A DNA stretch of 64,000 nt from assembly GCF_001941485.1 (NCBI RefSeq), contig NZ_CP009247.1:1302001-1366000 (forward strand), written 5' to 3'. The stretch comes from Corynebacterium frankenforstense DSM 45800. GTDB taxonomy: Bacteria > Actinomycetota > Actinomycetes > Mycobacteriales > Mycobacteriaceae. The notes under the pieces are model-generated. The model did no database searches. It saw only the letters and a list, made by a program, of their open reading frames with translations, and was not told the DNA's origin. A program made the translations under genes and the position numbers. Numbering within the stretch: the first letter of the stretch is position 1; each line of letters starts with the position of its first letter. This document shows, in pieces, positions 1 through 64,000 of this stretch.

Positions 1-538
1 CGACCGGCTGGGCTCCAGCTTCGCCATCCAGGGCGGGGGCAGCGACCTGGCCTTCCCGCACCACGAGTACTCCGCCGCCCACGCGGAGGCGGGGCTCGAC
101 GTCGCGCGCATGGCCGGCCACTACGTGCACTGCGGCATGATCGCCCTCGACGGCACCAAGATGTCGAAGTCGCTGGGCAACCTCGTCTTCGTCGCCGACC
201 TGGTCGCCGCCGGCCACGACCCGTCCGCCATCCGCCTCGGCGTCTTCGCCGGGCACTACCGCGAGGACCGCGACTGGTCCGACGCCGTGCTGGCCGAGGC
301 CGAGGAGCGCCTGGCCGCCTGGCGCGCCGCGGCCGACGCCGCCCAGGACCCCGACGCCGCCAAGGCCGTCGTCACTGCGCTGCGCGAACGGCTCTCCGAC
401 GACCTGGACACCCCGGGCGCGCTCGCGGCGCTCGACGGGTGGGCGCGCGACGTCGTCAAGCACGACGGCGCGCGGCGAGGGCCGGCGGGGGAGACCGTCG
501 CCGAGGCCGTCCACGCCCTGCTCGGCGTGCACGTCTAG
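1..538 (+). CDS. mshC: Mycothiol ligase MshC, C-terminal part (gene cut by window start)
   Basis: The reading frame is open from base 2 and encodes 178 residues before the stop. The product ligates cysteine to GlcN-inositol in mycothiol synthesis, a cytosolic step specific to actinobacteria. Visible are the [12 protein letters not shown] segment, which in the CysS/MshC family carries zinc and substrate ligands, and the KMSKS loop (KMSKSLGN, about residues 53-60 of the visible part) that binds ATP in class I synthetases. The protein ends shortly after a helical region ([14 protein letters not shown]) and has no long C-terminal tRNA-binding domain, which favours MshC over cysteinyl-tRNA synthetase. 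The catalytic N-terminus lies outside the window. CysS remains the alternative but fits less well. Confidence 0.88.
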
Positions 539-561
539 CCGTAATCGGTGACAATGGCGCC

Positions 562-942
562 ATGAGCATCCGCGCTGACTTCCAGCCCCGCATCGACGAG
601 TACATCAGTGACCTGGAGACCTTCGCCACCGGCGCGTACCTGCGCGAGGGCGAGACGGACAGCTGGGAGGCGCCCTACGACGCCTCCGCTCTGGGCGAGC
701 TGCGCGGGATCCTCGAGGACTTCCTCGACCGCCTCGACCGGGTGCCCGACGACCCCGAGGCCGAGCTGCTCGAGCCCGTGGTCGCCCGCACCCTCGAGGA
801 GCTGACCACGTTCAACTCGAAGCACGCCGACGCCGTCCTCGAGCCCGAGGAGTTCGACGAGCTCAACGAGCTGATCACCGACGCCGCCGCCGCGACCGGC
901 GCGACCGACGAGACGCTGACGGCGCTGCCCGTCCTCGAGTGA
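562..942 (+). CDS. Small acidic protein of unknown function
   Basis: This 126-residue protein is rich in Glu and Asp (for example the stretch around residues 55-70 and 90-110) with no membrane segment or signal peptide, so it is probably a small soluble helical protein. I do not recognise a named domain. The ATG at 562 is preferred because a GACAAT box (550-555) ends six bases before it, like the leaderless genes elsewhere in this window; an in-frame upstream start at 439 would overlap mshC by 100 bases. It sits between mshC and a HAD phosphatase on the same strand. A clear upstream gap and strong coding bias make it a real gene, but its function is unknown. Confidence 0.75.
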   Translation: MSIRADFQPRIDEYISDLETFATGAYLREGETDSWEAPYDASALGELRGILEDFLDRLDRVPDDPEAELLEPVVARTLEELTTFNSKHADAVLEPEEFDELNELITDAAAATGATDETLTALPVLE

Positions 943-1002
943 GTCCCGCCTGGTAGGCTGCCCCTTCCGGAAACATCCTGCGGAAAGGTGGCACGAATAC
1001 TC

Positions 1003-1710
1003 ATGGCGGCTTCGACGGGGCGTACGCCCGCGGCGGTCTTCTTCGACATGGACGGCACGATGGTTGACTCGGAGCCGTTGTGGGGGATCGCCACCTTCGA
1101 GCTCAGCGAGAAGCTGGGCCGCCGGCTCACCCCTGAGCTGCGGCAGGCGACCATCGGCGGGTCCTTCCCGAACACGCTGCGCATCTGCGCCGAGCACGCC
1201 GGGGTCACCGTCGACGAGGCGACCGCCGACCGGCTGCGCGAGGAGATGTTCGCCCGCGTGGCCGACCTCTTCCGCGAACGCCTCGAGCCCAAGCCCGGCG
1301 TGCGCGACCTGCTCGGTGATCTGAGGTCTGCGGGGGTGCCCGCCGTGGTCACCACGAACACGGTGCGCCCGCTGGCCGACCTCGCCATCGACGCGGTGGG
1401 GCGCGACTTCTTCGCCGACGCCGTCACCGGCGACCAGGTGGCCCGCTACAAGCCGGCGCCGGACATGTTCCTCGAGGCCGCCCGGCGCACGGGCAACAGC
1501 CCCGTGGACTGCGTCGTCTTCGAGGACTCACTGGCCGGGATGTCCGGCGCGCTCGAGGCCGGCTGCGTGGTCATCGGGCTGCCGGAGGACCCGGACCAGG
1601 TCCCGCAGCCGGGTGCGGCGGACCTCGGCGAGCTCAACGGCGAGCGCAGTTTTGTGGGCGTCGACGCCCACCGGGTGGGGGTGTGGTTCGACCGACTGTC
1701 GGGGGTGTAG
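1003..1710 (+). CDS. HAD-superfamily phosphatase (beta-phosphoglucomutase-like)
   Basis: The 235-residue protein belongs to the haloacid dehalogenase superfamily. Motif I is FFDMDGT (catalytic Asp15 and Asp17), motif II is the VVTTN segment in the middle, motif III a Lys in RYKPAPDMF, and motif IV the FEDSLAG segment that holds the Mg-binding acids. The cap is the small helical C1 type typical of phosphoglycolate phosphatase and beta-phosphoglucomutase. The substrate cannot be read from the sequence. ATG 1003 follows GGAAAGG (982-988); GTG 988 is an in-frame alternative that would place the SD inside the start. It lies directly upstream of hisE with a 24-base gap; its position next to histidine genes does not prove a role in that pathway. 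Confidence 0.85.
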   Translation: MAASTGRTPAAVFFDMDGTMVDSEPLWGIATFELSEKLGRRLTPELRQATIGGSFPNTLRICAEHAGVTVDEATADRLREEMFARVADLFRERLEPKPGVRDLLGDLRSAGVPAVVTTNTVRPLADLAIDAVGRDFFADAVTGDQVARYKPAPDMFLEAARRTGNSPVDCVVFEDSLAGMSGALEAGCVVIGLPEDPDQVPQPGAADLGELNGERSFVGVDAHRVGVWFDRLSGV

Positions 1711-1734
1711 CGCGGCGCGTGCCATAATGAAGCC

Positions 1735-1998
1735 GTGAAGAACTTCGACTCTCTGTTTGCTGAACTCGCTGACCGTGCCAAGAACCGCCCGGAGGGCTCG
1801 GGGACCGTGGAGGCCCTCGACAAGGGGATGCATTTCCTGGGCAAGAAGGTCAACGAGGAGGCCGGCGAGGTGTGGCTGGCCGCCGAGTACCAGTCCGACG
1901 AGGAGCTGGCCGAGGAGATCTCCCAGCTCGTCTACTGGTCGCAGGTGATCATGGTGGCCCGCGGGCTCGAGCCCGAGGACATCTACCGCTACCTGTGA
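1735..1998 (+). CDS. hisE: Phosphoribosyl-ATP pyrophosphatase HisE
   Basis: At 87 residues this is the normal length of a stand-alone HisE, which hydrolyses phosphoribosyl-ATP to phosphoribosyl-AMP in the second step of histidine synthesis. The MazG-like all-alpha fold is recognisable from the [14 protein letters not shown] helix with its Glu pairs (metal ligands) and the [14 protein letters not shown] helix. The start is GTG 1735; a CATAAT -10 box at 1723-1728 stands six bases before it, so the transcript is probably leaderless. hisG follows after 54 bases, giving the hisE-hisG pair known from corynebacteria and mycobacteria. Confidence 0.95.
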
Positions 1999-2052
1999 GC
2001 CGCACGCCGACCCCGCCCGACGCAACAACCCCCAGGAGTCACTGAAACCGCA

Positions 2053-2898
2053 ATGCTCAAGATCGCCATCCCCAACAAGGGCTCGCTCTCCGAGGTCGCC
2101 AGCAGCATCCTCAAGGAGGCCGGCTACTCCGGCCGCGGCGACACGAAGGCCCTCAACGTCGTCGACCGGGACAACGGGGTGGAGTTTTTCTTCCTGCGCC
2201 CCAAGGACATCGCCATCTACGTCGCCGCCGGCCACCTCGACCTGGGCATCACCGGCCGGGACCTGGCCCGCGACTCGCGCGCCGACGTCCGTGAGGTCAT
2301 GTCGCTGGGCTTCGGCAACTCCACCTTCCGCTACGCCGCCCCGGCGGGGCAGGAGTGGACCCCGGAGAAGCTCGACGGCAGGCGCATCGCGACCTCGTAC
2401 CCGAACCTGGTCCGCGCGGACCTGGCCGAGCGCGGCATCTCCGCCGAGGTCATCCGGCTGGACGGCGCGGTGGAGATCGCCATCCGCCTCGGCGTGGCCG
2501 ACGCCATCGCCGACGTCGTCTCGACCGGGCGTACGCTGCGCAAGCAGGGTCTCGAGCCCTTCGGCGAGGTGCTCTGCGACTCCGAGGCCGTCGTCGTCGC
2601 CCGCGCCGACGCCGAGCTGACCGAGGAGCACCAGGTGATCCTGCGCCGCTTCCAGGGCATCCTCAACGCGCACAACTACGTCATGCTCGACTACAACATC
2701 GCCCGCGAGAACCTCGAGGCCTCCTCGGAGATCACCCCGGGACTGACCGGGCCGACGATCTCGCCGCTGACCCGCGAGAACTGGGTGGCCGTGCGCGCGA
2801 TGATCCCGCGCCAGGAGGCCAACAACGTCATGGACCGTCTCCAGGCCGTCGGCGCCGAGGCGATCCTCGCCAGCGACCTGCGGATCGCCCGTATCTGA
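2053..2898 (+). CDS. hisG: ATP phosphoribosyltransferase HisG (long form)
   Basis: HisG condenses ATP and PRPP in the first, feedback-controlled step of histidine synthesis. The 281-residue length is that of the long HisG_L type, which has two periplasmic-binding-protein-like catalytic domains (about residues 1-205) and a C-terminal ACT-like regulatory domain that binds histidine (about 210-281, beginning near [11 protein letters not shown]). The start of the protein, [14 protein letters not shown], and the [16 protein letters not shown] segment that binds the PRPP phosphates are typical. No HisZ subunit is needed for this form. The gene is the second of a pair with hisE and is followed by a stem-loop at 2918-2955. 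Confidence 0.96.
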
Positions 2899-2917
2899 GT
2901 GCAACCCGGGTCACCGG

Positions 2918-2955
2918 GGCGCGTGCAGTTAATTCTCTTCACAACTGCATGCGCC
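2918..2955 (+). terminator. Stem-loop terminator after hisG
   Basis: A 13-bp stem pairs 2918-2930 with 2943-2955 (one G-U pair) around a 12-base loop, 20 bases after the hisG stop. It is followed by GTTTCTTATG, a modest T-rich run. Rho-independent termination is likely; the rest of 2956-3200 is AT-richer and holds the aspA promoter region, in which I see no gene. Confidence 0.7.
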
Positions 2956-3084
2956 GTTTCTTATGCCTCATTCGGGGGTGATCAATCGTTGAACTGGACT
3001 TCTGAGGCTTGCCATACGTCTCACTGGCGTTCTGCTCATATGAATGCCCTATAAGTGCAGAAAACTGCTGGGTAACAGGTACTT

Positions 3085-3100
3085 TTGACTCCGGTATGGT
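3085..3100 (+). promoter_or_regulatory. Candidate aspA promoter
   Basis: TATGGT at 3095-3100 fits the corynebacterial -10 pattern TAnnnT and lies about 100 bases before the aspA start, implying a leader with a GAAAGGA ribosome site at about 3184-3190. TTGACT at 3085-3090 is too close to be its -35; it could be the -35 of another start point. Assignment is by pattern only. Confidence 0.35.
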
Positions 3101-3200
3101 GGTGGGCAACATCCCGGCCAGCGCCGCGGGCCCCCACACCAGGGGGTGACGTGCCCGGGATGGCACTGAATCGCGGCGATACAGAAAGGAATTCACACCC

Positions 3201-4652
3201 ATGACTTCTTCTGAAGGCTCCACCAAGGACTCTGGCGTCCGCGTCGAGGAGGATCTCCTCGGCACCATGGAGGTCCCCGACGACGCGTACTACGGCATCC
3301 ACACGATGCGCGCGATCGACAACTACAAGATCTCCGGCAAGACCATCAACGACGTCCCCTCCTTCATCCGCGGCATGGTCGAGGTGAAGAAGGCCACCGC
3401 CATGGCCAACCACCGCCTGCACGTGCTGCCGAAGGAGAAGGCCGACGCCATCGTCTGGGCCTGTGACCAGATCCTCGACGAGGGCCGCTGCATGGACCAG
3501 TTCCCGATCGACGTCTTCCAGGGCGGCGCCGGCACCTCGCTGAACATGAACACCAACGAGGTCGTCGCCAACCTGGCCCTCGAGCACCTGGGCAAGGAGA
3601 AGGGCGACTACGACGCCCTGAACCCGAACGACGACGTCAACATGGCGCAGTCCACCAACGACGCCTACCCGACCGGCTTCCGCCTCGGCGTCTACGCCGA
3701 GATGCAGAAGCTCATCGAGGCCTACGACAAGCTGTGCGACGCCTTCCGCGCGAAGGGCGAGGAGTTCGCCCACGTGCTCAAGATGGGCCGCACCCAGCTG
3801 CAGGACGCCGTCCCGATGACCCTGGGCGCCGAGTTCAACGGCTTCGCGATCAACCTCTCCGAGGAGCGCGCCATCCTGGAGAGCGCCGCGGAGAAGCTGC
3901 TCGAGGTCAACCTCGGCGCGACCGCCATCGGCACCGGCCTGAACACCCCGGAGGGCTTCCGCGAGGAGGTCACCAAGGCGCTGGCCGAGAACACCGGCCT
4001 CAACGTCGTCTCCGCCGAGGACCTCATCGAGGCCACCAGCGACAACGGCGCCTACGTGCTGGCCCACAGCGCGATCAAGCGCGCCGCGATGAAGCTGTCG
4101 AAGATCTGCAACGACCTGCGCCTGCTCTCCTCGGGCCCGCGCGCCGGCCTCAACGAGATCAACCTGCCGGAGCGTGCCGCCGGCTCCTCGATCATGCCCG
4201 CGAAGGTCAACCCGGTCATCCCCGAGGTGGTCAACCAGGTCTGCTTCCGCGTCTTCGGCAACGACATCACCGTCACCTGGGCCGCCGAGGCCGGCCAGCT
4301 GCAGCTCAACGTCATGGAGCCGGCCGTCGGCCAGGCCATGTTCGAGTCGCTGCTGACCCTGACCAACGCCGCCGACACCCTGCGCGAGAAGTGCGTCACC
4401 GGCATCACCGCCAACGAGGACGTCTGCCAGGCCTACGTCGACAACTCGATCGGCATCATCACCTACCTCAACCCCTTCATCGGTCACCACAACGGCGATG
4501 TCGTGGGCAAGGAGGCCGCCGAGACCGGTCGCTCCGTGCGTGAACTGGTCCTGGAGAAGGGACTCATCGACGAGGAGACCATGAACAAGGTCCTCTCGAA
4601 GGAGAACCTGATGAACCCGAAGTACCAGGGCAAGGTCTACGACGAGGACTAG
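3201..4652 (+). CDS. aspA: Aspartate ammonia-lyase (aspartase)
   Basis: AspA reversibly converts L-aspartate to fumarate and ammonia in the cytoplasm. The 483-residue length and the superfamily signature [15 protein letters not shown] (beginning at residue 328, the flexible SS loop with the catalytic Ser) place it in the fumarase/aspartase family; the [14 protein letters not shown] and STNDAYPT segments form the rest of the active site. Fumarase C shares the fold, but the sequence style ([13 protein letters not shown]-terminal [16 protein letters not shown] start) is that of aspartase. The immediate neighbour is a Dcu-type C4-dicarboxylate carrier, which supports an aspartate-to-fumarate role. 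ATG 3201 is preceded by a good ribosome site. Confidence 0.95.
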
Positions 4653-4803
4653 GTCCCGTACCATCCCCAGTGACCGCTCCACCGCCCCCGGCTCCGGCCG
4701 GGCGGCGGCACGTCGCCTGCGCGAATGTGTTCTCCGGCGTCGAGGCGGTCCCCGTCTCCCGTCCCGGATCAAAGTCCCCGGGGCCGCAAGAAAGTAACCG
4801 CAA

Positions 4804-6111
4804 GTGATCATCCTTCAGATCCTCATCGTCCTCGGCGCCATCGTGCTCGGCGCCCGGCTCGGATCCATCGCGATCGGCTTCGCCGGCGGCGCAGGTGTGC
4901 TGCTGCTCGGCCTGACCGGCGTACCGGTGGAGTTCGACGCCATCCCGTTCGACGTCATCGGCATCATCATGTGCGTCATCGCGGCCATCTCCGCGATGCA
5001 GCGCGCGGGAGGCCTGGACCTGCTGGTCCACTGGGCCGAGAAGTTCCTGCGCCGCAACCCCCAGCAGATCACCGTCTGGGCGCCGATCGTCACCTACCTG
5101 ATGACGCTGTGCGCCGGCACCGGCCACACCGCCTTCTCCACCCTCCCGGTCATCGTCGAGGTGGCCAAGGAGGGCAAGATCCGCCCGTCGCGTCCGCTGT
5201 CCGTGGCCGTCCCGGCCTCGCAGATGGCCATCGTCTCCTCGCCGATCTCCGCGGCCGTGGTCTTCATGGCCTCCATCCTGGAGCCGCTCGGCGTGGGCTA
5301 CCTGACCCTGTTGGCCGTCGTCATCCCCGCGACCTTCCTCGCGATCTTCCCGGCGGCCATCCTGGCCAACAAGCTGGGCAAGCCGCTGGAGGAGGACCCG
5401 GTCTACCTCGACCGCCTGGAGCGTGGCCTGGTCGCCCCGCCGGCCGTCACCTCCGACTACAAGCCGACCCGCTCGGGCAAGATCTCCGTGGCCACCTTCC
5501 TGGTCGCGATCCTGCTCGTGGTCATCTGGGCCACCATCACCTCGGACAACGTCGGCCTGATCACGGATCCGACCCTGCCGCGCAACGAGGCCATTATGTC
5601 CATCATGCTGTTGGCTGCCACCGTGATCGTCGTGGTCACCAAGATCCCGGCCGGCGAGATCCTGGGCACCCAGGTCTTCCGCTCCGGCATGTCGGCCTGT
5701 GTCTGTGTCCTCGGTGTCGCCTGGCTGGGCACCACGATCATCAACGACAACATCGAGTCGATCGAGGCCTTCGCCGGTGACGTCCTCGAGACCGCCCCGT
5801 GGCTGCTGGCCGTGGTCATGTTCTTCGCCGCCGCCCTGCTTTACTCGCAGGCCGCCACGGCGAAGGCGCTCATGCCGGCCGCCCTGGCCATCGGCGTCAG
5901 CCCGCTGACCGCCGTCGCCGCCTTCCCGGCCGTCTCCGCCCTGTTCATCCTCCCGACCTACCCGACGCTGCTCGCCGCGGTCGAGATGGACGACACGGGC
6001 TCCACCCGGATCGGCAAGTGGGTCTTCAACCACCCGTTCCTGGTCCCGGGCACCCTGCAGATCGTGGTCTCCGTGCTGCTCTGCTACGCCCTCGGCGCGG
6101 TCCTCATCTAG
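4804..6111 (+). CDS. Anaerobic C4-dicarboxylate transporter, DcuA/DcuB family
   Basis: This 435-residue inner-membrane carrier has about ten to twelve hydrophobic helices from the first residue on. The family pattern includes GIIMCVIAAISAMQRAGG near the N-terminus and the GTGHTAFSTLPVI segment, which is characteristic of DcuA/DcuB. Family members exchange aspartate or fumarate for succinate during fumarate respiration, or import C4-dicarboxylates. Directly downstream of aspA (151-base gap with a GC-rich inverted repeat at about 4682-4705), it most likely supplies aspartate and exports succinate or fumarate. The start is GTG 4804. DcuA versus DcuB cannot be settled here. Confidence 0.92.
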   Translation: MIILQILIVLGAIVLGARLGSIAIGFAGGAGVLLLGLTGVPVEFDAIPFDVIGIIMCVIAAISAMQRAGGLDLLVHWAEKFLRRNPQQITVWAPIVTYLMTLCAGTGHTAFSTLPVIVEVAKEGKIRPSRPLSVAVPASQMAIVSSPISAAVVFMASILEPLGVGYLTLLAVVIPATFLAIFPAAILANKLGKPLEEDPVYLDRLERGLVAPPAVTSDYKPTRSGKISVATFLVAILLVVIWATITSDNVGLITDPTLPRNEAIMSIMLLAATVIVVVTKIPAGEILGTQVFRSGMSACVCVLGVAWLGTTIINDNIESIEAFAGDVLETAPWLLAVVMFFAAALLYSQAATAKALMPAALAIGVSPLTAVAAFPAVSALFILPTYPTLLAAVEMDDTGSTRIGKWVFNHPFLVPGTLQIVVSVLLCYALGAVLI

Positions 6112-6131
6112 GACGCCGCCTCAGGCGCAAA

Positions 6132-6158
6132 GGGCCCCGACCTTCCCGGTCGGGGCCC
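6132..6158 (+). terminator. Stem-loop terminator after the Dcu gene
   Basis: A perfect 11-bp GC-rich stem (6132-6142 with 6148-6158) encloses a five-base loop 20 bases after the stop of the C4-dicarboxylate transporter. It also lies just past the end of the convergent DUF202 gene at 6184, so it may act in both directions. The T-run is weak (GTTCCCGTGTCTT). Confidence 0.75.
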
Positions 6159-6183
6159 GTTCCCGTGTCTTGGGCCGGGTGCC

Positions 6184-6516
6184 TCACGCGTCGACGAGCA
6201 CGAGCACGATGCCGCCGACGCCGAGCACGCCCATCGCCAGCGCCGTCAGCGCCACCCCGCCGACGTTGGCCGAGACCCGCCCGGCGGCCAGTCCCGTCGC
6301 CTCGCGCCGGTAGCGGGAACGCTGCCGGGCCAGGATCGTGCCCGCCACCGTCAGCAGCACGACGTAGAGCGAGAAGACCGCGGGGCCGTAGAGCGGGATC
6401 CAGCGCAGCAGCACCGCCGAGGCCGTCAGCGTCGCCAGCACGGTCCGCGACCAGGACAGGCTCGTGCGCTCCGGCTGCAGGCCGGGGTCGCCGTGAACCG
6501 CGGGAGCACCGCTCAC
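6184..6516 (-). CDS. DUF202-family small membrane protein
   Basis: The 110-residue product has an N-terminal GLQPERTSLSWSRT segment, the conserved start of DUF202 proteins, followed by three hydrophobic helices (around residues 28-45, 52-70 and 88-108). No enzymatic function is known to me for the family. GTG 6516 overlaps the stop of the upstream gene in a GTGA junction, so the two are translationally coupled. Two adjacent DUF202 proteins, one YidH-like and one short, are a recurring arrangement in actinobacteria, and they may form a heteromeric membrane complex; that last point is inference. Confidence 0.8.
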   Translation of the reverse strand: MSGAPAVHGDPGLQPERTSLSWSRTVLATLTASAVLLRWIPLYGPAVFSLYVVLLTVAGTILARQRSRYRREATGLAAGRVSANVGGVALTALAMGVLGVGGIVLVLVDA

Positions 6517-6905
6517 GCGAGGAACACCCCGGCGGCCACCGCGCAGGCGATCACCGCGGCGGCCGAGAGCACGGGCACGATCGCCGGCACCGGCAGGGGG
6601 CGGTGCTCGCGCATCGCGCGCTCGACGCGCAGCCAGCGCACGGCCGCGCCCAGCGAGATGACGAGCCCGACGGCGATGACGAAGACGGCCAGCGCGACGC
6701 GCACGTCGCGTGGCAGCCCCTCGAGCTCGAAGGCGCCCAGCGCCACGCCGCCGGCCAGGAAGGCCAGCGAGGTGCGCGTCCAGGCCAGGAAGGTGCGCTC
6801 GTTGGCCAGCGTGAAGCGGGGGTCCGGCTCGTCGCCGTGGGGGAGTGCCACGCGGGCCAGCCACGAGCGGGTGTGAGTTCCGTTACTAGAATCCTGGGCG
6901 GTCAC
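6513..6905 (-). CDS. YidH/DUF202-family membrane protein
   Basis: The product carries the family signature RFTLANERTFLAWTRTSLAFLAGGVAL and then two further hydrophobic helices, ending in VFLA. I place the start at GTG 6905 because a TACCAT box (6913-6918 on the plus strand, read leftward) ends seven bases before it, the leaderless spacing seen repeatedly in this window; this gives 130 residues. ATG 6914 is an in-frame alternative (133 residues). It is divergent from fhs, and the two -10 boxes lie only about 18 bases apart. Role unknown. Confidence 0.78.
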   Translation of the reverse strand: MTAQDSSNGTHTRSWLARVALPHGDEPDPRFTLANERTFLAWTRTSLAFLAGGVALGAFELEGLPRDVRVALAVFVIAVGLVISLGAAVRWLRVERAMREHRPLPVPAIVPVLSAAAVIACAVAAGVFLA

Positions 6906-6912
6906 ACCGACC

Positions 6913-6941
6913 ATGGTAGCCGCGGGACTGATGGGTAACCT
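6913..6941. promoter_or_regulatory. Divergent -10 boxes for the DUF202 pair and fhs
   Basis: TACCAT (complement of 6913-6918) serves the leftward DUF202 genes and TAACCT (6936-6941) the rightward fhs, each seven bases from its start codon. Because the boxes are under 20 bases apart, RNA polymerase can probably not occupy both at once. Confidence 0.5.
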
Positions 6942-6948
6942 GGCACAC

Positions 6949-8607
6949 ATGGCACTCACCGACGTTGACATCGCGCAAGACCACACCCTCGAGCCCATCC
7001 AGGACATCGCCGCGAAGCTGGACATCCCGGCCGAGGCGCTGCACCCCTACGGCACCGACAAGGCGAAGGTGGACCCCACCAAGCTCCCGGACCGCGGTAA
7101 GAAGGGCAAGCTCGTCCTGGTCACCGGCATCTCGCCGACCCCGGCCGGCGAGGGCAAGTCGACCGTGCTGATCGGTCTGGCCGACGCCCTGTCCCGTCTC
7201 GGCCACCGCGCGGCCGCGGCCCTGCGCGAGCCCTCCCAGGGCCCCGTGATGGGCATCAAGGGCGGCGCCTGCGGCGGCGGCTACTCGCAGATCGTGCCCA
7301 TGGCGGACATCAACCTGCACTTCACCGGCGACTTCCACGCCATCTCCGCGGCGACCAACACCCTGGCCGCGCTCGTGGACAACCACATCCACCAGGGCAA
7401 CCGCCTGAACATCGACCCGCGTCAGGTCACCTGGCAGCGCTGCATCGACGTCAACGACCGCGCCCTGCGCGGTGTGGTCACCGGCCTGGGCGGCCGCGCC
7501 CACGGCGTGCCCGCCGAGACGAGCTTCACCATCACCGCCGCCAGCGAGATCATGGCCGTCATCGGCCTGGCCGACGGCCTGGCGGACCTCAAGGAGCGCC
7601 TCGCGGCGATCACCGTCGGCTACACGTACGACGGCGAGCCGGTCACCGCGGGCGAGCTCGGCGCGGCCGGCGCGCTGACCGTGCTGCTCAAGGACGCCGT
7701 GCTGCCGAACCTGGTGCAGACCCTCGGCGGCACCCCGGCCTTCGTGCACGGCGGCCCCTTCGCCAACATCGCCCACGGCTGCAACACGCTGGCCGCCACC
7801 CGCGCCGCCCTCGACTGCGCCGACATCGTGTGCACCGAGGCCGGCTTCGGCTCGGACCTCGGCGCCGAGAAGTTCTTCGACATCAAGTCCCGCGCCGGCG
7901 ACCTCGACGTCGCGGGCACCGTCGTCGTCGCGACCATCCGTTCCCTGAAGTACAACGGCGGCGTGGACCGCGCCGACCTGGACGCCGAGGACGTCGACGC
8001 CCTCGCGCGCGGCGTCGCCAATCTCGAGCGCCACGTGGAGAACATCCGTCACTTCGGCGTCGAGCCCGTCGTCGCGCTCAACCTCTTCCCCTCGGACACC
8101 GAGGCCGAGCGGCGCTGGATGGCGGACTGGGCGCGCGAGTTCGGCGTCGAGCTCGCCGAGGCCGAGGTCTGGGGCAAGGGCGGCGCCGGCGGCGAGGCGC
8201 TCGCCGAGAAGGTGCTCGCCGGCCTGGGCGAGGGCTCGCACCCGATCTACGACCCGGCCGACGGCGTCGAGAACGCCATCGAGCGCGTGGCCTTCCTGAT
8301 CTACCACGCCGGCCGCGTCGAGTACTCCCGCAGGGCGGAGAAGGACCTGGCCGCGCTCAAGGCCAACGGCTGGGACAAGCTGCCGGTGTGCATCTCGAAG
8401 ACGCAGTACTCCTTCTCCGACGACCCGCACGCCCTCGGCGCGCCGGAGAACCACACCCTGCACGTGCGCGAGCTCGTCCCGCGCACCGGCGCCGGGTTCG
8501 TCGTGGCCCTGACCGGCGACGTGATGACGATGCCGGGCCTGCCGAAGAAGCCGGCCGCCGAGAACATCGACATCGACGCCGACGGCCGCATCACCGGCCT
8601 CTTCTAG
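6949..8607 (+). CDS. fhs: Formate--tetrahydrofolate ligase
   Basis: Fhs uses ATP to join formate to tetrahydrofolate, giving 10-formyl-THF for purine and one-carbon metabolism. At 552 residues it has the family length. The P-loop PTPAGEGKST is at residues 63-72 and is followed by the REPSQGPVMGIKGGACGGGYSQ segment that binds the folate and formyl phosphate; FTGDFHAI and the C-terminal GDVMTMPGLP are also typical. I choose ATG 6949 over ATG 6913 because TAACCT ends seven bases before it and the upstream residues are not family-like. With the pyruvate formate-lyase locus at 48.5-51.8 kb this gives the cell a route from formate to C1 units. Confidence 0.96.
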   Translation: MALTDVDIAQDHTLEPIQDIAAKLDIPAEALHPYGTDKAKVDPTKLPDRGKKGKLVLVTGISPTPAGEGKSTVLIGLADALSRLGHRAAAALREPSQGPVMGIKGGACGGGYSQIVPMADINLHFTGDFHAISAATNTLAALVDNHIHQGNRLNIDPRQVTWQRCIDVNDRALRGVVTGLGGRAHGVPAETSFTITAASEIMAVIGLADGLADLKERLAAITVGYTYDGEPVTAGELGAAGALTVLLKDAVLPNLVQTLGGTPAFVHGGPFANIAHGCNTLAATRAALDCADIVCTEAGFGSDLGAEKFFDIKSRAGDLDVAGTVVVATIRSLKYNGGVDRADLDAEDVDALARGVANLERHVENIRHFGVEPVVALNLFPSDTEAERRWMADWAREFGVELAEAEVWGKGGAGGEALAEKVLAGLGEGSHPIYDPADGVENAIERVAFLIYHAGRVEYSRRAEKDLAALKANGWDKLPVCISKTQYSFSDDPHALGAPENHTLHVRELVPRTGAGFVVALTGDVMTMPGLPKKPAAENIDIDADGRITGLF

Positions 8608-8610
8608 GGC

Positions 8611-9932
8611 CTACTCGGGCACGATCGTCGTGCCCGGCGCCCCGCGCAGGTCGCCGGAGGTGATGTAGTAGGTCTCCATCGTGTTGTCGAGCATGACCTG
8701 CTGCTCGCTGACGGCGTCCGGCAGACCCGCGCCGACCTTCTTCAGCTCGCGGGCCACGTCCTCCGGCGCCCAGGAGGCGTCGATGTGGATCGGCAGGGGA
8801 GAGGTGACCCCGGCCAGCTGCGGGGTGACCTCGAGGCTCGCGACGATGATGTGGAAGTCGCCGTTGAGCGTGGTGATCTGGCCGGGGCCGGTGCGCTGCC
8901 ACACGGCGGTGGTGCCGGCCGTCTGGACCGGGAAGCGCACGTTGAGGTTGTCCAGCACGACGCGGTCGGCGTCGATGCGGATCGCCGGGCGCTCGCCCTG
9001 CAGCGTGTCCACGGTGACGTAGGAGAGCTTGACGTTGCCCAGCAGCCTCGTCGAGTCCGAGCGCACCGTGTAGGTGGTGCCCGGCAGCGGGGGCATGCCG
9101 GCGATCGGCTCCGGCGGCGCGGTGTCCAGCCCCGGGATCTCCGGGGCGGGCGCGTCGGGCGCTGGCAGGCCGGGGAGCTCGGGCGCCTCGGGAACCAGCT
9201 CCTGCAGCTCGGAGGGCACCTCGGGCGGAGCGGGCAGCCCGGGCGCCTGGGGCAGCTCGGGTCCGGGCACGGCCGGGATCTCCGGCGCCGGCACCTCCGG
9301 CAGCTCCGGCAGCTGCGCCTGCGCGGCGGGGGAGGGGGAACCGGCGACGAGTCCGAGTGCCGTCACGGCGGCGACCGCCGCCGCGCCCGCCCCGGCGCCG
9401 GCACCTGCACGGCGCTTCGACGGGCGTTCCCCGGGACTCCAGGACAGCGCCATCGCGCCGCCGACGATCGCGAGCAGCGTGCCCAGGATGAAGCCGCCGA
9501 AGTTCGAGGCCGGCAGGGCGACCACGCCGAGGATCAGCGCGGTGACGCCGGTGAGGATGCGCCCGTCGCCGCGGAACCAGGTCATCAGCCCGCAGGTGAT
9601 CAGCAGCGCACCGATGACCAGGGTGGACACCCCCGACATCGAGGAGATCTGCACCTGGATGTTGGAGACCTCGAAGGAGAGGTAGGCCGGGACCATGATG
9701 ACCACGCCGGAGAGGACCATGAGCAGCCCCGCGACGAACGGTCGCCCGCGGCGCCACGCGCCGAAGCCGCGGTTCGCCTCCTCGAGGGTCGATTCCCCGT
9801 GCCGTCGGCGGCCGTCACAGGCTCTGCGCCCTCCGGCGTGGCCTCAACGGCCTCATCAGCCACAACGGCCTCAGTCTCCGGCTTCTCCTCCCGGATCAGC
9901 CGCCCGGTCCGGGTCCGCCTAGCATCGGCCAC
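8611..9932 (-). CDS. DUF6114 membrane protein with proline-rich domain; frameshifted in this sequence
   Basis: Two reading frames must be joined to give a family-like protein. The first starts at GTG 9932 (MADARRTRTGRLIREE) and runs to about 9798; the second continues as ESTLEEANRGFGAWRRGRPF and ends at 8611. An extra C in the four-base C-run at 9795-9798 would fuse them exactly. The joined protein has four membrane helices of the DUF6114 type, then a long Pro/Glu/Leu-rich stretch (PELPEVPAPEIP-like units) and a C-terminal soluble domain. Without the join, the longest single frame begins at 9720 inside the first helix. It overlaps the DUF6230 gene by 14 bases; these families are usually adjacent. 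Function unknown. Confidence 0.72.
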
Positions 9933-10482
9933 CGTCGGCCTCCTCGATGCTGATCTTCGCGCCCGCGGCGGTCAGCTGGTCGGCGGCGATGGACGAGGCG
10001 TGGATGACCTGGTCCTTGGCCAGCAGCTTCTCGGCGGCGATGCCGCCGGAGCCGGACGGCCCGCCCAGCTGCCCGGTGTCCACACCGATCTGCGGCTTGA
10101 CCAGGGTCAGCGTGCCCTCGATCTCGGTGGCGCCGATGACCAGGTTGTCGGCCTGGGTGTTCGCGCCGTCGGTGACCATCTGGAACTTGCGGTCGCCGAT
10201 ACCGGGCACCTTCACGGGCGCGGACATGCACAGGTCGGTGATCGTCGCGTCGTCGATGCGCAGGCGCGAGACGCCCACGGCGCCGTCGGCCATCTCGTCG
10301 GAGTCGACGAAGAGGGCGAGGCCGGTGCCGTCGATGCCGCCGACCTGCTGGGTGAAGATGGTGTTGGACAGCGCCAGGTTGGCGGAGAGCCCGCCCTGCG
10401 CCATGGCGACGCCGGTTCCGGCGGTGGCCAGCAGGCCGAGGCCGAGGATGCCGGCGAAGCGCAGCTTACGGATGTGACCCAT
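9919..10482 (-). CDS. DUF6230-family exported protein
   Basis: The 187-residue protein opens with MGHIRKLRFAGILGLGLL and a hydrophobic run to about residue 27, a signal peptide or membrane anchor ending near AMAQ. The remainder is a soluble beta-rich domain with the GTGLALFVDS and VKVPGIGDRKFQMVTDG segments that I associate with DUF6230 proteins, which in streptomycetes and relatives are encoded beside DUF6114 proteins. It probably acts at the outer face of the membrane with its partner. GGGAG lies eight bases before ATG 10482. A CRP-like palindrome at 10552-10565 lies upstream. No enzymatic motif is visible. Confidence 0.75.
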   Translation of the reverse strand: MGHIRKLRFAGILGLGLLATAGTGVAMAQGGLSANLALSNTIFTQQVGGIDGTGLALFVDSDEMADGAVGVSRLRIDDATITDLCMSAPVKVPGIGDRKFQMVTDGANTQADNLVIGATEIEGTLTLVKPQIGVDTGQLGGPSGSGGIAAEKLLAKDQVIHASSIAADQLTAAGAKISIEEADGGRC

Positions 10483-10551
10483 AGGAGTTCTCCCGTCACG
10501 TCTTTCCGTCGCAAAGGCGGCGGTGTCTAGTTGGGTGCGCTAAACAATAAC

Positions 10552-10565
10552 GTGACTGCGGTCAC
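10552..10565. promoter_or_regulatory. Candidate GlxR (CRP-type) site upstream of the DUF6230 gene
   Basis: GTGA (10552-10555), six bases, TCAC (10562-10565) match the core of the GlxR consensus TGTGA-N6-TCACA but lack its outer T and A. It lies about 70 bases upstream of the DUF6230 start and beside an AT-rich stretch (TAAACAATAA) that could hold the promoter. Pattern match only. Confidence 0.4.
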
Positions 10566-10635
10566 CACGTACGACGATTCGCGCGTGTCGCGGTAAAAGG
10601 CCTGCACAGGGCGCGCAAAGAATTACGCCGCAGCC

Positions 10636-11496
10636 TCAACTCTCGGCCGCGCCCGGCCACCCCGGGTACTCCGGCGGGGTGCCGCCGAAGGCGGGGCAGA
10701 TGTCCTGGAAGGAGCACCACCCGCACAGCTTCGAGGTCTTCGGCCGGAACGTCCCGGCCTCGCCGTCCGCCACGACGCCGGCCCACAGCCGGCCGAGGTC
10801 GCGCTCGAAGTACTCCAGCTCCTGCGGGCCCGGCGTCAGATACAGCGAGTCGATGACCTTGAGGTACATCAGCCGCAGCTGGTCGGGGATGCGCCCGAAG
10901 AGGCGCCAGTAGACCAGCGCGTAGAAGCGCATCTGGAAGAACGCCTGCTCGGAGAAGCGCCGCGGGGGCTTCTTGCCGGTCTTGTAGTCGACCACGCGCA
11001 CCTCGCCGGTCGGCGCGACGTCGACTCGGTCGATGAACCCGCGCACGGGCACGCCGTTGGGCAGCACCATGTGCACGTAGCGCTCGGTGGAGTCCGCGTC
11101 GAAGCCCTGCGGGTTCTCCATCCGGAAGTACCCCTTGAGCAGCTCGCGGCACTCGACCAGGAAGCCGAGCATGTCCTCTTCGGGCACGAGCTCGTCGAGC
11201 TGCGGGTCCTTCTCGCGCATCTCCGCCCATGTCGGCTTGAGCCGCTTGACCGCCGGCGGCAGCGTGCGCTCCTCGCGCGGCCAGGAGTGCATCTGCTCGA
11301 GCACCGCGTGCACCAGGGTGCCCTTGACCTGGGCGACGGTGGAGGGCTCGTAGAGCTTGTCGATGCTGCGGAAGCGGTAGAGCAGCGGGCACTGCCGGTA
11401 GTCCCCGGCGCGCGAGGGCGACAGCGCCAGCGGGCGCGCCTTCCCGGTCGAGTGGTGGGCGGGCATTCCGGGCAGGGGTTCTTCGGTGGCAGTCAT
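10636..11496 (-). CDS. RecB-family PD-(D/E)XK exonuclease, Fe-S cluster type
   Basis: The 286-residue protein starts with SPSRAGDYRQCPLLYRF, the N-terminal helix that carries the first Cys of a Cas4/AddB-like iron-sulfur cluster; the other three Cys are near the C-terminus (LCGWCSFQDICPAF). The nuclease core shows GFIDRVDV (motif D) and VRVVDYKTGK (motif D-x-K), so the active site looks complete. Corynebacteria and mycobacteria carry this stand-alone nuclease, presumably for DNA repair or processing; there are no CRISPR genes in the window. ATG 11496 is chosen; GTG 11502, in frame two codons earlier and five bases after a TAGGCT box, is a leaderless alternative. Confidence 0.85.
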   Translation of the reverse strand: MTATEEPLPGMPAHHSTGKARPLALSPSRAGDYRQCPLLYRFRSIDKLYEPSTVAQVKGTLVHAVLEQMHSWPREERTLPPAVKRLKPTWAEMREKDPQLDELVPEEDMLGFLVECRELLKGYFRMENPQGFDADSTERYVHMVLPNGVPVRGFIDRVDVAPTGEVRVVDYKTGKKPPRRFSEQAFFQMRFYALVYWRLFGRIPDQLRLMYLKVIDSLYLTPGPQELEYFERDLGRLWAGVVADGEAGTFRPKTSKLCGWCSFQDICPAFGGTPPEYPGWPGAAES

Positions 11497-11550
11497 GATC
11501 ACCCCCAAGCCTATCGGCGCGCTGCGACGCCGGCGTGGTTGACTTGGGGC

Positions 11551-12798
11551 ATGTCCGAAGCAGCTGACTTCCTCGACTTCCTCCGCGCCACTCCGAGCTC
11601 CTTCCACGCCGCCGCCGAGGTCGCCGCCCGCCTCGAGGCCGCCGGTTTCTCCCGCCAGGACCCCGGCACGCCCTGGGACGCCACGCCGGGCGGGCACGTG
11701 CTCGTCTCCGGCGGGGCCACCGTGGCCTGGTGGGTGCCGGCCTCCGCCTCGCCGGCCTCGGCCTTCCGCGTCGTCGGCGCGCACAACGACTCGCCGGGCT
11801 TCGTGGTCAAGCCGAAGGCCGAGTTCACCGCCGCCGGCTGGCGCCAGCTGGCCGTCGAGGTCTACGGCGGGCCGATCATCCCGTCGTGGTTCGACCGCGA
11901 CCTCGAGCTCGCCGGCCGCCTGGCGCTGCGCGACGGCTCGACGGCGCTCGTGCGCACCGGCTCGATCGCGCGCATCCCGCACCTGGCCATCCACCTCTAC
12001 CGCTCCAACGACTTCGAGCCGGACCGCCAGCGCCACGTCCAGCCGGTGCTCGGCCCCGAGGGGACGGGCCGGCCGCTCAAGGAGTCGCTTGCCGACGCCG
12101 CGGGGGTCGCCGTCGGCGACATCGTCGCCGCCGACCTGATCACCGTCGACGCCCAGGGGCCCGCCGAGCTGGGCGGGATGCTCGCCGCCGGCCGCCTGGA
12201 CAACCTGACCAGCGTGTGGGCCGGCCTCGAGGCCATCACGGCCGCCTCCCGCGAGGTCCCCGAGGGCAGCGACGTCCTCGTCCTCGCGGCCTTCGACCAC
12301 GAGGAGGTCGGCTCCGCCTCGCCGACGGGTGCCGGCGGCCCGTTGCTCACCCGCGTGCTCGAGCGCACCGCGCGGGCGCTGGGCGCCGACGGGGACGCCC
12401 GTGCCGCGATGTTCGAGCGCTCCTTCTGCGTGTCCGCGGACGCCGCGCACTCGGTGCACCCGAACTACCCGGAGAAGCACGACCCGGGCCACCACCCGAT
12501 CCTCGGGCGTGGCCCCGTGACCAAGATCAACGCCAACCAGCGCTACTCCTCGACGGCCGTGACCGTGGCCCGCTGGCGCGCCGCGCTGGCCGCCGCCGGG
12601 GTGCGCGGGCAGGACTTCGTCGGCAACAACGCCGTGCCCTGCGGCTCGACCATCGGGCCGATCTCGGCGACGCGCACGGGTGTGCCGACCGTCGACGTCG
12701 GCGTGCCGCTGCTGTCCATGCACTCGGCGCGCGAGCTGTGCGACCCGGCCGACGTGGCCGGGCTCGCCGCCGCGCTGACCGCCTACTACCGCCTCTAA
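11551..12798 (+). CDS. M18-family aminopeptidase
   Basis: A 415-residue cytosolic metallopeptidase that removes N-terminal residues, with acidic ones preferred in characterised relatives. The binuclear zinc ligands are visible in order: the HNDSPG histidine (about residue 80), the Asp of GRLDNLTS, the Glu pair of FDHEEVGS, and the final His of the C-terminal PLLSMHSARE segment. Family length is 400-430. It precedes trmI and the arc operon, an order also known from C. glutamicum. The start ATG has a TTGACT six bases upstream that only partly matches the -10 pattern, so its promoter is uncertain. Confidence 0.93.
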   Translation: MSEAADFLDFLRATPSSFHAAAEVAARLEAAGFSRQDPGTPWDATPGGHVLVSGGATVAWWVPASASPASAFRVVGAHNDSPGFVVKPKAEFTAAGWRQLAVEVYGGPIIPSWFDRDLELAGRLALRDGSTALVRTGSIARIPHLAIHLYRSNDFEPDRQRHVQPVLGPEGTGRPLKESLADAAGVAVGDIVAADLITVDAQGPAELGGMLAAGRLDNLTSVWAGLEAITAASREVPEGSDVLVLAAFDHEEVGSASPTGAGGPLLTRVLERTARALGADGDARAAMFERSFCVSADAAHSVHPNYPEKHDPGHHPILGRGPVTKINANQRYSSTAVTVARWRAALAAAGVRGQDFVGNNAVPCGSTIGPISATRTGVPTVDVGVPLLSMHSARELCDPADVAGLAAALTAYYRL

Positions 12799-12809
12799 GG
12801 AGCTACCCC

Positions 12810-13646
12810 ATGGCCTACTCCGGCCCCTTCCAGCCGGGCGACCGCGTCCAGCTGACCGACCCGAAGCGTCGGCACCACACCATCGTCCTCGAGGACGGCG
12901 GGGTGTTCTTCACCCACAAGGGCGAGATCCACCACGACGACATCATCGGCCTCGACGAGGGCTCCGTGGTGCTCTCCCAGCTGGGCAGCGAGTACCTCTG
13001 CTTCCGCCACCTCTACGTCGACCACGTGCTCTCCATGCCGCGCGGCGCGGCCGTGGTCTACCCGAAGGACACCGCCCAGATCCTCGTCGAGGGCGACATC
13101 TTCCCGGGCGCCCGCGTCCTCGAGGCCGGCGCCGGCTCCGGGGCGCTGACCATCGCGCTGCTGCGCGCGGTGGGGGAGCCCGGCGAGGTGCACTCCTGGG
13201 AGATCCGTGAGGACCACCTCGGCTTCGCCCGCGAGAACGTCGCCGCCTACTTCGGCGGCGAGCCCGACAACTGGCACCCGCACCTCGGCGACCTCGGCGA
13301 CGTCACGGTCGAGGACACCGGCGGCCAGGTCGACCGCGTGATCCTCGACATGGTCGAGCCCTGGCACTTCCTGGACACCGTGCGCGACCTGCTCATCCCC
13401 GGCGGCGTGCTGATGACCTACGTGACCACCGTGCCGCAGCTGATGAACACGATGGAGGGCATCCGCGGGACGGGCAGCTTCGCCGAGCCGCGCGCCTGGG
13501 AGACCCTGCTGCGCGAGTGGCGCGTCGAGGGCAAGGCCACCCGCCCGGAGCACCGCATGAACGCGCACACCGCCTTCCTGGTCTGGGCGCGCCGCCTGGC
13601 CGACGGGGTGACCCCGCCGCACCCGCAGCGCCGCGCCCGGCGCTGA
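12810..13646 (+). CDS. trmI: tRNA (adenine-58-N1)-methyltransferase TrmI
   Basis: TrmI methylates A58 in the T-loop of tRNAs with SAM and normally acts as a tetramer. The 278 residues comprise an N-terminal small beta domain (GPFQPGDRVQLTDPKRR) and a Rossmann methyltransferase domain with motif I ARVLEAGAGSGALT at about residue 100, the acidic LDMVEPW motif, and a C-terminal HTAFLVWARR strand. The match to the Rv2118c-type enzyme is clear. AAGGAG (12798-12803) gives a strong ribosome site. The gene is 11 bases after the peptidase stop, so probably cotranscribed. Confidence 0.95.
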   Translation: MAYSGPFQPGDRVQLTDPKRRHHTIVLEDGGVFFTHKGEIHHDDIIGLDEGSVVLSQLGSEYLCFRHLYVDHVLSMPRGAAVVYPKDTAQILVEGDIFPGARVLEAGAGSGALTIALLRAVGEPGEVHSWEIREDHLGFARENVAAYFGGEPDNWHPHLGDLGDVTVEDTGGQVDRVILDMVEPWHFLDTVRDLLIPGGVLMTYVTTVPQLMNTMEGIRGTGSFAEPRAWETLLREWRVEGKATRPEHRMNAHTAFLVWARRLADGVTPPHPQRRARR

Positions 13647-13667
13647 CACGGGGCTAGGGTGGGGCCC

Positions 13668-15293
13668 ATGAATTCGCCGGAGTCCTTCGACCAGCACCGC
13701 CGCCGCGAGGCCGCCACCGCCGCCGCCAGGGAGCGCGAGCGGACCGGCGCCAACGAGCTGCAGAAGCTGCGCGACGAGACCGCGGAGCTCAACCGCACCA
13801 ACCGCTACCTCGGCGCGCGCAACGCGAAGCTCGCCGAGATGCTCAAGAGCTCGCGCGACAAGCTGGCCAACCTCTACCAGCAGATCGAGGCGATGGCCGA
13901 GCCGCCGTCGACCTACGGCATCTTCCTCGAGCGCTCGGATGACGGGCAGTCCGCCGAGATCGTCACCTCGGGCCGCCGGCTGCGCGTGCCCATGTCGCCG
14001 ATGGTCTGCCAGGCCGACCTGCGCCCGGGCATCCGCGTGCGCCTGGGCCAGAACCACCAGCTCATCGAGGCCGCGGGCTTCCTGGAGACCGGCGAGCTGG
14101 GCACCCTGGTCGAGCTGCTCGGCCGCGAGCGCGCCATCGTCGCCGACAGCACCGGCGAGCAGCGCGTCGTCGCCCTGGCCGGTCGCCTCATCGAGGCCGG
14201 CACGCGCACCCCGCGCGCCGGCGACTCGGTGCTCTTCGACCGCCGCTCCGGCTGGGCCTTCGAGGTCATCCCGAAGGCCGACGTCGCCCGGCTCTCCCTC
14301 GAGGAGGTCCCGGACGTCACCTACGCCGACATCGGCGGCCTCGACGAGCAGATCGAGCAGATCCACGACGCCGTCGAGCTGCCCTTCGCCCACCCCGAGC
14401 TCTACCGCGCCTACGACCTGCGCCCGCCGAAGGGCGTGCTGCTCTACGGCCCGCCCGGCTGCGGCAAGACGCTCATCGCCAAGGCCGTGGCCAACTCGCT
14501 GGCCCGCCGCGCCGGCGAGGACACGCAGTCCTACTTCCTCAACGTCAAGGGCCCGGAGCTGCTCAACAAGTACGTCGGCGAGACCGAGCGCCAGATCCGC
14601 GTGATCTTCGAGCGCGCCCGGGAGCTCGCCGGCGCCGGCCGCCCGGTGATCATCTTCTTCGACGAGATGGAGTCGCTCTTCCGCACCCGCGGCTCGGGCC
14701 GCAGCTCGGACGTGGAGACCACCGTCGTCCCGCAGCTGCTCGCCGAGCTCGACGGCGTCGAGGGCCTGAGCAACGTCATCGTCATCGGCGCGACCAACCG
14801 CGAGGAGCTCATCGACCCCGCGCTGCTGCGCCCCGGCCGACTCGACGTCAAGATCCGCGTCGAGCGCCCCGGACCCGAGCAGGCCCGCGACATCTTCGCC
14901 CGCTACCTGGGCGGCACCGTGCCGATGGCCGCGCCGGCCGGGGAGCTCATCGACGCCGCCGTCGAGGCCCTGTTCACCCCGCGGCCCTACGTCGAGCTCG
15001 AGTACTCCGACGGCTCGACGCGCGAGCTCTGCTACCACGACTTCGTCTCGGGCGCGATGATCGCCAACATCGTCGACCGCGCGAAGAAGCTGGCGATCAA
15101 GGACCTCATCGCCGCCGGCGGGGCGCTTGACGACGCCGCGTCGGCCGGCGTGAGTGCGCACCACCTGCAGTTGGCGGTCGCCGCCGAGGAGCACGAGAGC
15201 GAGGACCTGCCCAACACCTCGAACCCGGACGAGTGGAGCCGGATCACGGGGGAGAAGGGCCGCCGCGTCGTCGAGGTGCGCACGCTCGGCTGA
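13668..15293 (+). CDS. arc: AAA ATPase forming ring-shaped complexes (ARC/Mpa)
   Basis: The 541-residue protein has an N-terminal coiled coil (about 5-70) that binds Pup, two OB folds, and an AAA domain with Walker A GPPGCGKT (residues 261-268), Walker B IIFFDEME and sensor ATNREEL. In mycobacteria Mpa feeds pupylated proteins into the 20S proteasome through a C-terminal GQYL-type tail; this protein ends VEVRTLG instead, and no prcBA genes are present in the cluster. It is therefore probably an unfoldase acting without a proteasome, as described for corynebacterial ARC. ATG 13668 stands seven bases after TAGGGT, so the transcript is likely leaderless; GTG 13659 is an alternative. Confidence 0.95.
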
Positions 15294-15308
15294 ACTAGGA
15301 TCGGGCCC

Positions 15309-16835
15309 ATGTCACGTTTCCTGGGCACCGAGACCGAGTACGGCATCGCCACCCCGAGCCGGCCTGAGCTCTCGCCGATCGTCACCTCCACCCACGTCGT
15401 CGTCGCCTACGCGGCGGTGGAGACCGGCGCGCGCTTCCGCTGGGACTTCCAGGACGAGTCGCCGCTGCGCGACGCCCGCGGCTTCGACCTGCGCCGCTAC
15501 CGCACCGTGCCGGTGGTCAACTCCGACGCGCTCGGCGTGGCCAACGTCGTCCTCGACAACGGCGCGCGCTACTACGTCGACCACGCGCACCCCGAGTACT
15601 CCGCCCCGGAGTGCCGCTCGGCGTTCCAGGCGATGGTCTACGACGCCGCCGGCGACGTCATCCTCAACCGGGCCGCCGCCGACATCGCGGAGCTGGCCCG
15701 CCAGGACGTCTCCGTGCTCAAGAACCACGAGCCGTGCCCGCCGGTGAAGATCTACAAGAACAACGTCGACGGCAAGGGCGCGTCCTACGGCTCCCACGAG
15801 AACTACCAGTACTCCCGCGACACCGACTTCGGGGTGCTGGCCGCGAGCCTCATCCCGTTCTTCGTCACCCGCCAGGTCGTCGTCGGCGCCGGGCGCATGG
15901 GTCGCGGCGAGAAGGGCGAGGAGGACGGCTTCCAGATCTCCCAGCGCGCCGACTACTTCTGCCAGCCGATCTCGCTGGAGACCACGCTCAACCGCGGCAT
16001 CATCAACACCCGCGACGAGCCGCACGCCGACCCCGACTCCTACGGGCGCCTGCACGTCATCATCGGCGACGCGAACATGTCCCAGACCGCCAACCTGCTC
16101 AAGCTCGGCATGACCGCCCTGGTCATCGACGCCGTGGAGGCCGGGGTCGACTTCTCCGACCTCAAGCTCGCCGACCCCGTCGCCGAGCTCAAGGCCGTCT
16201 CGCACGACCTGACGCTGACCCACCGGCTGACCCTGGCCGACGGCCGCGAGCTGACGGCCCTCGAGATCCTCGCCGCCTACCGGGACCGCGTCACGGCCGG
16301 CGACGCCGAGGACGAGCGCGTGCTCGCCGCCTGGGACGAGGTCTGCGGACTGCTCGCCCGGGACCCGCTGGCGGCGGCCGGCATCCTCGACTGGCCGACG
16401 AAGTGGCAGCTGATCTCCTCCTACATGGAGCGCGGCGTGCCCGTCGACGACGCGAAGCTGAAGCTGATCGACCTGCAGTACACCGACATCGACCCGGCCA
16501 GGAGCCTCTACCACGCGCTCGTGCGCGCCGGCCGGATGCGCACGCTCGTCTCGCCCGAGGAGATCGAGCGCGCCGCGGACACCCCGCCGGCCGACTCGCG
16601 CGCCTGGCTGCGCGGCACCGTCGTCTCCCGCTTCGCCGAGGACGTCGCCGCCGCCAGCTGGCAGTCCCTGGCCCTGCGCGTGCCCGGGGGACTTGCCCGC
16701 GTCGGCATCCCCGCCACCGACGGGGCGACCGAGGCCGAGCTCGGCGCGGCCGTCGGAGCGGCGTCCGACGCGGAGGCGCTCGTGGCCGCGCTCGAGGCCG
16801 CGGGCCTGCCCGTCGAGCGAGTCGCCGATCAGTGA
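15309..16835 (+). CDS. dop: Pup deamidase/depupylase Dop
   Basis: Dop converts the C-terminal Gln of Pup to Glu so that it can be ligated, and removes Pup from tagged proteins. The 508-residue length and the start MSRFLGTETEYGIATP (the ETEY segment builds the ATP/Mg site of this glutamine-synthetase-like fold) identify it; the longer insertion after the first strand separates it from PafA. Conserved segments NGARYYVDHAHPEYSAPE and HENYQYSR are visible. TAGGAT (15296-15301) ends seven bases before the ATG. It lies between arc and pup. Pup here ends in Gln, so Dop's deamidase activity is required. Confidence 0.96.
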   Translation: MSRFLGTETEYGIATPSRPELSPIVTSTHVVVAYAAVETGARFRWDFQDESPLRDARGFDLRRYRTVPVVNSDALGVANVVLDNGARYYVDHAHPEYSAPECRSAFQAMVYDAAGDVILNRAAADIAELARQDVSVLKNHEPCPPVKIYKNNVDGKGASYGSHENYQYSRDTDFGVLAASLIPFFVTRQVVVGAGRMGRGEKGEEDGFQISQRADYFCQPISLETTLNRGIINTRDEPHADPDSYGRLHVIIGDANMSQTANLLKLGMTALVIDAVEAGVDFSDLKLADPVAELKAVSHDLTLTHRLTLADGRELTALEILAAYRDRVTAGDAEDERVLAAWDEVCGLLARDPLAAAGILDWPTKWQLISSYMERGVPVDDAKLKLIDLQYTDIDPARSLYHALVRAGRMRTLVSPEEIERAADTPPADSRAWLRGTVVSRFAEDVAAASWQSLALRVPGGLARVGIPATDGATEAELGAAVGAASDAEALVAALEAAGLPVERVADQ

Positions 16836-16908
16836 GGTTCGTGAGGGCACCCTCAACCCGCCGTCGCTACAGTGGACGGCAGTCAGAACCAGAGTCTGGA
16901 GGTCACAC

Positions 16909-17103
16909 GTGACACAGAAGAACACCCAGATCCAGCCGGGCGGCGGCCGGGACGACTCCGAGGAGTCCGGCCTCGATTCCGCCGCGGGCCAGGTGCAGGT
17001 CAACACCCAGGGCACCGACGATCTCCTCGACGAGATCGACGGCCTGCTCGAGACCAACGCCGAGGAGTTCGTCAACGCCTACGTCCAGAAGGGCGGGCAG
17101 TAG
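16909..17103 (+). CDS. pup: Prokaryotic ubiquitin-like protein Pup
   Basis: A 64-residue, largely disordered, acidic protein ending YVQKGGQ. The C-terminal Gln must be deamidated by Dop before PafA can attach it to lysines of target proteins. The middle segment DDLLDEIDGLLETNAEEFVNAY is the helix that binds the ATPase coiled coil. The start is GTG 16909, supported by GGAGG at 16898-16902 six bases upstream; the longer open frame from 16693 overlaps dop and is not used. pafA follows after four bases. In mycobacteria prcB and prcA sit between pup and pafA; here they are missing. Confidence 0.95.
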   Translation: MTQKNTQIQPGGGRDDSEESGLDSAAGQVQVNTQGTDDLLDEIDGLLETNAEEFVNAYVQKGGQ

Positions 17104-17107
17104 GCCG

Positions 17108-18514
17108 ATGGGGGAGGTCTTCACCCGCCGCATCATGGGCCTGGAGACCGAGTACGGCATCACCGCCGTGGCCGACGGGCACCGCGCCCTCGGCCCCGAC
17201 GAGATCTCGCGCTACCTCTTCCGCCCGGTGGTCGCCGAGTACTCGAGCTCGAACGTCTTCATCCCCAACGGCGCGCGCCTCTACCTCGACGTCGGGGCGC
17301 ACCCGGAGTACGCCACCGCCGAGTGCGACGGGCTGAGCCAGCTGGTGGCCCACCACGTCGCCGGCGACCGCGTCGTCGACGATCTCGCGGTGCGCGCCGA
17401 GCAGGCCGTGGCCGCCGACGGCATCGACGCGCAAGTCTACCTGTTCAAAAACAACGTCGACTCGCTGGGCAACTCCTACGGCTGCCACGAGAACTACCTC
17501 GTCGGCCGCTCCGCCGTGCTCAAGACGCTGGGCCGCGACCTGATGCCCTTCCTGGTCACCCGCCAGCTCGTCTGCGGCGCCGGCCTGGTCACCCGCCCCC
17601 GCGGCGACCGCCCGGCCGAGTTCCTGCTCTCGCAGCGCGCCGACCAGGTCTGGGAGAGCGTGTCCTCGGCGACCACGCGCTCGCGCCCGGTGATCAACAC
17701 CCGCGACGAGCCGCACGCCGACTCCCACCGCTTCCGCCGGATGCACGTCATCGTCGGCGACTCGAACATGGCCGAGCCCACCACCGCGCTCAAGGTCGGC
17801 TCCATGCTGCTCATGCTCGAGCTCGCGGAGGCCGGCGCCGGCCTGCCCACCGTCGAGCTGAAGCAGCCCGTGGCCCAGGGGCGCGTCGTCGCCCGCGACG
17901 TCACCGGGCGCGCCGAGCTCGAGTGCGCCGACGGCTCGACCACCTGCGCCCTCGAGATCCAGCGCGCCTGCTGCGCGGCCGCCCGCGCCTGGCTCGCCGA
18001 GCGTCCCGACGCTGCCTCAGGCACCTCGACCGCCGAGATGACCCGCGTCGTCGAGCTGTGGGAGCGCGCGCTGGACGCCGTCGACTCCGGCGAGCTCGAC
18101 CGGGTCGGCCGCCAGATCGACTGGGTGATCAAGCGCAACCTGCTCGAGCGCTACCGCGACCGCCTCGGCGGCGACTGGGCGCACCCCAAGCTCGCCCAGG
18201 TGGACCTCGCCTACCACGACATCCGCCCCGGCCGCGGGCTCTACGCCCTGCTCGCCGCGCGCGGACTGGTCGAGCACTGGGTCGACGAGGCCGAGATCGC
18301 CGCCGCCGTCGAGACGGCCCCGGCGACCACCCGCGCCCGGGCCCGCGGGGAGTTCCTCGCCGCGGCACGTGCGGCCGGCTCCCAGGTCACCTGCGACTGG
18401 CAGCGCCTCAAGGTCACCCGCCCCGAGCCGGAGACCCTCGAGCTCGCCGACCCCTTCGAGCCGCACCCGGAGGGCCTCGGGCACATGGTGGAACTGGCCG
18501 GAGCCCCGCGATGA
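17108..18514 (+). CDS. pafA: Pup--protein ligase PafA
   Basis: PafA activates the C-terminal Glu of Pup with ATP and joins it to substrate lysines through an isopeptide bond. The 468-residue protein starts GEVFTRRIMGLETEYGIT; the ETEY motif and the FIPNGARLYLDVGAHPEYATAE and FKNNVDSLGNSYGCHENYL segments build the nucleotide and Pup sites shared with Dop. The gene begins four bases after pup and its stop overlaps the start of the next gene (ATGA), so the operon is tightly coupled. Confidence 0.96.
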   Translation: MGEVFTRRIMGLETEYGITAVADGHRALGPDEISRYLFRPVVAEYSSSNVFIPNGARLYLDVGAHPEYATAECDGLSQLVAHHVAGDRVVDDLAVRAEQAVAADGIDAQVYLFKNNVDSLGNSYGCHENYLVGRSAVLKTLGRDLMPFLVTRQLVCGAGLVTRPRGDRPAEFLLSQRADQVWESVSSATTRSRPVINTRDEPHADSHRFRRMHVIVGDSNMAEPTTALKVGSMLLMLELAEAGAGLPTVELKQPVAQGRVVARDVTGRAELECADGSTTCALEIQRACCAAARAWLAERPDAASGTSTAEMTRVVELWERALDAVDSGELDRVGRQIDWVIKRNLLERYRDRLGGDWAHPKLAQVDLAYHDIRPGRGLYALLAARGLVEHWVDEAEIAAAVETAPATTRARARGEFLAAARAAGSQVTCDWQRLKVTRPEPETLELADPFEPHPEGLGHMVELAGAPR

Positions 18515-19515
18515 GCACCCGGGAACCGAAGCGCGACGTCGGCCTCGAGCGCCGCCTCAACCTCGTCTTCGCGCTCATCGACGCCGACAACCACGGCGGC
18601 GCCCGCCTGGACTCCGGGTGGCTGCGCGCCCACGTCGACGGCTACGGCGACCCCGCGAACGAGACCGCCGGCGAAGCCAACACCGGGCGCCAGCGCCTGT
18701 ACCGCGACATCGCGGAGCTTCGCCGCGTCGGCGTGCCCGTCGAGGTCAGCAGCGACGAAGACGGCGAGGGCTCCGGCTACCGGCTCGTGCGCGAGCGCTA
18801 CGAGCTGCCGCCCATCAGCTTCACCCCCGACGAGGCCGCCGTGCTCGGGCTCGCCGGCGACCTCGGCGGCTCCTCGGAGCTCGGGGTCTTCGCCCGCTCC
18901 GGCTGGACCAAGCTCGCCGCCGCCGGGCTCGACCGCGACCTCTCAGACGCCGCCGGCACCGTCTTCACCGCGGCCAACGACCTGGCCCGGGTGCCCAACA
19001 GCACCGTCGCCGCCGTGCTCAAGGCCGTCGGCACCGGCACCTCCGTCACCTTCGACTACCGGCGCGACCGCGCCAGCGCGACCCAGCGGCGCCGCATGGA
19101 TCCCTGGGGCCTGGTCAACCACGCCGACCGGCTCTATCTCGCCGGCCACGACCTCGACCGTGACGAGCCGCGCACCTTCCGCCTGCTGCGCGTCAGCGCG
19201 GTCGAGCTGACCGGCGAGCCGATCGCCCACCCCGACGAGGGCCGCGACCTGCAGCAGCTCGTCGCCGAGGCGCTCGCCCGCGGGCGCACCACCGTCGACG
19301 CCACCGTGCGCCTGGCGGAGGGCCGCTGCCAGGAGCTGCGCCGCACCGCGGCGCAGCTCGACGCCGACGGCACCGCCCACTTCGCCGGCGTGGACCGCGA
19401 CTGGCTCGTGCGCACCGTCGCCGGCTTCGGCGCCGACGCCGTGCTGCTCACGCCCACGGACGCCCGGCGCGACGTCGTCAATCTCCTGCGGACCGGGGGA
19501 GAGGAGCACCGATGA
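18511..19515 (+). CDS. pafB: WYL-domain regulator PafB
   Basis: This 334-residue protein has an N-terminal winged-helix region (about 10-95, with RQRLYRDIAELRRVGVPV as the recognition part), a linker, and a WYL domain around residues 170-250 (DPWGLVNHADRLYLAGHD in place of the textbook WYL triad), then a C-terminal extension. In mycobacteria PafB and PafC form a heterodimer that activates LexA-independent DNA-damage genes, and single-stranded DNA is thought to bind the WYL domain. The start overlaps pafA and the stop overlaps pafC by four bases each, so stoichiometric synthesis is likely. Confidence 0.92.
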   Translation: MSTREPKRDVGLERRLNLVFALIDADNHGGARLDSGWLRAHVDGYGDPANETAGEANTGRQRLYRDIAELRRVGVPVEVSSDEDGEGSGYRLVRERYELPPISFTPDEAAVLGLAGDLGGSSELGVFARSGWTKLAAAGLDRDLSDAAGTVFTAANDLARVPNSTVAAVLKAVGTGTSVTFDYRRDRASATQRRRMDPWGLVNHADRLYLAGHDLDRDEPRTFRLLRVSAVELTGEPIAHPDEGRDLQQLVAEALARGRTTVDATVRLAEGRCQELRRTAAQLDADGTAHFAGVDRDWLVRTVAGFGADAVLLTPTDARRDVVNLLRTGGEEHR

Positions 19516-20462
19516 GCACCACCGGAAACCGCCGCACCGACCTCGTGCGCGCACTGAACCTGCTGCCGTACTTCTCCGCGCACCCCGGCCGCAGCATCTT
19601 CGAGGCCGCGCGCGACCTCGGCCGCGAGCCCAAGGAGCTCATGGCCGACCTCGACCGGCTCTTCTGCTGCGGGCGCCCCGGCATGTTCCCCGACGACCTG
19701 GTGGACATGCGCAAGGACTACCGGCGCGTCGAGATCCTCAACGACCAGGGCCTGGACAAGGCCCTGCGCCTGACCCCCTCGGAGGCCGTGGCACTGCTGA
19801 TGTCGTTGGAGTCGCTGGAGAACGTGCCCGGCATCGCCGACTCGGAGGCCGTGCGCTCGGCCGCCGCGAAGCTGCGCGCCCACACCGGCCGCAGCGCGCG
19901 CGGGGTCGCCGACGCCACCCCGCAGGACACCGGCGCCGACGCCGACGGGCTGCTGCGCGACCTTCGCGGGGCCGTCGCCGCGCGCCGCAAGGTCACCTTC
20001 ACCTACGCCTCGCTGTCCTCGGACACCTCCCGGCGGCGCACCGTCAGCCCCGCCCACCTCTTCAGCCACGAGGGCCACACCTACCTGCGCGCGCTCGACG
20101 GGGGAGAGGAGCGCACCTTCCGGCTCGACCGCATGGACGACCTCGAGGTCACCGACGAGCCCGCCGAGTCCGGCGCCGCCGCCCTCGACGCCGACGCGCC
20201 CTTCGACTTCGGGCCCGGCTGCACCGCCGAGCTCGAGCTGCGCGAGTCGATCGCCTGGCTCGCCGACACCGTCCCGCTGGAGCTCGGTGAACCGGCCGAC
20301 GGGTGGATCCCCGGGCGCCTCGACGCCGGCTCGCGGGAGTGGCTCGCGCGCTTCGTGCTCTCGCACGGCGACCGCCTGCGGGTGACCGGCCCGCCCGAGC
20401 TCGTCGACTTCGTCGCGGCACGCCGGGCCGCCGCACTCGCGGCGTATGATGACCGTCAGTGA
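19512..20462 (+). CDS. pafC: WYL-domain regulator PafC
   Basis: The 316-residue partner of PafB has a shorter N-terminal helix-turn-helix (RALNLLPYFSAHPGRSIFEAARDLG) and a WYL domain around residues 160-225 (TFTYASLSSDTSRRRTVSPAHLFSHEGHTYLRALD). It is translationally coupled to PafB through an ATGA overlap. Known family members work as a heterodimeric transcription activator after DNA damage rather than in pupylation itself, despite the operon. Two hairpins follow the stop (20463-20516). Confidence 0.92.
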   Translation: MSTTGNRRTDLVRALNLLPYFSAHPGRSIFEAARDLGREPKELMADLDRLFCCGRPGMFPDDLVDMRKDYRRVEILNDQGLDKALRLTPSEAVALLMSLESLENVPGIADSEAVRSAAAKLRAHTGRSARGVADATPQDTGADADGLLRDLRGAVAARRKVTFTYASLSSDTSRRRTVSPAHLFSHEGHTYLRALDGGEERTFRLDRMDDLEVTDEPAESGAAALDADAPFDFGPGCTAELELRESIAWLADTVPLELGEPADGWIPGRLDAGSREWLARFVLSHGDRLRVTGPPELVDFVAARRAAALAAYDDRQ

Positions 20463-20516
20463 CGCCCCGGCTGATAGCCTGGGGCGCGTATCCCGAGGCG
20501 CCCGAAAGGGGGCGCC
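20463..20516 (+). terminator. Two hairpins between pafC and tatA
   Basis: The first pairs 20463-20470 with 20479-20486 (one G-U pair), beginning inside the pafC stop codon; the second pairs 20497-20503 with 20510-20516 around GAAAGG. Neither has a T-run, so they may attenuate rather than end transcription. TAGCCT at 20476-20481 could be a -10 box for tatAC within the first loop. Confidence 0.45.
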
Positions 20517-20544
20517 GGCAGCGCGAAGCAAGGAGTAGTCCCTG

Positions 20545-20835
20545 ATGCCGAACCTGGGTTGGCCGGAAATCCTGATCATCCTCCTGGTCATCGTGATCCT
20601 CTTCGGGGCGAAGAAGCTGCCCGACGCCGCCCGCTCGGTCGGCCGTTCCATGCGCATCTTCAAGTCCGAGATGAAGGAGATGGGCAACGACGAGGACCTC
20701 GACGCCAAGGACGCGAAGGCCACCAAGCCCGCCCAGGGCGAAATCACCTCGGGCTCCGGCCGCGCCGACGTCGACGCCAACGACTACGCCCCCGGTGCCG
20801 CCGAGCGCCGCGCCCAGGGCGAGGAGCGCGCCTAG
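20545..20835 (+). CDS. tatA: Twin-arginine translocase subunit TatA
   Basis: The 96-residue TatA has the standard layout: a short N-terminal membrane helix ([20 protein letters not shown]), the hinge [17 protein letters not shown], an amphipathic helix, and an acidic, mobile tail. TatA forms the pore that passes folded proteins across the membrane. AAGGAG (20529-20534) is a good ribosome site. tatC follows after three bases. Confidence 0.96.
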
Positions 20836-20838
20836 TCC

Positions 20839-21798
20839 ATGACCGCGGAGCGCAAGCGCCGGCTGCACCTGCCGGGGTCGAAGCGTCGGGCCAACCCCGA
20901 CGGCACGATGACGATCATCGAGCACCTCAAGGAGCTGCGCCGCCGCCTGATCATCTGCCTGCTGGCCGTCGCCGCGACCACCGTCGTCGGCTTCGTCTGG
21001 TACCAGAACTCCGCCTTCGGGCTGCCCACCCTGGGCGAGCTCATGCGCGGGCCCTACTGTGAGCTGCCCGTGCACATGCGCATCACCTTCGGCCCCGACG
21101 AGGAGTGCCGCCTGCTGGCCACCCGGCCCTTCGAGATGTTCCTGCTGCGCCTGAAGGTCGGCGCGATCGTGGGCCTCGTGCTCGCCAGCCCGGTCTGGCT
21201 CTACCAGGTCTGGGCCTTCATCACCCCGGGCCTGCACAAGACGGAGAAGCGCACCACCTTCACCTTCGTCACCATCGCCGTGCTGCTCTTCTGCGCCGGC
21301 GCCGTGCTGGCCTACTTCGTGCTCTCCTACGGCCTCGAGTTCCTCATGGGCATGGGCGACGAGGCGCAGTTCGCAGCGCTGACCGGCCAGGACTACTTCA
21401 ACTTCCTGCTGGCCCTGCTCATCGTCTTCGGCGTCAGCTTCGAGGTGCCGCTGCTCATCGCCGCGCTGAACATCGTCGGCCTGCTCTCCTACGACGCGCT
21501 CAAGGACAAGCGCCGCTACATCGCCGTCGGCCTGTTCATCTTCGCCGCGTTCATGACCCCGGGCCAGGACCCGTTCTCCATGGTCGCCATGGCCGTCGCG
21601 CTGAACATCCTGGTCGAGCTCTCGCTGCAGTTCTGCCGCGTCAACGACAAGCGCCGCGGCCGCGAGCGCCCCGACTGGCTGGACCTCGACGACGACGAGG
21701 CCTCCGGGGCCGTCGCCGCGCCCGCCCCGGTCGCCCCCGCGGCCCCCGTCCACGCCGCCCGCCGCCTCGACGGGACGGACTACTCGGACGTCCTCTAG
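20839..21798 (+). CDS. tatC: Sec-independent protein translocase TatC
   Basis: TatC, 319 residues, binds the twin-arginine signal peptide. The first cytosolic segment DGTMTIIEHLKELRRRLI carries the conserved residues of the signal-peptide site; six membrane helices follow, with the conserved FxxRLK segment (FLLRLKVGAIVG) and PLYQVWAF-like WLYQVWAFITPGLHKTEKR loop. The C-terminal 55 residues are Ala/Pro-rich and probably disordered. The pair tatA-tatC lacks tatB, which in corynebacteria lies elsewhere. Confidence 0.96.
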   Translation: MTAERKRRLHLPGSKRRANPDGTMTIIEHLKELRRRLIICLLAVAATTVVGFVWYQNSAFGLPTLGELMRGPYCELPVHMRITFGPDEECRLLATRPFEMFLLRLKVGAIVGLVLASPVWLYQVWAFITPGLHKTEKRTTFTFVTIAVLLFCAGAVLAYFVLSYGLEFLMGMGDEAQFAALTGQDYFNFLLALLIVFGVSFEVPLLIAALNIVGLLSYDALKDKRRYIAVGLFIFAAFMTPGQDPFSMVAMAVALNILVELSLQFCRVNDKRRGRERPDWLDLDDDEASGAVAAPAPVAPAAPVHAARRLDGTDYSDVL

Positions 21799-21822
21799 GC
21801 CCGCCCACTAGCCTGGGGGACC

Positions 21823-24597
21823 ATGGGCTCCCATCTCGACCGTTTCACCGCCGGCCTCGACTTCGACCTCGACGACTTCCAGCTGCGCGGCTGCCGCGCG
21901 GTGGAGGCCGGCCACGGCGTCCTCGTCTGCGCACCCACCGGCGCGGGCAAGACCGTCGTCGGTGAGTTCGCCGTCGATCTCGCCCTCGCCCAGGGCACCA
22001 AGTGCTTCTACACCACACCGATCAAGGCGCTGAGCAACCAGAAGTTCAACGACCTGTGCGCCACCTACGGCGAGGACCGCGTGGGCCTGCTGACCGGCGA
22101 CCGCTCGATCAACGGCTCAGCGGACGTGGTCGTGATGACCACCGAGGTGCTGCGCAACATGATCTACGCGCACTCCCCGCAGCTCGACCGCCTCAGCCAC
22201 GTGGTCATGGACGAGATACACTACCTGGCCGACGCCTCCCGCGGCGCCGTGTGGGAGGAGGTCATCCTCAACCTCGACGAGGACGTCCACATCATCGGAC
22301 TGTCCGCCACCGTCTCCAACTCCGAGGAGTTCGGCGAGTGGCTGGCCACCGTCCGCGGCGACACCGAGGTCGTCGTCACCGACCACCGCCCGGTCCCGCT
22401 GGACCAGTGGATGCTCGTCGGCCGCGCCGTCCTGCCGCTCTTCGAGCCCGGCCCCGTCGCCGCCGAGGGCACCGGGGGAGGGGTCTCCAGGGCGCTGCAG
22501 CGCGCCATCGACCGCGCCGAGCGCCGTTCGACTGACGACGCCCCGCACGAACGGCGGGGCGGTTTCCGTTCCCGTTCCACGGGGCGCCGCCCCGGCCGCG
22601 AGCGGCCCACCCGCGAGCGCTCCTGGCGCCCGCCGAGCCGCCCCGACGTCATCGCCGCGCTGCGCGACCAGGGCATGCTGCCCGCGATCACGTTCATCTT
22701 CTCGCGCGCCGGCTGCGACGGCGCCCTGCACCAGTGCCTGCGCTCCCGGCTCGTGCTCACCGACGAGGACGAGGCCGCGCAGATCGGCGAGATCGTCGAC
22801 GCCGGCGTGGCCGGCATCCCCGAGGAGGACCTGAAGGTCCTCGGCTTCCGCCAGTGGCGCGCCGCGCTCACCCGCGGCTTCGCCGCCCACCACGCGGGCA
22901 TGCTCCCGGCCTTCCGGCTCATCGTCGAGGACCTCTTCCAGCACGGCCTGGTGCGCGCCGTCTTCGCCACCGAGACCCTCGCCCTCGGCATCAACATGCC
23001 CGCGCGCACCGTCGTGCTCGAGAAGCTGGTCAAGTACAACGGCGAGACCCACGCCGAGCTCACCCCGGCCGAGTACACGCAGCTGACCGGCCGCGCCGGC
23101 CGCCGCGGCATCGACACCGTGGGCAACGCCGTGGTCCAGTGGGCCCCGGCCGTCGACCCGCACGCGGTGGCGGGCCTGGCCTCCACGCGCACCTACCCGC
23201 TGGTCTCCACCTTCGCCCCCGGCTTCAACATGGCCGTCAACCTGCTGGGCAGCCTCGGCTACGCGACCTCGCTCGACGTGCTCGAGAGCTCCTTCGCCCA
23301 GTTCCAGGCCGACCGCGCCGTCGTCGGCGACGCCCGCAGACTCGACCGGGCCCGCACCCGGGTCACCGAGCTCGAGGAGCAGCTCGCCGCCGAGGTCGCC
23401 GCCCTGGCCCCGCCGAGCGACGACCCGCTCGAGGACCTCCTCGACTACCTCGAGCTGCGCCGCGAACTCAGCGACGAGGAGAAGGCGGCGCACCGCAACG
23501 CCTACGCCGAGCGCGAGAAGGAGACGCTGACCCTGCTGGCCCGCCTGCAGCGCGGCGAGGTCATCGCCATGCCCGCCAAGCGCCGCCCGGTGCTCGCCGT
23601 CGTGGTCAACCCGGCCAACCAGACCCGCGACCCGCGCCCGCAGGTCATCTCGGAGACCGGCTGGGCCGGCCGCATCGAGGCCGGGGCCTTCGCGAACCCG
23701 CCCGTCGTCCTCGGCCGCATGAAGCTGCCCAAGGGAGTCCAGCACAACCCACGCCGCCACGCGAAGTACGTGCGCGACCAGTTCCACCGGCACAGCTTCG
23801 GCCGGCCCAAACGCATGCGCACCCGCCCGCGCGTGCGCCCCACCGCCAAGGTCACCGCCCTGCGCGAGGCCGTGCACGCCCACCCCGTGCACGACTGGCC
23901 CGGCTCCGACCGGGAGTCCCTGGCGCGCACCGGTGAGAAGCTCATCCGGCGCCGCCGCGAGGCCGACTCGCTGGCCGCCGCCGTCGACGGCGCCACCGAC
24001 ACCCTGGCCCGGGCCTTCACCCGCATCCTCGACCTGCTCGCCGAGTACTCCTACGTCGAGTTCGACGGGTCCGGCACCCCGCACGTCACCGACGAGGGGG
24101 AGCGGCTGGCCCGCATCCACAACGAGGCCGACCTGCTCGTCGCCCAGTGCCTGCGCCGCGGCATCTGGGACGGGCTGGACCCCGCGGAGCTGGCCGGCGC
24201 GGTCTCGACCTGCGTCTTCGAGAACCGCCGCGAGACCTCCGGGGAGGCCGCCGCGCCCACCGACGACATGGCCGACGCGATGAACGCCACCGAGCGCATC
24301 TACGCCGAGCTCGCCTCCGACGAGCGCCGCCACCGCCTGCCCGTCACCCGCGAGCCCGAGCCCGGCTTCGCCCTGGCCATGCACCAGTGGACCGCCGGCG
24401 CGCCGCTCGGCTACGCCATCCAGGCGGCCGCCGAGTGCGGCGCCGAGCTGACCCCGGGCGACTTCGTGCGCTGGGCCCGCCGCGTGGTCGACCTGCTCGA
24501 GCAGGTCGCGGCCACCGGCTACACCGACGAGGTCCGCCGCAACGCCCGCCGCGCCGTCGACGCGATCCGACGGGGCGTAGTCGCCCTCGGCAACTGA
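21823..24597 (+). CDS. helY: Ski2/Mtr4-like DEAH-box helicase HelY
   Basis: At 924 residues this is the actinobacterial HelY family. RecA-like domain 1 shows Walker A APTGAGKT (about residue 47), the DEIH box in VVMDEIHYL and the SAT motif (GLSATVSNS); domain 2 has TETLALGINMPARTVV and TGRAGRRGID (motifs V and VI). A winged helix and a ratchet/DSHCT-like C-terminal domain (about 730-920) follow. Relatives unwind RNA or DNA 3' to 5'; the cellular role in actinobacteria is not well settled. TAGCCT (21809-21814) lies eight bases before the ATG, so the mRNA may be leaderless. Confidence 0.93.
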   Translation: MGSHLDRFTAGLDFDLDDFQLRGCRAVEAGHGVLVCAPTGAGKTVVGEFAVDLALAQGTKCFYTTPIKALSNQKFNDLCATYGEDRVGLLTGDRSINGSADVVVMTTEVLRNMIYAHSPQLDRLSHVVMDEIHYLADASRGAVWEEVILNLDEDVHIIGLSATVSNSEEFGEWLATVRGDTEVVVTDHRPVPLDQWMLVGRAVLPLFEPGPVAAEGTGGGVSRALQRAIDRAERRSTDDAPHERRGGFRSRSTGRRPGRERPTRERSWRPPSRPDVIAALRDQGMLPAITFIFSRAGCDGALHQCLRSRLVLTDEDEAAQIGEIVDAGVAGIPEEDLKVLGFRQWRAALTRGFAAHHAGMLPAFRLIVEDLFQHGLVRAVFATETLALGINMPARTVVLEKLVKYNGETHAELTPAEYTQLTGRAGRRGIDTVGNAVVQWAPAVDPHAVAGLASTRTYPLVSTFAPGFNMAVNLLGSLGYATSLDVLESSFAQFQADRAVVGDARRLDRARTRVTELEEQLAAEVAALAPPSDDPLEDLLDYLELRRELSDEEKAAHRNAYAEREKETLTLLARLQRGEVIAMPAKRRPVLAVVVNPANQTRDPRPQVISETGWAGRIEAGAFANPPVVLGRMKLPKGVQHNPRRHAKYVRDQFHRHSFGRPKRMRTRPRVRPTAKVTALREAVHAHPVHDWPGSDRESLARTGEKLIRRRREADSLAAAVDGATDTLARAFTRILDLLAEYSYVEFDGSGTPHVTDEGERLARIHNEADLLVAQCLRRGIWDGLDPAELAGAVSTCVFENRRETSGEAAAPTDDMADAMNATERIYAELASDERRHRLPVTREPEPGFALAMHQWTAGAPLGYAIQAAAECGAELTPGDFVRWARRVVDLLEQVAATGYTDEVRRNARRAVDAIRRGVVALGN

Positions 24598-24617
24598 GCG
24601 GACCTACCATAGGGAGC

Positions 24618-25748
24618 ATGTCTGAACTTTTCGACGCCTCCGTCTACGCCGACCGGCTCGGGCGCGCGCAGGGTCTCCTGCGCGAGCGCGGCCTGGCCGG
24701 CATCGTCATCGGCCCCGGCCCGGAGCTGGCCTACCTCACCGGCTCCTGGACCTCCTCGCACGAGCGCCTGACCGCCCTGACGGTCACCCCGACGAAGAGC
24801 CGGCTGATCGCCCCCGAGACCGACCTGCACTCGCTGGCCGACTCCGCGGTCTCCGAGCTGGACGTCGAGGTGCTCGGCTGGGCCGACGGCGAAAACGCCC
24901 ACGCCCTGGCCGCCGCGCCCATCCTCGAGGGCGAGGGCGACGCGGACGGCGCCGTCGGACTCGGCGACAGCCTGACCACCCGCCACGTGCTGGCCCTGCA
25001 GGAGCTCTTCGCCCCGCGCGAGACCAAGGTCGCCGCCCTGGCCCTGGCCGAGCTGTTCACCCGCAAGGACGCCGCCGAGATCGAGCAGCTGCGCGCCGCC
25101 GGCCAGGCCATCGACGCCGTGCACGCGAAGGTCCCGGAGCTGCTGCGCGCCGGCCGCACCGAGGCCGAGGTCGCCGCCGACATCGACAAGCTGATCCTCG
25201 AGCGCCACGACGTCGTCGACTTCGTCATCGTCGGCTCGGGCCCCAACGGCGCCAACCCGCACCACGACTTCTCCGACCGCGTCCTCGAGGACGGCGACAT
25301 GGTCGTCGTCGACATCGGAGGCACCTTTGGCGTCGGCTACCACTCGGACTGCACCCGCACCTACGTCGTCGGCGGCGACCCGGCGAAGCTGCCGGAGGAG
25401 GCCCGCTCCATGTACGCCGTGCTCGCCGAGGCGCAGGAGGCCGCCGTCGCGGCCGTGCGACCCGGCGTGACCGCCGCGTCGATTGACGACGTCGCGCGCT
25501 CCCGCATCACCGAGGCCGGTTACGGCGAGGCGTACTTCCACCGCACCGGCCACGGCATCGGCCTGTCCACCCACGAGGAGCCGTTCATCATGGCCGGCAA
25601 CGACCTCGTCCTCGAGCCCGGCATGGCCTTCTCCGTCGAGCCCGGCATCTACCTGCGCGGCCGCTTCGGCGCCCGCATCGAGGACATCGTGGTCGTCACC
25701 GAGGACGGCTGCGAGCGCCTGAACGAGGGTCCCCGGGAGCTGCGGTGA
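24618..25748 (+). CDS. M24-family Xaa-Pro aminopeptidase/dipeptidase
   Basis: The 376-residue protein has an N-terminal creatinase-like domain (about 1-130) and a C-terminal pita-bread domain. Its metal ligands are all present: the two Asp in VVVDIGGTFGVGYHSDCTRTY, the His in HRTGHGIG, and the two Glu in the EEPFIMAG to GARIEDIVV region. Family members cut after a residue preceding proline or split X-Pro dipeptides. TACCAT (24605-24610) ends seven bases before ATG 24618. The next gene overlaps its end by four bases. Confidence 0.93.
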   Translation: MSELFDASVYADRLGRAQGLLRERGLAGIVIGPGPELAYLTGSWTSSHERLTALTVTPTKSRLIAPETDLHSLADSAVSELDVEVLGWADGENAHALAAAPILEGEGDADGAVGLGDSLTTRHVLALQELFAPRETKVAALALAELFTRKDAAEIEQLRAAGQAIDAVHAKVPELLRAGRTEAEVAADIDKLILERHDVVDFVIVGSGPNGANPHHDFSDRVLEDGDMVVVDIGGTFGVGYHSDCTRTYVVGGDPAKLPEEARSMYAVLAEAQEAAVAAVRPGVTAASIDDVARSRITEAGYGEAYFHRTGHGIGLSTHEEPFIMAGNDLVLEPGMAFSVEPGIYLRGRFGARIEDIVVVTEDGCERLNEGPRELR

Positions 25749-26488
25749 GGACCCGCGTGCTCGTCGTCGGCGGCGCCGAGGGGGTCGGCCGCCTGGTCGC
25801 CGGCCTCTTCCGCGGCGGCTGGGAGGTGACCACCGTGGTGCCGGCCTCCGTGACCGTCGCCTACGGCCGGGTGCTCACCGGCTACCACGGCGGTGCCGCC
25901 GGGCTGGCACGCACCATCGCCGAGGGCCGCATCGAGGTGATCGTCGACGCCGCCGCGTCCTTCGACGCGGAGCTGCACGCCGACACCGCGGAGGCGGCGC
26001 GCGCCACCGGGGTGCCGATGGTCGCCTACGCCCCGCCCGCACTGGCCGGCGCGATCAATCTCCCCGACGCGCAGGCCGCCGCGGCCTGGGTCGCCCGCCA
26101 CGCGCACCACGTGCTCCTCGACTGTGCGGACGGGGTGCTCGACCCGACCGCCTTCGCCGACGACGCCGACAACCTCTACGTCCTGCGCCGCGCGCCCGCC
26201 CAGGCCGAGGCGTGGCCCCGCCGCCACCGGGACGTCGCGAGCCTCCCGGACGTCGCAGGCGTCCCGGACTCCTTCCGGGACCAGGGCCAAAAGGACGAAG
26301 AGCGCGCCGTGCTGCGCGACAACCAGGTCGACGCCGTCGTCCTGCCCGACACGGGCGAGGCCGCGCACCAGGTCACGCTGGCCGCCGCGGAGTCGCTCGG
26401 CGTGCCCGTCGTCGCCGTCGCCCGGCCCGACGTGCTGCCCGCCGTGACCGTCTTCGACTCGCCCGAGGACGTGGTGCGGGCGCTGTGA
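25745..26488 (+). CDS. Divergent precorrin-6A reductase-like protein (CobK/CbiJ family)
   Basis: The 247-residue protein resembles CobK: a Rossmann start RVLVVGGAEGVGRLVAGLF, then a GYHGGAAGLARTI segment where CobK has GGFGG, IEVIVDAAASFDAELHADTAEAARATGVP (in CobK: VVDATHPFA...), and a C-terminal VPVVAVARPDVLP (in CobK: PVVMVRRP). The usual DATHPFA histidine is replaced (DAAASFD), so the enzyme may be altered. No other cobalamin-ring gene lies in the window. It overlaps the M24 peptidase gene (GTGA) and precedes an FxsA gene. An unrelated NADPH-binding role is possible. Confidence 0.6.
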   Translation: MRTRVLVVGGAEGVGRLVAGLFRGGWEVTTVVPASVTVAYGRVLTGYHGGAAGLARTIAEGRIEVIVDAAASFDAELHADTAEAARATGVPMVAYAPPALAGAINLPDAQAAAAWVARHAHHVLLDCADGVLDPTAFADDADNLYVLRRAPAQAEAWPRRHRDVASLPDVAGVPDSFRDQGQKDEERAVLRDNQVDAVVLPDTGEAAHQVTLAAAESLGVPVVAVARPDVLPAVTVFDSPEDVVRAL

Positions 26489-26510
26489 ACCCGCCGGTAG
26501 GGTGGGCGAC

Positions 26511-27059
26511 GTGCCTTATCTGATCGTCATCCCGTACCTCGTGATCGAGGCCCTGGCCTTCTGGGCCGTGGCCTCCTGGCTCGGCGTGGGCTGGGCGCTG
26601 CTGCTGCTCTTCGCCTTCTTCTTCCTGGGGCTCGGCCTGGCCGGCCTCGAGATGCGCACCATCGCCACCCGCGCCGCCGGCAACCGGGAGCGCCCCGGCA
26701 AGGCCGCCGGCGGGATCGGGCTGACCGCCGCCGGGGCCGTGCTCGTCGCCGCGCCCGGCTTCGTGACCACCTTCCTCGGCCTGCTGCTCATCTTCGGGCC
26801 CACCCGCGAGCTCATCCGCCGCGGCCTGGCACGGCGCCTGCGCACCTTCCTCGAGGACATGGGCGCGCGCACCTTCGAGGCCACCGCACACTTCGGCCCA
26901 CGCACCAGCTACGGCTCCTTCAATGACCACGAGGTCATCGACGAGGACGAGATCGAGAAGTTCCGCCGCGAGCTCGACGACTTCGACGGCGACACCGGAG
27001 AGAACGGCGACAGCGGCGACGGCAACACCGGCGGCAACAAGGGCACGGACGGCCGGTGA
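26511..27059 (+). CDS. FxsA-family membrane protein
   Basis: The 182-residue protein has about four hydrophobic segments in the first 115 residues (starting PYLIVIPYLVIEALAFWAV) and an acidic Gly/Asn/Asp-rich cytosolic tail from residue 140. This is the FxsA family, named for an E. coli protein affecting F-plasmid exclusion of phage T7; its job in actinobacteria is unknown. GTG 26511 is favoured by TAGGGT (26498-26503) ending seven bases earlier; GTG 26502 is an alternative. The end overlaps lnt by four bases. Confidence 0.88.
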   Translation: MPYLIVIPYLVIEALAFWAVASWLGVGWALLLLFAFFFLGLGLAGLEMRTIATRAAGNRERPGKAAGGIGLTAAGAVLVAAPGFVTTFLGLLLIFGPTRELIRRGLARRLRTFLEDMGARTFEATAHFGPRTSYGSFNDHEVIDEDEIEKFRRELDDFDGDTGENGDSGDGNTGGNKGTDGR

Positions 27060-28573
27060 ACCCGTACCTGCGCGGCGGCCTGCGCCTGCTCACCGCGATC
27101 GCCGGCGGCGTCGCGGTCTACGCCTCCTACGAGCCCACCGGCTGGTGGTGGGCCGCGATCCTCGGCGTCGCCCTCTTCTTCCTCGCGCTGTCGCCGTGGG
27201 GCGCGGACCGCCCGAGACTGCGCTTCGGCGCGCTCCTCGGCCTGGGCTTCGGGCTCGGCATCTACCTCGGCGTGCTGCCGTGGATCGGGGAGTTCGTAGG
27301 CGCCCTGCCGTACGTCGCCCTCGCCATCGTGCTGGCCTGCTACATCGCGCTCGGCTCGGTCGCACTCACCGCGGTGCTGCGCTGGCGCTTCGGTCTGGCC
27401 GCCGCGCCGTTGGTCTACCTCTTCATCGAGTTCTGCCAGTCGACCTTCCCCTTCGGCGGCTTCGCCTGGGTGCGCCTGGCCTGGGGCCAGATCGCCGGGC
27501 CCCTGGCCGCCCTGGCCCGCTACGGCGGTCCCGCCCTGGTCACCCTCGCCGTCTGCGCCGTCGGCGCCGCGCTGACCGCCCTCATCCTCGCCGCCTTCCG
27601 GCGCCGCCTCAGCCTCGCGGGCGCGGTCTGCGTCGTCGTGGTGCTCGCCGCCGGCCTCGGCGCCGGCACCCGGCTCGACCCCGAGGACACCCGGATCGGC
27701 CAGACCCGTGCGGCGGCGATCCAGGGCAACGTGCCGCGCATGGGGCTGGACTTCAACGCCCAGCGCCGCGCCGTGCTGGCCAACCACGTCCGCGAGACCG
27801 AGCGGCTGGCCGCCGAGGACGTGGACCCGGACATCGTCATCTGGCCCGAGAACGCCTCCGACGTCAACCCCTTCCTCGACTCCAGCGCGCGGGCCATGAT
27901 CGAGTCCGCCGTCGCCGCCGTCGACGCGCCGATCCTGGTGGGCACGCTCACCCGCGACGAGGTCGGCGCCCGCAACACGATGGTCGTCTTCGACCCGCAC
28001 GGCGTCGGCGACCACCACGACAAGAAGTACCTGCAGCCCTTCGGCGAGACGATGCCGATGCGCGACTTCTTCCGGCTCTTCTCCGACTACGTCGACCAGG
28101 CCGGCGACTTCAAGCCCGGCGACGGCGACGGCACCGTCCACATGCGCGGCGTCAACGTCGGCGTGGCCACCTGCTACGAGGTCATCGTCGACGCCGCCTA
28201 CCGCGACGCCGTGCACGCCGGCGCCGAGATCCTCGCCACACCGACGAACAACGCCACCTTCGGCTTCACCGACATGACCTACCAGCAGCTGGCCATGTCG
28301 CGGATGCGCGCCATCGAGCTCGACCGCGCAGTCGTCGTGGCCGCGACCTCGGGTGTGTCCGCCATCGTGACCCCCGACGGCACCGTCACCGACCAGACCG
28401 CCATCTTCGAGCACGACCACCTCGTCGCCGACCTGCCGCTCAAGCGCGGGCTGACCCCGGCGGCCAGGTGGGGGAGGGCCTTCGAGTGGACGGCGGTTAT
28501 GATGGGCGGTGCCCTCGCGGCCCTCGCACTGTTCACCGTCAGAAGGAGAACCCACCGTCGTGGCACCAAGTGA
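27056..28573 (+). CDS. lnt: Apolipoprotein N-acyltransferase Lnt
   Basis: Lnt adds the third acyl chain to the N-terminal Cys of lipoproteins at the outer face of the membrane. The 505-residue protein has six or more membrane helices (about 1-215) and a nitrilase domain (about 215-470) with the full catalytic triad: Glu in WPENASD, Lys in KKYLQPFGE, Cys in VATCYEVI. A final membrane helix follows. Its neighbour is the polyprenol-phosphate mannose synthase; in mycobacteria the two are fused as Ppm1 and in corynebacteria they are adjacent, where the Lnt partner also supports mannosylation. Confidence 0.94.
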
Positions 28574-29372
28574 CAGCACCCTGGTCATCATCCCGACCTA
28601 CAACGAGCTGGGCAACCTGCCCCTCATCACCTCGCGGCTGCGCACCGCCGAGCCCGAGGTGCACGTGCTCGTCGTCGACGACAACAGCCCCGACGGCACC
28701 GGCGAGAAGGCCGACGAGCTGGCCGCGGCCGACGACCACATCCACGTCCTGCACCGGGAGGGCAAGGGCGGCCTGCTCGGCGCCTACCTCGCCGGCTTCG
28801 AGTGGGGTCTCGAGCGCGACTACCAGGTCCTCTGCGAGATGGACGCCGACGGCTCGCACGCCCCGGAGCAGCTGCACCTGCTGCTCGAGCAGATCGACGA
28901 GGGCGCGGACCTCGTCATCGGCTCCCGCTACATCGAGGGCGGCAAGGTGGTCAACTGGCCGAAGAAGCGCTGGATCCTCTCCCGCGGCGGCAACATGTAC
29001 ATCTCGCTGGCGCTGGGCACCGGCCTGACCGACACCACCGCCGGCTACCGCGCCTTCCGCCGCGAGGTCCTCGAGCAGCTCGACCTCGACCAGCTCTCCG
29101 CGGCCGGCTACATCTTCCAGGTCCACCTCGCCTGGCTGGCCGTCGAGGCCGGCTTCGACGTCCGCGAGGTGCCGATCACCTTCACCGAGCGCGAGATCGG
29201 CGAGTCCAAGCTCTCCGGCAGCTTCGTCGGCGACAGCCTCGCCGTCGTGACCAGATGGGGCCTGAAGCACCGCGGCCGGCAGCTGCGCGACCTGGTCTCC
29301 GAGATGGCCAAGCTCGGCGGCCACGCCATCAGCGAGCGCCGCCGCAAGTCGCGCAACCTGCGCAACTTCTAG
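28560..29372 (+). CDS. ppm1: Polyprenol-phosphate mannose synthase Ppm1
   Basis: A 270-residue GT2 glycosyltransferase that transfers mannose from GDP-mannose to polyprenyl phosphate, the donor for extracellular mannosylation and lipoarabinomannan synthesis. Typical are [13 protein letters not shown] near the start, [20 protein letters not shown] (the metal-binding DxD region) and the C-terminal [14 protein letters not shown]. There are no membrane helices, so it depends on the adjacent membrane protein for docking. GTG 28560 has AAGGAG at 28543-28548; the 14-base overlap with lnt suggests coupling. Longer in-frame starts reach back to 28509 but lie deep in lnt. Confidence 0.94.
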
Positions 29373-29420
29373 CGCGCTCCGGTGCGCCCCGGCGCGCCCG
29401 GGCGCACTCGCGCAACGTGA

Positions 29421-29485
29421 ATTGCCGACGCCGCGCAACGCGACGTCGGCAATAAAAAGACCCCGTGGGAGTACCACGGGGTCTT
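29421..29485. terminator. Double hairpin between ppm1 and rbpA (bidirectional terminator)
   Basis: A perfect 10-bp stem (29421-29430 with 29444-29453) is followed by a 12-bp stem (29457-29468 with 29474-29485, loop GAGTA). The second is flanked by AATAAAAA on the left and a T-containing right side (GTCTTCT), so it can terminate the leftward rbpA transcript with a U-run and the rightward ppm1 transcript. Confidence 0.85.
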
Positions 29486-29507
29486 CTCCGGTTGAGGGCG
29501 TCGAGGG

Positions 29508-29888
29508 CTACTTCTTGCCCTCCTCCTTGTCCTTCTGCGCCTTCAGCCGCGCGGCGGAACGGCGGCGCTTGCGCAGGTGCTCGATGCGCTCCTCGAGCAG
29601 CTCGTCGAGCTCCTCGATGGAACGACGCTCGCGCAGCATGTCCCAGTGGGTGCGCGGCGGCTTGGCGGGCTTGGACTCGACGCCCTCGCCCTCGACGAGG
29701 GTGCCCATCTGGCCGTTCTTGCACAGCCAGGACTCGGGGATCTCCGCGTCTTCGGCGAAGGGGACCTCGAAGATCTCGCCGGAGTCGGTGCGGTACTTCA
29801 CCATCTGGCGCGGAGCCAGGTCGTGGTCGCGGTCAGTCTCGTAGGAGACGGCGCCCATGCGGCTGCCACGGAGCACGCGGTCGGCCAT
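29508..29888 (-). CDS. rbpA: RNA polymerase-binding protein RbpA
   Basis: RbpA is a 126-residue actinobacterial protein that binds the group 1/2 sigma factor and RNA polymerase and stabilises the open complex. The sequence MADRVLRGSRMGAVSYETD, the central beta barrel with YRTDSGEIFEVPFAEDAEIP and WLCKNGQMGTLVEG, and the C-terminal sigma-interacting helices KPPRTHWDMLRERRSIEELDELLEER are all family hallmarks. The Lys/Arg-rich tail is also usual. AAAGGAC lies before the ATG. A GGAAC-N17-CGTT promoter upstream suggests stress (SigH) control; see the separate entry. Confidence 0.97.
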   Translation of the reverse strand: MADRVLRGSRMGAVSYETDRDHDLAPRQMVKYRTDSGEIFEVPFAEDAEIPESWLCKNGQMGTLVEGEGVESKPAKPPRTHWDMLRERRSIEELDELLEERIEHLRKRRRSAARLKAQKDKEEGKK

Positions 29889-29931
29889 ATTCGCATCAGT
29901 CCTTTACTCGATCCCTTATTCCAGACGCTCA

Positions 29932-29963
29932 AGTATAACGCCCCACGGGTCTGGTTTGTTCCC
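29932..29963 (-). promoter_or_regulatory. rbpA promoters: SigA-type -10 and overlapping SigH-type elements
   Basis: Read on the minus strand, GGGAAC (complement of 29958-29963) is followed after 17 bases by CGTT (complement of 29937-29940), matching the SigH pattern GGAA-N18-21-GTT. TATACT (complement of 29932-29937) is an overlapping SigA-type -10. RbpA genes of streptomycetes are known SigR targets, so a thiol-stress promoter here is credible. Confidence 0.6.
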
Positions 29964-29983
29964 GGGTGGGCTAGACTGTGTGC

Positions 29984-30337
29984 GTGCCAGACACCCCCGC
30001 CACACCGGACAACCGGCGCCGTCGTCCCACGACGTGCCAGTGGTGCGGTAAGGCGATCGAGAGCAGCGGCCGGGGGCGACCCCGCAAGTACTGCAGCGCC
30101 ACCTGCCGCCAGCGCGCCTACGAGCAGCGGCACAACCTCTCCGGAAGACCCATCCCGGCCGACGCCGTGGTGATCACCCCGGAGCGGGCGGAGCAGCTGC
30201 GCGACGGCCTGTTCGAGGTCCGCTGCGCCGCGGAGGACGTGGCGACGGCCGCCGGCGAGGGTGCCGGGGCCGCGGAGCTCGAGGGGCTGTGCTCGGAGCT
30301 GGTGGCTCTGGCGAGGAGAGTCGAGAAGCTGAGGTAG
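29984..30337 (+). CDS. Small zinc-finger protein of unknown function
   Basis: The 117-residue protein has a four-Cys zinc site near its N-terminus (TCQWCGKAI ... KYCSATCRQRAYEQR), with basic residues around it, then a predicted helical C-terminal part (ERAEQLRDGLFEVRCAAEDVATAAGEG). The CxxC...CxxxCRxRAY pattern is common in small actinobacterial proteins and suggests nucleic-acid binding, but no function is known to me. GTG 29984 stands six bases after TAGACT (29972-29977), so the mRNA is probably leaderless; GTG 29978 would start inside the likely 5' end. A YceI gene follows after three bases. Confidence 0.78.
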   Translation: MPDTPATPDNRRRRPTTCQWCGKAIESSGRGRPRKYCSATCRQRAYEQRHNLSGRPIPADAVVITPERAEQLRDGLFEVRCAAEDVATAAGEGAGAAELEGLCSELVALARRVEKLR

Positions 30338-30340
30338 TCG

Positions 30341-31033
30341 ATGCTGAAGAACCGGAAGTTCGTGATCACCGCCTTCGTCGTGGCGATCGTGCTGATCGCC
30401 GTCGTCGGCGTGGTGCCCGCGGTCATATCCGCCTTCACCGGCCCCGGGGTCAAGACCGAGGGCCTGACCGACGAGCACGCCAAGCCCGCCGAGGTCAGCC
30501 TCGACGGCGACTGGGAGGTCGTGCGCAACCGCGGCGACAACGCCACCTCCGTCGGCTTCACCTTCCCGGAGCTCCTGCCCGGCGACCGCCGCGTGACCTC
30601 CGGGTCCACCCAGCAGATCACCGGCGGCGTGCGCGTCGAGGACGAGAAGCTCGTCGACGGCACCGTCACCGTCGACATGAACACCATCGAGTCCGACAAC
30701 GAGCGCCGCGACATCAACGTCCGCAACAAGATCTTCGAGACGGACAAGTTCCCGACCTCCGAGTTCCGCGTCACCGAGCCCGCCGACCTCTCGGGGGTGC
30801 CCGACGACGGCAACGCCGGCGAGGTCGAGCTCACCGGCGAACTGACCATCCACGGCGTCACCCGCGAGGTCACCGCGCCGTTCAAGGTGCTGCGCGACCG
30901 CGATCGCGTCGTCGTCTCCTCGACGATCCCGGTCAACCGGCTCGACTACGAGGTCGAGACCCCCGACTTCGTCGCCGCCACCATCGACGAGCAGGGCGAG
31001 ATCAACATCCGTCTGACCCTGAGGCAGCCCTGA
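30341..31033 (+). CDS. YceI-family membrane-anchored lipid-binding protein
   Basis: The 230-residue protein begins with a positively charged tip and one hydrophobic helix (FVITAFVVAIVLIAVVGVVPAVI, about 8-30), then a YceI beta-barrel domain from about residue 55 (SLDGDWEVV ... SVGFTFPELL ... GTVTVDMNTIESDNERRD ... KIFETDKFPTSEFRV ... HGVTREVTAPF). YceI barrels bind isoprenoid or other amphiphilic lipids. The hydrophobic start probably anchors it outside the cell. It is cotranscribed with the zinc-finger gene and the following small membrane protein (stop and start share an A). Confidence 0.92.
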   Translation: MLKNRKFVITAFVVAIVLIAVVGVVPAVISAFTGPGVKTEGLTDEHAKPAEVSLDGDWEVVRNRGDNATSVGFTFPELLPGDRRVTSGSTQQITGGVRVEDEKLVDGTVTVDMNTIESDNERRDINVRNKIFETDKFPTSEFRVTEPADLSGVPDDGNAGEVELTGELTIHGVTREVTAPFKVLRDRDRVVVSSTIPVNRLDYEVETPDFVAATIDEQGEINIRLTLRQP

Positions 31034-31194
31034 TGCTGCCGCGCATGATCCCCTGGCTGTGGGTGCGCCTGGCCATCGTCATCGCCTTCGGCATCTGGCT
31101 GACCACCACCGAGGTCGCCTGGCTCTCGCTCGTCTGTGTCCTCCTCGCGGCGCTGACCGGCTGGCAGCTCTACACGGCGTACCGGGCGCGGTAG
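31033..31194 (+). CDS. Small two-helix membrane protein
   Basis: A 53-residue protein that starts on the last base of the YceI stop codon (TGATG). It has two hydrophobic segments (about 8-24 and 28-46) and a basic tail YTAYRAR. I do not recognise a family. The exact coupling and the coding bias support a real gene. Its position suggests a role next to the membrane-anchored YceI protein, which is inference only. Confidence 0.65.
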   Translation: MLPRMIPWLWVRLAIVIAFGIWLTTTEVAWLSLVCVLLAALTGWQLYTAYRAR

Positions 31195-31207
31195 GGGGCT
31201 CGGCGAG

Positions 31208-32491
31208 GTGTCCGTGCACGTGGAGCGGGCCCAGGTGCTGGGTCACCGCCTGCGTGTACAGGGGCTGCTGCCTCGCTCCGCGGCCTGCCTCGGCGCCTTC
31301 CAGGACAGCCCACCGTCGTCCGCCGCACAGGCGTCCGCCGTGCGCGGCGTCGTCAATCCCCGGCCCGTACGCACCTGGGCGATGCGGGGCGCGCCCTTCG
31401 TCTTCGACGCCGCCGACCTGCCCGTCTACACCCTCGGCGCGCTGCCGCCCACGCCCGAGGGCCGCCTGCGCCTGATCCGCGGCGTCGGCCCGCACCTCGC
31501 AGCGCTCGGGCTCTCGGTTGACGAGGCCCGCGAGCTCGTCTCCGCGCAGCTGCCGGAGGTGCTCGCCGGACGGCGCGTCGCCATCGACGAGCTCGGACGG
31601 GAGCTCGCCGCCGCCGTCGAACCGTCGCTCGGCGCCTCCGCTGTCCGGGTGTGGCGCTCGGAGGGCCCGCACGCGGCCGGCCAGCCCGTCGGCGAGGCCG
31701 TCGTCCACTTCCTGCTGCGCCTGTGCTGCCTGCGCGGCGAGCTCGCCTTCGCGCCCCGCGAGGGGGACAAGGCGCCGTTTGCGCTGCTCACCGAGTTGAT
31801 TGACGACGTCCCGGGCGTCGGCGTCCGTGCCGACGGGGCGGGTGCTGCCGCCGGTGCTGCCGCACGCGCCGAGTTGGCGCGGCGCTTCCTGCACGTCTAC
31901 GCGCCCGCCAACCGCGGCGACTTCGCGACGTGGCTGGGGGTGCGTTCGAAGGACGCGGAGGGGTGGTCGGCGCTCGCCGACGAGCTGGTGCCCGTGCGCT
32001 ACGGCGGCCGGCGCGTCTACGCGCTCGAGGAGGACGTCGCGGCTCTGGAGTCGGCGGCGGATCCGGCGGAGGCCGAGGCGGCCGAGCCTGGGTCGACGCT
32101 GTGCCTGCTGCCGTCCTCGGACCCCTATCTGCAGGCTCGCGACCGCGCGACGATCGCGGGGGAGGAGCACCACAAGGCGATCTGGCGTCCGGTCGGCGCC
32201 CCGGGTGCGGTGGTCGTCGCCGGCCGGGTGGTCGGTGTCTGGCGGCCGCGCACGCGCTCGGGGCGGTTCACTGTGAGAGTTTTCTGGTTCGGCTCGGGTG
32301 GTCCCGGAGATGCCGGTAGTTCTGTACAGAAGGCCACGGGACAGGCCGTGGGGCAGGCGGGGCAGGCCTCGTCGAAGGTCGTGGAGCAGGCCTCGCGGAA
32401 AGCCTTGGAGCAGGCCTGCGAGCGCGAGGCGCACCTGCTGGCCGAGGCGCGGGGCGCTGATCTGGCGGGCGTGGTCTTCGAGGCGCAGTGA
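31208..32491 (+). CDS. Winged-helix DNA-binding-domain protein (HTH_42/YcaQ-like)
   Basis: This 427-residue protein resembles the family of winged-helix proteins related to the AlkZ/YcaQ DNA glycosylases: an early RTWAMRGAPFVF segment, a helical middle, and the C-terminal LPSSDPYLQARDR ... GAVVVAGRVVGVWR segment. Whether it is a glycosylase is unclear because the Gln-x-Gln pair of AlkZ is not obvious. A Gln/Ala/Ser-rich insertion around residues 375-400 (QKATGQAVGQAGQASSK) is unusual. The start GTG 31208 has GGCTCGGCGAGG upstream. Its last codons and stop (CAG TGA) are part of the first copy of the palindromic array that follows. Confidence 0.8.
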   Translation: MSVHVERAQVLGHRLRVQGLLPRSAACLGAFQDSPPSSAAQASAVRGVVNPRPVRTWAMRGAPFVFDAADLPVYTLGALPPTPEGRLRLIRGVGPHLAALGLSVDEARELVSAQLPEVLAGRRVAIDELGRELAAAVEPSLGASAVRVWRSEGPHAAGQPVGEAVVHFLLRLCCLRGELAFAPREGDKAPFALLTELIDDVPGVGVRADGAGAAAGAAARAELARRFLHVYAPANRGDFATWLGVRSKDAEGWSALADELVPVRYGGRRVYALEEDVAALESAADPAEAEAAEPGSTLCLLPSSDPYLQARDRATIAGEEHHKAIWRPVGAPGAVVVAGRVVGVWRPRTRSGRFTVRVFWFGSGGPGDAGSSVQKATGQAVGQAGQASSKVVEQASRKALEQACEREAHLLAEARGADLAGVVFEAQ

Positions 32492-33070
32492 TCTACTGCA
32501 AGCCGTCTCAGCATCGGCGGTCAGGCCGGCCCGGCCCCTCGACCAATGGCCTCGCCTTCCGCGTTGCAGTGACCTACTGCGCCACTCCGGAGAGCTTCAG
32601 CCATCACGATGAAGTACCCCACTGCAGAGTCTCGGTCGCGGCCGGCCTCGCCTCGGTGCAGTGATCCACTGCAAGGTCCTCGGGGTCAGATACGGGAGGG
32701 GTCGGGGATGGGCCAGACTGGGGTGGTGCAGTGATCTACTACTCACCTTGCGCCGGCCGTTGCGCCCCGCCGCCAGTCCCTCGACTTCCTTGCAGTGACT
32801 CACTGCAACCCCCACCCAGTCCCCGTTGCCGCCCGCCCCCTCACCACCGATGCAGTGACCTACTGCAAACCTTGAGCCGGCAGCTGCGCCCCACCGGTCA
32901 CGAGAGTCCGCTAACCCCTCGACCCCGTTGCAGTGATCCACTGCAGGATCCGGGCGGCACTGGCGACACCACAGACCGTCACCCACTCAACCCCGGCGCA
33001 GTGATCTACTGCAGGCTCCATCCAGTCCCGCCGATGTCGGCTTCGGGACGGCGGTGCAGTGACCCACTGC
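32485..33070. repeat. Array of ten interspersed 15-bp palindromes (GCAGTGAYCYACTGC)
   Basis: Copies begin at 32485, 32566, 32611 (degenerate), 32658, 32728 (last two bases altered), 32792, 32852, 32930, 32998 and 33056. Arms GCAGT and ACTGC are invariant in eight copies and often extend to TTGCAGT/ACTGCAA; the centre is GAYCY. Start-to-start distances are 81, 45, 47, 70, 64, 60, 78, 68 and 58. The spacers are C-rich and two of them are clearly related (32745 onward and 32869 onward). No protein-coding frame crosses the array. The first copy contains the stop of the upstream gene; the last ends 164 bases before the HNH gene. Confidence 0.9.
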
Positions 33071-33234
33071 AACACCACAACCCAGACACGAGCCCACACT
33101 TCACCCGAAAATCACAGCCCACATTCGAACACACCAGCGACCCCCGTCACACCCCTCCACTACACTGAAACCCGAACACAAAAGACACAACAAAACACCA
33201 GCACAAGACAGATAACCAGGGGGTAGAAAGGACC
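33071..33234 (+). other. Low-GC leader between palindrome array and HNH gene
   Basis: This stretch is A- and C-rich (CAAACACAAAAGACACAACAAAACACC-like) and much poorer in G than the neighbourhood. TACACT at 33162-33167 is a candidate -10 box and AGAAAGGA (33225-33232) a ribosome site close to ATG 33235. I see no gene here. Confidence 0.4.
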
Positions 33235-34752
33235 ATGCGACACCACCGAGGACAACAAAAAGGCCACCACAAAGGATCGAACACCCACCTCAGAAAGAGG
33301 CTCGGCCTCCGACGGGCCGGCCGCACGATGGCCGGGCAGGCAACCTGCCGGCGCCAACGCATCGCCGCCAAGAAGATCAAGACCAGACTGCGCGCCCGCC
33401 GAGCCGACCGCGACAAACGCGAAGAAGAACTACGCCTCATGCGGGCCAACCGGTGGCGGGGAAACCAGACCCCCGCAGGACACGTCCCACCGAAAGACGG
33501 CACCAACCCACCCAACTACTTCTCCAATACCGACCAGACCGACCCGGTGGCGGTGAAAAGCCGGCTGAAGCGTCGCCTCGACTACGAGATCTGGATGGAC
33601 AACCAACCCCGGGTAAATGAGACCATCACCGCCTACTCGACACGCATGGCCGCCTCCACCGCAGTCAGCCGCTACACCATCAAAGACTCCTACGTGACAT
33701 CGCTCGGCGCCTACATCGACAAACTGCCCAGACTTAAGGCGCTGCAGGAGATGCTGTTCCACATCGAGGTCGGATCGCTTCGCACCATCGGGGCGGCCGT
33801 CATGGCCGTAAAAGACCCCGAGATACTGGCGAGGATCGATGAGGGCATCACCGACTTCCTCACCCCGACAGCACCCAGGCAGGCGCTTCCCACCACCTCG
33901 AAGATCAGTGACAAGATCAACGAACTGGTCAACCTCTACGACCCTAAGATCCGCCTTCCCAGAGACTTCGACGACGACGGCAAACCCGCACCGGTGCCCG
34001 GCATCTTCGAAACGGACGACTCGATTGCCGGGGTGACCGAGTACCGCATCACCCTGCCGGATGATCAGGCCAGCATCCTCAACAGTGTGCTGCAGGCGAA
34101 ATCGATCTCCGATAAGACGAGTCTGACTGAGGCGTTCTACGACACGTTGACCGACAACACCACCGTCACGGTCACCAAGTGGGTCTACCAGGCAGCGGAC
34201 CTGACCGACGCGCCGATGTGGCTGCCGGGTGCGGGCTGGCTGTCGCCTGCCGCGCAGGCCCGGTGGGAGGAGATGGTCACCGTCGTCAAAGACGCCACCT
34301 TGGGCCGGCAGGAGGAAACCCAGGCCCATGATCCGACGATGGGACTGGACGCCTGGCTGACCGGTGTGCACGACTCCTGCTCAGGCCCGTCGTCGACGAC
34401 GAAGACACCTGACACCCAGTTCGAGCACCGCATCCCACACGAGGAGGGCGGGGCCACCGCGTTGGACAACGCGTCAAGGGTGTCGCAGCACTGGCACAAC
34501 CTGAAGACCGACGGGCAGGTCAAATACCTCCATGATCCGGTCACGGGGATGACGGTGTGGTTGTTGCCGGGCAACATCTTCCAGGTCAGTGTGCCGGATG
34601 GTCCTTTGACGCCGGGTGGGGCGCGGTTGGCGATGACGGTCTCGGAGCATCGGCGGCAGGCGGAGGAGCGGGCCAGGGCTCGTGGTGAGGCGAGGCGGGC
34701 TGTGCATAACGAGAAGATCGGTTACGACCCGGCAGCCCCGGTGCCGTTCTGA
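33235..34752 (+). CDS. DUF222/13E12-type protein with degenerate HNH nuclease motif
   Basis: The 505-residue protein has a very basic first 75 residues (HHRGQQKGHHKG ... RRQRIAAKKIKTRLRARRADRDK), a DUF222-like helical middle, and a C-terminal HNH segment: EHRIPHEEGG, then ALDNASRVSQHWHNLKTDG. The HNH core residues (EH, N, H, LK) remain, but only one of the usual zinc Cys is present (DSCSGPSS), so activity is uncertain. These proteins are multicopy in actinobacteria; the REP13E12 genes of M. tuberculosis are relatives and serve as phage attachment sites. Its base composition is lower in GC than its neighbours, suggesting transfer. ATG 33235 has a ribosome site only two bases away; ATG 33328 is a fallback. 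Confidence 0.8.
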   Translation: MRHHRGQQKGHHKGSNTHLRKRLGLRRAGRTMAGQATCRRQRIAAKKIKTRLRARRADRDKREEELRLMRANRWRGNQTPAGHVPPKDGTNPPNYFSNTDQTDPVAVKSRLKRRLDYEIWMDNQPRVNETITAYSTRMAASTAVSRYTIKDSYVTSLGAYIDKLPRLKALQEMLFHIEVGSLRTIGAAVMAVKDPEILARIDEGITDFLTPTAPRQALPTTSKISDKINELVNLYDPKIRLPRDFDDDGKPAPVPGIFETDDSIAGVTEYRITLPDDQASILNSVLQAKSISDKTSLTEAFYDTLTDNTTVTVTKWVYQAADLTDAPMWLPGAGWLSPAAQARWEEMVTVVKDATLGRQEETQAHDPTMGLDAWLTGVHDSCSGPSSTTKTPDTQFEHRIPHEEGGATALDNASRVSQHWHNLKTDGQVKYLHDPVTGMTVWLLPGNIFQVSVPDGPLTPGGARLAMTVSEHRRQAEERARARGEARRAVHNEKIGYDPAAPVPF

Positions 34753-34799
34753 GCCCGTGGCCGGCTGAGGGAGAGCACCGCGCGACCGTAGGGTCGGTC

Positions 34800-34826
34800 T
34801 CCGACGGCGACCGACGGGACGTCGGA
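34800..34826. terminator. Hairpin between convergent HNH gene and ABC operon
   Basis: A 7-bp perfect stem (TCCGACG 34800-34806 with CGTCGGA 34820-34826) with a 13-base loop lies between the ends of two convergent genes and is followed by AAATT. It could stop both transcripts. Confidence 0.4.
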
Positions 34827-34850
34827 AATTGACGGAGAGGAGGGGAGTGG

Positions 34851-36428
34851 TCAGTGACCGGGACGGTGAGGGGCCGCCTTGGGGCGGCCGGCGATCTCGA
34901 GCACGTCGTCGACGTGGACGAGGGCGCTGCGGCGGTGCGCGACGACGATGACGGTGACGTCCTCGAGGCGGGCGAGCATGTCCGTCAGTTCCTTCTGGCC
35001 GAGCGCGTCCTGGTGGCTCGTGGCCTCGTCGAGGATGAGGATCCGCGGCGAGCGGGCGAGCACCCGGGCGAGGCCGACGCGCTGCTGCTGTCCGCCGGAG
35101 AGTTCCTGGGCCTGAGCGTCGAGGGAAATCTCGCGGGCGTGCGCGGCGACGAGGGCACGGCGGGCGTCCTCCTCGCTGAGCTCGGGCTGTCCCATGCGCA
35201 GGTTGTCGAGCACGCTGCCACGCAGGATGGCCGGCGACTGCTCGACGAGCCCGACCGCGTTGCGCAGCTCCCTGGTCGCGACGTCGCGGACGTCGACCTC
35301 GCCGTCGGTGCCGGTGAGCACCACGCGCCCGGACTCCGGGTCCAGGAGACGCACCAGCGCCGAGACCAGCGTCGACTTGCCGCCGCCCGAGGGGCCGACG
35401 ACGCCGAGGCTGCCGCCGGCGGGGACCTCCAGCGAGAGATCGTCCACCACCGGGCCGTGGCCGTAACCGAGGGAGACCGACTCGAGGCGCAGGCCCAGAG
35501 GACCGTCGGGAAGTGGACGGGGATCCGCGGGCTCGGGGATCTCGACGGGCCGGTCGATCTCGGCGAAGTACCGGCGCGCGGAACTGAGGGCGATCGGCAG
35601 CATGCGGGCGAAGCCCTCGACACCGTCGAAGACGGGCCCGAGCGCCAGCACGACAGCGACAGCGGTCAGGCTGCCGGTCGCCCACCACATAAGGCCGGCG
35701 CCCAGCCAGGGCCAGATGGTGGCCAGCCCGCGACGCAGGCCGTTGACCAAGCCGGTCGCGGTGACGTCGCGGGACAGGCGGTCCTCGACCGAGGCGAGGC
35801 CGCGCAGGCGGGCCGGCCCCGCGCCCAGGGAGGCGATCTCCTCGCGACCGCGGGCGTCCTCGCTCATGCGCTGGGCGATCTCGGCTCGCAGAGCCGACTC
35901 CGAGCCGCTGCGCCGGATGAACGGCAGCGCCCAGCCGAGCGCGAGGCAGGCGACGAGCACCACGAGGGCACCCGTGCCCGCGGCGGGATCGACCGCGCCC
36001 CAGACGAGTGCCGCGACGGTGGCGACCGCCGCGCAGGCCGTGGGGGCGAGAGTGTGCGCGAAGAACACCTCGACGAGGTTGATGTCGCGCGTGGCCACGG
36101 CCATCACCCGACCGCCGGCGGCCCCGCCGGGGGCGGCACCGCGGGCCACGAGGGCGTCGTAGAGGCTGACCCGCATGCCCGCGAGCAGGCGGAATGCCGC
36201 GGAGTGGCCACAGACCTGCTCGGCCCAGCGGCAGCCGGCACCCAGCAGGGCGAAGAGCACCATCCCGAGGATAAAGCCGCCGAGACCGAAGTCCGGGCGT
36301 GTCGAGTAGACCCACGCGGGGAAGATGATGAGGCCCGCCGTGCCCGCCTGCGAGAGCACCCGGAAGAAGGCGGAGGCGGTCAACTGCGCGCGGGCGCGGC
36401 CGGCCAGACGGAGAAGTCGGGGGATCAT
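34851..36428 (-). CDS. ABC exporter half, permease-ATPase fusion (second subunit)
   Basis: The 525-residue protein has six membrane helices (about 1-280) followed by an ATPase domain: Walker A GPSGGGKST, Q-loop VGLVEQSP, signature LSGGQQQR and Walker B ILILDEATSHQD with the catalytic Glu; the H-loop is VVAHRRS. It overlaps the upstream half-transporter by four bases, so the two form a heterodimer. The style is like CydC/CydD exporters of thiols, but no cydAB lie nearby and other small-molecule exporters look the same. It converges on the HNH gene. The D-loop SHQD replaces the usual SALD. Confidence 0.85.
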   Translation of the reverse strand: MIPRLLRLAGRARAQLTASAFFRVLSQAGTAGLIIFPAWVYSTRPDFGLGGFILGMVLFALLGAGCRWAEQVCGHSAAFRLLAGMRVSLYDALVARGAAPGGAAGGRVMAVATRDINLVEVFFAHTLAPTACAAVATVAALVWGAVDPAAGTGALVVLVACLALGWALPFIRRSGSESALRAEIAQRMSEDARGREEIASLGAGPARLRGLASVEDRLSRDVTATGLVNGLRRGLATIWPWLGAGLMWWATGSLTAVAVVLALGPVFDGVEGFARMLPIALSSARRYFAEIDRPVEIPEPADPRPLPDGPLGLRLESVSLGYGHGPVVDDLSLEVPAGGSLGVVGPSGGGKSTLVSALVRLLDPESGRVVLTGTDGEVDVRDVATRELRNAVGLVEQSPAILRGSVLDNLRMGQPELSEEDARRALVAAHAREISLDAQAQELSGGQQQRVGLARVLARSPRILILDEATSHQDALGQKELTDMLARLEDVTVIVVAHRRSALVHVDDVLEIAGRPKAAPHRPGH

Positions 36429-38011
36429 CGGAGGGCCTCCTCGCTGGTACGGGCCGCGTCCAGGAACGCGGCGGGGTCGGTCAGCTCGCCGTCGACGACG
36501 GCGACCACGGCGTCGACGTCCTCGGTCTCGGCGACACGGTGGGTGACCTCGATGATCGTGGCGCCCGTGGACCTCGCGGTCGCGCGCACCGCGGCGGCGG
36601 TGTCCCGGTCGAGATTCGCGGTCGGCTCGTCGAGAAGCAGGATGCCGGCGCCCTGGAGCAGGCCGCGGGCGATGGCCACGCGGGCGGTCTCGCCACCCGA
36701 GAGCCCGCGTCGTTCGGAGATCGGCCGGTCGAGGTCGAAGTTCAGCCCGACGGCGTCGGCCACCTCACGAAGGTGGCTCGGGGGATACCCGTGACCGGCG
36801 AGATCGAGGTTCTCCGCGAGCGTCCCGGTGAAGAGCACCGGCCGCTGCGGCACGTAGCAGCACACGGCGGCGAGCTCGTCCCGGGAGACCGCCCGCCCGT
36901 CGACGAGGACCTCCCCCTCGGCGGGCAGCAGGCCGCCGAGCGCGAGCAGCAGCGTCGACTTGCCGGCGCCGCTCGGACCCACCACGGCGAGGTGCGACCC
37001 GGCGGGAACCTGCAGGTCAGAGACCCCGAGTACAGGGCGTTCACCGCGCTCGACCCGCAGGTCACGCACGGTGACGGAGGGCGCGGCGGTGAGCTGCGGG
37101 ACGTCGGCAATCTCGGGCCGGGAGGCGGTGCCGAGCAGCGCCCGGATCTTCCTCAGCGCGGCCTTGCCGGACGCGCCGGTGTAGAAGGTGCGGCCCATGT
37201 CGTTGACGGGGGCGATGACCAGGCGCGCGAGCAGCACGCAGGCGAGCGCCTGGGCGGGGGAGAAGGCGCCCGTGTGCAGCAGGAAGAGTCCCGCGGCCGC
37301 GGCGACGGTCATCGTGGCCAGGCCGAATGCACCGTCGGTGACGAGGATCATGACCTGGTTGCGGTAGAGCAGGCCGATGACCTTGCTGCGCATGCGCTCG
37401 GCGAGACCGGCGATCTGGGCGCGGCGCTGCGGGGTAGCGTTCAGGATCAGCGCGCTGCGCAGACTGCGGACACCCGCGAGGAACGCGCCGGCGAGCATCC
37501 CCGAGGCCCGCCCGTAACCGGCGCCGGCGCCCTTGAGACCGCGCACGGCCCACGCGACCAGAACCGGCACCATCAATGTAGTGAGGAGCAACAAACCGGC
37601 GACGGGCCACGAGAGACCGAGGCCGATGAGGAGGAGGACGCACAGGGGCGCGAGGCCGGCGGCGACGAGCGGGCCGAGGTACGTGACCGTGTAGACGGAG
37701 GCCTTCTCGGCGGACTCGGTGGCCGCCTGGATGAGGTCTGCGTCGTCGTCGCGGTCGACCTCGAGGTTGGCGGCGGCGAGCTCGGTGCGCCAGCGTCGTT
37801 CCTGCGCGGCGCGCAGCCGGTCCGGGAGGATCTGCTCGAGGACGGCCAGTGCGACGGCCAGCGCCAGGACGCCGACGGCGACGGTCACGCGGGTCGCGTC
37901 GGCGCCGTGGTCGATGATCGACGCGCCGGCGAGGACCACGCCGCCGAGCGCGGTGACGCGGGCGGTGATGACTCCGACGAGGAGCCATCCGAAAGTTAGA
38001 ATGTCGTGCAC
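36425..38011 (-). CDS. ABC exporter half, permease-ATPase fusion (first subunit)
   Basis: A 528-residue half-transporter with six membrane helices (about 1-275) and an ATPase domain: Walker A GPSGAGKST, Q-loop CYVPQRPVLF, signature LSGGETAR, Walker B ILLLDEPTANLD, H-loop IEVTHRVAE. The linker is CydD-like. The start is placed at GTG 38011 because TACACT (complement of 38019-38024) ends seven bases before it; the longer frame to 38056 lacks that logic. The substrate is unknown; candidates are a thiol, heme-related or drug-like compound. Confidence 0.85.
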   Translation of the reverse strand: MHDILTFGWLLVGVITARVTALGGVVLAGASIIDHGADATRVTVAVGVLALAVALAVLEQILPDRLRAAQERRWRTELAAANLEVDRDDDADLIQAATESAEKASVYTVTYLGPLVAAGLAPLCVLLLIGLGLSWPVAGLLLLTTLMVPVLVAWAVRGLKGAGAGYGRASGMLAGAFLAGVRSLRSALILNATPQRRAQIAGLAERMRSKVIGLLYRNQVMILVTDGAFGLATMTVAAAAGLFLLHTGAFSPAQALACVLLARLVIAPVNDMGRTFYTGASGKAALRKIRALLGTASRPEIADVPQLTAAPSVTVRDLRVERGERPVLGVSDLQVPAGSHLAVVGPSGAGKSTLLLALGGLLPAEGEVLVDGRAVSRDELAAVCCYVPQRPVLFTGTLAENLDLAGHGYPPSHLREVADAVGLNFDLDRPISERRGLSGGETARVAIARGLLQGAGILLLDEPTANLDRDTAAAVRATARSTGATIIEVTHRVAETEDVDAVVAVVDGELTDPAAFLDAARTSEEALR

Positions 38012-38108
38012 GGGCGTCAGTGTAGCCTCGGTTCGCGGCGACGCCCGTGAGGGCACCCCGGCGCGGTGACGCTCGCGGCCGTCCGGGTGTGGATATTCCG
38101 TTTATTAT

Positions 38109-38121
38109 CGTCACAGTGACG
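38109..38121. promoter_or_regulatory. 13-bp palindrome upstream of the ABC exporter operon
   Basis: CGTCAC-A-GTGACG is a perfect palindrome in an AT-rich stretch 98 bases upstream of the leftward ABC start. It also lies directly upstream of a rightward TAGGGT box. Its size and symmetry fit a dimeric repressor site; the regulator is unknown. Confidence 0.45.
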
Positions 38122-38560
38122 TATTTAGGGTGAGTGGCCGGTCGTGGGCGAGTGGGGTATCTGGGGCGGTTTCCGGGGCTTCCGGGGTTTCCGGGGGATT
38201 GACGACGTCCCGGTGGCCGGCGCGGGCAGTTCCGTGCGGGTCGGCGGGTTGAGGGGTGGCAGCGGGTTCGCCTGCGGGATGGGCAGACCGGAGGCTGAGG
38301 GGCGAAGAATCGACTCCAGCGCGGACCACTGATTCCTGGACGGAGAACTGAACCCGGAGTCAGAGTCCGGATGCCGCCGCGGAGTGTCGGCACATCCGGA
38401 ACGGGCCAGGCATGCGAGGCGAGAGTCTGACTGCGGAGCTGAAGCTACGTGACGGGCGGACACCCGAAGGGCCAAGAGCGGCTGCATGACCGCCAGAGGC
38501 GCCAGAGGCCAGCCACAACGCGTAACCGCACGCGAAAGACCAACTCTCCGTAATTGTCCG

Positions 38561-38574
38561 ATAATGTACATTAT
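38561..38574. promoter_or_regulatory. Orphan 14-bp palindrome ATAATGTACATTAT
   Basis: A perfect 14-bp AT-rich palindrome lies two bases beyond the stop codon of the leftward MFS gene, not at a promoter of any gene I can identify. It resembles an operator of a TetR- or MarR-type repressor. No such regulator is encoded next to it. Confidence 0.5.
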
Positions 38575-38575
38575 G

Positions 38576-39784
38576 TCATTTCGGCGTGGCTGCCGCTCTC
38601 CCGCCGAGCACCATGACCGTCACGACGATCTGCGGTATGACGAGGACGACGAGGAACGCCGGGACCGTCGTGAGGCTGAGCGCCCGGACCAGCGCCGAGA
38701 ACGCGGCCCCGCCGGCCATCTGGATGAAGAAGAACAGCCCCGCGGCCACGCCCGGGTAATCGAGCTCGAGGCCCAGGAGCCCCGCCTGGGTGAACGGGAT
38801 CGTCGCCCCGACGCCGATGAACGTCACCGCCATCGCCGCGACGACGAACACGGGACGCTCCGTCGCCCCGAACATCCCGAACATCCCGAACGCCCCGAGC
38901 ACCGCGAGCAAGAGCGCGCCGGCGACGCCCACGACGCCGAGTCCGAGCCCGCGGACGACGGCGCGGGACGCGTCCGAGGCACGCTTGACCAGCATGCTGC
39001 CGGAGAGATACCCGAGCGCCGGGACCGCCATGAGCGCGCCGTAGGCCACCGGCGGCTGCCCCAGCAGGTCCTGCAGGATCGTCGTCGACGAGCTGACGAA
39101 GCCGAAGTAGGTCATCCACACCAGCGAGATCGCGCTTGCGTACCAACGGAAACTCGCGGACGAGAGCGCCTGGCCGAGCGCCCCCGCGAACCGCCGCGGC
39201 GTGGGCAGCCGAGGGTTGTCCGCCACTGCCCCGCCGAGCAGCAGGATGAGCGGGACGAGCGCGACCGCGAAGACGGCGAGCACCAGGAAGAGGGCGCGCC
39301 AGTCGAGGACCCGAGTGGCCAGTCCCCCGACCAACGGCGACAGCGACGGCGTGAGCGAGATGACCATGGACATCGAGGTCAGCACGCTGATCCGGCGGTC
39401 CGCCGGATACCGGCGCTGCACGATGATCCGGCACAACACCGTCGTCGAGGTGCCACCCAGGGCCTGCAGGAAGCGGCTGAGGCCGAGGAAGGCGACCGTC
39501 GGCGCGAATGCGGCGAGCACGCAGCCCACGGCGAAGAGTCCGAGCCCCAGCGCCTGCAGGCGGGTCGCGTCGAACCGGTCCGCGAGTGTCCCGGAGACGA
39601 ACATGCTCACCGCGTAGCCGACCATGTAGACGGTCAGCGTGGCCTCGACGGCGGCGACCGAGGTGCCCAACTCCCCCGCGATCGCCGTGTTCGACGGGTT
39701 GGCCAGCGTCAGCCCGAGCTGCGGGACCATGACGACCAGGAGCAGGATCCAGGCCGCCCTGGGCGGTGTGCGGTTCGGGGCCAC
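38576..39784 (-). CDS. MFS multidrug-type exporter (DHA1, Bcr/CflA-like)
   Basis: The 402-residue protein has twelve predicted membrane helices and MFS signature segments: GTLADRFDATRL between helices 2 and 3 (motif A), RFLQALGGTSTTVLCRIIVQRR (motif B region) and SLTPSLSPLVGGLATRVLDWRALF, which is motif C-like and typical of drug:H+ antiporters of the Bcr/CflA type. The substrate is unknown. GTG 39784 has GGGAAGG upstream. It is divergent from bioA, with a 154-base gap that holds tandem repeats and the bioA promoter. Confidence 0.88.
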   Translation of the reverse strand: MAPNRTPPRAAWILLLVVMVPQLGLTLANPSNTAIAGELGTSVAAVEATLTVYMVGYAVSMFVSGTLADRFDATRLQALGLGLFAVGCVLAAFAPTVAFLGLSRFLQALGGTSTTVLCRIIVQRRYPADRRISVLTSMSMVISLTPSLSPLVGGLATRVLDWRALFLVLAVFAVALVPLILLLGGAVADNPRLPTPRRFAGALGQALSSASFRWYASAISLVWMTYFGFVSSSTTILQDLLGQPPVAYGALMAVPALGYLSGSMLVKRASDASRAVVRGLGLGVVGVAGALLLAVLGAFGMFGMFGATERPVFVVAAMAVTFIGVGATIPFTQAGLLGLELDYPGVAAGLFFFIQMAGGAAFSALVRALSLTTVPAFLVVLVIPQIVVTVMVLGGRAAATPK

Positions 39785-39870
39785 GGCGTGACCTTCCCTT
39801 TTCCGGGTTTTGGGATGGGCGTCACATTAGCACCGGGGCGCCGGCTTCAGGACCGCGACCCGCGGTTCGA

Positions 39871-39920
39871 CCCCGTGCTCCCCTCCTCACCTGAACCCCG
39901 TGCTCCCCTCCTCTCCTGAA
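39871..39920. repeat. 25-bp tandem direct repeat upstream of bioA
   Basis: Two adjoining copies (39871-39895 and 39896-39920) differ at one base. Each ends in CCTGAA, so each supplies the first half (TGAAC) of a possible BioQ site; only the second is followed by a good second half. Confidence 0.75.
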
Positions 39921-39931
39921 CACTGTACAGT
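39917..39931 (+). promoter_or_regulatory. bioA promoter and BioQ-like operator
   Basis: TGAAC-ACT-GTACA (39917-39929) is close to the BioQ operator TGAAC-N3-GTTAC reported for C. glutamicum and overlaps the -10 box TACAGT (39926-39931), which ends seven bases before the bioA ATG. A repressor bound here would block initiation. The inner ACTGTACAGT is also a perfect 10-bp palindrome. Confidence 0.55.
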
Positions 39932-39938
39932 TTGGTCC

Positions 39939-41258
39939 ATGAGCACAGAAGCATGGGACGCGGCACGCATCGAGGCCGTCGACCGCCGGCACGTCTGGCA
40001 CCCCTACGCGCCGAGGGCGCGGGCGGAGTCGAACGTGCCGGTGCGCTCGGCGCGCGGAACGAGGCTGACACTCGCCGACGGCCGGGAGGTCATCGACGGC
40101 ATGAGCTTGTGGTGGTCCGCCTGCCACGGGCACTGCCACGAGCACCTGCGCGAGGCCGCGCACCGCCAGATCGACACGATGAGCCACGTCATGTTCGGCG
40201 GGCTGACCCACCAGCCGGCCGCGGAGCTGGCCGAGCGCCTCGTCCACTTCGCCGGCGGCGGGCTCGACGCCGTCTTCTACTCCGACTCCGGCTCGGTCTC
40301 CGTCGAGGTCGCCCTCAAGATGGCGCTGCAGTGCCAGCGCGGGCGTGGACTCCCCCGGCGCGACCGGTTCCTCACCTGGCGCGGCGGCTACCACGGCGAC
40401 ACCCAGGGCCCGATGAGCGTGACCGACCCCGACGGCGGCATGCACTCGCTGTGGGCCGGCACCCTGACCCCGCAGGTCTTCGTGCCCGCTCCCCCGCCCC
40501 GCGGCAGTGACGGGGACACGCGCGCGGCCTACCTCGCCGGCGTCGAGCGCGAGATCCGCGAGCGCAACGCCACCGAGCACGGCATCGCCGGCATCATCGT
40601 CGAGCCCGTCGTCCAGGGCGCGGGCGGCATGCGCTTCCACGACCACGAGCTCGTCCGCGGCCTCGGGGAGGTCTGCCGGCGCACCGGGACGCTGCTCATC
40701 CTCGACGAGATCGCCACCGGGTTCGGGCGCACCGGCGAGACGCTCGTGTGCACCGCCGCCGGGGTCCACCCGGACATCCTCTGCCTGGGCAAGGCGCTGA
40801 CCGGCGGGTTCATGAGTTTCGCGGCGACGATGACCACCGCGGAGGTGGCCGCCGCCGTCGACACCCCGGCCGGCGGCGGCGCGCTGATGCACGGGCCGAC
40901 CTTCATGGGCAACCCGCTGGCCTGCGCGGTCTCACTGGCCGCGCTCGACCTCACCGAGTCCGGCTACTGGCGCGAGCGGGTCCCGCGCATCGCCGCGCTG
41001 CTCACCGAGGGCCTCGCGCCGCTCGCCGACGACCCGAATATCGCGGACGTGCGCGTCCTCGGGGCCATCGGCGTCGTCGAGGGCGTCACCGAGTGGCCGG
41101 CGCAGGCGACGCGGACCCTGCTCGAGCACGGCGTGTGGCTGCGCCCCTTCGGGCGGCTGCTCTACACGATGCCGCCCTTCGTCAGCACGGACGAGGACGT
41201 CGAGACAATCACCGCGGCGATGCGCGCGGTCGTCGGAAATCAGGAGGTCAAGGCATGA
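39939..41258 (+). CDS. bioA: Adenosylmethionine--8-amino-7-oxononanoate aminotransferase BioA
   Basis: BioA transfers an amino group from SAM to KAPA to give DAPA in biotin synthesis. The 439-residue PLP enzyme shows HVWHPYAPR at the start, SLWWSACHGH (SAM pocket), the IILDEIATGFGRTG-type aspartate motif LLILDEIATGFGRTG, and the PLP lysine Lys285 in LGKALTGGF; GPTFMGNPLACAV is also typical. The start ATG lies seven bases after TACAGT, so the mRNA is probably leaderless. bioD overlaps its end. Corynebacteria make only these late steps from KAPA on. Confidence 0.96.
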   Translation: MSTEAWDAARIEAVDRRHVWHPYAPRARAESNVPVRSARGTRLTLADGREVIDGMSLWWSACHGHCHEHLREAAHRQIDTMSHVMFGGLTHQPAAELAERLVHFAGGGLDAVFYSDSGSVSVEVALKMALQCQRGRGLPRRDRFLTWRGGYHGDTQGPMSVTDPDGGMHSLWAGTLTPQVFVPAPPPRGSDGDTRAAYLAGVEREIRERNATEHGIAGIIVEPVVQGAGGMRFHDHELVRGLGEVCRRTGTLLILDEIATGFGRTGETLVCTAAGVHPDILCLGKALTGGFMSFAATMTTAEVAAAVDTPAGGGALMHGPTFMGNPLACAVSLAALDLTESGYWRERVPRIAALLTEGLAPLADDPNIADVRVLGAIGVVEGVTEWPAQATRTLLEHGVWLRPFGRLLYTMPPFVSTDEDVETITAAMRAVVGNQEVKA

Positions 41259-41908
41259 TCATCGCGGTGACGGGAACGGGGACGGACGTGGGCAAGACGG
41301 TGACCACGGCGGCGCTGGCGGCGTTCTGGGCGCAGCGGTGCCCGGTGACCGTGGTCAAGCCGGTGCAGACCGGCGACGATGACGACCTCGCCGAGGTCGC
41401 CCGCATGAGCGGGGTGAGCGACACGGTCCGCTTCGCCCGCGCGCCCGAGCCGTTGGCGCCGGTGACGGCGGCGCGGCGTGCGGGCGTGGAACTGCCCCCG
41501 CTTGACGACGTCGCGCGACGCACCCGGGCGCTGGACGCGCCCGACTCCGTGGTGCTCGTCGAGGGCGCGGGCGGGCTGCTGGTCGAGCTCGGCGAGGGCT
41601 GGACGCTGGCGGACCTGGCCGGGCGGCTCGGCGCGCCGGTGGTGGTGGCCACCCGCACGGTGCTGGGCAGTCTCAACCACCTGGGGCTGACCCTCGAGGC
41701 GCTGGCCACCCGGGGCCTCGACTGCCTGGGTGTGGTCGGCTCCCGGGTCTCCCCCGACCCCGACCTGGCCGAACGCTGCACGGTCGCGGAGCTGCGTGAG
41801 CGGGAGGACTGGCTCGGCGAGCTGACCGACGGCGCCGCGCAGCGGCCGGCGGCACAGTTGGCGGCGGCGCTGGACGCCGAGCGGTTGCTTTCCCGCGCCG
41901 CCCGCTAA
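41255..41908 (+). CDS. bioD: Dethiobiotin synthetase BioD
   Basis: BioD closes the ureido ring of dethiobiotin from DAPA, CO2 and ATP. The 217-residue protein has the P-loop GTGTDVGKT (residues 7-15), the VVKPVQTG segment that binds DAPA and metal, and VEGAGGLLVEL in the middle. The start overlaps the bioA stop (ATGA) and has AGGAGG at 41242-41247. The gene is 9 bases upstream of a phosphoribosyltransferase gene, which has its own -10 box. Confidence 0.96.
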   Translation: MIIAVTGTGTDVGKTVTTAALAAFWAQRCPVTVVKPVQTGDDDDLAEVARMSGVSDTVRFARAPEPLAPVTAARRAGVELPPLDDVARRTRALDAPDSVVLVEGAGGLLVELGEGWTLADLAGRLGAPVVVATRTVLGSLNHLGLTLEALATRGLDCLGVVGSRVSPDPDLAERCTVAELREREDWLGELTDGAAQRPAAQLAAALDAERLLSRAAR

Positions 41909-41917
41909 ACTGACTGC

Positions 41918-42403
41918 ATGGCTGAAGAGCGCGAGAATCTGACCTACGAACGATTCGGGACCGCGGTGCGCGAACTCGCCCGCCAGGTGCTCGACGAGTA
42001 CCAACCCGACGTCATCCTCTCCATCGCCCGCGGTGGCCTGCTCATCGGCGGCGCCCTCGGCTACGCGATGGACATCAAGAACGTCTCGGTGATCAACGTC
42101 GAGTTCTACACCGGTGTCAACGAGCGCCTCGAGCAGCCCGTGATGCTCCCCCCGACGCCGAAGGCCGTGGACCTGACGGGCATGAAGGTGCTCATCGCCG
42201 ACGACGTCGCCGACACCGGCGAGACGCTGCGCCTGGTCCAGGAGTTCTGCGCGGCCACCGTCGTCGAGTCGCGCACCGCGGTCATCTACAAGAAGCCCCA
42301 CTCGGTCATCGAGCCGGACTTCGTGTGGAAGGAGACCGACCAGTGGATCAACTTCCCCTGGTCGGTCCTGCCGCCGGTCACCTCGGACGTCGAGAAGCCG
42401 TAG
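41918..42403 (+). CDS. Purine-type phosphoribosyltransferase
   Basis: A 161-residue type I phosphoribosyltransferase. The PRPP-binding loop is VLIADDVADTGETL and the SIARGGLLIGGAL segment precedes it. The order and length resemble xanthine/guanine phosphoribosyltransferases (Gpt-like), though the base specificity cannot be read. The C-terminal WKETDQWINFPW stretch is family-like. TAAACT (41906-41911) ends six bases before ATG 41918, so it can be transcribed independently of bioAD. A short hairpin (42413-42418 with 42426-42431) follows. Confidence 0.9.
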   Translation: MAEERENLTYERFGTAVRELARQVLDEYQPDVILSIARGGLLIGGALGYAMDIKNVSVINVEFYTGVNERLEQPVMLPPTPKAVDLTGMKVLIADDVADTGETLRLVQEFCAATVVESRTAVIYKKPHSVIEPDFVWKETDQWINFPWSVLPPVTSDVEKP

Positions 42404-42430
42404 CCTCCCGACGCCGGGTGAGAGGCCCGG

Positions 42431-43654
42431 CTAAGCGCCCGGCGTGATGCGGCCCTCGAGGTCCGCCGGGCCGATCTTTCCGGCCTGCGAGTCGGCGATG
42501 GTCTCGAGCGCCGTGCCCACGGAGTCCCAGGTGTTCCAGTTGAGCACGCCGCGCACCTCGTGGCCGTCGAGGTAGTAGATCACGGCGGCGGTGTGGTCGT
42601 CGTTCCAGAACTCCCGGGTCTCCAGCCCGGTGTCGAGCAGGCCGACGGCCTCGTAGCCGTCGTCGAAGAGGTCCGAGAAGAACATCGGGGTGTCCGTGTA
42701 CTCGGTGTGCGCGCCGGCCATGTTCGCCCCGGCCGTCTTCCCGGTGCCGCCGGCGTTGACCACGTGCTCGACGCGGCGGCGCCCGAAGAGCGCGTCCGGG
42801 AAGGCGGCGATGTCGCCGGCCGCCCAGACGTCGACGGCGCTGGTCGCCATGGTCGCGTCCACGCGCACGCCGCCCTCGGCGGTCGCCAGGCCGGCGTCCT
42901 CCGCCAGCTCGACGGCGGGGTCCGCACCCAGGGCGAGCACCACGACGTCGGCAATCACCTTGCGTCCGTCCTCGGCGACGACGGTCGGGCGCTCCGGGTC
43001 GGCGACGTCGACGCTCCCGGCGCGGAAGCCGGACTCGAGGGTGATCCCCTTGCCGCCGTAGACCTCGGAGACGTGGGTGGCGATAGAGTCGGGCAGCATG
43101 TGCGCGAGCAGCTTCTCGTCCGGGAAGCAGAGCGTGACCCGCGCGCCGACGTTGCTCAGCCCCGCGGCGAGCTCGGAGCCGATGTAGCCGCCGCCGACGA
43201 CGGCGACCTCGGTGCCCTCGGAGATCAGCGGGCGCAGGGCGACGAAGTCCTCGGTCTCGCGCAGCGTGAGCACGCGCGGGCTCTCGGGCTGGTCCGGCAG
43301 CCGGCGCGCCCGCGAGCCCGTGGCCAGCAGGAGACGGCCGTAGGAGATCTCGCGGCCCTCGACGGTGACGGTGTGGCGCTCCGGGTCCAGCGCGGTCGCG
43401 TGGGCGTCATTGACGACGGTCGCGCCCGTGCGCTCGGTGCCCAGGTAGACGTCGGTGAGTTCCTTGTCGGGGTCCATCCAGAGCGTCTTCGAGAGCGCGG
43501 GGCGGCCCACCGGCGGGTGCTGCGAGCCGTTGACGACGAGCACCTCGGTCTCGGGGGCGGCGTCGAGGATGGCGCGGACGGCGGCGTCGGCCGCCTCACC
43601 CCCGCCGACGATGACGTGCGGGTAGGAGTCCTTCAGCTGTGAGACATCGGTCAT
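42431..43654 (-). CDS. FAD-dependent NAD(P)H oxidoreductase (AIF/ferredoxin-reductase-like)
   Basis: The 407-residue flavoprotein has two dinucleotide folds: HVIVGGGEAADAAVRAI at the N-terminus (FAD; the second Gly-x-x-Ala site is altered from GGG-x-AG) and EVAVVGGGYIGSELAAGL around residue 150 (NAD(P)H). ATGSRAR and DVWAAGDIAAFPD bind FAD. The C-terminal domain (MFFSDLFDDGYEAVGLLDTG) resembles AIF-type and rubredoxin/ferredoxin reductases. The electron acceptor is unknown. TACACT (complement of 43662-43667) ends seven bases before the ATG. Confidence 0.87.
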   Translation of the reverse strand: MTDVSQLKDSYPHVIVGGGEAADAAVRAILDAAPETEVLVVNGSQHPPVGRPALSKTLWMDPDKELTDVYLGTERTGATVVNDAHATALDPERHTVTVEGREISYGRLLLATGSRARRLPDQPESPRVLTLRETEDFVALRPLISEGTEVAVVGGGYIGSELAAGLSNVGARVTLCFPDEKLLAHMLPDSIATHVSEVYGGKGITLESGFRAGSVDVADPERPTVVAEDGRKVIADVVVLALGADPAVELAEDAGLATAEGGVRVDATMATSAVDVWAAGDIAAFPDALFGRRRVEHVVNAGGTGKTAGANMAGAHTEYTDTPMFFSDLFDDGYEAVGLLDTGLETREFWNDDHTAAVIYYLDGHEVRGVLNWNTWDSVGTALETIADSQAGKIGPADLEGRITPGA

Positions 43655-43675
43655 GGGACCGAGTGTAGGTGCGAA

Positions 43676-44971
43676 TCAGCGGCGACCGCGGCGGTGGCGG
43701 TGCACGGCGGTCAGCTGCACCAGGTCGAGCATGCCGAGGTCGACGAGGGCCCGGCGCAGCGCGAACTGGTAGCGCCACAGCCGGCGGAAGACGGCGTCGA
43801 AGCCCTCGGCGGCGGCCTCGCGGTGGTGCGCGGCGAAGGTCTCCTCCTGCAGGCGCAGGGTCTCGCCCAGATGCGAGCCGAGGTGGCGCTCGGCGACGAC
43901 GCGCAGCGCCGAGCCGCGGTCGAAGCGCCGGTAGAGGTCCGTGAGCGGCGGGTGGTCGAGTGCGGGCCACAGGTAGGCGCGCAGCGGGTCGAGCGCGCGG
44001 CGGGCCGTCGCGGTGGTCTTGTCGGTGGCCACCACGGTCTGCATCGCGAGTCGCCCGCCGGGGGCGAGCAGGTGGTCGACGGCGGTGAGGAAGGCCGGGC
44101 GGTCCCTGGCGGAGAGCTGCTCGTAGCGCTCGACGGAGACGACGGCGTCGTAGCGGCCGCGCCAGCCGACGGGAACGGCGGAGTCGATGAGCTCGGTGGC
44201 CACCGAGTCGCGCACGCCGGCCAGGGTGAGCTGCTCGACGGTGGCCTCGAGGTGGGCGCGGTCGGCGGTGAGCGTGTCGACGGTCGCGCGGCGCTCGGCG
44301 GCGGCCACCGCCAGCGCCGAGCCGGTGCCCGGGTACTCCAGCAGGTGGGTGCCGGGGTGGCAGTCCACGGCGTCGAGCAGCAGCTCGAGCGCGCCGCGCT
44401 GGGCGGGGCCGAGGTCGGGGCGGGCGACGTCGACGGGCGCGGAGTGCTCGGTGACGTCGACGAAGTGGCGGGCGGGCTCGTCGCCGTGCCCGGCGCCGCG
44501 CACGAAGGACTCCACGGCGGTGCGCACGGTCGTCGGCACCCCGGAGCTGAACGCGCCGGCGGCGAAGGTGACCTGGTCGCCGGAGCTGAACTTGACCAGC
44601 TCGGCGGGCAGCTCGGCGCCCTGGTAGTCGCCGGGTTCGACGCGCGGGCGCGCGCCGACGGCCGGGCGGTAGCCGGTGGAGATCAGCGCGCGCAGCACGG
44701 CCGCGAGGTCCTCGGCGTGCCACTCCCCGGCCATGAAGGACTCGGCGAGGCCGAGCCAGCCGGAGGTGCCCAGGCGGGCGAAGAGCTCCTCGTGCTCGAC
44801 GACGAGGTCCGGGGAGCCGGCGGGGTCGAGGGAGAGACCCGCCTTCGCGCAGGCGTCGGCGAAGCGCGCCTCCGCGCGGCGGGCCCGGACACGGGCGACG
44901 GTGCCGGCGGGGACGCGGGCGACCCCGGGCCAGCGGCCGGGGTCGATGCTCTCGAGATGCTCGCTCGTCAT
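43676..44971 (-). CDS. Divergent cyclopropane-fatty-acid synthase-like methyltransferase
   Basis: The 431-residue protein follows the layout of CFA synthases: an N-terminal accessory domain (WLGLAESFMAGEWHAEDLAAVLRALI) and a SAM methyltransferase domain from about residue 180. The usual SAM motif (LDIGCGWG) is replaced by LLEYPGTGSALAVAAAERR, and the catalytic segment (YDHVVSIEMFEHVG-like) by YDAVVSVERYEQLS, keeping the glutamate. It may therefore act on another lipid or be a non-canonical paralog. TAATCT (complement of 44982-44987) lies ten bases upstream of ATG 44971. It follows on the same strand as the FAD oxidoreductase with a 21-base gap. Confidence 0.78.
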   Translation of the reverse strand: MTSEHLESIDPGRWPGVARVPAGTVARVRARRAEARFADACAKAGLSLDPAGSPDLVVEHEELFARLGTSGWLGLAESFMAGEWHAEDLAAVLRALISTGYRPAVGARPRVEPGDYQGAELPAELVKFSSGDQVTFAAGAFSSGVPTTVRTAVESFVRGAGHGDEPARHFVDVTEHSAPVDVARPDLGPAQRGALELLLDAVDCHPGTHLLEYPGTGSALAVAAAERRATVDTLTADRAHLEATVEQLTLAGVRDSVATELIDSAVPVGWRGRYDAVVSVERYEQLSARDRPAFLTAVDHLLAPGGRLAMQTVVATDKTTATARRALDPLRAYLWPALDHPPLTDLYRRFDRGSALRVVAERHLGSHLGETLRLQEETFAAHHREAAAEGFDAVFRRLWRYQFALRRALVDLGMLDLVQLTAVHRHRRGRR

Positions 44972-45108
44972 GACGTGTCAGAGATTACCCGGCGAGAGGC
45001 CCGCCACGCGTCCGGCGCGCGCGTGTGACCCCCGCCGGGGTGTCGCGGGAGTGAGGTGGGTCTATCATTACGCAGTGCATGAAAGCTGAACCAGAGGAGC
45101 ATTGCTGC

Positions 45109-46509
45109 ATGACTGAACAGCCGTACCGCCCGGCCGGCGGCCGCCACCACGTCGTGATCATCGGATCGGGCTTCGGCGGTCTGTTCGCCACCCGCGAGCT
45201 CGATGGGGCGAACGTCGACGTGACCTTGATCGACCGGAACAACCACCACCTGTTCCAGCCGCTGCTCTACCAGGTGGCCACGGGCATCCTGGCCTCCGGC
45301 GAGATCGCGCCGCAGACCCGCCAGATCCTGGCCGACCAGGACAACGCCTCCGTGGTCGAGGGCGAGGTCGTCGACGTCGACACCGACAAGCAGACCGTGA
45401 CCACGGTGCTCGGCGACTACCGCCGCACTTACGAGTACGACTCCCTGATCGTCGCCGCCGGCGCCGGTCAGTCCTACTTCGGCAACGACCACTTCGCCGA
45501 GTTCGCCCCCGGCATGAAGACCATCGACGACGCCCTCGAGATCCGCGCCCGCGTCGCCGGCGCCTTCGAGCGCGCCGAGCAGACCGACGACCCGGCCGAG
45601 CGTGAGCGCCTGCTGACCTTCGTCGTCGTCGGCGCCGGCCCGACCGGTGTCGAGCTGGCCGGCCAGCTCGCCGAGATGGCCCACCGCACCCTGGCGGGCG
45701 CCTACCGCAACTTCTCGCCGAACTCGGCGAAGATCGTGCTGCTCGACGGCGCGCCCCAGGTGCTGCCGCCCTTCGGCAAGCGCCTCGGCCGCAAGGCCCA
45801 GCGCCAGCTCGAGCGCCTCGGCGTCGAGGTCAAGCTCAACGCCATGGTCAACAACGTCGACGAGAGCTCGGTGACCTACCGCTCCGGCGACACCGACCAC
45901 ACCATCGAGACCTACACCAAGATCTGGTCCGCCGGTGTGGCCGCCTCCCCGCTGGGCAAGCTCATCGCCGACCAGGCGGGCGCCGAGGTCGACCGCGCCG
46001 GCCGCGTGCAGGTCAATGACGACCTGACCGTGGGCGACCTGGACAACGTCTTCGTCGTCGGCGACATGATGGGCAAGGACCGCCTGCCGGGCGTCGCCCA
46101 GGTGGCCATGCAGGGCGGCGAGTACGCCGCCGAGCAGATCGCCGCGGAGGCCGCGGGCCGCGACAAGTCCGCCCGCGAGCCCTTCGAGTACTTCGACAAG
46201 GGCTCGATGGCCACCGTGTCCCGCTTCTCCGCGGTGGTGAAGATGGGCAACGTCGAGGTCGCCGGCTTCATCGGCTGGGTCCTGTGGCTGGCGGTGCACG
46301 TGATGTACCTCGTCGGCTTCCGCAACCGCTTCGTCGCTGCCTTCTCCTGGGGCCTCAACGCGATCTCGCGGCACCGCTGGAACCTGGCGACCACCTCGCA
46401 GCAGATGCACGGGCGCACCGCCCTGCGCAAGCTGAGCGAGCTGTTCGACCCGAAGGACGCGGAGAGCCCCATCGAGGTGCGCGACTCCGCGCAGTACCCG
46501 AACCTCTGA
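45109..46509 (+). CDS. ndh: Type II NADH dehydrogenase
   Basis: Ndh oxidises NADH and reduces menaquinone at the inner face of the membrane without pumping protons. The 466-residue protein has FAD motif HHVVIIGSGFGGLF, NAD motif VVVGAGPTGVELAGQLAEM (about residue 185), VFVVGDMMGKDRLPGVAQVAMQGG near the end, and C-terminal hydrophobic and amphipathic segments (FIGWVLWLAVHVMYLVGFRNRF) for membrane attachment. AGAGGAG (45093-45099) supports ATG 45109; the in-frame ATG 45079 is less well placed. Corynebacteria lack complex I and rely on this enzyme. Confidence 0.95.
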   Translation: MTEQPYRPAGGRHHVVIIGSGFGGLFATRELDGANVDVTLIDRNNHHLFQPLLYQVATGILASGEIAPQTRQILADQDNASVVEGEVVDVDTDKQTVTTVLGDYRRTYEYDSLIVAAGAGQSYFGNDHFAEFAPGMKTIDDALEIRARVAGAFERAEQTDDPAERERLLTFVVVGAGPTGVELAGQLAEMAHRTLAGAYRNFSPNSAKIVLLDGAPQVLPPFGKRLGRKAQRQLERLGVEVKLNAMVNNVDESSVTYRSGDTDHTIETYTKIWSAGVAASPLGKLIADQAGAEVDRAGRVQVNDDLTVGDLDNVFVVGDMMGKDRLPGVAQVAMQGGEYAAEQIAAEAAGRDKSAREPFEYFDKGSMATVSRFSAVVKMGNVEVAGFIGWVLWLAVHVMYLVGFRNRFVAAFSWGLNAISRHRWNLATTSQQMHGRTALRKLSELFDPKDAESPIEVRDSAQYPNL

Positions 46510-46547
46510 CCCGGAGGGACGCGGTGCGCTGCTAGGGTGGCGTCCAA

Positions 46548-46625
46548 GACAACGGGGTGCCCCGCCGAGGGGCTGAGAACACACCCGTGGAACCTGCTCT
46601 AGCTCGCACTAGCGGAGGGATTGTC
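46548..46625 (+). promoter_or_regulatory. TPP riboswitch (THI element)
   Basis: The conserved parts are present in order: GGGGTGCCC, GGGGCTGAGA, ACACCCGTGGAACCTG, CTAGCGGAGGGA. P1 pairs GACAA (46548-46552) with TTGTC (46621-46625). A TAGGGT -10 box at 46533-46538 would start transcription just before it. It lies about 50 bases upstream of the ThiD-TenA gene and should shut that gene off when thiamine pyrophosphate is abundant, probably by blocking translation. Confidence 0.95.
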
Positions 46626-46673
46626 TCCTCGACGCGCGCGGGCCGGGGCCTTCGATACGGAAGGACACCGCCC

Positions 46674-48236
46674 ATGGCCAGCACACAGATCCCCACCGTC
46701 CTCGCGATCGCGGGGACGGACCCCACCGGGGGCGCGGGACTCCAGGCCGACATCAAGGCCATCAGCGAGACCGGGGGTTTCCCGCTGAGCGTGGTGACCT
46801 CGCTGGTCGCCCAGAACACCTGCGGCGTGCGCGAGGTGCACACCCCGCCGGTCGACTTTCTCCTCGCCCAGCTCGACGCCGTCTTCGACGACGTGCGCGT
46901 CGACGCGGTCAAGATCGGCATGCTCGGCACCGCCGAGGTCACCGAGGCCGTCACGGGGTACCTGGACGCCCACCCCGTCAAGACGCTGGTGCTCGACCCC
47001 GTCATGGTGGCCACCAGCGGCGACCGGCTGCTCGACTCCGCGGCCGAGGCCGCGCTGCGCGAGCTGTGCCGGCGCGCCACCGTGATCACCCCCAACCTGC
47101 CCGAGCTTGCCGTCCTGGCCGGGGAGCCCGAGGCGGAGGACCTCGACGCCGCCGTCGCGCAGGGGGCGAGGTTGGCCGCCGAGCTGGGCTGCGCGGTCGT
47201 CGTCAAGGGCGGGCACCTCAGCGAGGAGCGCGCCGACAACGTCTGGGTCTCCCCCGCCGGCGCCACCCACCCCGCGCCCACGGCGCGGGTGGCCACGCGC
47301 AACACGCACGGCACCGGCTGCTCGCTGTCCTCCGCGCTCGCCGGGCGCCTGGCCGCCGGCGACGAGCCCGGCGACGCCCTGGCCTGGGCGACCGGCTGGC
47401 TGGCCGAGGCCATCGGCCACGCCGACGCGCTGGGCATCGGAGAGGGCAACGGGCCCGTCGACCACACGCACCGCTCGCGGCGCCTGGCCGCCGCGGCGGC
47501 CACCACGCCGTGGCCGGAGCCGGCCTCCGTGCCCGAGGCGCTCGAGGCGCCGGAGGACCTCGGCGCACTGGCGACCGAGGGCCTCGAGGCCCGCATCGAG
47601 GCCGCCGGCCCCTGGACCGCCGCGCTGTGGCGGGCCGCCGCCGGGGTGGCCGAGGCCGCGACCACCGGCGAGTTCGTGCGCCGGCTCACCGGCGGCTCGC
47701 TGGCGAAGCCGCAGTTCGACTTCTACCTGCACCAGGACAAGCTCTACCTGGACGACTACTCCGAGGCGCTGGCCGAGGTGGGCACGCACACCCCCGCGGG
47801 CGAGGACCGGCTGGCCTGGTTCCACGACGCCGCCGAGACCATCGAGACCGAGGCCGCGCTGCACCGCGCCTGGTTCCCCGAGGGCGCGGACGCCGAGGAC
47901 CCCTCCCCCGTCACGCTCGGCTACACCAGCTTCCTGCGCGCCGCCGTGCGCTCCGAGGAGCCGTGCGTCGGCGCGGCCGCCGTGCTGCCCTGCTACTGGC
48001 TCTACTCGGAGATCGGGCTGCGCATGGCCGAGCACATCCGCGAGGACCATCCCTACCGCGCCTGGCTGGAGACCTACTCCGACGAGGGCTTCATCACGCA
48101 GACGAAGGCCGCCCTCGCCCGCGTCGAGCGCGCCCTGGCCGCGGGCTCGCCGCGCGGGCGTGCGCGGGCGGTGCGCGCCTTCCTGAACTCCTGCCACTGG
48201 GAGCGGGAGTTCTTCGACCAGGCGTCGCGGGCCTGA
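46674..48236 (+). CDS. thiD: ThiD-TenA fusion: HMP/HMP-P kinase with aminopyrimidine hydrolase domain
   Basis: The 520-residue protein joins two thiamine-salvage enzymes. Residues 1-265 are ThiD: VLAIAGTDPTGGAGLQADIK at the start and the GTGCSLSSALAG anion hole with the KGGH segment; it phosphorylates hydroxymethylpyrimidine twice. Residues 300-520 are TenA, with the catalytic Cys in VLPCYWLYSEIG and conserved DDYSEALAE and LNSCHWEREFF segments; TenA hydrolyses aminopyrimidine breakdown products to HMP. The fusion links salvage to the next step. ATG 46674 has GGAAGG upstream. Expression is controlled by the TPP riboswitch before it. Confidence 0.93.
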   Translation: MASTQIPTVLAIAGTDPTGGAGLQADIKAISETGGFPLSVVTSLVAQNTCGVREVHTPPVDFLLAQLDAVFDDVRVDAVKIGMLGTAEVTEAVTGYLDAHPVKTLVLDPVMVATSGDRLLDSAAEAALRELCRRATVITPNLPELAVLAGEPEAEDLDAAVAQGARLAAELGCAVVVKGGHLSEERADNVWVSPAGATHPAPTARVATRNTHGTGCSLSSALAGRLAAGDEPGDALAWATGWLAEAIGHADALGIGEGNGPVDHTHRSRRLAAAAATTPWPEPASVPEALEAPEDLGALATEGLEARIEAAGPWTAALWRAAAGVAEAATTGEFVRRLTGGSLAKPQFDFYLHQDKLYLDDYSEALAEVGTHTPAGEDRLAWFHDAAETIETEAALHRAWFPEGADAEDPSPVTLGYTSFLRAAVRSEEPCVGAAAVLPCYWLYSEIGLRMAEHIREDHPYRAWLETYSDEGFITQTKAALARVERALAAGSPRGRARAVRAFLNSCHWEREFFDQASRA

Positions 48237-48322
48237 CCTGGGGTGACGCCCGGCGGTGTGAGGTGGGATCGTCACCGCGGACAAAATGACGTGTCGCGCT
48301 TTAAGGTCCGACCATTGCGGTG

Positions 48323-48430
48323 TACACTGAACCGTGGTAATCACCCGCACCGCCAGTGCGGCCGTGAGCCCGCGGGCGAGAGTCCCGCGGAAGAGACTGC
48401 ATAGGCAATCTGATTGACACGCGCGGGAGC
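48323..48430 (+). ncRNA. pflB promoter and structured 5' leader (possible riboswitch, class unknown)
   Basis: TACACT (48323-48328) is the likely -10 box, giving a leader of about 160 bases before pflB. It contains two stable hairpins: CGCAC 48346-48350 with GTGCG 48356-48360, and CCGCGGG 48370-48376 with CCCGCGG 48384-48390 with loop CGAGAGT, then AGACTGCATAGGCAATCTG. The element does not match the cobalamin, TPP, glycine or ZTP (pfl-motif) consensus as I know them. A cis-acting role is likely because such GC-hairpin leaders are rare in this window. Confidence 0.5.
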
Positions 48431-48496
48431 GTGAACACCCCGTCTGGCCACCGTCACACCCGGCCCACGCCCTCGCCCGGAAGGATGTGTGCCCAC

Positions 48497-50608
48497 GTGA
48501 CCACCACGACCGCCCCGAACGAGACGTCCTCCGCCTGGGCCGGCTTCACCGCCGGAAACTGGCAGGACGAGATCGACGTCCGGGACTTCATCCAGCGCAA
48601 CTACACCCCCTACGACGGTGACGCCGGCTTCCTGGCCGGCCCCACCGACAAGACCCGCAGGGTGTGGGACCACCTCGAGGAGAAGTACCTCTCCGTCGAG
48701 CGTGAGCGCCGCGTCTACGACGTCGACACGAAGACCCCGGCGGACATCGACGCCTTCCCCGCCGGCTACATCTCCGAGGACGACGACGTGGTCGTCGGCC
48801 TGCAGACCGACGTCCCGCTCAAGCGCGCCATGATGCCCTTCGGCGGCTGGCGCATGGTGCAGACGGCGATCAAGGAGGCCGGCAAGGAGGTCGACCCGGA
48901 CGTCCGGGAGATCTTCACCCGCTACCGCAAGACCCACAACGACGCCGTCTTCGACATCTACACCCCGCGCATCCGCGCCGCGCGCTCCTCCCACATCGTC
49001 ACCGGCCTGCCGGACGCCTACGGCCGCGGCCGCATCATCGGCGACTACCGCCGCGTCGCGCTCTACGGCGTGGACCGGCTGATCGAGGAGAAGCAGCGCG
49101 CCAAGGACTCCGTGGCCGACAAGCCCTTCTCCGAGCACTGGGCGCGCTTCCGCGAGGAGCACGCCGAGCAGATCAAGGCGCTCAAGAAGCTCAAGCACAT
49201 GGCGGAGCTCTACGGCTTCGACATCTCCGGGCCGGCGACCACGGCCCAGGAGGCCGTGCAGTGGACCTACTTCGCCTACCTGGGCGCCGTGAAGTCCCAG
49301 GACGGCGCCGCGATGTCCATCGGTCGTCTCTCCGCGTTCCTCGACATCTACTTCGAGCGTGACCTGGCCGCCGGCCGCATCACCGAGGAGGACGCCCAGG
49401 AGATCATCGACGCGCTGGTGATCAAGCTGCGCATCGTCCGCTTCCTGCGCACCGAGGACTACGACCAGATCTTCTCCGGCGACCCGTACTGGGCCACCTG
49501 GTCCGACGCGGGCTTCACCGAGGACGGCCGCAACCTGGTCACCAAGACCTCCTTCCGTCTGCTGCAGACCCTGCGCAACCTGGGCCCGGCCCCGGAGCCG
49601 AACATCACCGTCTTCTGGGACCCGGACCTGCCGGAGGGCTACAAGGAGTTCTGCGCGGCGATCTCCATCGAGACCTCCGCGATCCAGTACGAGTCCGACA
49701 AGCAGATCCGCAAGCAGTGGGGCGACGACGCCGCCATCGCCTGCTGTGTCTCGCCGATGAAGGTGGGCAAGCAGATGCAGTTCTTCGGCGCGCGCGTCAA
49801 CGCCGCCAAGGCGCTGCTCTACGCGATGAACGGCGGCCGCGACGAGGTCACCGGCAAGCAGGTCACGGAGGAGGGCCTCTTCTCCCCCATCACCACCGAG
49901 GGCCCGCTCGACTTCGACGAGGTCTGGCAGAAGTACGAGGAGATGCTCGACTGGGTGGTGGGCACCTACGTCGAGGCGCTCAACATCATCCACTACTGCC
50001 ACGACCGCTACGCCTACGAGGCCGTCGAGATGGCGCTGCACGACTCCGACATCGTGCGCACGATGGGCTGCGGCATCGCCGGCCTGTCGATCGTCGCCGA
50101 CTCGCTGTCCGCCATCAAGTACGCGAAGGTCACCCCGGTGCGTGACGAGTCCGGCCTGATCGTCGACTACATCACCGAGGGCGACTTCCCCGTCTACGGC
50201 AACGACGACGACCGCGCCGACGACATCGCCGCGACCGTGGTCTACACCGTCATGGAGAAGATCCGCCAGATCCCGCTCTACCGCGACGCGATCCCGACCC
50301 AGTCGGTGCTGACGATCACCTCGAACGTCGTCTACGGCAAGGCCACCGGCGCCTTCCCCTCCGGCCACGAGGCCGGCACCCCGTTCGCGCCGGGCGCGAA
50401 CCCGGAGAACGGCGCCGACAACCACGGCATGGTCGCCTCGATGCTCTCGGTGGGCAAGCTCAACTACGAGGACGCCCTCGACGGCATCTCGCTGACCAAC
50501 ACCATCACCCCCGCCGGCCTCGGCCGCGACCGCGAGGAGCAGGTGACCAACCTGGTCGGCGTCCTCGACGCGGGCTTCGTGATGAACCCCGAGAAGTGCG
50601 ACAACTGA
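48497..50608 (+). CDS. pflB: Pyruvate formate-lyase, catalytic part lacking the glycyl-radical segment
   Basis: The 703-residue protein matches PFL along most of its length. The two catalytic Cys are C416-C417 (IACCVSPMK), at the E. coli positions 418-419. It breaks pyruvate and CoA into acetyl-CoA and formate. It ends [26 protein letters not shown] with a stop at 50608, just before the segment that in E. coli carries Gly734. That segment is encoded by the next gene. It is not a frameshift: the gap to the next gene is 52 bases with its own ribosome site. GTG 48497 has GGAAGGA upstream; ATG 48485 and an earlier in-frame start at 48431 are alternatives. Confidence 0.93.
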
Positions 50609-50660
50609 GACCCTGTCCCCCGACCCCCTGAACCACCCCGATTCCCTGAAGGAGCCAACC

Positions 50661-50912
50661 ATGACCACCCCCACCTTCGACGAGCGCCAGGCCGCGATGA
50701 AGGCCGCCCGCACCGAGGCCAACCAGGACGCCGGCCTCTACCACGCCAACATCAACGTCCTCGACGAGTCGACCCTGACCGACGCGATGGAGCACCCGGA
50801 GAACTACCCGAACCTGACGGTGCGTGTCTCCGGCTACGCCGTCAACTTCGTCAAGCTCACCGAGGAGCAGCAGCGCGACGTCATCTCGCGCACCTTCCAC
50901 CACTCCAGCTAG
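50661..50912 (+). CDS. grcA: Separate glycyl-radical domain protein (GrcA-like) completing PflB
   Basis: This 83-residue protein carries the glycyl-radical motif RVSGYAV, with Gly58 as the radical site, preceded by [24 protein letters not shown] and followed by [19 protein letters not shown]. It lines up with the last ~60 residues of E. coli PflB and with the C-terminal half of GrcA (YfiD). The upstream pflB product stops exactly before this region, so the radical must be supplied in trans. AAGGAG (50650-50655) six bases before the ATG is a strong independent ribosome site, so equal or higher synthesis than PflB is possible. The first 25 residues are charged and specific to this protein. Confidence 0.93.
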
Positions 50913-50952
50913 ACAGCACCGCTGGCAGCAGCCCAGCTAGAAAGGCGTTCCC

Positions 50953-51828
50953 GTGGCCAACGACGGCATCTCCGGGGTCGTCTCCCTCGAGCCCGAGGCG
51001 GGCGAGCGGGTCCGCGGCGCGGCCGCCGGACTCGGCGTGGGCCTCGAGCTGCCCGAGAGCGAGATGGACCGCGCCCAGCTCCTGGAGGCCCGGCGCACCG
51101 GCGAGGTCGCGCTGGTCCACTCCTGGGAGCTGGTCACGGCCGTCGACGGCCCGGGCACCCGCCTGACCGTCTTCCTCTCCGGCTGCCCGCTGCGCTGCCT
51201 GTACTGCCACAACCCGGACACGATGCAGATGCGCACGGGCACCCTGGAGTCGATCGACGACATGGTGCGCAAGGTGCTGCGCTACCGGGCGGTCTTCCGC
51301 GCCTCCGGCGGTGGGCTGACGATCTCGGGCGGCGAGCCGCTCTTCCAGATCGCCTTCACCCGCCGGCTGCTCGCCGAGGTGCACGCCGCCGGGGTGCACA
51401 CCTGCGTGGACACCTCCGGCTTCCTCGGCGCACGCCTGCGCGACGAGGACCTCGAGAACGTCGACCACGTGCTGCTCGACGTGAAGTCCGGCGACCCGGA
51501 GACCTACCGTAAGGTCACCGGCCGCGACCTGGCCCCCACCATCGCCTTCGGCGACCGGCTGGCGCGGCTGGGCAAGACGGTCTGGGTGCGCTTCGTGCTC
51601 GTGCCGGGCCTGACCGACGACCCCGACAACGTCGCGAAGGCGGCCGACATCGTCGCCCGCTGGGAGAACGTCGAGCGCGTCGAGGTCCTGCCCTTCCACA
51701 ACATGGGAGCGGACAAGTGGCACGAGCTCGACATGCACTACACCCTCGACGGGGTCAGCCCGCCCAGCGACGAGTCGCTGGCGGCGACCCGGGAGATCTT
51801 CCGCTCCCGGGGGCTGACGGTCTTCTAG
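50953..51828 (+). CDS. pflA: Pyruvate formate-lyase activating enzyme (radical SAM)
   Basis: PflA uses SAM and a 4Fe-4S cluster to abstract a hydrogen from the glycyl residue. The cluster Cys are C78, C82 and C85 (GCPLRCLYCHNPD); GGGLTISGGEPLFQ is the SAM-binding strand and LLDVKSGDPETYRKVTG is PflA-specific. At 291 residues it is about 45 longer than the E. coli enzyme because of an N-terminal extension rich in Glu, Ala and Gly (residues 1-50) without Cys. GTG 50953 has AGAAAGG (50939-50945). In this organism its substrate is probably the small protein alone or its complex with PflB. It is the last gene of the pfl operon. Confidence 0.94.
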   Translation: MANDGISGVVSLEPEAGERVRGAAAGLGVGLELPESEMDRAQLLEARRTGEVALVHSWELVTAVDGPGTRLTVFLSGCPLRCLYCHNPDTMQMRTGTLESIDDMVRKVLRYRAVFRASGGGLTISGGEPLFQIAFTRRLLAEVHAAGVHTCVDTSGFLGARLRDEDLENVDHVLLDVKSGDPETYRKVTGRDLAPTIAFGDRLARLGKTVWVRFVLVPGLTDDPDNVAKAADIVARWENVERVEVLPFHNMGADKWHELDMHYTLDGVSPPSDESLAATREIFRSRGLTVF

Positions 51829-51846
51829 CGGCCCCGGCCGCCACCC

Positions 51847-52431
51847 CTAGCGCCGCGCGAGGATCGCGACGAGGAACCCCGACATCGGGGTGTACGGGTC
51901 GAGCTGCCAGGACTCGTAGGCGTTCTGCAGCTCGAAGCCCGCGCGTGCGGCGGTGTCCAGGAAGTCCGGCGCCGCCCAGCCGCGGTTGAGCCCGAAGCCG
52001 ACGAGGAAGCGCCCGCCGGGGCGCAGGGAGCGCGCGATGTTCGCCAGCGCCGGCTCGCGGCCCTCCTCGGAGAGGAAGCCCATCACGTTGCCGGCGGAGA
52101 CCGCCACGTCGAAGTTCCCCTCGGGGATCTCGTCGGTCTCGAGGTCGCCGACCTCGAAGCGCACGTCCGGGAAGTCCCTGCGCGCGTAGCCGATGAGCAC
52201 CGGGTCGAGGTCCGTGCCCACCACGTGGTGGCCGCGGGCGGCCAGGTAGCCGGCGACACGTCCCGTGCCGCAGCCGGCGTCGAGGATCCGCGCGCCGCGG
52301 TCGGCCACGGCGTCGACCAGCCGCGCCTCCCCGTCGATGTCCCGGCCCTCGGCGACGAAGTTGCGCCAGCGGGCCGCGTAGTTCTCCGAGTGCATCGGGT
52401 TGGCCTCGGTGATCTGCTTCCAGGTAGCCAT
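51847..52431 (-). CDS. Class I SAM-dependent methyltransferase of unknown substrate
   Basis: A 194-residue protein with the SAM motif ARILDAGCGTGRVAGYLAARGH and the acidic GTDLDP strand, then VRFEVGDLETDEIPEGNFDVAVSAGNVMGFL (motifs II-III). The rest is the compact Methyltransf_11/25 core without an added domain, so the substrate cannot be guessed. TAAACT (complement of 52440-52445) lies eight bases before ATG 52431, consistent with a leaderless message. It converges on pflA and is divergent from corA. Confidence 0.83.
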   Translation of the reverse strand: MATWKQITEANPMHSENYAARWRNFVAEGRDIDGEARLVDAVADRGARILDAGCGTGRVAGYLAARGHHVVGTDLDPVLIGYARRDFPDVRFEVGDLETDEIPEGNFDVAVSAGNVMGFLSEEGREPALANIARSLRPGGRFLVGFGLNRGWAAPDFLDTAARAGFELQNAYESWQLDPYTPMSGFLVAILARR

Positions 52432-52479
52432 GGGAGCTAAGTTTAGTGCTGTCCCGTCCGCCCCGCCCAGGAGGTGCCC

Positions 52480-53550
52480 GTGCCGAACAACCGCCGCCCC
52501 ACCCGCCTGCCCCGGTTCACCCCCCGGAGCCCCCGGCCGGTGGGCCCTCCGGTGCCGGCCCAGCGGGCGGTGGCGCACTGCCGCGTCTTCCGCGACGGCA
52601 GGCGGGTGGCCGGCGAGTTCACCCCGGCGAGGGCGCGCGCGGAGGTCGCCGAGAGCGGCGGCTTCGTCTGGCTCGCGCTCCAGGAGCCGGACGAGACGCA
52701 GATGCAGCAGGTCGCCGCCGAGTTCGGCATCGACGAGCTGATCGTCGAGGACGCCGTGGCCGCCCACCAGCGGCCGAAGGCGGAGCGCTACGACGACCAG
52801 CTCTTCCTCGTCGTACGCCCGGTGGTCTACGCCCGCGCCGAGGACGTCGCCGACTCCCGCGACATCATCTCCACCGCTGAGATCCAGACGGTCATCGGCC
52901 GCGACTTCGTGCTCACCGTCCACCACGGCCCGGAGGTGCCGGGCCTGGCGCGCCGCCTCGACGGGGACCTCGAGCTCAACGACCCCTCGCCGCTGTCGCT
53001 GGTGTGGGCGCTGACCGACCACGTCGTCGAGCTCGACCGGCGGATCGTGGACCGCCTGGAGGACGCCGTCGACCGCCTCGAGGAGGAGGTCTTCACCCCG
53101 GTGCGCAACACCACGATCGAGCCGGTCTACCAGTTCAAGCGAGAGGTCCTCGAGGCCCGCCACGCGGTCGCCCCGTTCACCTCGGCGCTGAAGCTGCTCA
53201 TCCAGAACAACCGCGACCTGATGGACAAGCAGCAGCGCTCCTACTTCCGCGACGTGCTCGACAACACGCAGATCGCCGCCGACTCGACGACGGCCCTCGA
53301 CGAGCGGCTCTCCGCGCTCATCGACGCGGGCACGGCGAAGGTGAGCATGCAGCAGAACCAGGACATGCGCCGGCTCTCCGCCCTGGTCGGCATGGTCACG
53401 GTGCCCACGCTGATCGCGGGTATCTACGGCATGAACTTCGACGACATGCCGGAGCTGCACTGGACCTTCGGCTACCCGCTGGCACTGGGCCTGATGGCGC
53501 TGTCGGTCGCGGTGATCTACTGGTACTGCAAGCGCTCCGGCTGGCTCTGA
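52480..53550 (+). CDS. corA: CorA-family magnesium/cobalt transporter
   Basis: The 356-residue protein has a cytosolic N-terminal domain with the long helices of the CorA funnel (about 60-290), then two C-terminal membrane helices joined by the selectivity motif YGMNFDDMPEL (about residue 310). The tail WYCKRSGWL is basic as in other CorA proteins. The pentamer imports Mg2+. GTG 52480 has AGGAGG (52469-52474) five bases before it; GTG 52474 would overlap that site. A Pro/Arg-rich stretch fills the first 30 residues. Confidence 0.94.
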   Translation: MPNNRRPTRLPRFTPRSPRPVGPPVPAQRAVAHCRVFRDGRRVAGEFTPARARAEVAESGGFVWLALQEPDETQMQQVAAEFGIDELIVEDAVAAHQRPKAERYDDQLFLVVRPVVYARAEDVADSRDIISTAEIQTVIGRDFVLTVHHGPEVPGLARRLDGDLELNDPSPLSLVWALTDHVVELDRRIVDRLEDAVDRLEEEVFTPVRNTTIEPVYQFKREVLEARHAVAPFTSALKLLIQNNRDLMDKQQRSYFRDVLDNTQIAADSTTALDERLSALIDAGTAKVSMQQNQDMRRLSALVGMVTVPTLIAGIYGMNFDDMPELHWTFGYPLALGLMALSVAVIYWYCKRSGWL

Positions 53551-53580
53551 GCGGTTGGCCCGCGCCCGCCGATCCGGGTG

Positions 53581-54363
53581 CTACCCCACGACGTGGAGGC
53601 GCACGCCCGCGCCCTCGCACCAGGAGACGAGCTCGGGGTCGGCGGCCTCGGTGACGATGTCGTCGACGACGCCGAGCGGGACCAGGAAGGAGAAGTCCAC
53701 CTGGCCGACCTTGCTCGAGTCGCAGGCGACGACGACGCGCCGGGCCGAGCCGATGACCTGCTTCTTCAACTCGCCCTCGTTGACGTCGCTGACGGTGATG
53801 CCCTCGGCGGTGATCCCGGAGATCCCGACGAAGGCGACGTCCACGGTGAAGCGCTCGAGGTTCTCCAGCGCGATCGGCCCGACCACGGACTCGCCGACGC
53901 TGTGGTAGCGCCCGCCGAGCAGCGTGTGCCGGATCCGGCCGCGCGGGCCGAGGATCTGGACCACGGGCACGGAGTTGGTCACCACGTTGAGGTAGGTGTC
54001 CGGCAGCTCCTCGGCGACCATCGTCGTGGTGGTGCCGGCGTCGACGTAGACGGACTGGCCCTCGCCCACGAGCGCGGCGCACGCCTTCGCGATGGCGCGC
54101 TTGGCCTCGACGTTGACGGTCCCGCGGTCGCCCGGGCCACGGTCGGGGCGCGGCTCGACGGCGATGGCGCCGCCGTGGGTGCGCTTGAGCACCTTGCGCT
54201 CCTCGAGGAAGCTCAGGTCCTTGCGCAGCGTCGGCTCGGAGACCCCCATGGGCTCGACGAGGTCGACGATGCGCACGCTGCCGCGGCGGCGCACCAGCTC
54301 GGCGATGCGGCGGCGGCGTTCTTCGGCGAATTCGGGGCGGTTCTCGGTCACGGACACCGACAC
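53581..54363 (-). CDS. DeoR-family transcriptional repressor
   Basis: The 260-residue protein has a DeoR-type helix-turn-helix near the N-terminus (RRRRIAELVRRRGSVRIVDLVEPMGVSEPTLRKDLSFLEE) and a DeoR sensor domain with VDAGTTTTMVAEEL and the C-terminal VVACDSSKVGQVDFSFLVPL. Such regulators respond to sugar phosphates. The start GTG 54363 overlaps the stop of the upstream gene (TAGTG), so translation is coupled; GTG 54357 and 54351 are in-frame alternatives. It probably represses the promoter at 54911-54950, which serves both genes. Confidence 0.9.
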   Translation of the reverse strand: MSVSVTENRPEFAEERRRRIAELVRRRGSVRIVDLVEPMGVSEPTLRKDLSFLEERKVLKRTHGGAIAVEPRPDRGPGDRGTVNVEAKRAIAKACAALVGEGQSVYVDAGTTTTMVAEELPDTYLNVVTNSVPVVQILGPRGRIRHTLLGGRYHSVGESVVGPIALENLERFTVDVAFVGISGITAEGITVSDVNEGELKKQVIGSARRVVVACDSSKVGQVDFSFLVPLGVVDDIVTEAADPELVSWCEGAGVRLHVVG

Positions 54364-54893
54364 TACTCGATCACATTCGGAAGCCAGCGGCGCACGGTGG
54401 CGGCGGCCACGCCCGTGCCCTCGACGCGGGCGGGCACCCGTGCGGCGGCGCACAGCCGCTTGCCGACGTCGCGCCCCGTCAGGCGGCGGACGACGTCACC
54501 GTCGGCGGCGTCCAGCGCCTCCGTCGGCGCCCGGCCGGCGCGCACGGCCGCCCAGAGGGCGGCGAGCGCCCGGCCCGGGTCGACGACGGGCGAGGTCCAG
54601 GGCCCCTCGGGCTCGGGCAGGCGGACGGTGAGCACGCGGACGCGCTCCGGGGCCATCCCCGCCAGGCGCAGGGCCTCCCGCTCCCCGACCACGTCGACGC
54701 GCACCGCGGGCAGCACGCCGAAGGCGACGAGCTCGTCGAGCACCTCGAGGGCGGCCTCGGCGGGGGCGCCGGCCTCGAGGATGACGCTGCGGCGCCCGGG
54801 AGGGCCCGCGGTCCCGTCGAGGGCGAGGGCGGGCTCCCCCGCGCCCTCGATCCGGTAGTCGGCCAGGGCCGTGATCCTCTTCGTCGCCTGCAT
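54363..54893 (-). CDS. Protein of unknown function, first gene of the DeoR operon
   Basis: A 176-residue soluble protein without a signal peptide or membrane helix. It contains alternating Ala/Glu/Val-rich segments (VILEAGAPAEAALEVLDELVAFGVLPAVRVDVVGE) that look like an alpha/beta fold, and a C-terminal part RRLTGRDVGKRLCAAARVPARVEGTG. I do not recognise a family. ATG 54893 is preceded by GGAGG at the proper distance (complement of 54900-54904); ATG 54908 is in frame but has no such site. It is the gene directly under the repeat operator and likely the one regulated by DeoR. Confidence 0.65.
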   Translation of the reverse strand: MQATKRITALADYRIEGAGEPALALDGTAGPPGRRSVILEAGAPAEAALEVLDELVAFGVLPAVRVDVVGEREALRLAGMAPERVRVLTVRLPEPEGPWTSPVVDPGRALAALWAAVRAGRAPTEALDAADGDVVRRLTGRDVGKRLCAAARVPARVEGTGVAAATVRRWLPNVIE

Positions 54894-54910
54894 CGGGCGC
54901 CTCCGCATGC

Positions 54911-54950
54911 TTCCGATTTCCGTTTTCGTCTGGTTCCGATTTCGAGCGTA
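54911..54950 (-). promoter_or_regulatory. DeoR operon promoter with direct-repeat operator
   Basis: TTCCGATTTC occurs at 54911-54920 and 54934-54943, 23 bases (about two helix turns) apart, on the side where transcription starts. TACGCT (complement of 54945-54950) is the likely -10 box. On the transcript strand the repeats read GAAATCGGAA. DeoR-type repressors often bind such direct repeats, so this may be the autoregulatory site. Confidence 0.55.
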
Positions 54951-55033
54951 ACCCTTCGGGAAAGCATCCGCAACAGAACGCGCCCATCCGAAAGTCCCCC
55001 GCGCGCCGGGCGTCGGACGGATAGGGTGCGGGC

Positions 55034-56233
55034 ATGAGCGACGTGACCGTCTACGGCGCCACCGGCTTCGTCGGCCGGCTGGTCGCCGCCTACCTGACCG
55101 AGAACCACCCCGATGTCTCCCTGACGCTGGCCGGCCGCGACCGGGCCCGACTCGAGGCCGTCGCCGCGGAGCTGGGCGGCGACCCCGCCATCGCCGTGGC
55201 CGACGCCTTCGACCGCGCCGCGCTCGACCGCATGGTGGCCGGAACCGGCGTGGTCATCAGCACCGTCGGGCCCTACCTGCGCTTCGGCGCGGACCTGGTG
55301 GCCGCCTGTGCGGCCGCGGGCCGCGACTACGTCGACCTGTGCGGCGAGGCGCCCTTCGTGCGCCGGATGATCGACGCCCACCACGACGAGGCCGCCGCGA
55401 GCGGGGCGCGCATCGTGCACTCCTGCGGCTTCGACTCGGTGCCCAGCGACCTGGGCATGCTCGCCAACCACCACGCGGCGGACGGCCCCTTCGAGAGGGC
55501 CGTAATGGTCGTCCACGACCTGCGCGGCGGGCTGTCGGGAGGCACCCTGGCCTCCATGCGCGGCGTCGTCAATGCGGCGCGCGAGGACCCGGAGGTCGCA
55601 CGCGTCGTCGGCGACGCGCACGGGCTGTGCCCCGACCCCGGGGCCGAGGCCGACGTGCCGGGGCTCGACGACGACTCCCGCGTGGCCGACCTGGGTGCGC
55701 GCGGGATCCCCGGCATGGCGCGGGCGTGGGCGGGCCCGTTCTTCATGGCCTCCTACAACACGCGCGTGGTGCACCGCTCGAACGCGCTGCTCGACCACGC
55801 CTACGGCGCCGCACTCGACTACCACGAGTACATCCTGACCGGCCGCGGGCTGCGCGGCCGGGTGCTCGCCCAGGTGCTGCGCGCGGTCACCGGGGCGGCC
55901 TTCGCGCTCGCGGCCGGCGAGGGCGCCGCTCCCCTGCTCGACCGGGTGCTGCCCGGCCCGGGTGAGGGGCCGGACGCCGAGGAGCGCGCGGCGGGCGGCT
56001 TCGCGGTGGTGCACTCGGGGCGCACGGCCTCGGGCGCGGTGTACCAGACGACCGTGGCCGCCGAGGGCGACCCGGGCTACGAGGTCACCGTCACGATGCT
56101 CGCCGAGGCCGCGCTGCACCTGCGGGAGAACCCGGGTGACGGCGGGGTGCTGACCCCGGCGACGGGGCTCGGCCTCGGCTACCTGGAACGTCTGTGCGGC
56201 CGCGGCCTGCGCGCCTACACGCGGCGCTGCTGA
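55034..56233 (+). CDS. Saccharopine-dehydrogenase-family protein (trans-acting enoyl reductase-like)
   Basis: The 399-residue protein has an N-terminal Rossmann fold (VTVYGATGFVGRLVAAYL, then LAGRDRARLE) and the family segments VISTVGPYLRFGADLVAACAAAGRDYVDLCGE and CGFDSVPSDLG. Mycobacterial relatives (Rv2449c, the trans-acting enoyl reductase of phthiocerol synthesis) share this shape; others in the family use lysine-derived substrates. No polyketide genes lie nearby, so the substrate is open. TAGGGT (55022-55027) ends six bases before the ATG, giving a leaderless mRNA. Confidence 0.85.
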   Translation: MSDVTVYGATGFVGRLVAAYLTENHPDVSLTLAGRDRARLEAVAAELGGDPAIAVADAFDRAALDRMVAGTGVVISTVGPYLRFGADLVAACAAAGRDYVDLCGEAPFVRRMIDAHHDEAAASGARIVHSCGFDSVPSDLGMLANHHAADGPFERAVMVVHDLRGGLSGGTLASMRGVVNAAREDPEVARVVGDAHGLCPDPGAEADVPGLDDDSRVADLGARGIPGMARAWAGPFFMASYNTRVVHRSNALLDHAYGAALDYHEYILTGRGLRGRVLAQVLRAVTGAAFALAAGEGAAPLLDRVLPGPGEGPDAEERAAGGFAVVHSGRTASGAVYQTTVAAEGDPGYEVTVTMLAEAALHLRENPGDGGVLTPATGLGLGYLERLCGRGLRAYTRRC

Positions 56234-56243
56234 GCCGGAGCGG

Positions 56244-56678
56244 CTAGTGCTGCACCATCGTGCGCAGCGTGCCGCGGGCGACGAGCCGGTCGCCCTCGGT
56301 GCAGGCGACGTCCCACAGCTGGGTGCGCGAGCCCTGCTGCACCGGGGTGACCTCGGCGCGGATCACGCCGTTCTTGACGGCGCTGATGAAGTCGGTCGAG
56401 TTGTGCACGCCGACGACGAGCTTCCCGGTGAAGACGAAGGCGGCCGTGGAGCCGGCGGACTCGACGAGGCTGGCGTAGACGCCGCCGTGGACCAGGCCCA
56501 CCGGCTGGCGGTGGGCGTCGGTGACCTCGAGGGCCGCGACCACGCGGTCCGGGCCGATGGCCTCGTACCGGATGCCCAGGGTGCGCTCGAGACCGTGGAG
56601 GTAGTCGTTGACCTCGGCGATCTCGGACTCGGTGAGCGCCGTGTCGTGCGCCTTCTGGAAGAGCTCGATGATTCTCAT
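56244..56678 (-). CDS. PaaI-type hotdog thioesterase
   Basis: A 144-residue hotdog-fold protein. It shows the family pattern with the helix segment GLVHGGVYASLVESAGSTAAFVFTG (the HGG motif and the catalytic acid region), then VGVHNSTDFISAVKNGVIRAEV and LWDVACTEGDRLVARGTLRTMV. Such enzymes cleave acyl-CoA thioesters, for instance of phenylacetyl-CoA or menaquinone intermediates. ATG 56678 is chosen because the residues before it (down to 56741) are not conserved-looking. It is convergent with the reductase gene at 55034-56233. Confidence 0.87.
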   Translation of the reverse strand: MRIIELFQKAHDTALTESEIAEVNDYLHGLERTLGIRYEAIGPDRVVAALEVTDAHRQPVGLVHGGVYASLVESAGSTAAFVFTGKLVVGVHNSTDFISAVKNGVIRAEVTPVQQGSRTQLWDVACTEGDRLVARGTLRTMVQH

Positions 56679-56782
56679 GGGAAACCACTCAACCACACCC
56701 GCCCCGGAATCGTGCGCACCACACCCCGCAACTCCTGGCAACCGTGCGACCGCCGCGAGGCCGCGCCGGTATTGTCGGGGCC

Positions 56783-58264
56783 ATGACCAACGCAGAAGAG
56801 ACCTTCCCGCAGGCCGCCGAGGGCGCCGCCCAGATCGGCGTCGTCGGCCTGGCCGTCATGGGCTCCAACCTCGCCCGCAACTTCGCCCACCACGGGCACA
56901 CCGTCGCCGTGTACAACCGCACCACGGCCAAGACCGAGAAGTTCATCGCCGAGCACGGCGACGAGGGCGAGTTCGTGCCGTCCGAGACGATCGAGAAGTT
57001 CGTCGCCTCGCTGGAGCGCCCGCGCCGCGCGATCATCATGGTCCAGGCCGGCAAGGCGACCGACGCGGTCATCGGGCAGCTGGCCGACGCCATGGAGGAC
57101 GGCGACGTCATCATCGACGGCGGCAACTCCCTGTTCACCGACACCATCCGCCGTGAGCGCGAGATGGCCGCCCGCAACCGCCACTTCGTCGGCGCCGGCA
57201 TCTCCGGCGGCGAGGAGGGCGCGCTCAACGGCCCGTCGATCATGCCGGGCGGGCCGAAGGAGTCCTGGGAGTCCCTCGGGCCGCTGCTCGAGTCCATCGC
57301 CGCGCGCGCCGAGGACGGCACGCCCTGCGTGACCCACGTCGGCCCCGACGGCGCCGGGCACTTCGTCAAGATGGTCCACAACGGCATCGAGTACGCCGAC
57401 ATGCAGGTCATCGGCGAGGCCTACCAGCTGCTGCGCTTCGGCGCGGGCCTGGAGCCGGCCGAGATCGCGGACATCTTCACCGAGTGGAACTCCGGCAAGC
57501 TCGGCTCCTACCTCATCGAGATCACCGCCGAGGTGCTCCGCCAGGTCGACGCCGAGACCGGCAAGCCGCTCGTCGACGTCATCCTCGACGCCGCCGGTCA
57601 GAAGGGCACCGGCCGCTGGACCGTCAAGGAGGCCCTCGACCTGGGCATCCCGACCACCGGCATCGGCGAGGCCGTCTTCGCCCGCGCCCTGTCCTCCTCG
57701 CTCGACCAGCGCGCCGCCGCCCAGGGCAACCTGCCGGCCGGCACGCTGAAGAGCTTCGGGGACCTCGGCGTCGACCGCGACGAGTTCGTCGAGAAGGTCC
57801 GCAAGGCCCTCTACGCCTCCAAGCTGGTCGCCTACGCCCAGGGCTTCGACGAGATCAAGGCCGGCTCCGCCGAGTACGGCTGGGGCGTCAACCCCGGCGA
57901 CATGGCCATGATCTGGCGCGCCGGCTGCATCATCCGCGCGGTCTTCCTCGAGCGCATCAAGGAGGCCTACGACAACAACCCGGAGCTGACCAGCCTGCTG
58001 CTCGACCCGTACTTCAACAGCGAGCTGACCGACCTGGTCGACGCCTGGCGCGACGTCGTCGTCTACGCCACCCGCCTGGGCCTGCCCGCCCCGGTGTTCA
58101 CCTCCTCGCTGTCCTACTACGACTCGCTGCGCGCCGAGCGCCTGCCCGCGGCCGTCATCCAGGGCCAGCGCGACTTCTTCGGCGCGCACACCTACCAGCG
58201 CGTCGACAAGGAGGGCACCTTCCACACGCTGTGGTCCGGCGACCGCAGCGAGGTCGAGGCCTGA
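56783..58264 (+). CDS. gnd: 6-phosphogluconate dehydrogenase (decarboxylating)
   Basis: Gnd makes ribulose-5-phosphate, CO2 and NADPH in the pentose phosphate pathway. The 493-residue length is that of the long, dimeric form. The NADP motif is GVVGLAVMGSNLARNFAHHG, the substrate and catalytic segments are IIDGGNSLFTDT, GISGGEEGAL, HFVKMVHNGIEYADMQ and KGTGRWTVKEALDLG. The C-terminal part AVIQGQRDFFGAHTYQRVD is also typical. TATTGT (56770-56775) ends seven bases before the ATG. A GC hairpin follows the stop. Confidence 0.97.
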   Translation: MTNAEETFPQAAEGAAQIGVVGLAVMGSNLARNFAHHGHTVAVYNRTTAKTEKFIAEHGDEGEFVPSETIEKFVASLERPRRAIIMVQAGKATDAVIGQLADAMEDGDVIIDGGNSLFTDTIRREREMAARNRHFVGAGISGGEEGALNGPSIMPGGPKESWESLGPLLESIAARAEDGTPCVTHVGPDGAGHFVKMVHNGIEYADMQVIGEAYQLLRFGAGLEPAEIADIFTEWNSGKLGSYLIEITAEVLRQVDAETGKPLVDVILDAAGQKGTGRWTVKEALDLGIPTTGIGEAVFARALSSSLDQRAAAQGNLPAGTLKSFGDLGVDRDEFVEKVRKALYASKLVAYAQGFDEIKAGSAEYGWGVNPGDMAMIWRAGCIIRAVFLERIKEAYDNNPELTSLLLDPYFNSELTDLVDAWRDVVVYATRLGLPAPVFTSSLSYYDSLRAERLPAAVIQGQRDFFGAHTYQRVDKEGTFHTLWSGDRSEVEA

Positions 58265-58281
58265 GCGAGCCTGAGCCGGCG

Positions 58282-58305
58282 GGCCCGAGGGACCGCCCTC
58301 GGGCC
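58282..58305 (+). terminator. Hairpin after gnd
   Basis: A perfect 10-bp stem (58282-58291 with 58296-58305) with loop ACCG begins 18 bases past the gnd stop. It has no T-run, as is common for actinobacterial intrinsic terminators, and precedes the TAGACT box of the next gene. Confidence 0.65.
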
Positions 58306-58334
58306 GCACCGCGGGGACCGCTAGACTCTCCGCG

Positions 58335-59690
58335 GTGACCTCATTCTCCGATCTCGGCCTGCCCGCACCCGTGGTGCGGGAACTCGGCCGACAGGGCATC
58401 ACCGAGCCCTTCCCCATCCAGGCCGCCGCGATCCCCGACGCACTCGCCGGGCGCGACGTGCTCGGCCGCGGCCCCACGGGCTCCGGCAAGACCTTCACCT
58501 TCGGCCTGCCGATGCTCGCCCGTCTCGAGGGCGCGCCCTCGCGCCCCGGCCGGCCCCGCGGCCTCATCCTCGCGCCGACGCGCGAGCTGGCCGCCCAGAC
58601 CCACGAGCGCCTCGCCGGCCCCGCCGCCGCGCTCGGCCTGCGCGTCCTCGAGGTCGTCGGCGGCGTGCCCGTCAAGCGGCACATCACGGCGCTCGCCGCC
58701 CCCGTCGACCTGCTCGTGGCCACCCCGGGCCGCGCCCAGGACCTCATCGACCAGGGCGTGCTCCACCTCGACGCCGTCGAGGTCACGGCCGTCGACGAGG
58801 CCGACCAGATGTCCGACATGGGCTTTCTGCCCCAGGTCCGCCGCCTGCTCGACCGCACGCCCTCCGACGGGCAGCGCCTGCTCTTCTCGGCCACCCTCGA
58901 CGGCCAGGTCGACTCGCTGGTGCGCGCCTACCTGACCGACCCGGTCACCCACTCCACGGCCCCGGCCGAGGCCGCCGTGGACACGATGGTCCACTACCGC
59001 CTGCTCGTCGACGGGCCCCAGGAGCGCAACGCCGTGGCCGTGCGCATCGCCGCGCGCGAGGGCCGGACCATCATGTTCGCCCGCACCCGCCGCGGCGTCG
59101 ACCGCCACGTCAAGCGCCTGCGCAAGGCGGGTGTCAACGCCGCCGGGCTGCACGGCGACAAGGCGCAGTCCACCCGCACCCGCGCGCTGGCCGGCTTCGC
59201 CGACGGCTCGGTGCCCGTGCTCGTGGCCACCGACATCGCCGCCCGCGGCATCGACGTCAAGGACGTCTCCCTGGTCGTGCACGTCGACCCGCCGGCCGAG
59301 CACAAGGCCTACCTGCACCGCGCGGGGCGCACCGCGCGCGCCGGCGCCGGCGGCACCGTGGTCACCCTGGTGACCCCGGACCAGCGCGAGGAGGTCGCCG
59401 GTCTGCTGCGCAAGGCCGGGGTGAAGGCCACCGACGTGGCGGTCACACCCGACTCCCCCGAGCTGGTTAGAATCACGGGTGCACGTCAACCCTCCGGCCC
59501 GGCCCTGCCCCCGTTCGGCCAGCAGCAGCCGGCCCGCGACAGGGACGCCCGCGACTCCCACGGCTCCCACGGCGGCGGCAAGGGAAACGCCCGGCGCAAC
59601 CACCGCGGCCGTGGTAACCGGCGCAACCAGCGCGGCGGGCGCGGTCGGCGGGACGTCGGAAATCGAAGGAAGAGACAAGGTGGTTCCTAG
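58335..59690 (+). CDS. DEAD-box RNA helicase (RhlE-like)
   Basis: The 451-residue protein has all DEAD-box motifs: Q motif (FPIQAAAIPDAL), Walker A GPTGSGKT, DEAD in VDEADQMSDMG, SAT in LFSATLD, and motif VI HRAGRTARAG. A long C-terminal tail from about residue 375 is rich in Gly, Arg and Asn (RNHRGRGNRRNQRGG) and probably binds RNA. Such helicases help ribosome assembly and RNA turnover, especially in the cold. GTG 58335 stands seven bases after TAGACT (58322-58327). The next gene overlaps it by 11 bases. Confidence 0.92.
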   Translation: MTSFSDLGLPAPVVRELGRQGITEPFPIQAAAIPDALAGRDVLGRGPTGSGKTFTFGLPMLARLEGAPSRPGRPRGLILAPTRELAAQTHERLAGPAAALGLRVLEVVGGVPVKRHITALAAPVDLLVATPGRAQDLIDQGVLHLDAVEVTAVDEADQMSDMGFLPQVRRLLDRTPSDGQRLLFSATLDGQVDSLVRAYLTDPVTHSTAPAEAAVDTMVHYRLLVDGPQERNAVAVRIAAREGRTIMFARTRRGVDRHVKRLRKAGVNAAGLHGDKAQSTRTRALAGFADGSVPVLVATDIAARGIDVKDVSLVVHVDPPAEHKAYLHRAGRTARAGAGGTVVTLVTPDQREEVAGLLRKAGVKATDVAVTPDSPELVRITGARQPSGPALPPFGQQQPARDRDARDSHGSHGGGKGNARRNHRGRGNRRNQRGGRGRRDVGNRRKRQGGS

Positions 59691-61092
59691 GCCCTCACGG
59701 CCATTCACCATGGACATACTGATCAGCATCCTCGCCCTGCTGGGCTTCGTCGCCCTGACCGCGAGCACCGGCCTGTTCGTCGCGATCGAGTTCGCGCTGA
59801 CCGGCCTGGAGCGCTCGACGGTGGACAACCACGTCCGGCACACCGGTGACACGTCAGCCAAGGCCGTCAAACGGGACTTCGAGAACCTCTCGTTCGTCCT
59901 CTCCGGCGCGCAGCTCGGCATCACCGTGACCACCCTGGCCACCGGCTTCCTCGCGGAGCCGATCCTGGCAAAGTTCTTCACCCCGCTGCTCGAGCTCGTG
60001 GGGCTCTCGGAGAGCTCCTCGTCGATCGTGGCGTTGATCCTCGCGCTGGTCGTCGCGACCGTGCTGTCCATGGTCTTCGGCGAGCTGGTGCCCAAGAACT
60101 GGGCGATCACCTCGCCGCTGCCGGTCGCCCGCTTCGTGGTGCACCCGGTCAACGCGTTCAACGTCGTGTTCAAGTGGTTCATCAACTGGCTCAACGTCTC
60201 GGCCAACTGGGTGGTCCGCCGCCTGGGCATCGAGCCGGCCGACGAGCTGGCCAGCGCCCGCTCCCCCGAGGAGCTCTCCGCGCTGGTGCGCCACTCCGTC
60301 GGCGAGGAGGGCCTCGACGAGACGATGGCGGAGGTGCTCGAGAACTCCCTCGAGTTCGGCGAGACCGCCGCCGACGAGCTGATGACCCCGCGCTCGACCG
60401 TCGACCAGCTGCGCGACGACGACACGGTGGCCGACCTGGTGGAGCTGGCCCGGACCTCCGGGCACTCGCGCTTCCCCGTCGTAGTCGGCGATTTGGACGA
60501 GACGATCGGCGTGGTGCACGTCAAGGACGCCTTCGACGTCCCGCGCGAGAAGCGCGGGTCCACGCCGGTGGGCCCGCTGGCGCGCAGGATCCCCACGGTG
60601 CCCGAGTCGCTCGACGGCGACGCGGTGCTCAAGGCCGTGCGCTCGGCGGGCTCGCAGATGGTGCTCGTCGCCGACGAGTACGGCGGCACCTCCGGCATCA
60701 TCACCATCGAGGACGTCGTCGAGGAGATCCTCGGCGAGGTCTACGACGAGCACGACGACGCGGCCGCCGAGCGCGAGATCCAGCAGTTCGGCACCAGCTG
60801 GGAGGTCTCCGGGCTGGTGCGCGCCGAGGACCTCGAGGAGGAGGTCGGCTACCCCGCCCCCGAGGACGGGCCGTACGAGACGCTCGGCGGGCTGATCATG
60901 GCCGTGATGGGCCGGATCCCGGCCGTCGGCGACGTGGTGGTGCTGCCCCAGGGCCCGCGCCACCTGCTCGACGAGATGCACCCGGACGCCGGCGGCCGCT
61001 GGCTCGCGCGCGTCTCCGCGATGGACGGCCGCCGCATCGACCGCGCCGTGCTCACGCCGGTCTCCGACGGGGAAGCGGAGGAGTACCTGTGA
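59680..61092 (+). CDS. CNNM/CBS-domain membrane protein (hemolysin C/CorC-like), first copy
   Basis: The protein has a DUF21 membrane domain (four hydrophobic segments, about 10-170), two CBS domains (about 210-335) and a CorC_HlyC domain (about 365-450, ending near GRRIDRAVLTPV). Relatives are linked to Mg2+ or cobalt efflux and membrane integrity. I choose GTG 59680 because GAAGGA (59665-59670) lies nine bases upstream; ATG 59710 has no ribosome site. The longer form is 470 residues. It shares a GTGA overlap with the second copy, and the two may work together. Confidence 0.87.
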   Translation: MVPRPSRPFTMDILISILALLGFVALTASTGLFVAIEFALTGLERSTVDNHVRHTGDTSAKAVKRDFENLSFVLSGAQLGITVTTLATGFLAEPILAKFFTPLLELVGLSESSSSIVALILALVVATVLSMVFGELVPKNWAITSPLPVARFVVHPVNAFNVVFKWFINWLNVSANWVVRRLGIEPADELASARSPEELSALVRHSVGEEGLDETMAEVLENSLEFGETAADELMTPRSTVDQLRDDDTVADLVELARTSGHSRFPVVVGDLDETIGVVHVKDAFDVPREKRGSTPVGPLARRIPTVPESLDGDAVLKAVRSAGSQMVLVADEYGGTSGIITIEDVVEEILGEVYDEHDDAAAEREIQQFGTSWEVSGLVRAEDLEEEVGYPAPEDGPYETLGGLIMAVMGRIPAVGDVVVLPQGPRHLLDEMHPDAGGRWLARVSAMDGRRIDRAVLTPVSDGEAEEYL

Positions 61093-62141
61093 ACATCGTC
61101 ACCACCGTCGCCATGATCGCGGGCCTGCTGCTGGCCAACGCGTTCTTCGTGGCCAGCGAGTTCTGCCTGATCTCCTCGCGCCGCGACCGCATCGAGTCGC
61201 TGATCGCCCAGGGCAAGCCCGCGGCCAAGAAGGTCCTGCACGCCACCGAGCACCTCTCGATCATGCTGGCCGGCTCCCAGTTCGGCATCACGATCTGCTC
61301 GCTGGTGCTCGGCAAGGTCGCCGAGCCGGCCGTCGCGCACTTCATCGAGGAGCCGTTTCTGGCTCTGGGGCTCCCCGAGGGCCTGCTGCACCCGATCGCC
61401 TTCGCCGTGGCACTGGCCGTGATCACCTTCCTGCACATCCTCTTCGGCGAGATGGTGCCCAAGAACATCGCCATCGCCGGGCCCGAGCGCCTGGCGATGT
61501 GGCTGGCGCCGGCGATCATCGGCTGGGTCAAGATCACCCGCCCGTTCATCGAGTTCCTCAACTGGCTGGCCCGCGTCACCCTGCACGCCGTGGGCATCGA
61601 GCAGAAGGACGAGCTGAACTCGACCGTCGACCAGGAGCAGCTGGCCACGATGCTCGCGGAGTCGCGGGCCGAGGGCTACCTCGACGCCGAGGAGCACGCG
61701 CGCCTGAACAAGGCGCTGCGCACGGAGAACCGGAGCCTCGGCGAGGTCGTCATCCCGCTGGAGAAGGTCCGCACGCTCGACTTCGGCGCCTCCGGCCCGA
61801 CGCTCGGCGAGCTCGAGGAGCTGCTGGTCGAGACCGGCTTCTCCCGCTTCCCGGTCACCGGCCGCGACGGCTCTTTCCTCGGCTACGTCCACGTCAAGGA
61901 CGTGCTGGACCGGATGACCGACGGCGACCCGTCCGAGACCATCCCGCGCGAGCGCCTGCGCCCCCTGATCACCGTCGACGCCGACCAGCCGCTCGACGAG
62001 GCGCTGCACACCCTGCACGTGCGCAACGCCCACATGGCGCAGGTGCGCAAGCTGGGCCGGCTGACCGGCGTGGTCACCCTCGAGGACCTCATCGAGGAGT
62101 ACGTCGGCACCGTCTCCGACTGGACCCACGAGGAGGCCTGA
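61089..62141 (+). CDS. CNNM/CBS-domain membrane protein, second copy (short)
   Basis: The 350-residue paralog has the DUF21 membrane domain (about 1-180) and two CBS domains (SLGEVVIPLEKVRTLD ... GDGSFLGYVHVKDVLD-like repeats) but ends in VGTVSDWTHEEA without a CorC_HlyC domain. Its NIAIAGPERLAMWLAP segment matches the NWAITSPLPVARF segment of the first copy. GTG 61089 overlaps the first gene's stop by four bases. A long/short pair of this family is common in actinobacteria; a heterodimer is plausible. Confidence 0.88.
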   Translation: MNIVTTVAMIAGLLLANAFFVASEFCLISSRRDRIESLIAQGKPAAKKVLHATEHLSIMLAGSQFGITICSLVLGKVAEPAVAHFIEEPFLALGLPEGLLHPIAFAVALAVITFLHILFGEMVPKNIAIAGPERLAMWLAPAIIGWVKITRPFIEFLNWLARVTLHAVGIEQKDELNSTVDQEQLATMLAESRAEGYLDAEEHARLNKALRTENRSLGEVVIPLEKVRTLDFGASGPTLGELEELLVETGFSRFPVTGRDGSFLGYVHVKDVLDRMTDGDPSETIPRERLRPLITVDADQPLDEALHTLHVRNAHMAQVRKLGRLTGVVTLEDLIEEYVGTVSDWTHEEA

Positions 62142-62144
62142 GCC

Positions 62145-62999
62145 GTGCAGGTCCTCGACGAGTCGACCTGGCGCGCGCGGGCGGCCGCCCACGACGCCCG
62201 CGCCGGGGAGTTCACCCGCGACCACCTGGCGCGGCGTGCCCGCGGCGAGAAGCACCCGGTCTTCGACTTCCTCTTCGACTACTACCCCGTGCGCCCCTCG
62301 CACCTGCACCGCTGGCACCCGGGCGTGGGGGTGGCGCTGGCCGGGGACGCGCCGCAGCGCGGCTGGCGCGACTACACCGAGCTTGACGACGGGACCGTGG
62401 CGGCCGACGTGGGCGGTTTCCTCGCCCGTCACGGGCGGGCGCTCTCGCGCATCCGCCACCTGCTGGAGGCCACGGCGGCGCGCCCGGCGCACTTCGACTG
62501 CTTCGGGCTCCACGAGTGGGCGATGGTCTACCGCACCGACCGGCCCCGCCACGACCTGCCCCTGCGCCTGGGTGCGCAGGGCACGGACGAGGTCGTCGAG
62601 TCGCACCAGCTGCGCTGCACCCACTTCGACGCCTTCCGTTTCTTCACCGAGCCGGCCCGCCCGCTCAACATCACGCCCCTGACCCGGGCCGACCAGCCGG
62701 AGCGCGAGCAGTGCGGCTGCCTGCACGCGACGATGGACCTCTACAAGTGGGCCTGGAAGATGGGCCCGCTGGTGCCCGGGGAGCTGTGGCTGGACACCCT
62801 GGACCTCGCGTGGCGGGCCCGCGTGCTCGACATGGAGGCCAGTCCCTACGACTGCCGAGGCCTCGGGTTCGGGGTCGTGGCCGTGGAGACGACGGAGGGC
62901 AAGGCCGAGTACGTCGCCCGGCAGCGGGAGCTGGCCGCGGAGGGCCGTACGCTGCGCTCCCGGCTTGTCGCGGTCCTGGAGGCCGCCGGCGCGCGATAG
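62145..62999 (+). CDS. Conserved actinobacterial protein, annotated elsewhere as 3-methyladenine DNA glycosylase
   Basis: A 284-residue protein with many His, Tyr and Arg residues. Recurring features are FDFLFDYYPVRPSHLHRWHPG, FGLHEWAMVYR, SHQLRCTHFDAFRFF and QCGCLHATMDLYKWAWKMGP. Databases I know of call such proteins 3-methyladenine DNA glycosylase, but none of the HhH or Tag motifs is visible, so that name is doubtful. The His/Cys-rich pattern suggests metal binding. GTG 62145 follows the CBS gene after three bases. TAGACT at 62997-63002 begins at its stop codon. Confidence 0.65.
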   Translation: MQVLDESTWRARAAAHDARAGEFTRDHLARRARGEKHPVFDFLFDYYPVRPSHLHRWHPGVGVALAGDAPQRGWRDYTELDDGTVAADVGGFLARHGRALSRIRHLLEATAARPAHFDCFGLHEWAMVYRTDRPRHDLPLRLGAQGTDEVVESHQLRCTHFDAFRFFTEPARPLNITPLTRADQPEREQCGCLHATMDLYKWAWKMGPLVPGELWLDTLDLAWRARVLDMEASPYDCRGLGFGVVAVETTEGKAEYVARQRELAAEGRTLRSRLVAVLEAAGAR

Positions 63000-63002
63000 A
63001 CT
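62997..63002 (+). promoter_or_regulatory. -10 box for the VWA-domain gene
   Basis: TAGACT overlaps the stop of the preceding gene and lies about 40 bases before GTG 63043, leaving a short leader with GGAAGGAAAC as ribosome site. Confidence 0.45.
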
Positions 63003-63042
63003 GGCCCACCACACGGGAAAGTTGACGGAAGGAAACGCAACA

Positions 63043-64000
63043 GTGGCAGGCCGGCACAGGACGGACACGGACTCCCCCAAGGTCGCGGGCTGGCTGATCG
63101 TCGCGGTGATCCTGGTCATCGCGCTGATCACCGCCCTCATCGCGTGGTTCGCGCTGCGCGACAGCGAGCGGAGCGCGCGCAGCGAGGCCGAGGGCGACTG
63201 CATCGAGGGCGAGCTGACGCTGCCGGTCGCCGAGGCCTTCCCCGGCGCCGCCGACGAGCTCATCGCGGCCTACCGCGACTCCGCGCCGGTGGTGCGCGAC
63301 CACTGCATCGTGCCCGAGACGGCCCCGGTGGCCGACGCTGCGGTCTTCGTGGGCGTGGACTCGCCGGCCGCGGACGCCGCGCTCAAGGCCGCCGACCGCT
63401 CGCGGGGCACCGCCTCGCCGCAGCCGGCGGGCACGAAGGCCGTGGGCCTGGCCGCCCGCGAGGCCGCGGGCCCCGAGTCGACGGCCGCCGACCAGGTGGT
63501 CTACCCCGCCGGGGACCAGACCGACATCGCCGTCACCGCGGCGGCGAAGCTGGCCGGTGACGACGCCGCCGAGCTGCTCAAGCGCGACCGCGGCGAGAAG
63601 CTCGCGGACGCCGACGGCTCGCGCCCGGTCGCCGCGACCGAGGCCACCGCACCGGAGGACACCGAGTTCACGCCGATCGAGGGTGCCGAGCTGAGTCTCT
63701 CCGCCATCCCGCTCGACGCCGCCGGCGCCGACGCGGACGAGGAGGTCACCCGCGCGGCGGCCGACTTCACCGAGTTCGCGGGCGGCCGCAACAGCGCGGA
63801 GGCCGACCGCCCGGACGACGCGCTCTACGCGGCCGCGGGAACCGCCGCCACCGGGGACGGTGACCGTGACGACGCCGCAGCTGCGCCGGCCGACGGCGCG
63901 GCCCACGACACGCTGTTCCTCGTCGACACCTCCGCGGCCATGGAGCCCCAGGCCGACGGCCTGGCCGCCGCGGTGGGCGGGCCCGCCGCGAAGCTGGCCG
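63043..64000 (+). CDS. Membrane-anchored protein with C-terminal VWA domain (cut by window end)
   Basis: The frame from GTG 63043 is open to the window end (319 codons). It starts with a short basic, Asp/Ser-containing head, then one membrane helix (VAGWLIVAVILVIALITALIAWFAL, about residues 15-38). The next 230 residues are Ala/Asp/Glu-rich and resemble a periplasmic-binding-like region (EAFPGAADELIAAYRDSAPVV). From about residue 290 a VWA domain begins: DTLFLVDTSAAM contains the MIDAS DxSxx. The protein probably faces the outside of the cell and binds a ligand through the VWA metal site. Relatives of this arrangement occur next to gnd/CBS genes in corynebacteria. Confidence 0.82.
   Translation, partial: MAGRHRTDTDSPKVAGWLIVAVILVIALITALIAWFALRDSERSARSEAEGDCIEGELTLPVAEAFPGAADELIAAYRDSAPVVRDHCIVPETAPVADAAVFVGVDSPAADAALKAADRSRGTASPQPAGTKAVGLAAREAAGPESTAADQVVYPAGDQTDIAVTAAAKLAGDDAAELLKRDRGEKLADADGSRPVAATEATAPEDTEFTPIEGAELSLSAIPLDAAGADADEEVTRAAADFTEFAGGRNSAEADRPDDALYAAAGTAATGDGDRDDAAAAPADGAAHDTLFLVDTSAAMEPQADGLAAAVGGPAAKLA

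Follow-up and report, generated by a model that had tools for sequence, protein, structure and literature searches.

A pyruvate formate-lyase locus of Corynebacterium frankenforstense with the glycyl-radical domain on a separate gene

The pfl locus and its parts

The DNA analysed here, a 64,000-nucleotide stretch of the C. frankenforstense DSM 45800 genome (contig NZ_CP009247.1; hereafter the window), harbours three consecutive plus-strand genes coding for a pyruvate formate-lyase (PFL) catalytic core, an 83-residue protein with a glycyl-radical motif and the activating enzyme PflA, whose gene starts 40 bases downstream of the small gene (Table 1). The frame of the core is open from an upstream GTG at 48431 (725 residues in the ORF list), and the start used here gives 703 residues. 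The core is 58% identical to E. coli PflB over E. coli residues 8-694, carries its cysteine pair within AIACCVSP and scored 667.8 bits with PF02901 and 992.9 bits with TIGR01255 (profile positions 1-679 of 744), just below the cut-off of 994.2 for the latter. The Pfam Gly_radical profile was split over both proteins, with positions 1-65 on the core and 66-106 on the small protein. An earlier note on this DNA had described a 703-residue core that contains C416-C417 and ends before the radical segment, followed by a gene for 83 residues with RVSGYAV (Gly58) that resemble the end of PflB and GrcA; ORFs, alignments and profile matches bear out this description, the small protein aligning to E. coli PflB residues 697-759 and, with its residues 20-82, to the E. 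coli spare part YfiD (6owr).

Table 1. Features of the pfl locus, in window coordinates
Feature	Position	Strand	Remarks
PFL catalytic core gene	48497-50608	+	703 aa, GTG start; without glycyl-radical domain
Codons of Cys416-Cys417, catalytic cysteine pair	49742-49747	+	by alignment to E. coli C418-C419
Core tail	50579-50605	+	9 residues past the last residue aligned to E. coli PflB
Core stop codon TGA	50606-50608	+	followed by a 52-base gap
AAGGAG Shine-Dalgarno site of small subunit	50649-50654	+	inside the 52-base gap
Putative radical subunit gene	50661-50912	+	ATG start, 83 aa, NCBIfam GrcA2
Predicted N-terminal helix of radical subunit, residues 6-19	50676-50717	+	conservation; AlphaFold2 model
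Gly58 codon in RVSGYAV	50832-50834	+	expected radical site (E. coli G734)
PflA, radical SAM activating enzyme	50953-51828	+	291 aa; TIGR02493 296.4 bits, cut-off 231.75

With respect to the PFL family TIGR01255, the core possesses the core domain, adjacent catalytic cysteines and pyruvate-site residues, and a dedicated radical SAM activase is encoded by an adjacent gene, whereas the radical domain resides on a separate 83-residue protein rather than on the same chain. We therefore file the pair as a two-chain variant and not the core as a standard member of TIGR01255. The small protein scored above the cut-off of NCBIfam GrcA2 (NF008341; 157.5 bits versus 145), far under that of the E. coli GrcA family (TIGR04365; 84.7 versus 170) and at 99.5 bits with GrcA3 (NF038360; cut-off 158). 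GrcA2 is a name borne by many corynebacterial proteins, and it and GrcA3 denote a cofactor, whereas here the small protein is the missing end of the shortened PFL next to it. Directly upstream of the pfl locus lies a thiamine gene (ORF 46557-48236; NF011301 hydroxymethylpyrimidine kinase, 701.6 bits, with a TenA-like end) with a TPP riboswitch at its start (RF00059 at 46543-46637, 65.5 bits, gathering threshold 54.3).

Searching the whole genome with E. coli PflB returned exactly two places, corresponding to residues 8-694 and 697-759 and both within this locus, so that residues 695-696 are the sole ones left unmatched between the two ORFs. PF02901 gave one match in the genome, and the third match of PF01228 is NrdD, the anaerobic ribonucleotide reductase (TIGR02487 620.6 bits, cut-off 326). 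This class III reductase (L001, G000:C1:2123459-2126764) has its own glycyl-radical domain on the same chain. The full-length PflB elsewhere in the genome that the earlier note had named as a refuting observation was thus not found, by E. coli PflB and profile searches of a one-contig genome with a completeness of 99.99. These searches bear on the reading that the small protein is a GrcA-like spare part for a full-length PFL encoded elsewhere, as its resemblance to GrcA (6owr) and its NCBIfam name would suggest. Besides the missing second PFL, the 96 Corynebacterium genomes with a PF02901 match (see below) have one such match each, except for one genome (G130) in which the gene is cut by contig ends, and the small protein neither reaches the GrcA score nor shares the cell with a detectable full-length PFL. 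The spare-part reading is refuted for this genome, barring a plasmid or missing contig with a full PFL, and we regard it as extremely improbable. Since no other PFL radical domain was found that could serve the core, the small protein is predicted to restore the activity of the core.

Conservation of the break across Corynebacterium

To compare loci within the genus, we sampled 201 Corynebacterium genomes, that of the window included, and examined all loci of genomes positive for PFL or GrcA2. GrcA2 exceeded the cut-off in 97 and PF02901 in 96 genomes, and neither was found in the remaining 104. The small gene was present in all 96 genomes with PF02901, and the extra genome (G170; L065, 4760-6339) retains just the last part of the core next to an intact small gene and PflA. 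The complete order of core, small gene and PflA on one strand was found in 94 of the 97 loci, complete meaning that the match covers at least 681 of the 703 core residues and at least 269 of the 291 PflA residues; in loci with the small gene the cores are 81-91% identical to that of the window. The pflA start lies more than 300 nt past the small gene in one locus only (L070). The locus of G130, cut by contig ends, still displays the stop and a 34-base gap, thus being split too.

Variability of the small gene at codon positions 1, 2 and 3 averaged 0.10, 0.06 and 0.29, respectively (95 of the 97 genes, those with exactly 83 codons), as expected for a protein under selection, which points to purifying selection. 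Together with the conservation across the genus, this codon pattern excludes a chance ORF. Among the 95 cores that we aligned (two of the 97 loci being omitted for incomplete cores), R179, A271, F326, C416, C417, F430 and R433 were identical in all and W332 was kept in 94, with R instead in one; we take these eight to be active-site residues from the E. coli structure. That a single gene was broken in this strain, by sequencing error or as a pseudogene, is refuted by the genus comparison: 94 of 97 loci share the break, along with a start codon and mostly a ribosome site, the small gene has the codon pattern of a selected one and nothing was found in favour of an error, leaving this reading a practically nil probability. 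The comparison supports the view of the earlier note, which had argued from the 52-base gap and its AAGGAG, that the break is no sequencing frameshift. Its other proviso, that relatives might be fused and the break confined to a single strain, does not apply either, as the nearest relatives are split and fused ones lie further off, with the exception of G121.

In G121 (L064, 1612-4092) the stop is lost and core and small gene form one continuous frame, in which the ribosome site and ATG of the small gene are still present. This is either a natural re-joining or a sequencing error. Among the best 120 of 6742 long matches to the joined end of G121 in a search of 5.8 billion proteins, Corynebacterium was absent from the named rows and no match exceeded 85%; most of these rows are nameless, and G121's own protein is absent from the 120. 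That the intergenic stretch of G121 runs on in frame once the stop is lost would fit a reading in which stop read-through or frameshifting joins both frames during translation, so that a single chain is also made. Across the other 96 loci, however, the gap between core and small gene ranges from 3 to 287 nt (median 41) and its lengths fall in all three frames (39, 24 and 33 loci), with all three stop codons in use at the end of the core (TAA in 65, TAG in 23 and TGA in 8). Translational joining has, in our estimation, a very slim chance of being correct.

Both ends created by the break have features of their own. In the closest single-chain actinobacterial PFLs (e.g. Cellulomonas, Sanguibacter, Propionibacterium and Bifidobacterium) the motif NLVGILDAG-x-GxGL(Y/F)HANINVL spans the break site, while Streptomyces and other single-chain PFLs differ across it. 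Corynebacterium cores end with DAGF or DSGF and 4-19 further residues that most often start with IM and are mostly acidic (on average 2.0 D/E versus 0.17 K/R in 94 tails). The small protein starts with about 22 new residues, followed mostly by S or A and a ten-residue segment, and this N-terminal stretch is absent from the single-chain PFLs compared. In the 97 small proteins R9, M13 and R17 are invariant, as is SGYAVNF, and K14 and F6 are kept in 96% and 94%. AlphaFold2, applied to the small subunit by itself, gave a low-confidence model (mean pLDDT 68) with residues 6-19 as a helix (pLDDT 62-66 for the block), in which positions 9, 13 and 17, spaced four apart, would lie on the same face. This new basic helix is a candidate binding adaptation, and the acidic core tail perhaps another.

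Origins of the split and a second form elsewhere

Outside Corynebacterium, the corynebacterial form of the split (type A) was detected in the family to which G339 belongs (3 of 99 genomes). In a sample of 396 genomes of the phylum, two families of another class (f19 and f40, probably Coriobacteriia) have stand-alone radical proteins that score about 93-104 bits, and all 21 of their loci are split. These loci belong to a second form (type B), which resembles the first in that a core without radical domain is followed by a small glycyl-radical protein and which also occurs in Bacillota, Melainabacteria and spirochaetes. The type B break lies about 16 residues upstream of the corynebacterial one: the core stops after LGK and a tail, and the small protein starts with a DNLV..(L/I)D.Y segment, whereas in Corynebacterium NLV..(L/I)D.Y stays on the core. 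We would guess that the small proteins of type B belong to GrcA3. Many type B core tails (L201-L221, L224-L303) are acidic and contain cysteines (e.g. DCACCEP, CDCC and GCCEG), possibly a metal or docking site.

Two PDB entries named formate acetyltransferase, 38la and 38lb, matched the core but did not appear among the 34 hits obtained with the small subunit, so these chains seem to lack the radical domain. Over its matched part, 38la shares 99% identity with a 666-residue protein of Amygdalobacter nucleatus; for the matched part of 38lb the figure is 83%, with a core of family f19. Among the best 80 of at least 575 loci near the 666-residue form, which were picked by likeness to a split core and hence are no census, 58 were split and 21 fused, and one is interrupted by a contig end; split type B loci include those of Ruminococcus, Lachnospiraceae, Erysipelotrichaceae, Gastranaerophilales and spirochaetes.

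To trace the origin of both forms, we inferred a quick tree of 82 cores with the radical domain left out. The 19 Corynebacterium rows and G339 fall among fused actinobacterial PFLs and 31 type B rows among fused Bacillota PFLs; a common clade of all 51 split rows was rejected (p-AU 1.0e-40). Because fused rows surround both split groups, the fused state probably came first, the count of changes being neutral on gain versus loss. The tree requires at least three changes of state, which we take to be two splits plus a single reversal to one chain, the latter apparent from two Lachnospiraceae PFLs (L296 and L298) that are single-chain and lie inside the type B split clade. A two-piece PFL seems to have evolved on at least two occasions among bacteria.

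A second quick tree, with 44 rows, placed two partial cores from a family other than that of Corynebacterium (G608 and G655; L306 and L305) inside the genus, which suggests a transfer, likely horizontal, of the split-PFL unit. G339 came out as sister to the genus. Type A formed one group with a support of 92, under the starred level, and four fused PFLs of the type A kind were found in the family of G339, branching further out. By sequence, the lineage's own actinobacterial PFL supplied the small protein, which is the end of that enzyme with a new conserved N-terminal stretch added; that the E. coli spare part was taken up as a subunit is improbable. The proposal of the earlier note that the spare part is the normal design here therefore stands as far as the split is concerned, which is the normal design, and probably falls as far as the identity of the small protein with the E. 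coli spare part is concerned.

A predicted two-subunit enzyme and the exchange of its radical domain

The E. coli PflB (PFL 1; PDB 2pfl and 1h16) shares the cysteine pair, the active-site residues and the glycyl loop with the corynebacterial proteins, but it is one 759-residue chain, whereas here two chains are encoded, with the division falling between E. coli residues 694 and 697 (gene numbering). The spare parts GrcA/YfiD of E. coli and Y06I of T4 are stand-alone glycyl-radical domains like the small protein. According to PMC8683613, these two were the only characterised GrcA proteins as of 2021; YfiD has a disordered 60-residue N-terminus and acts beside full-length PFL, and its residues 61-127 fold like PFL residues 693-759 into strand, glycyl loop and helix. 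The corynebacterial small protein, by contrast, has a shorter conserved stretch in place of the disordered N-terminus, and no full-length PFL was found beside it. The same study reports that an engineered E. coli PFL (tPFL, residues 1-695) combined with YfiD reached wild-type activity once activated, with binding undetectable and radical formation 32-fold lower (PMC8683613). This artificial cut coincides almost exactly with the natural corynebacterial break. The activity of the engineered pair indicates that a complex of such a layout can work, while its weak binding and poor radical formation indicate that such a split is not automatically competent. In corynebacteria, a layout that assembled poorly in E. 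coli seems to serve as the sole PFL, and by analogy the corynebacterial pair would have to bind better.

We consider it very probable, from the sequence comparisons, that the locus encodes an obligate two-subunit PFL together with its activase. Speaking against it, besides the behaviour of the engineered E. coli pair, are the joined frame of G121, the reduced core of G170, the R found at W332 in one core and the low pLDDT of the modelled small subunit. The core would contribute the cysteine pair as well as the binding sites for pyruvate and CoA, and the 83-residue subunit would supply the strand, glycyl loop and C-terminal helix found at the end of a single-chain PFL. Upon binding of the small subunit, its strand HANINV would replace the last barrel strand of the core, and its basic N-terminal helix (R9, K14 and R17, with F6 and M13) would dock on the core, perhaps on the acidic tail. 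PflA would then generate a radical on Gly58, whose transfer to Cys417 and Cys416 would allow the usual PFL reaction. Cleavage by oxygen would affect the small subunit alone, at Gly58, after which a new copy could reactivate the enzyme.

The proposed exchange of a damaged radical subunit for a fresh one is a possibility that we put somewhat below even. It receives some support from the ribosome sites, that of the small gene being predicted to be stronger than that of the core in 72 of 95 loci, equal in 5 and weaker in 18 (Wilcoxon p 4e-8, with kin genomes counted as independent and the best core start within 20 codons taken). The window goes the other way (core Shine-Dalgarno -9.5 versus -8.4 for the small gene), and this slightly stronger core site speaks against overproduction of a replaceable part here. 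The split may instead be real and obligate and yet serve no repair, if the two chains form a permanent complex as stable as a single chain and the break, once fixed by chance, persisted through inheritance, a reading to which we accord a nearly even chance. A single origin can explain all type A cases, which lie on one side of a branch (support 92), and type B occurs in clades that we take to be strict anaerobes, where oxygen repair should matter less; the apparent return to a single chain in L296 and L298 and the in-frame join of G121 also fit. Against it stand the two breaks, which are separate in the tree and differ in position but both lie just before the radical domain, as well as the new conserved N-terminal stretch on the small subunit and the prevalence, outside the window, of stronger ribosome sites on the small gene. 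A broader proposal on the side of exchange is that at least two splits, at different points, divided PFL into a durable core and a radical subunit that is cheap to exchange, that the oxygen-cut 9-kDa part is replaced as standard in many corynebacteria and gut anaerobes and that the corynebacterial basic N-terminal helix solves the binding problem of the engineered E. coli pair; in this full form we hold it to be rather doubtful.

As GrcA2 is a curated family and two solved chains seem to lack the radical domain, the parts were already known to databases: the small-protein family certainly and, seemingly, two cores. Searches of the open-licence PMC literature (outside of which lie subscription journals and preprints), exact phrases included, gave no paper on a naturally split PFL among the matches listed.

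PFL is a central enzyme of fermentation and the model for the formation, damage and repair of glycyl-radical enzymes. Every PFL-bearing Corynebacterium genome sampled, bar one joined case, encodes PFL in two natural pieces, and the natural pair would provide wild-type parts with which to study recognition, activation and replacement of a separate radical domain, for which work in E. coli used a cut enzyme that hardly bound the spare part (PMC8683613). With the oxygen-fragile part on a small subunit of its own, its swap after damage becomes a testable question. Finally, formate production in many fermenters may be misdescribed where such cores are annotated as complete PFLs or the small gene is taken for a repair factor.
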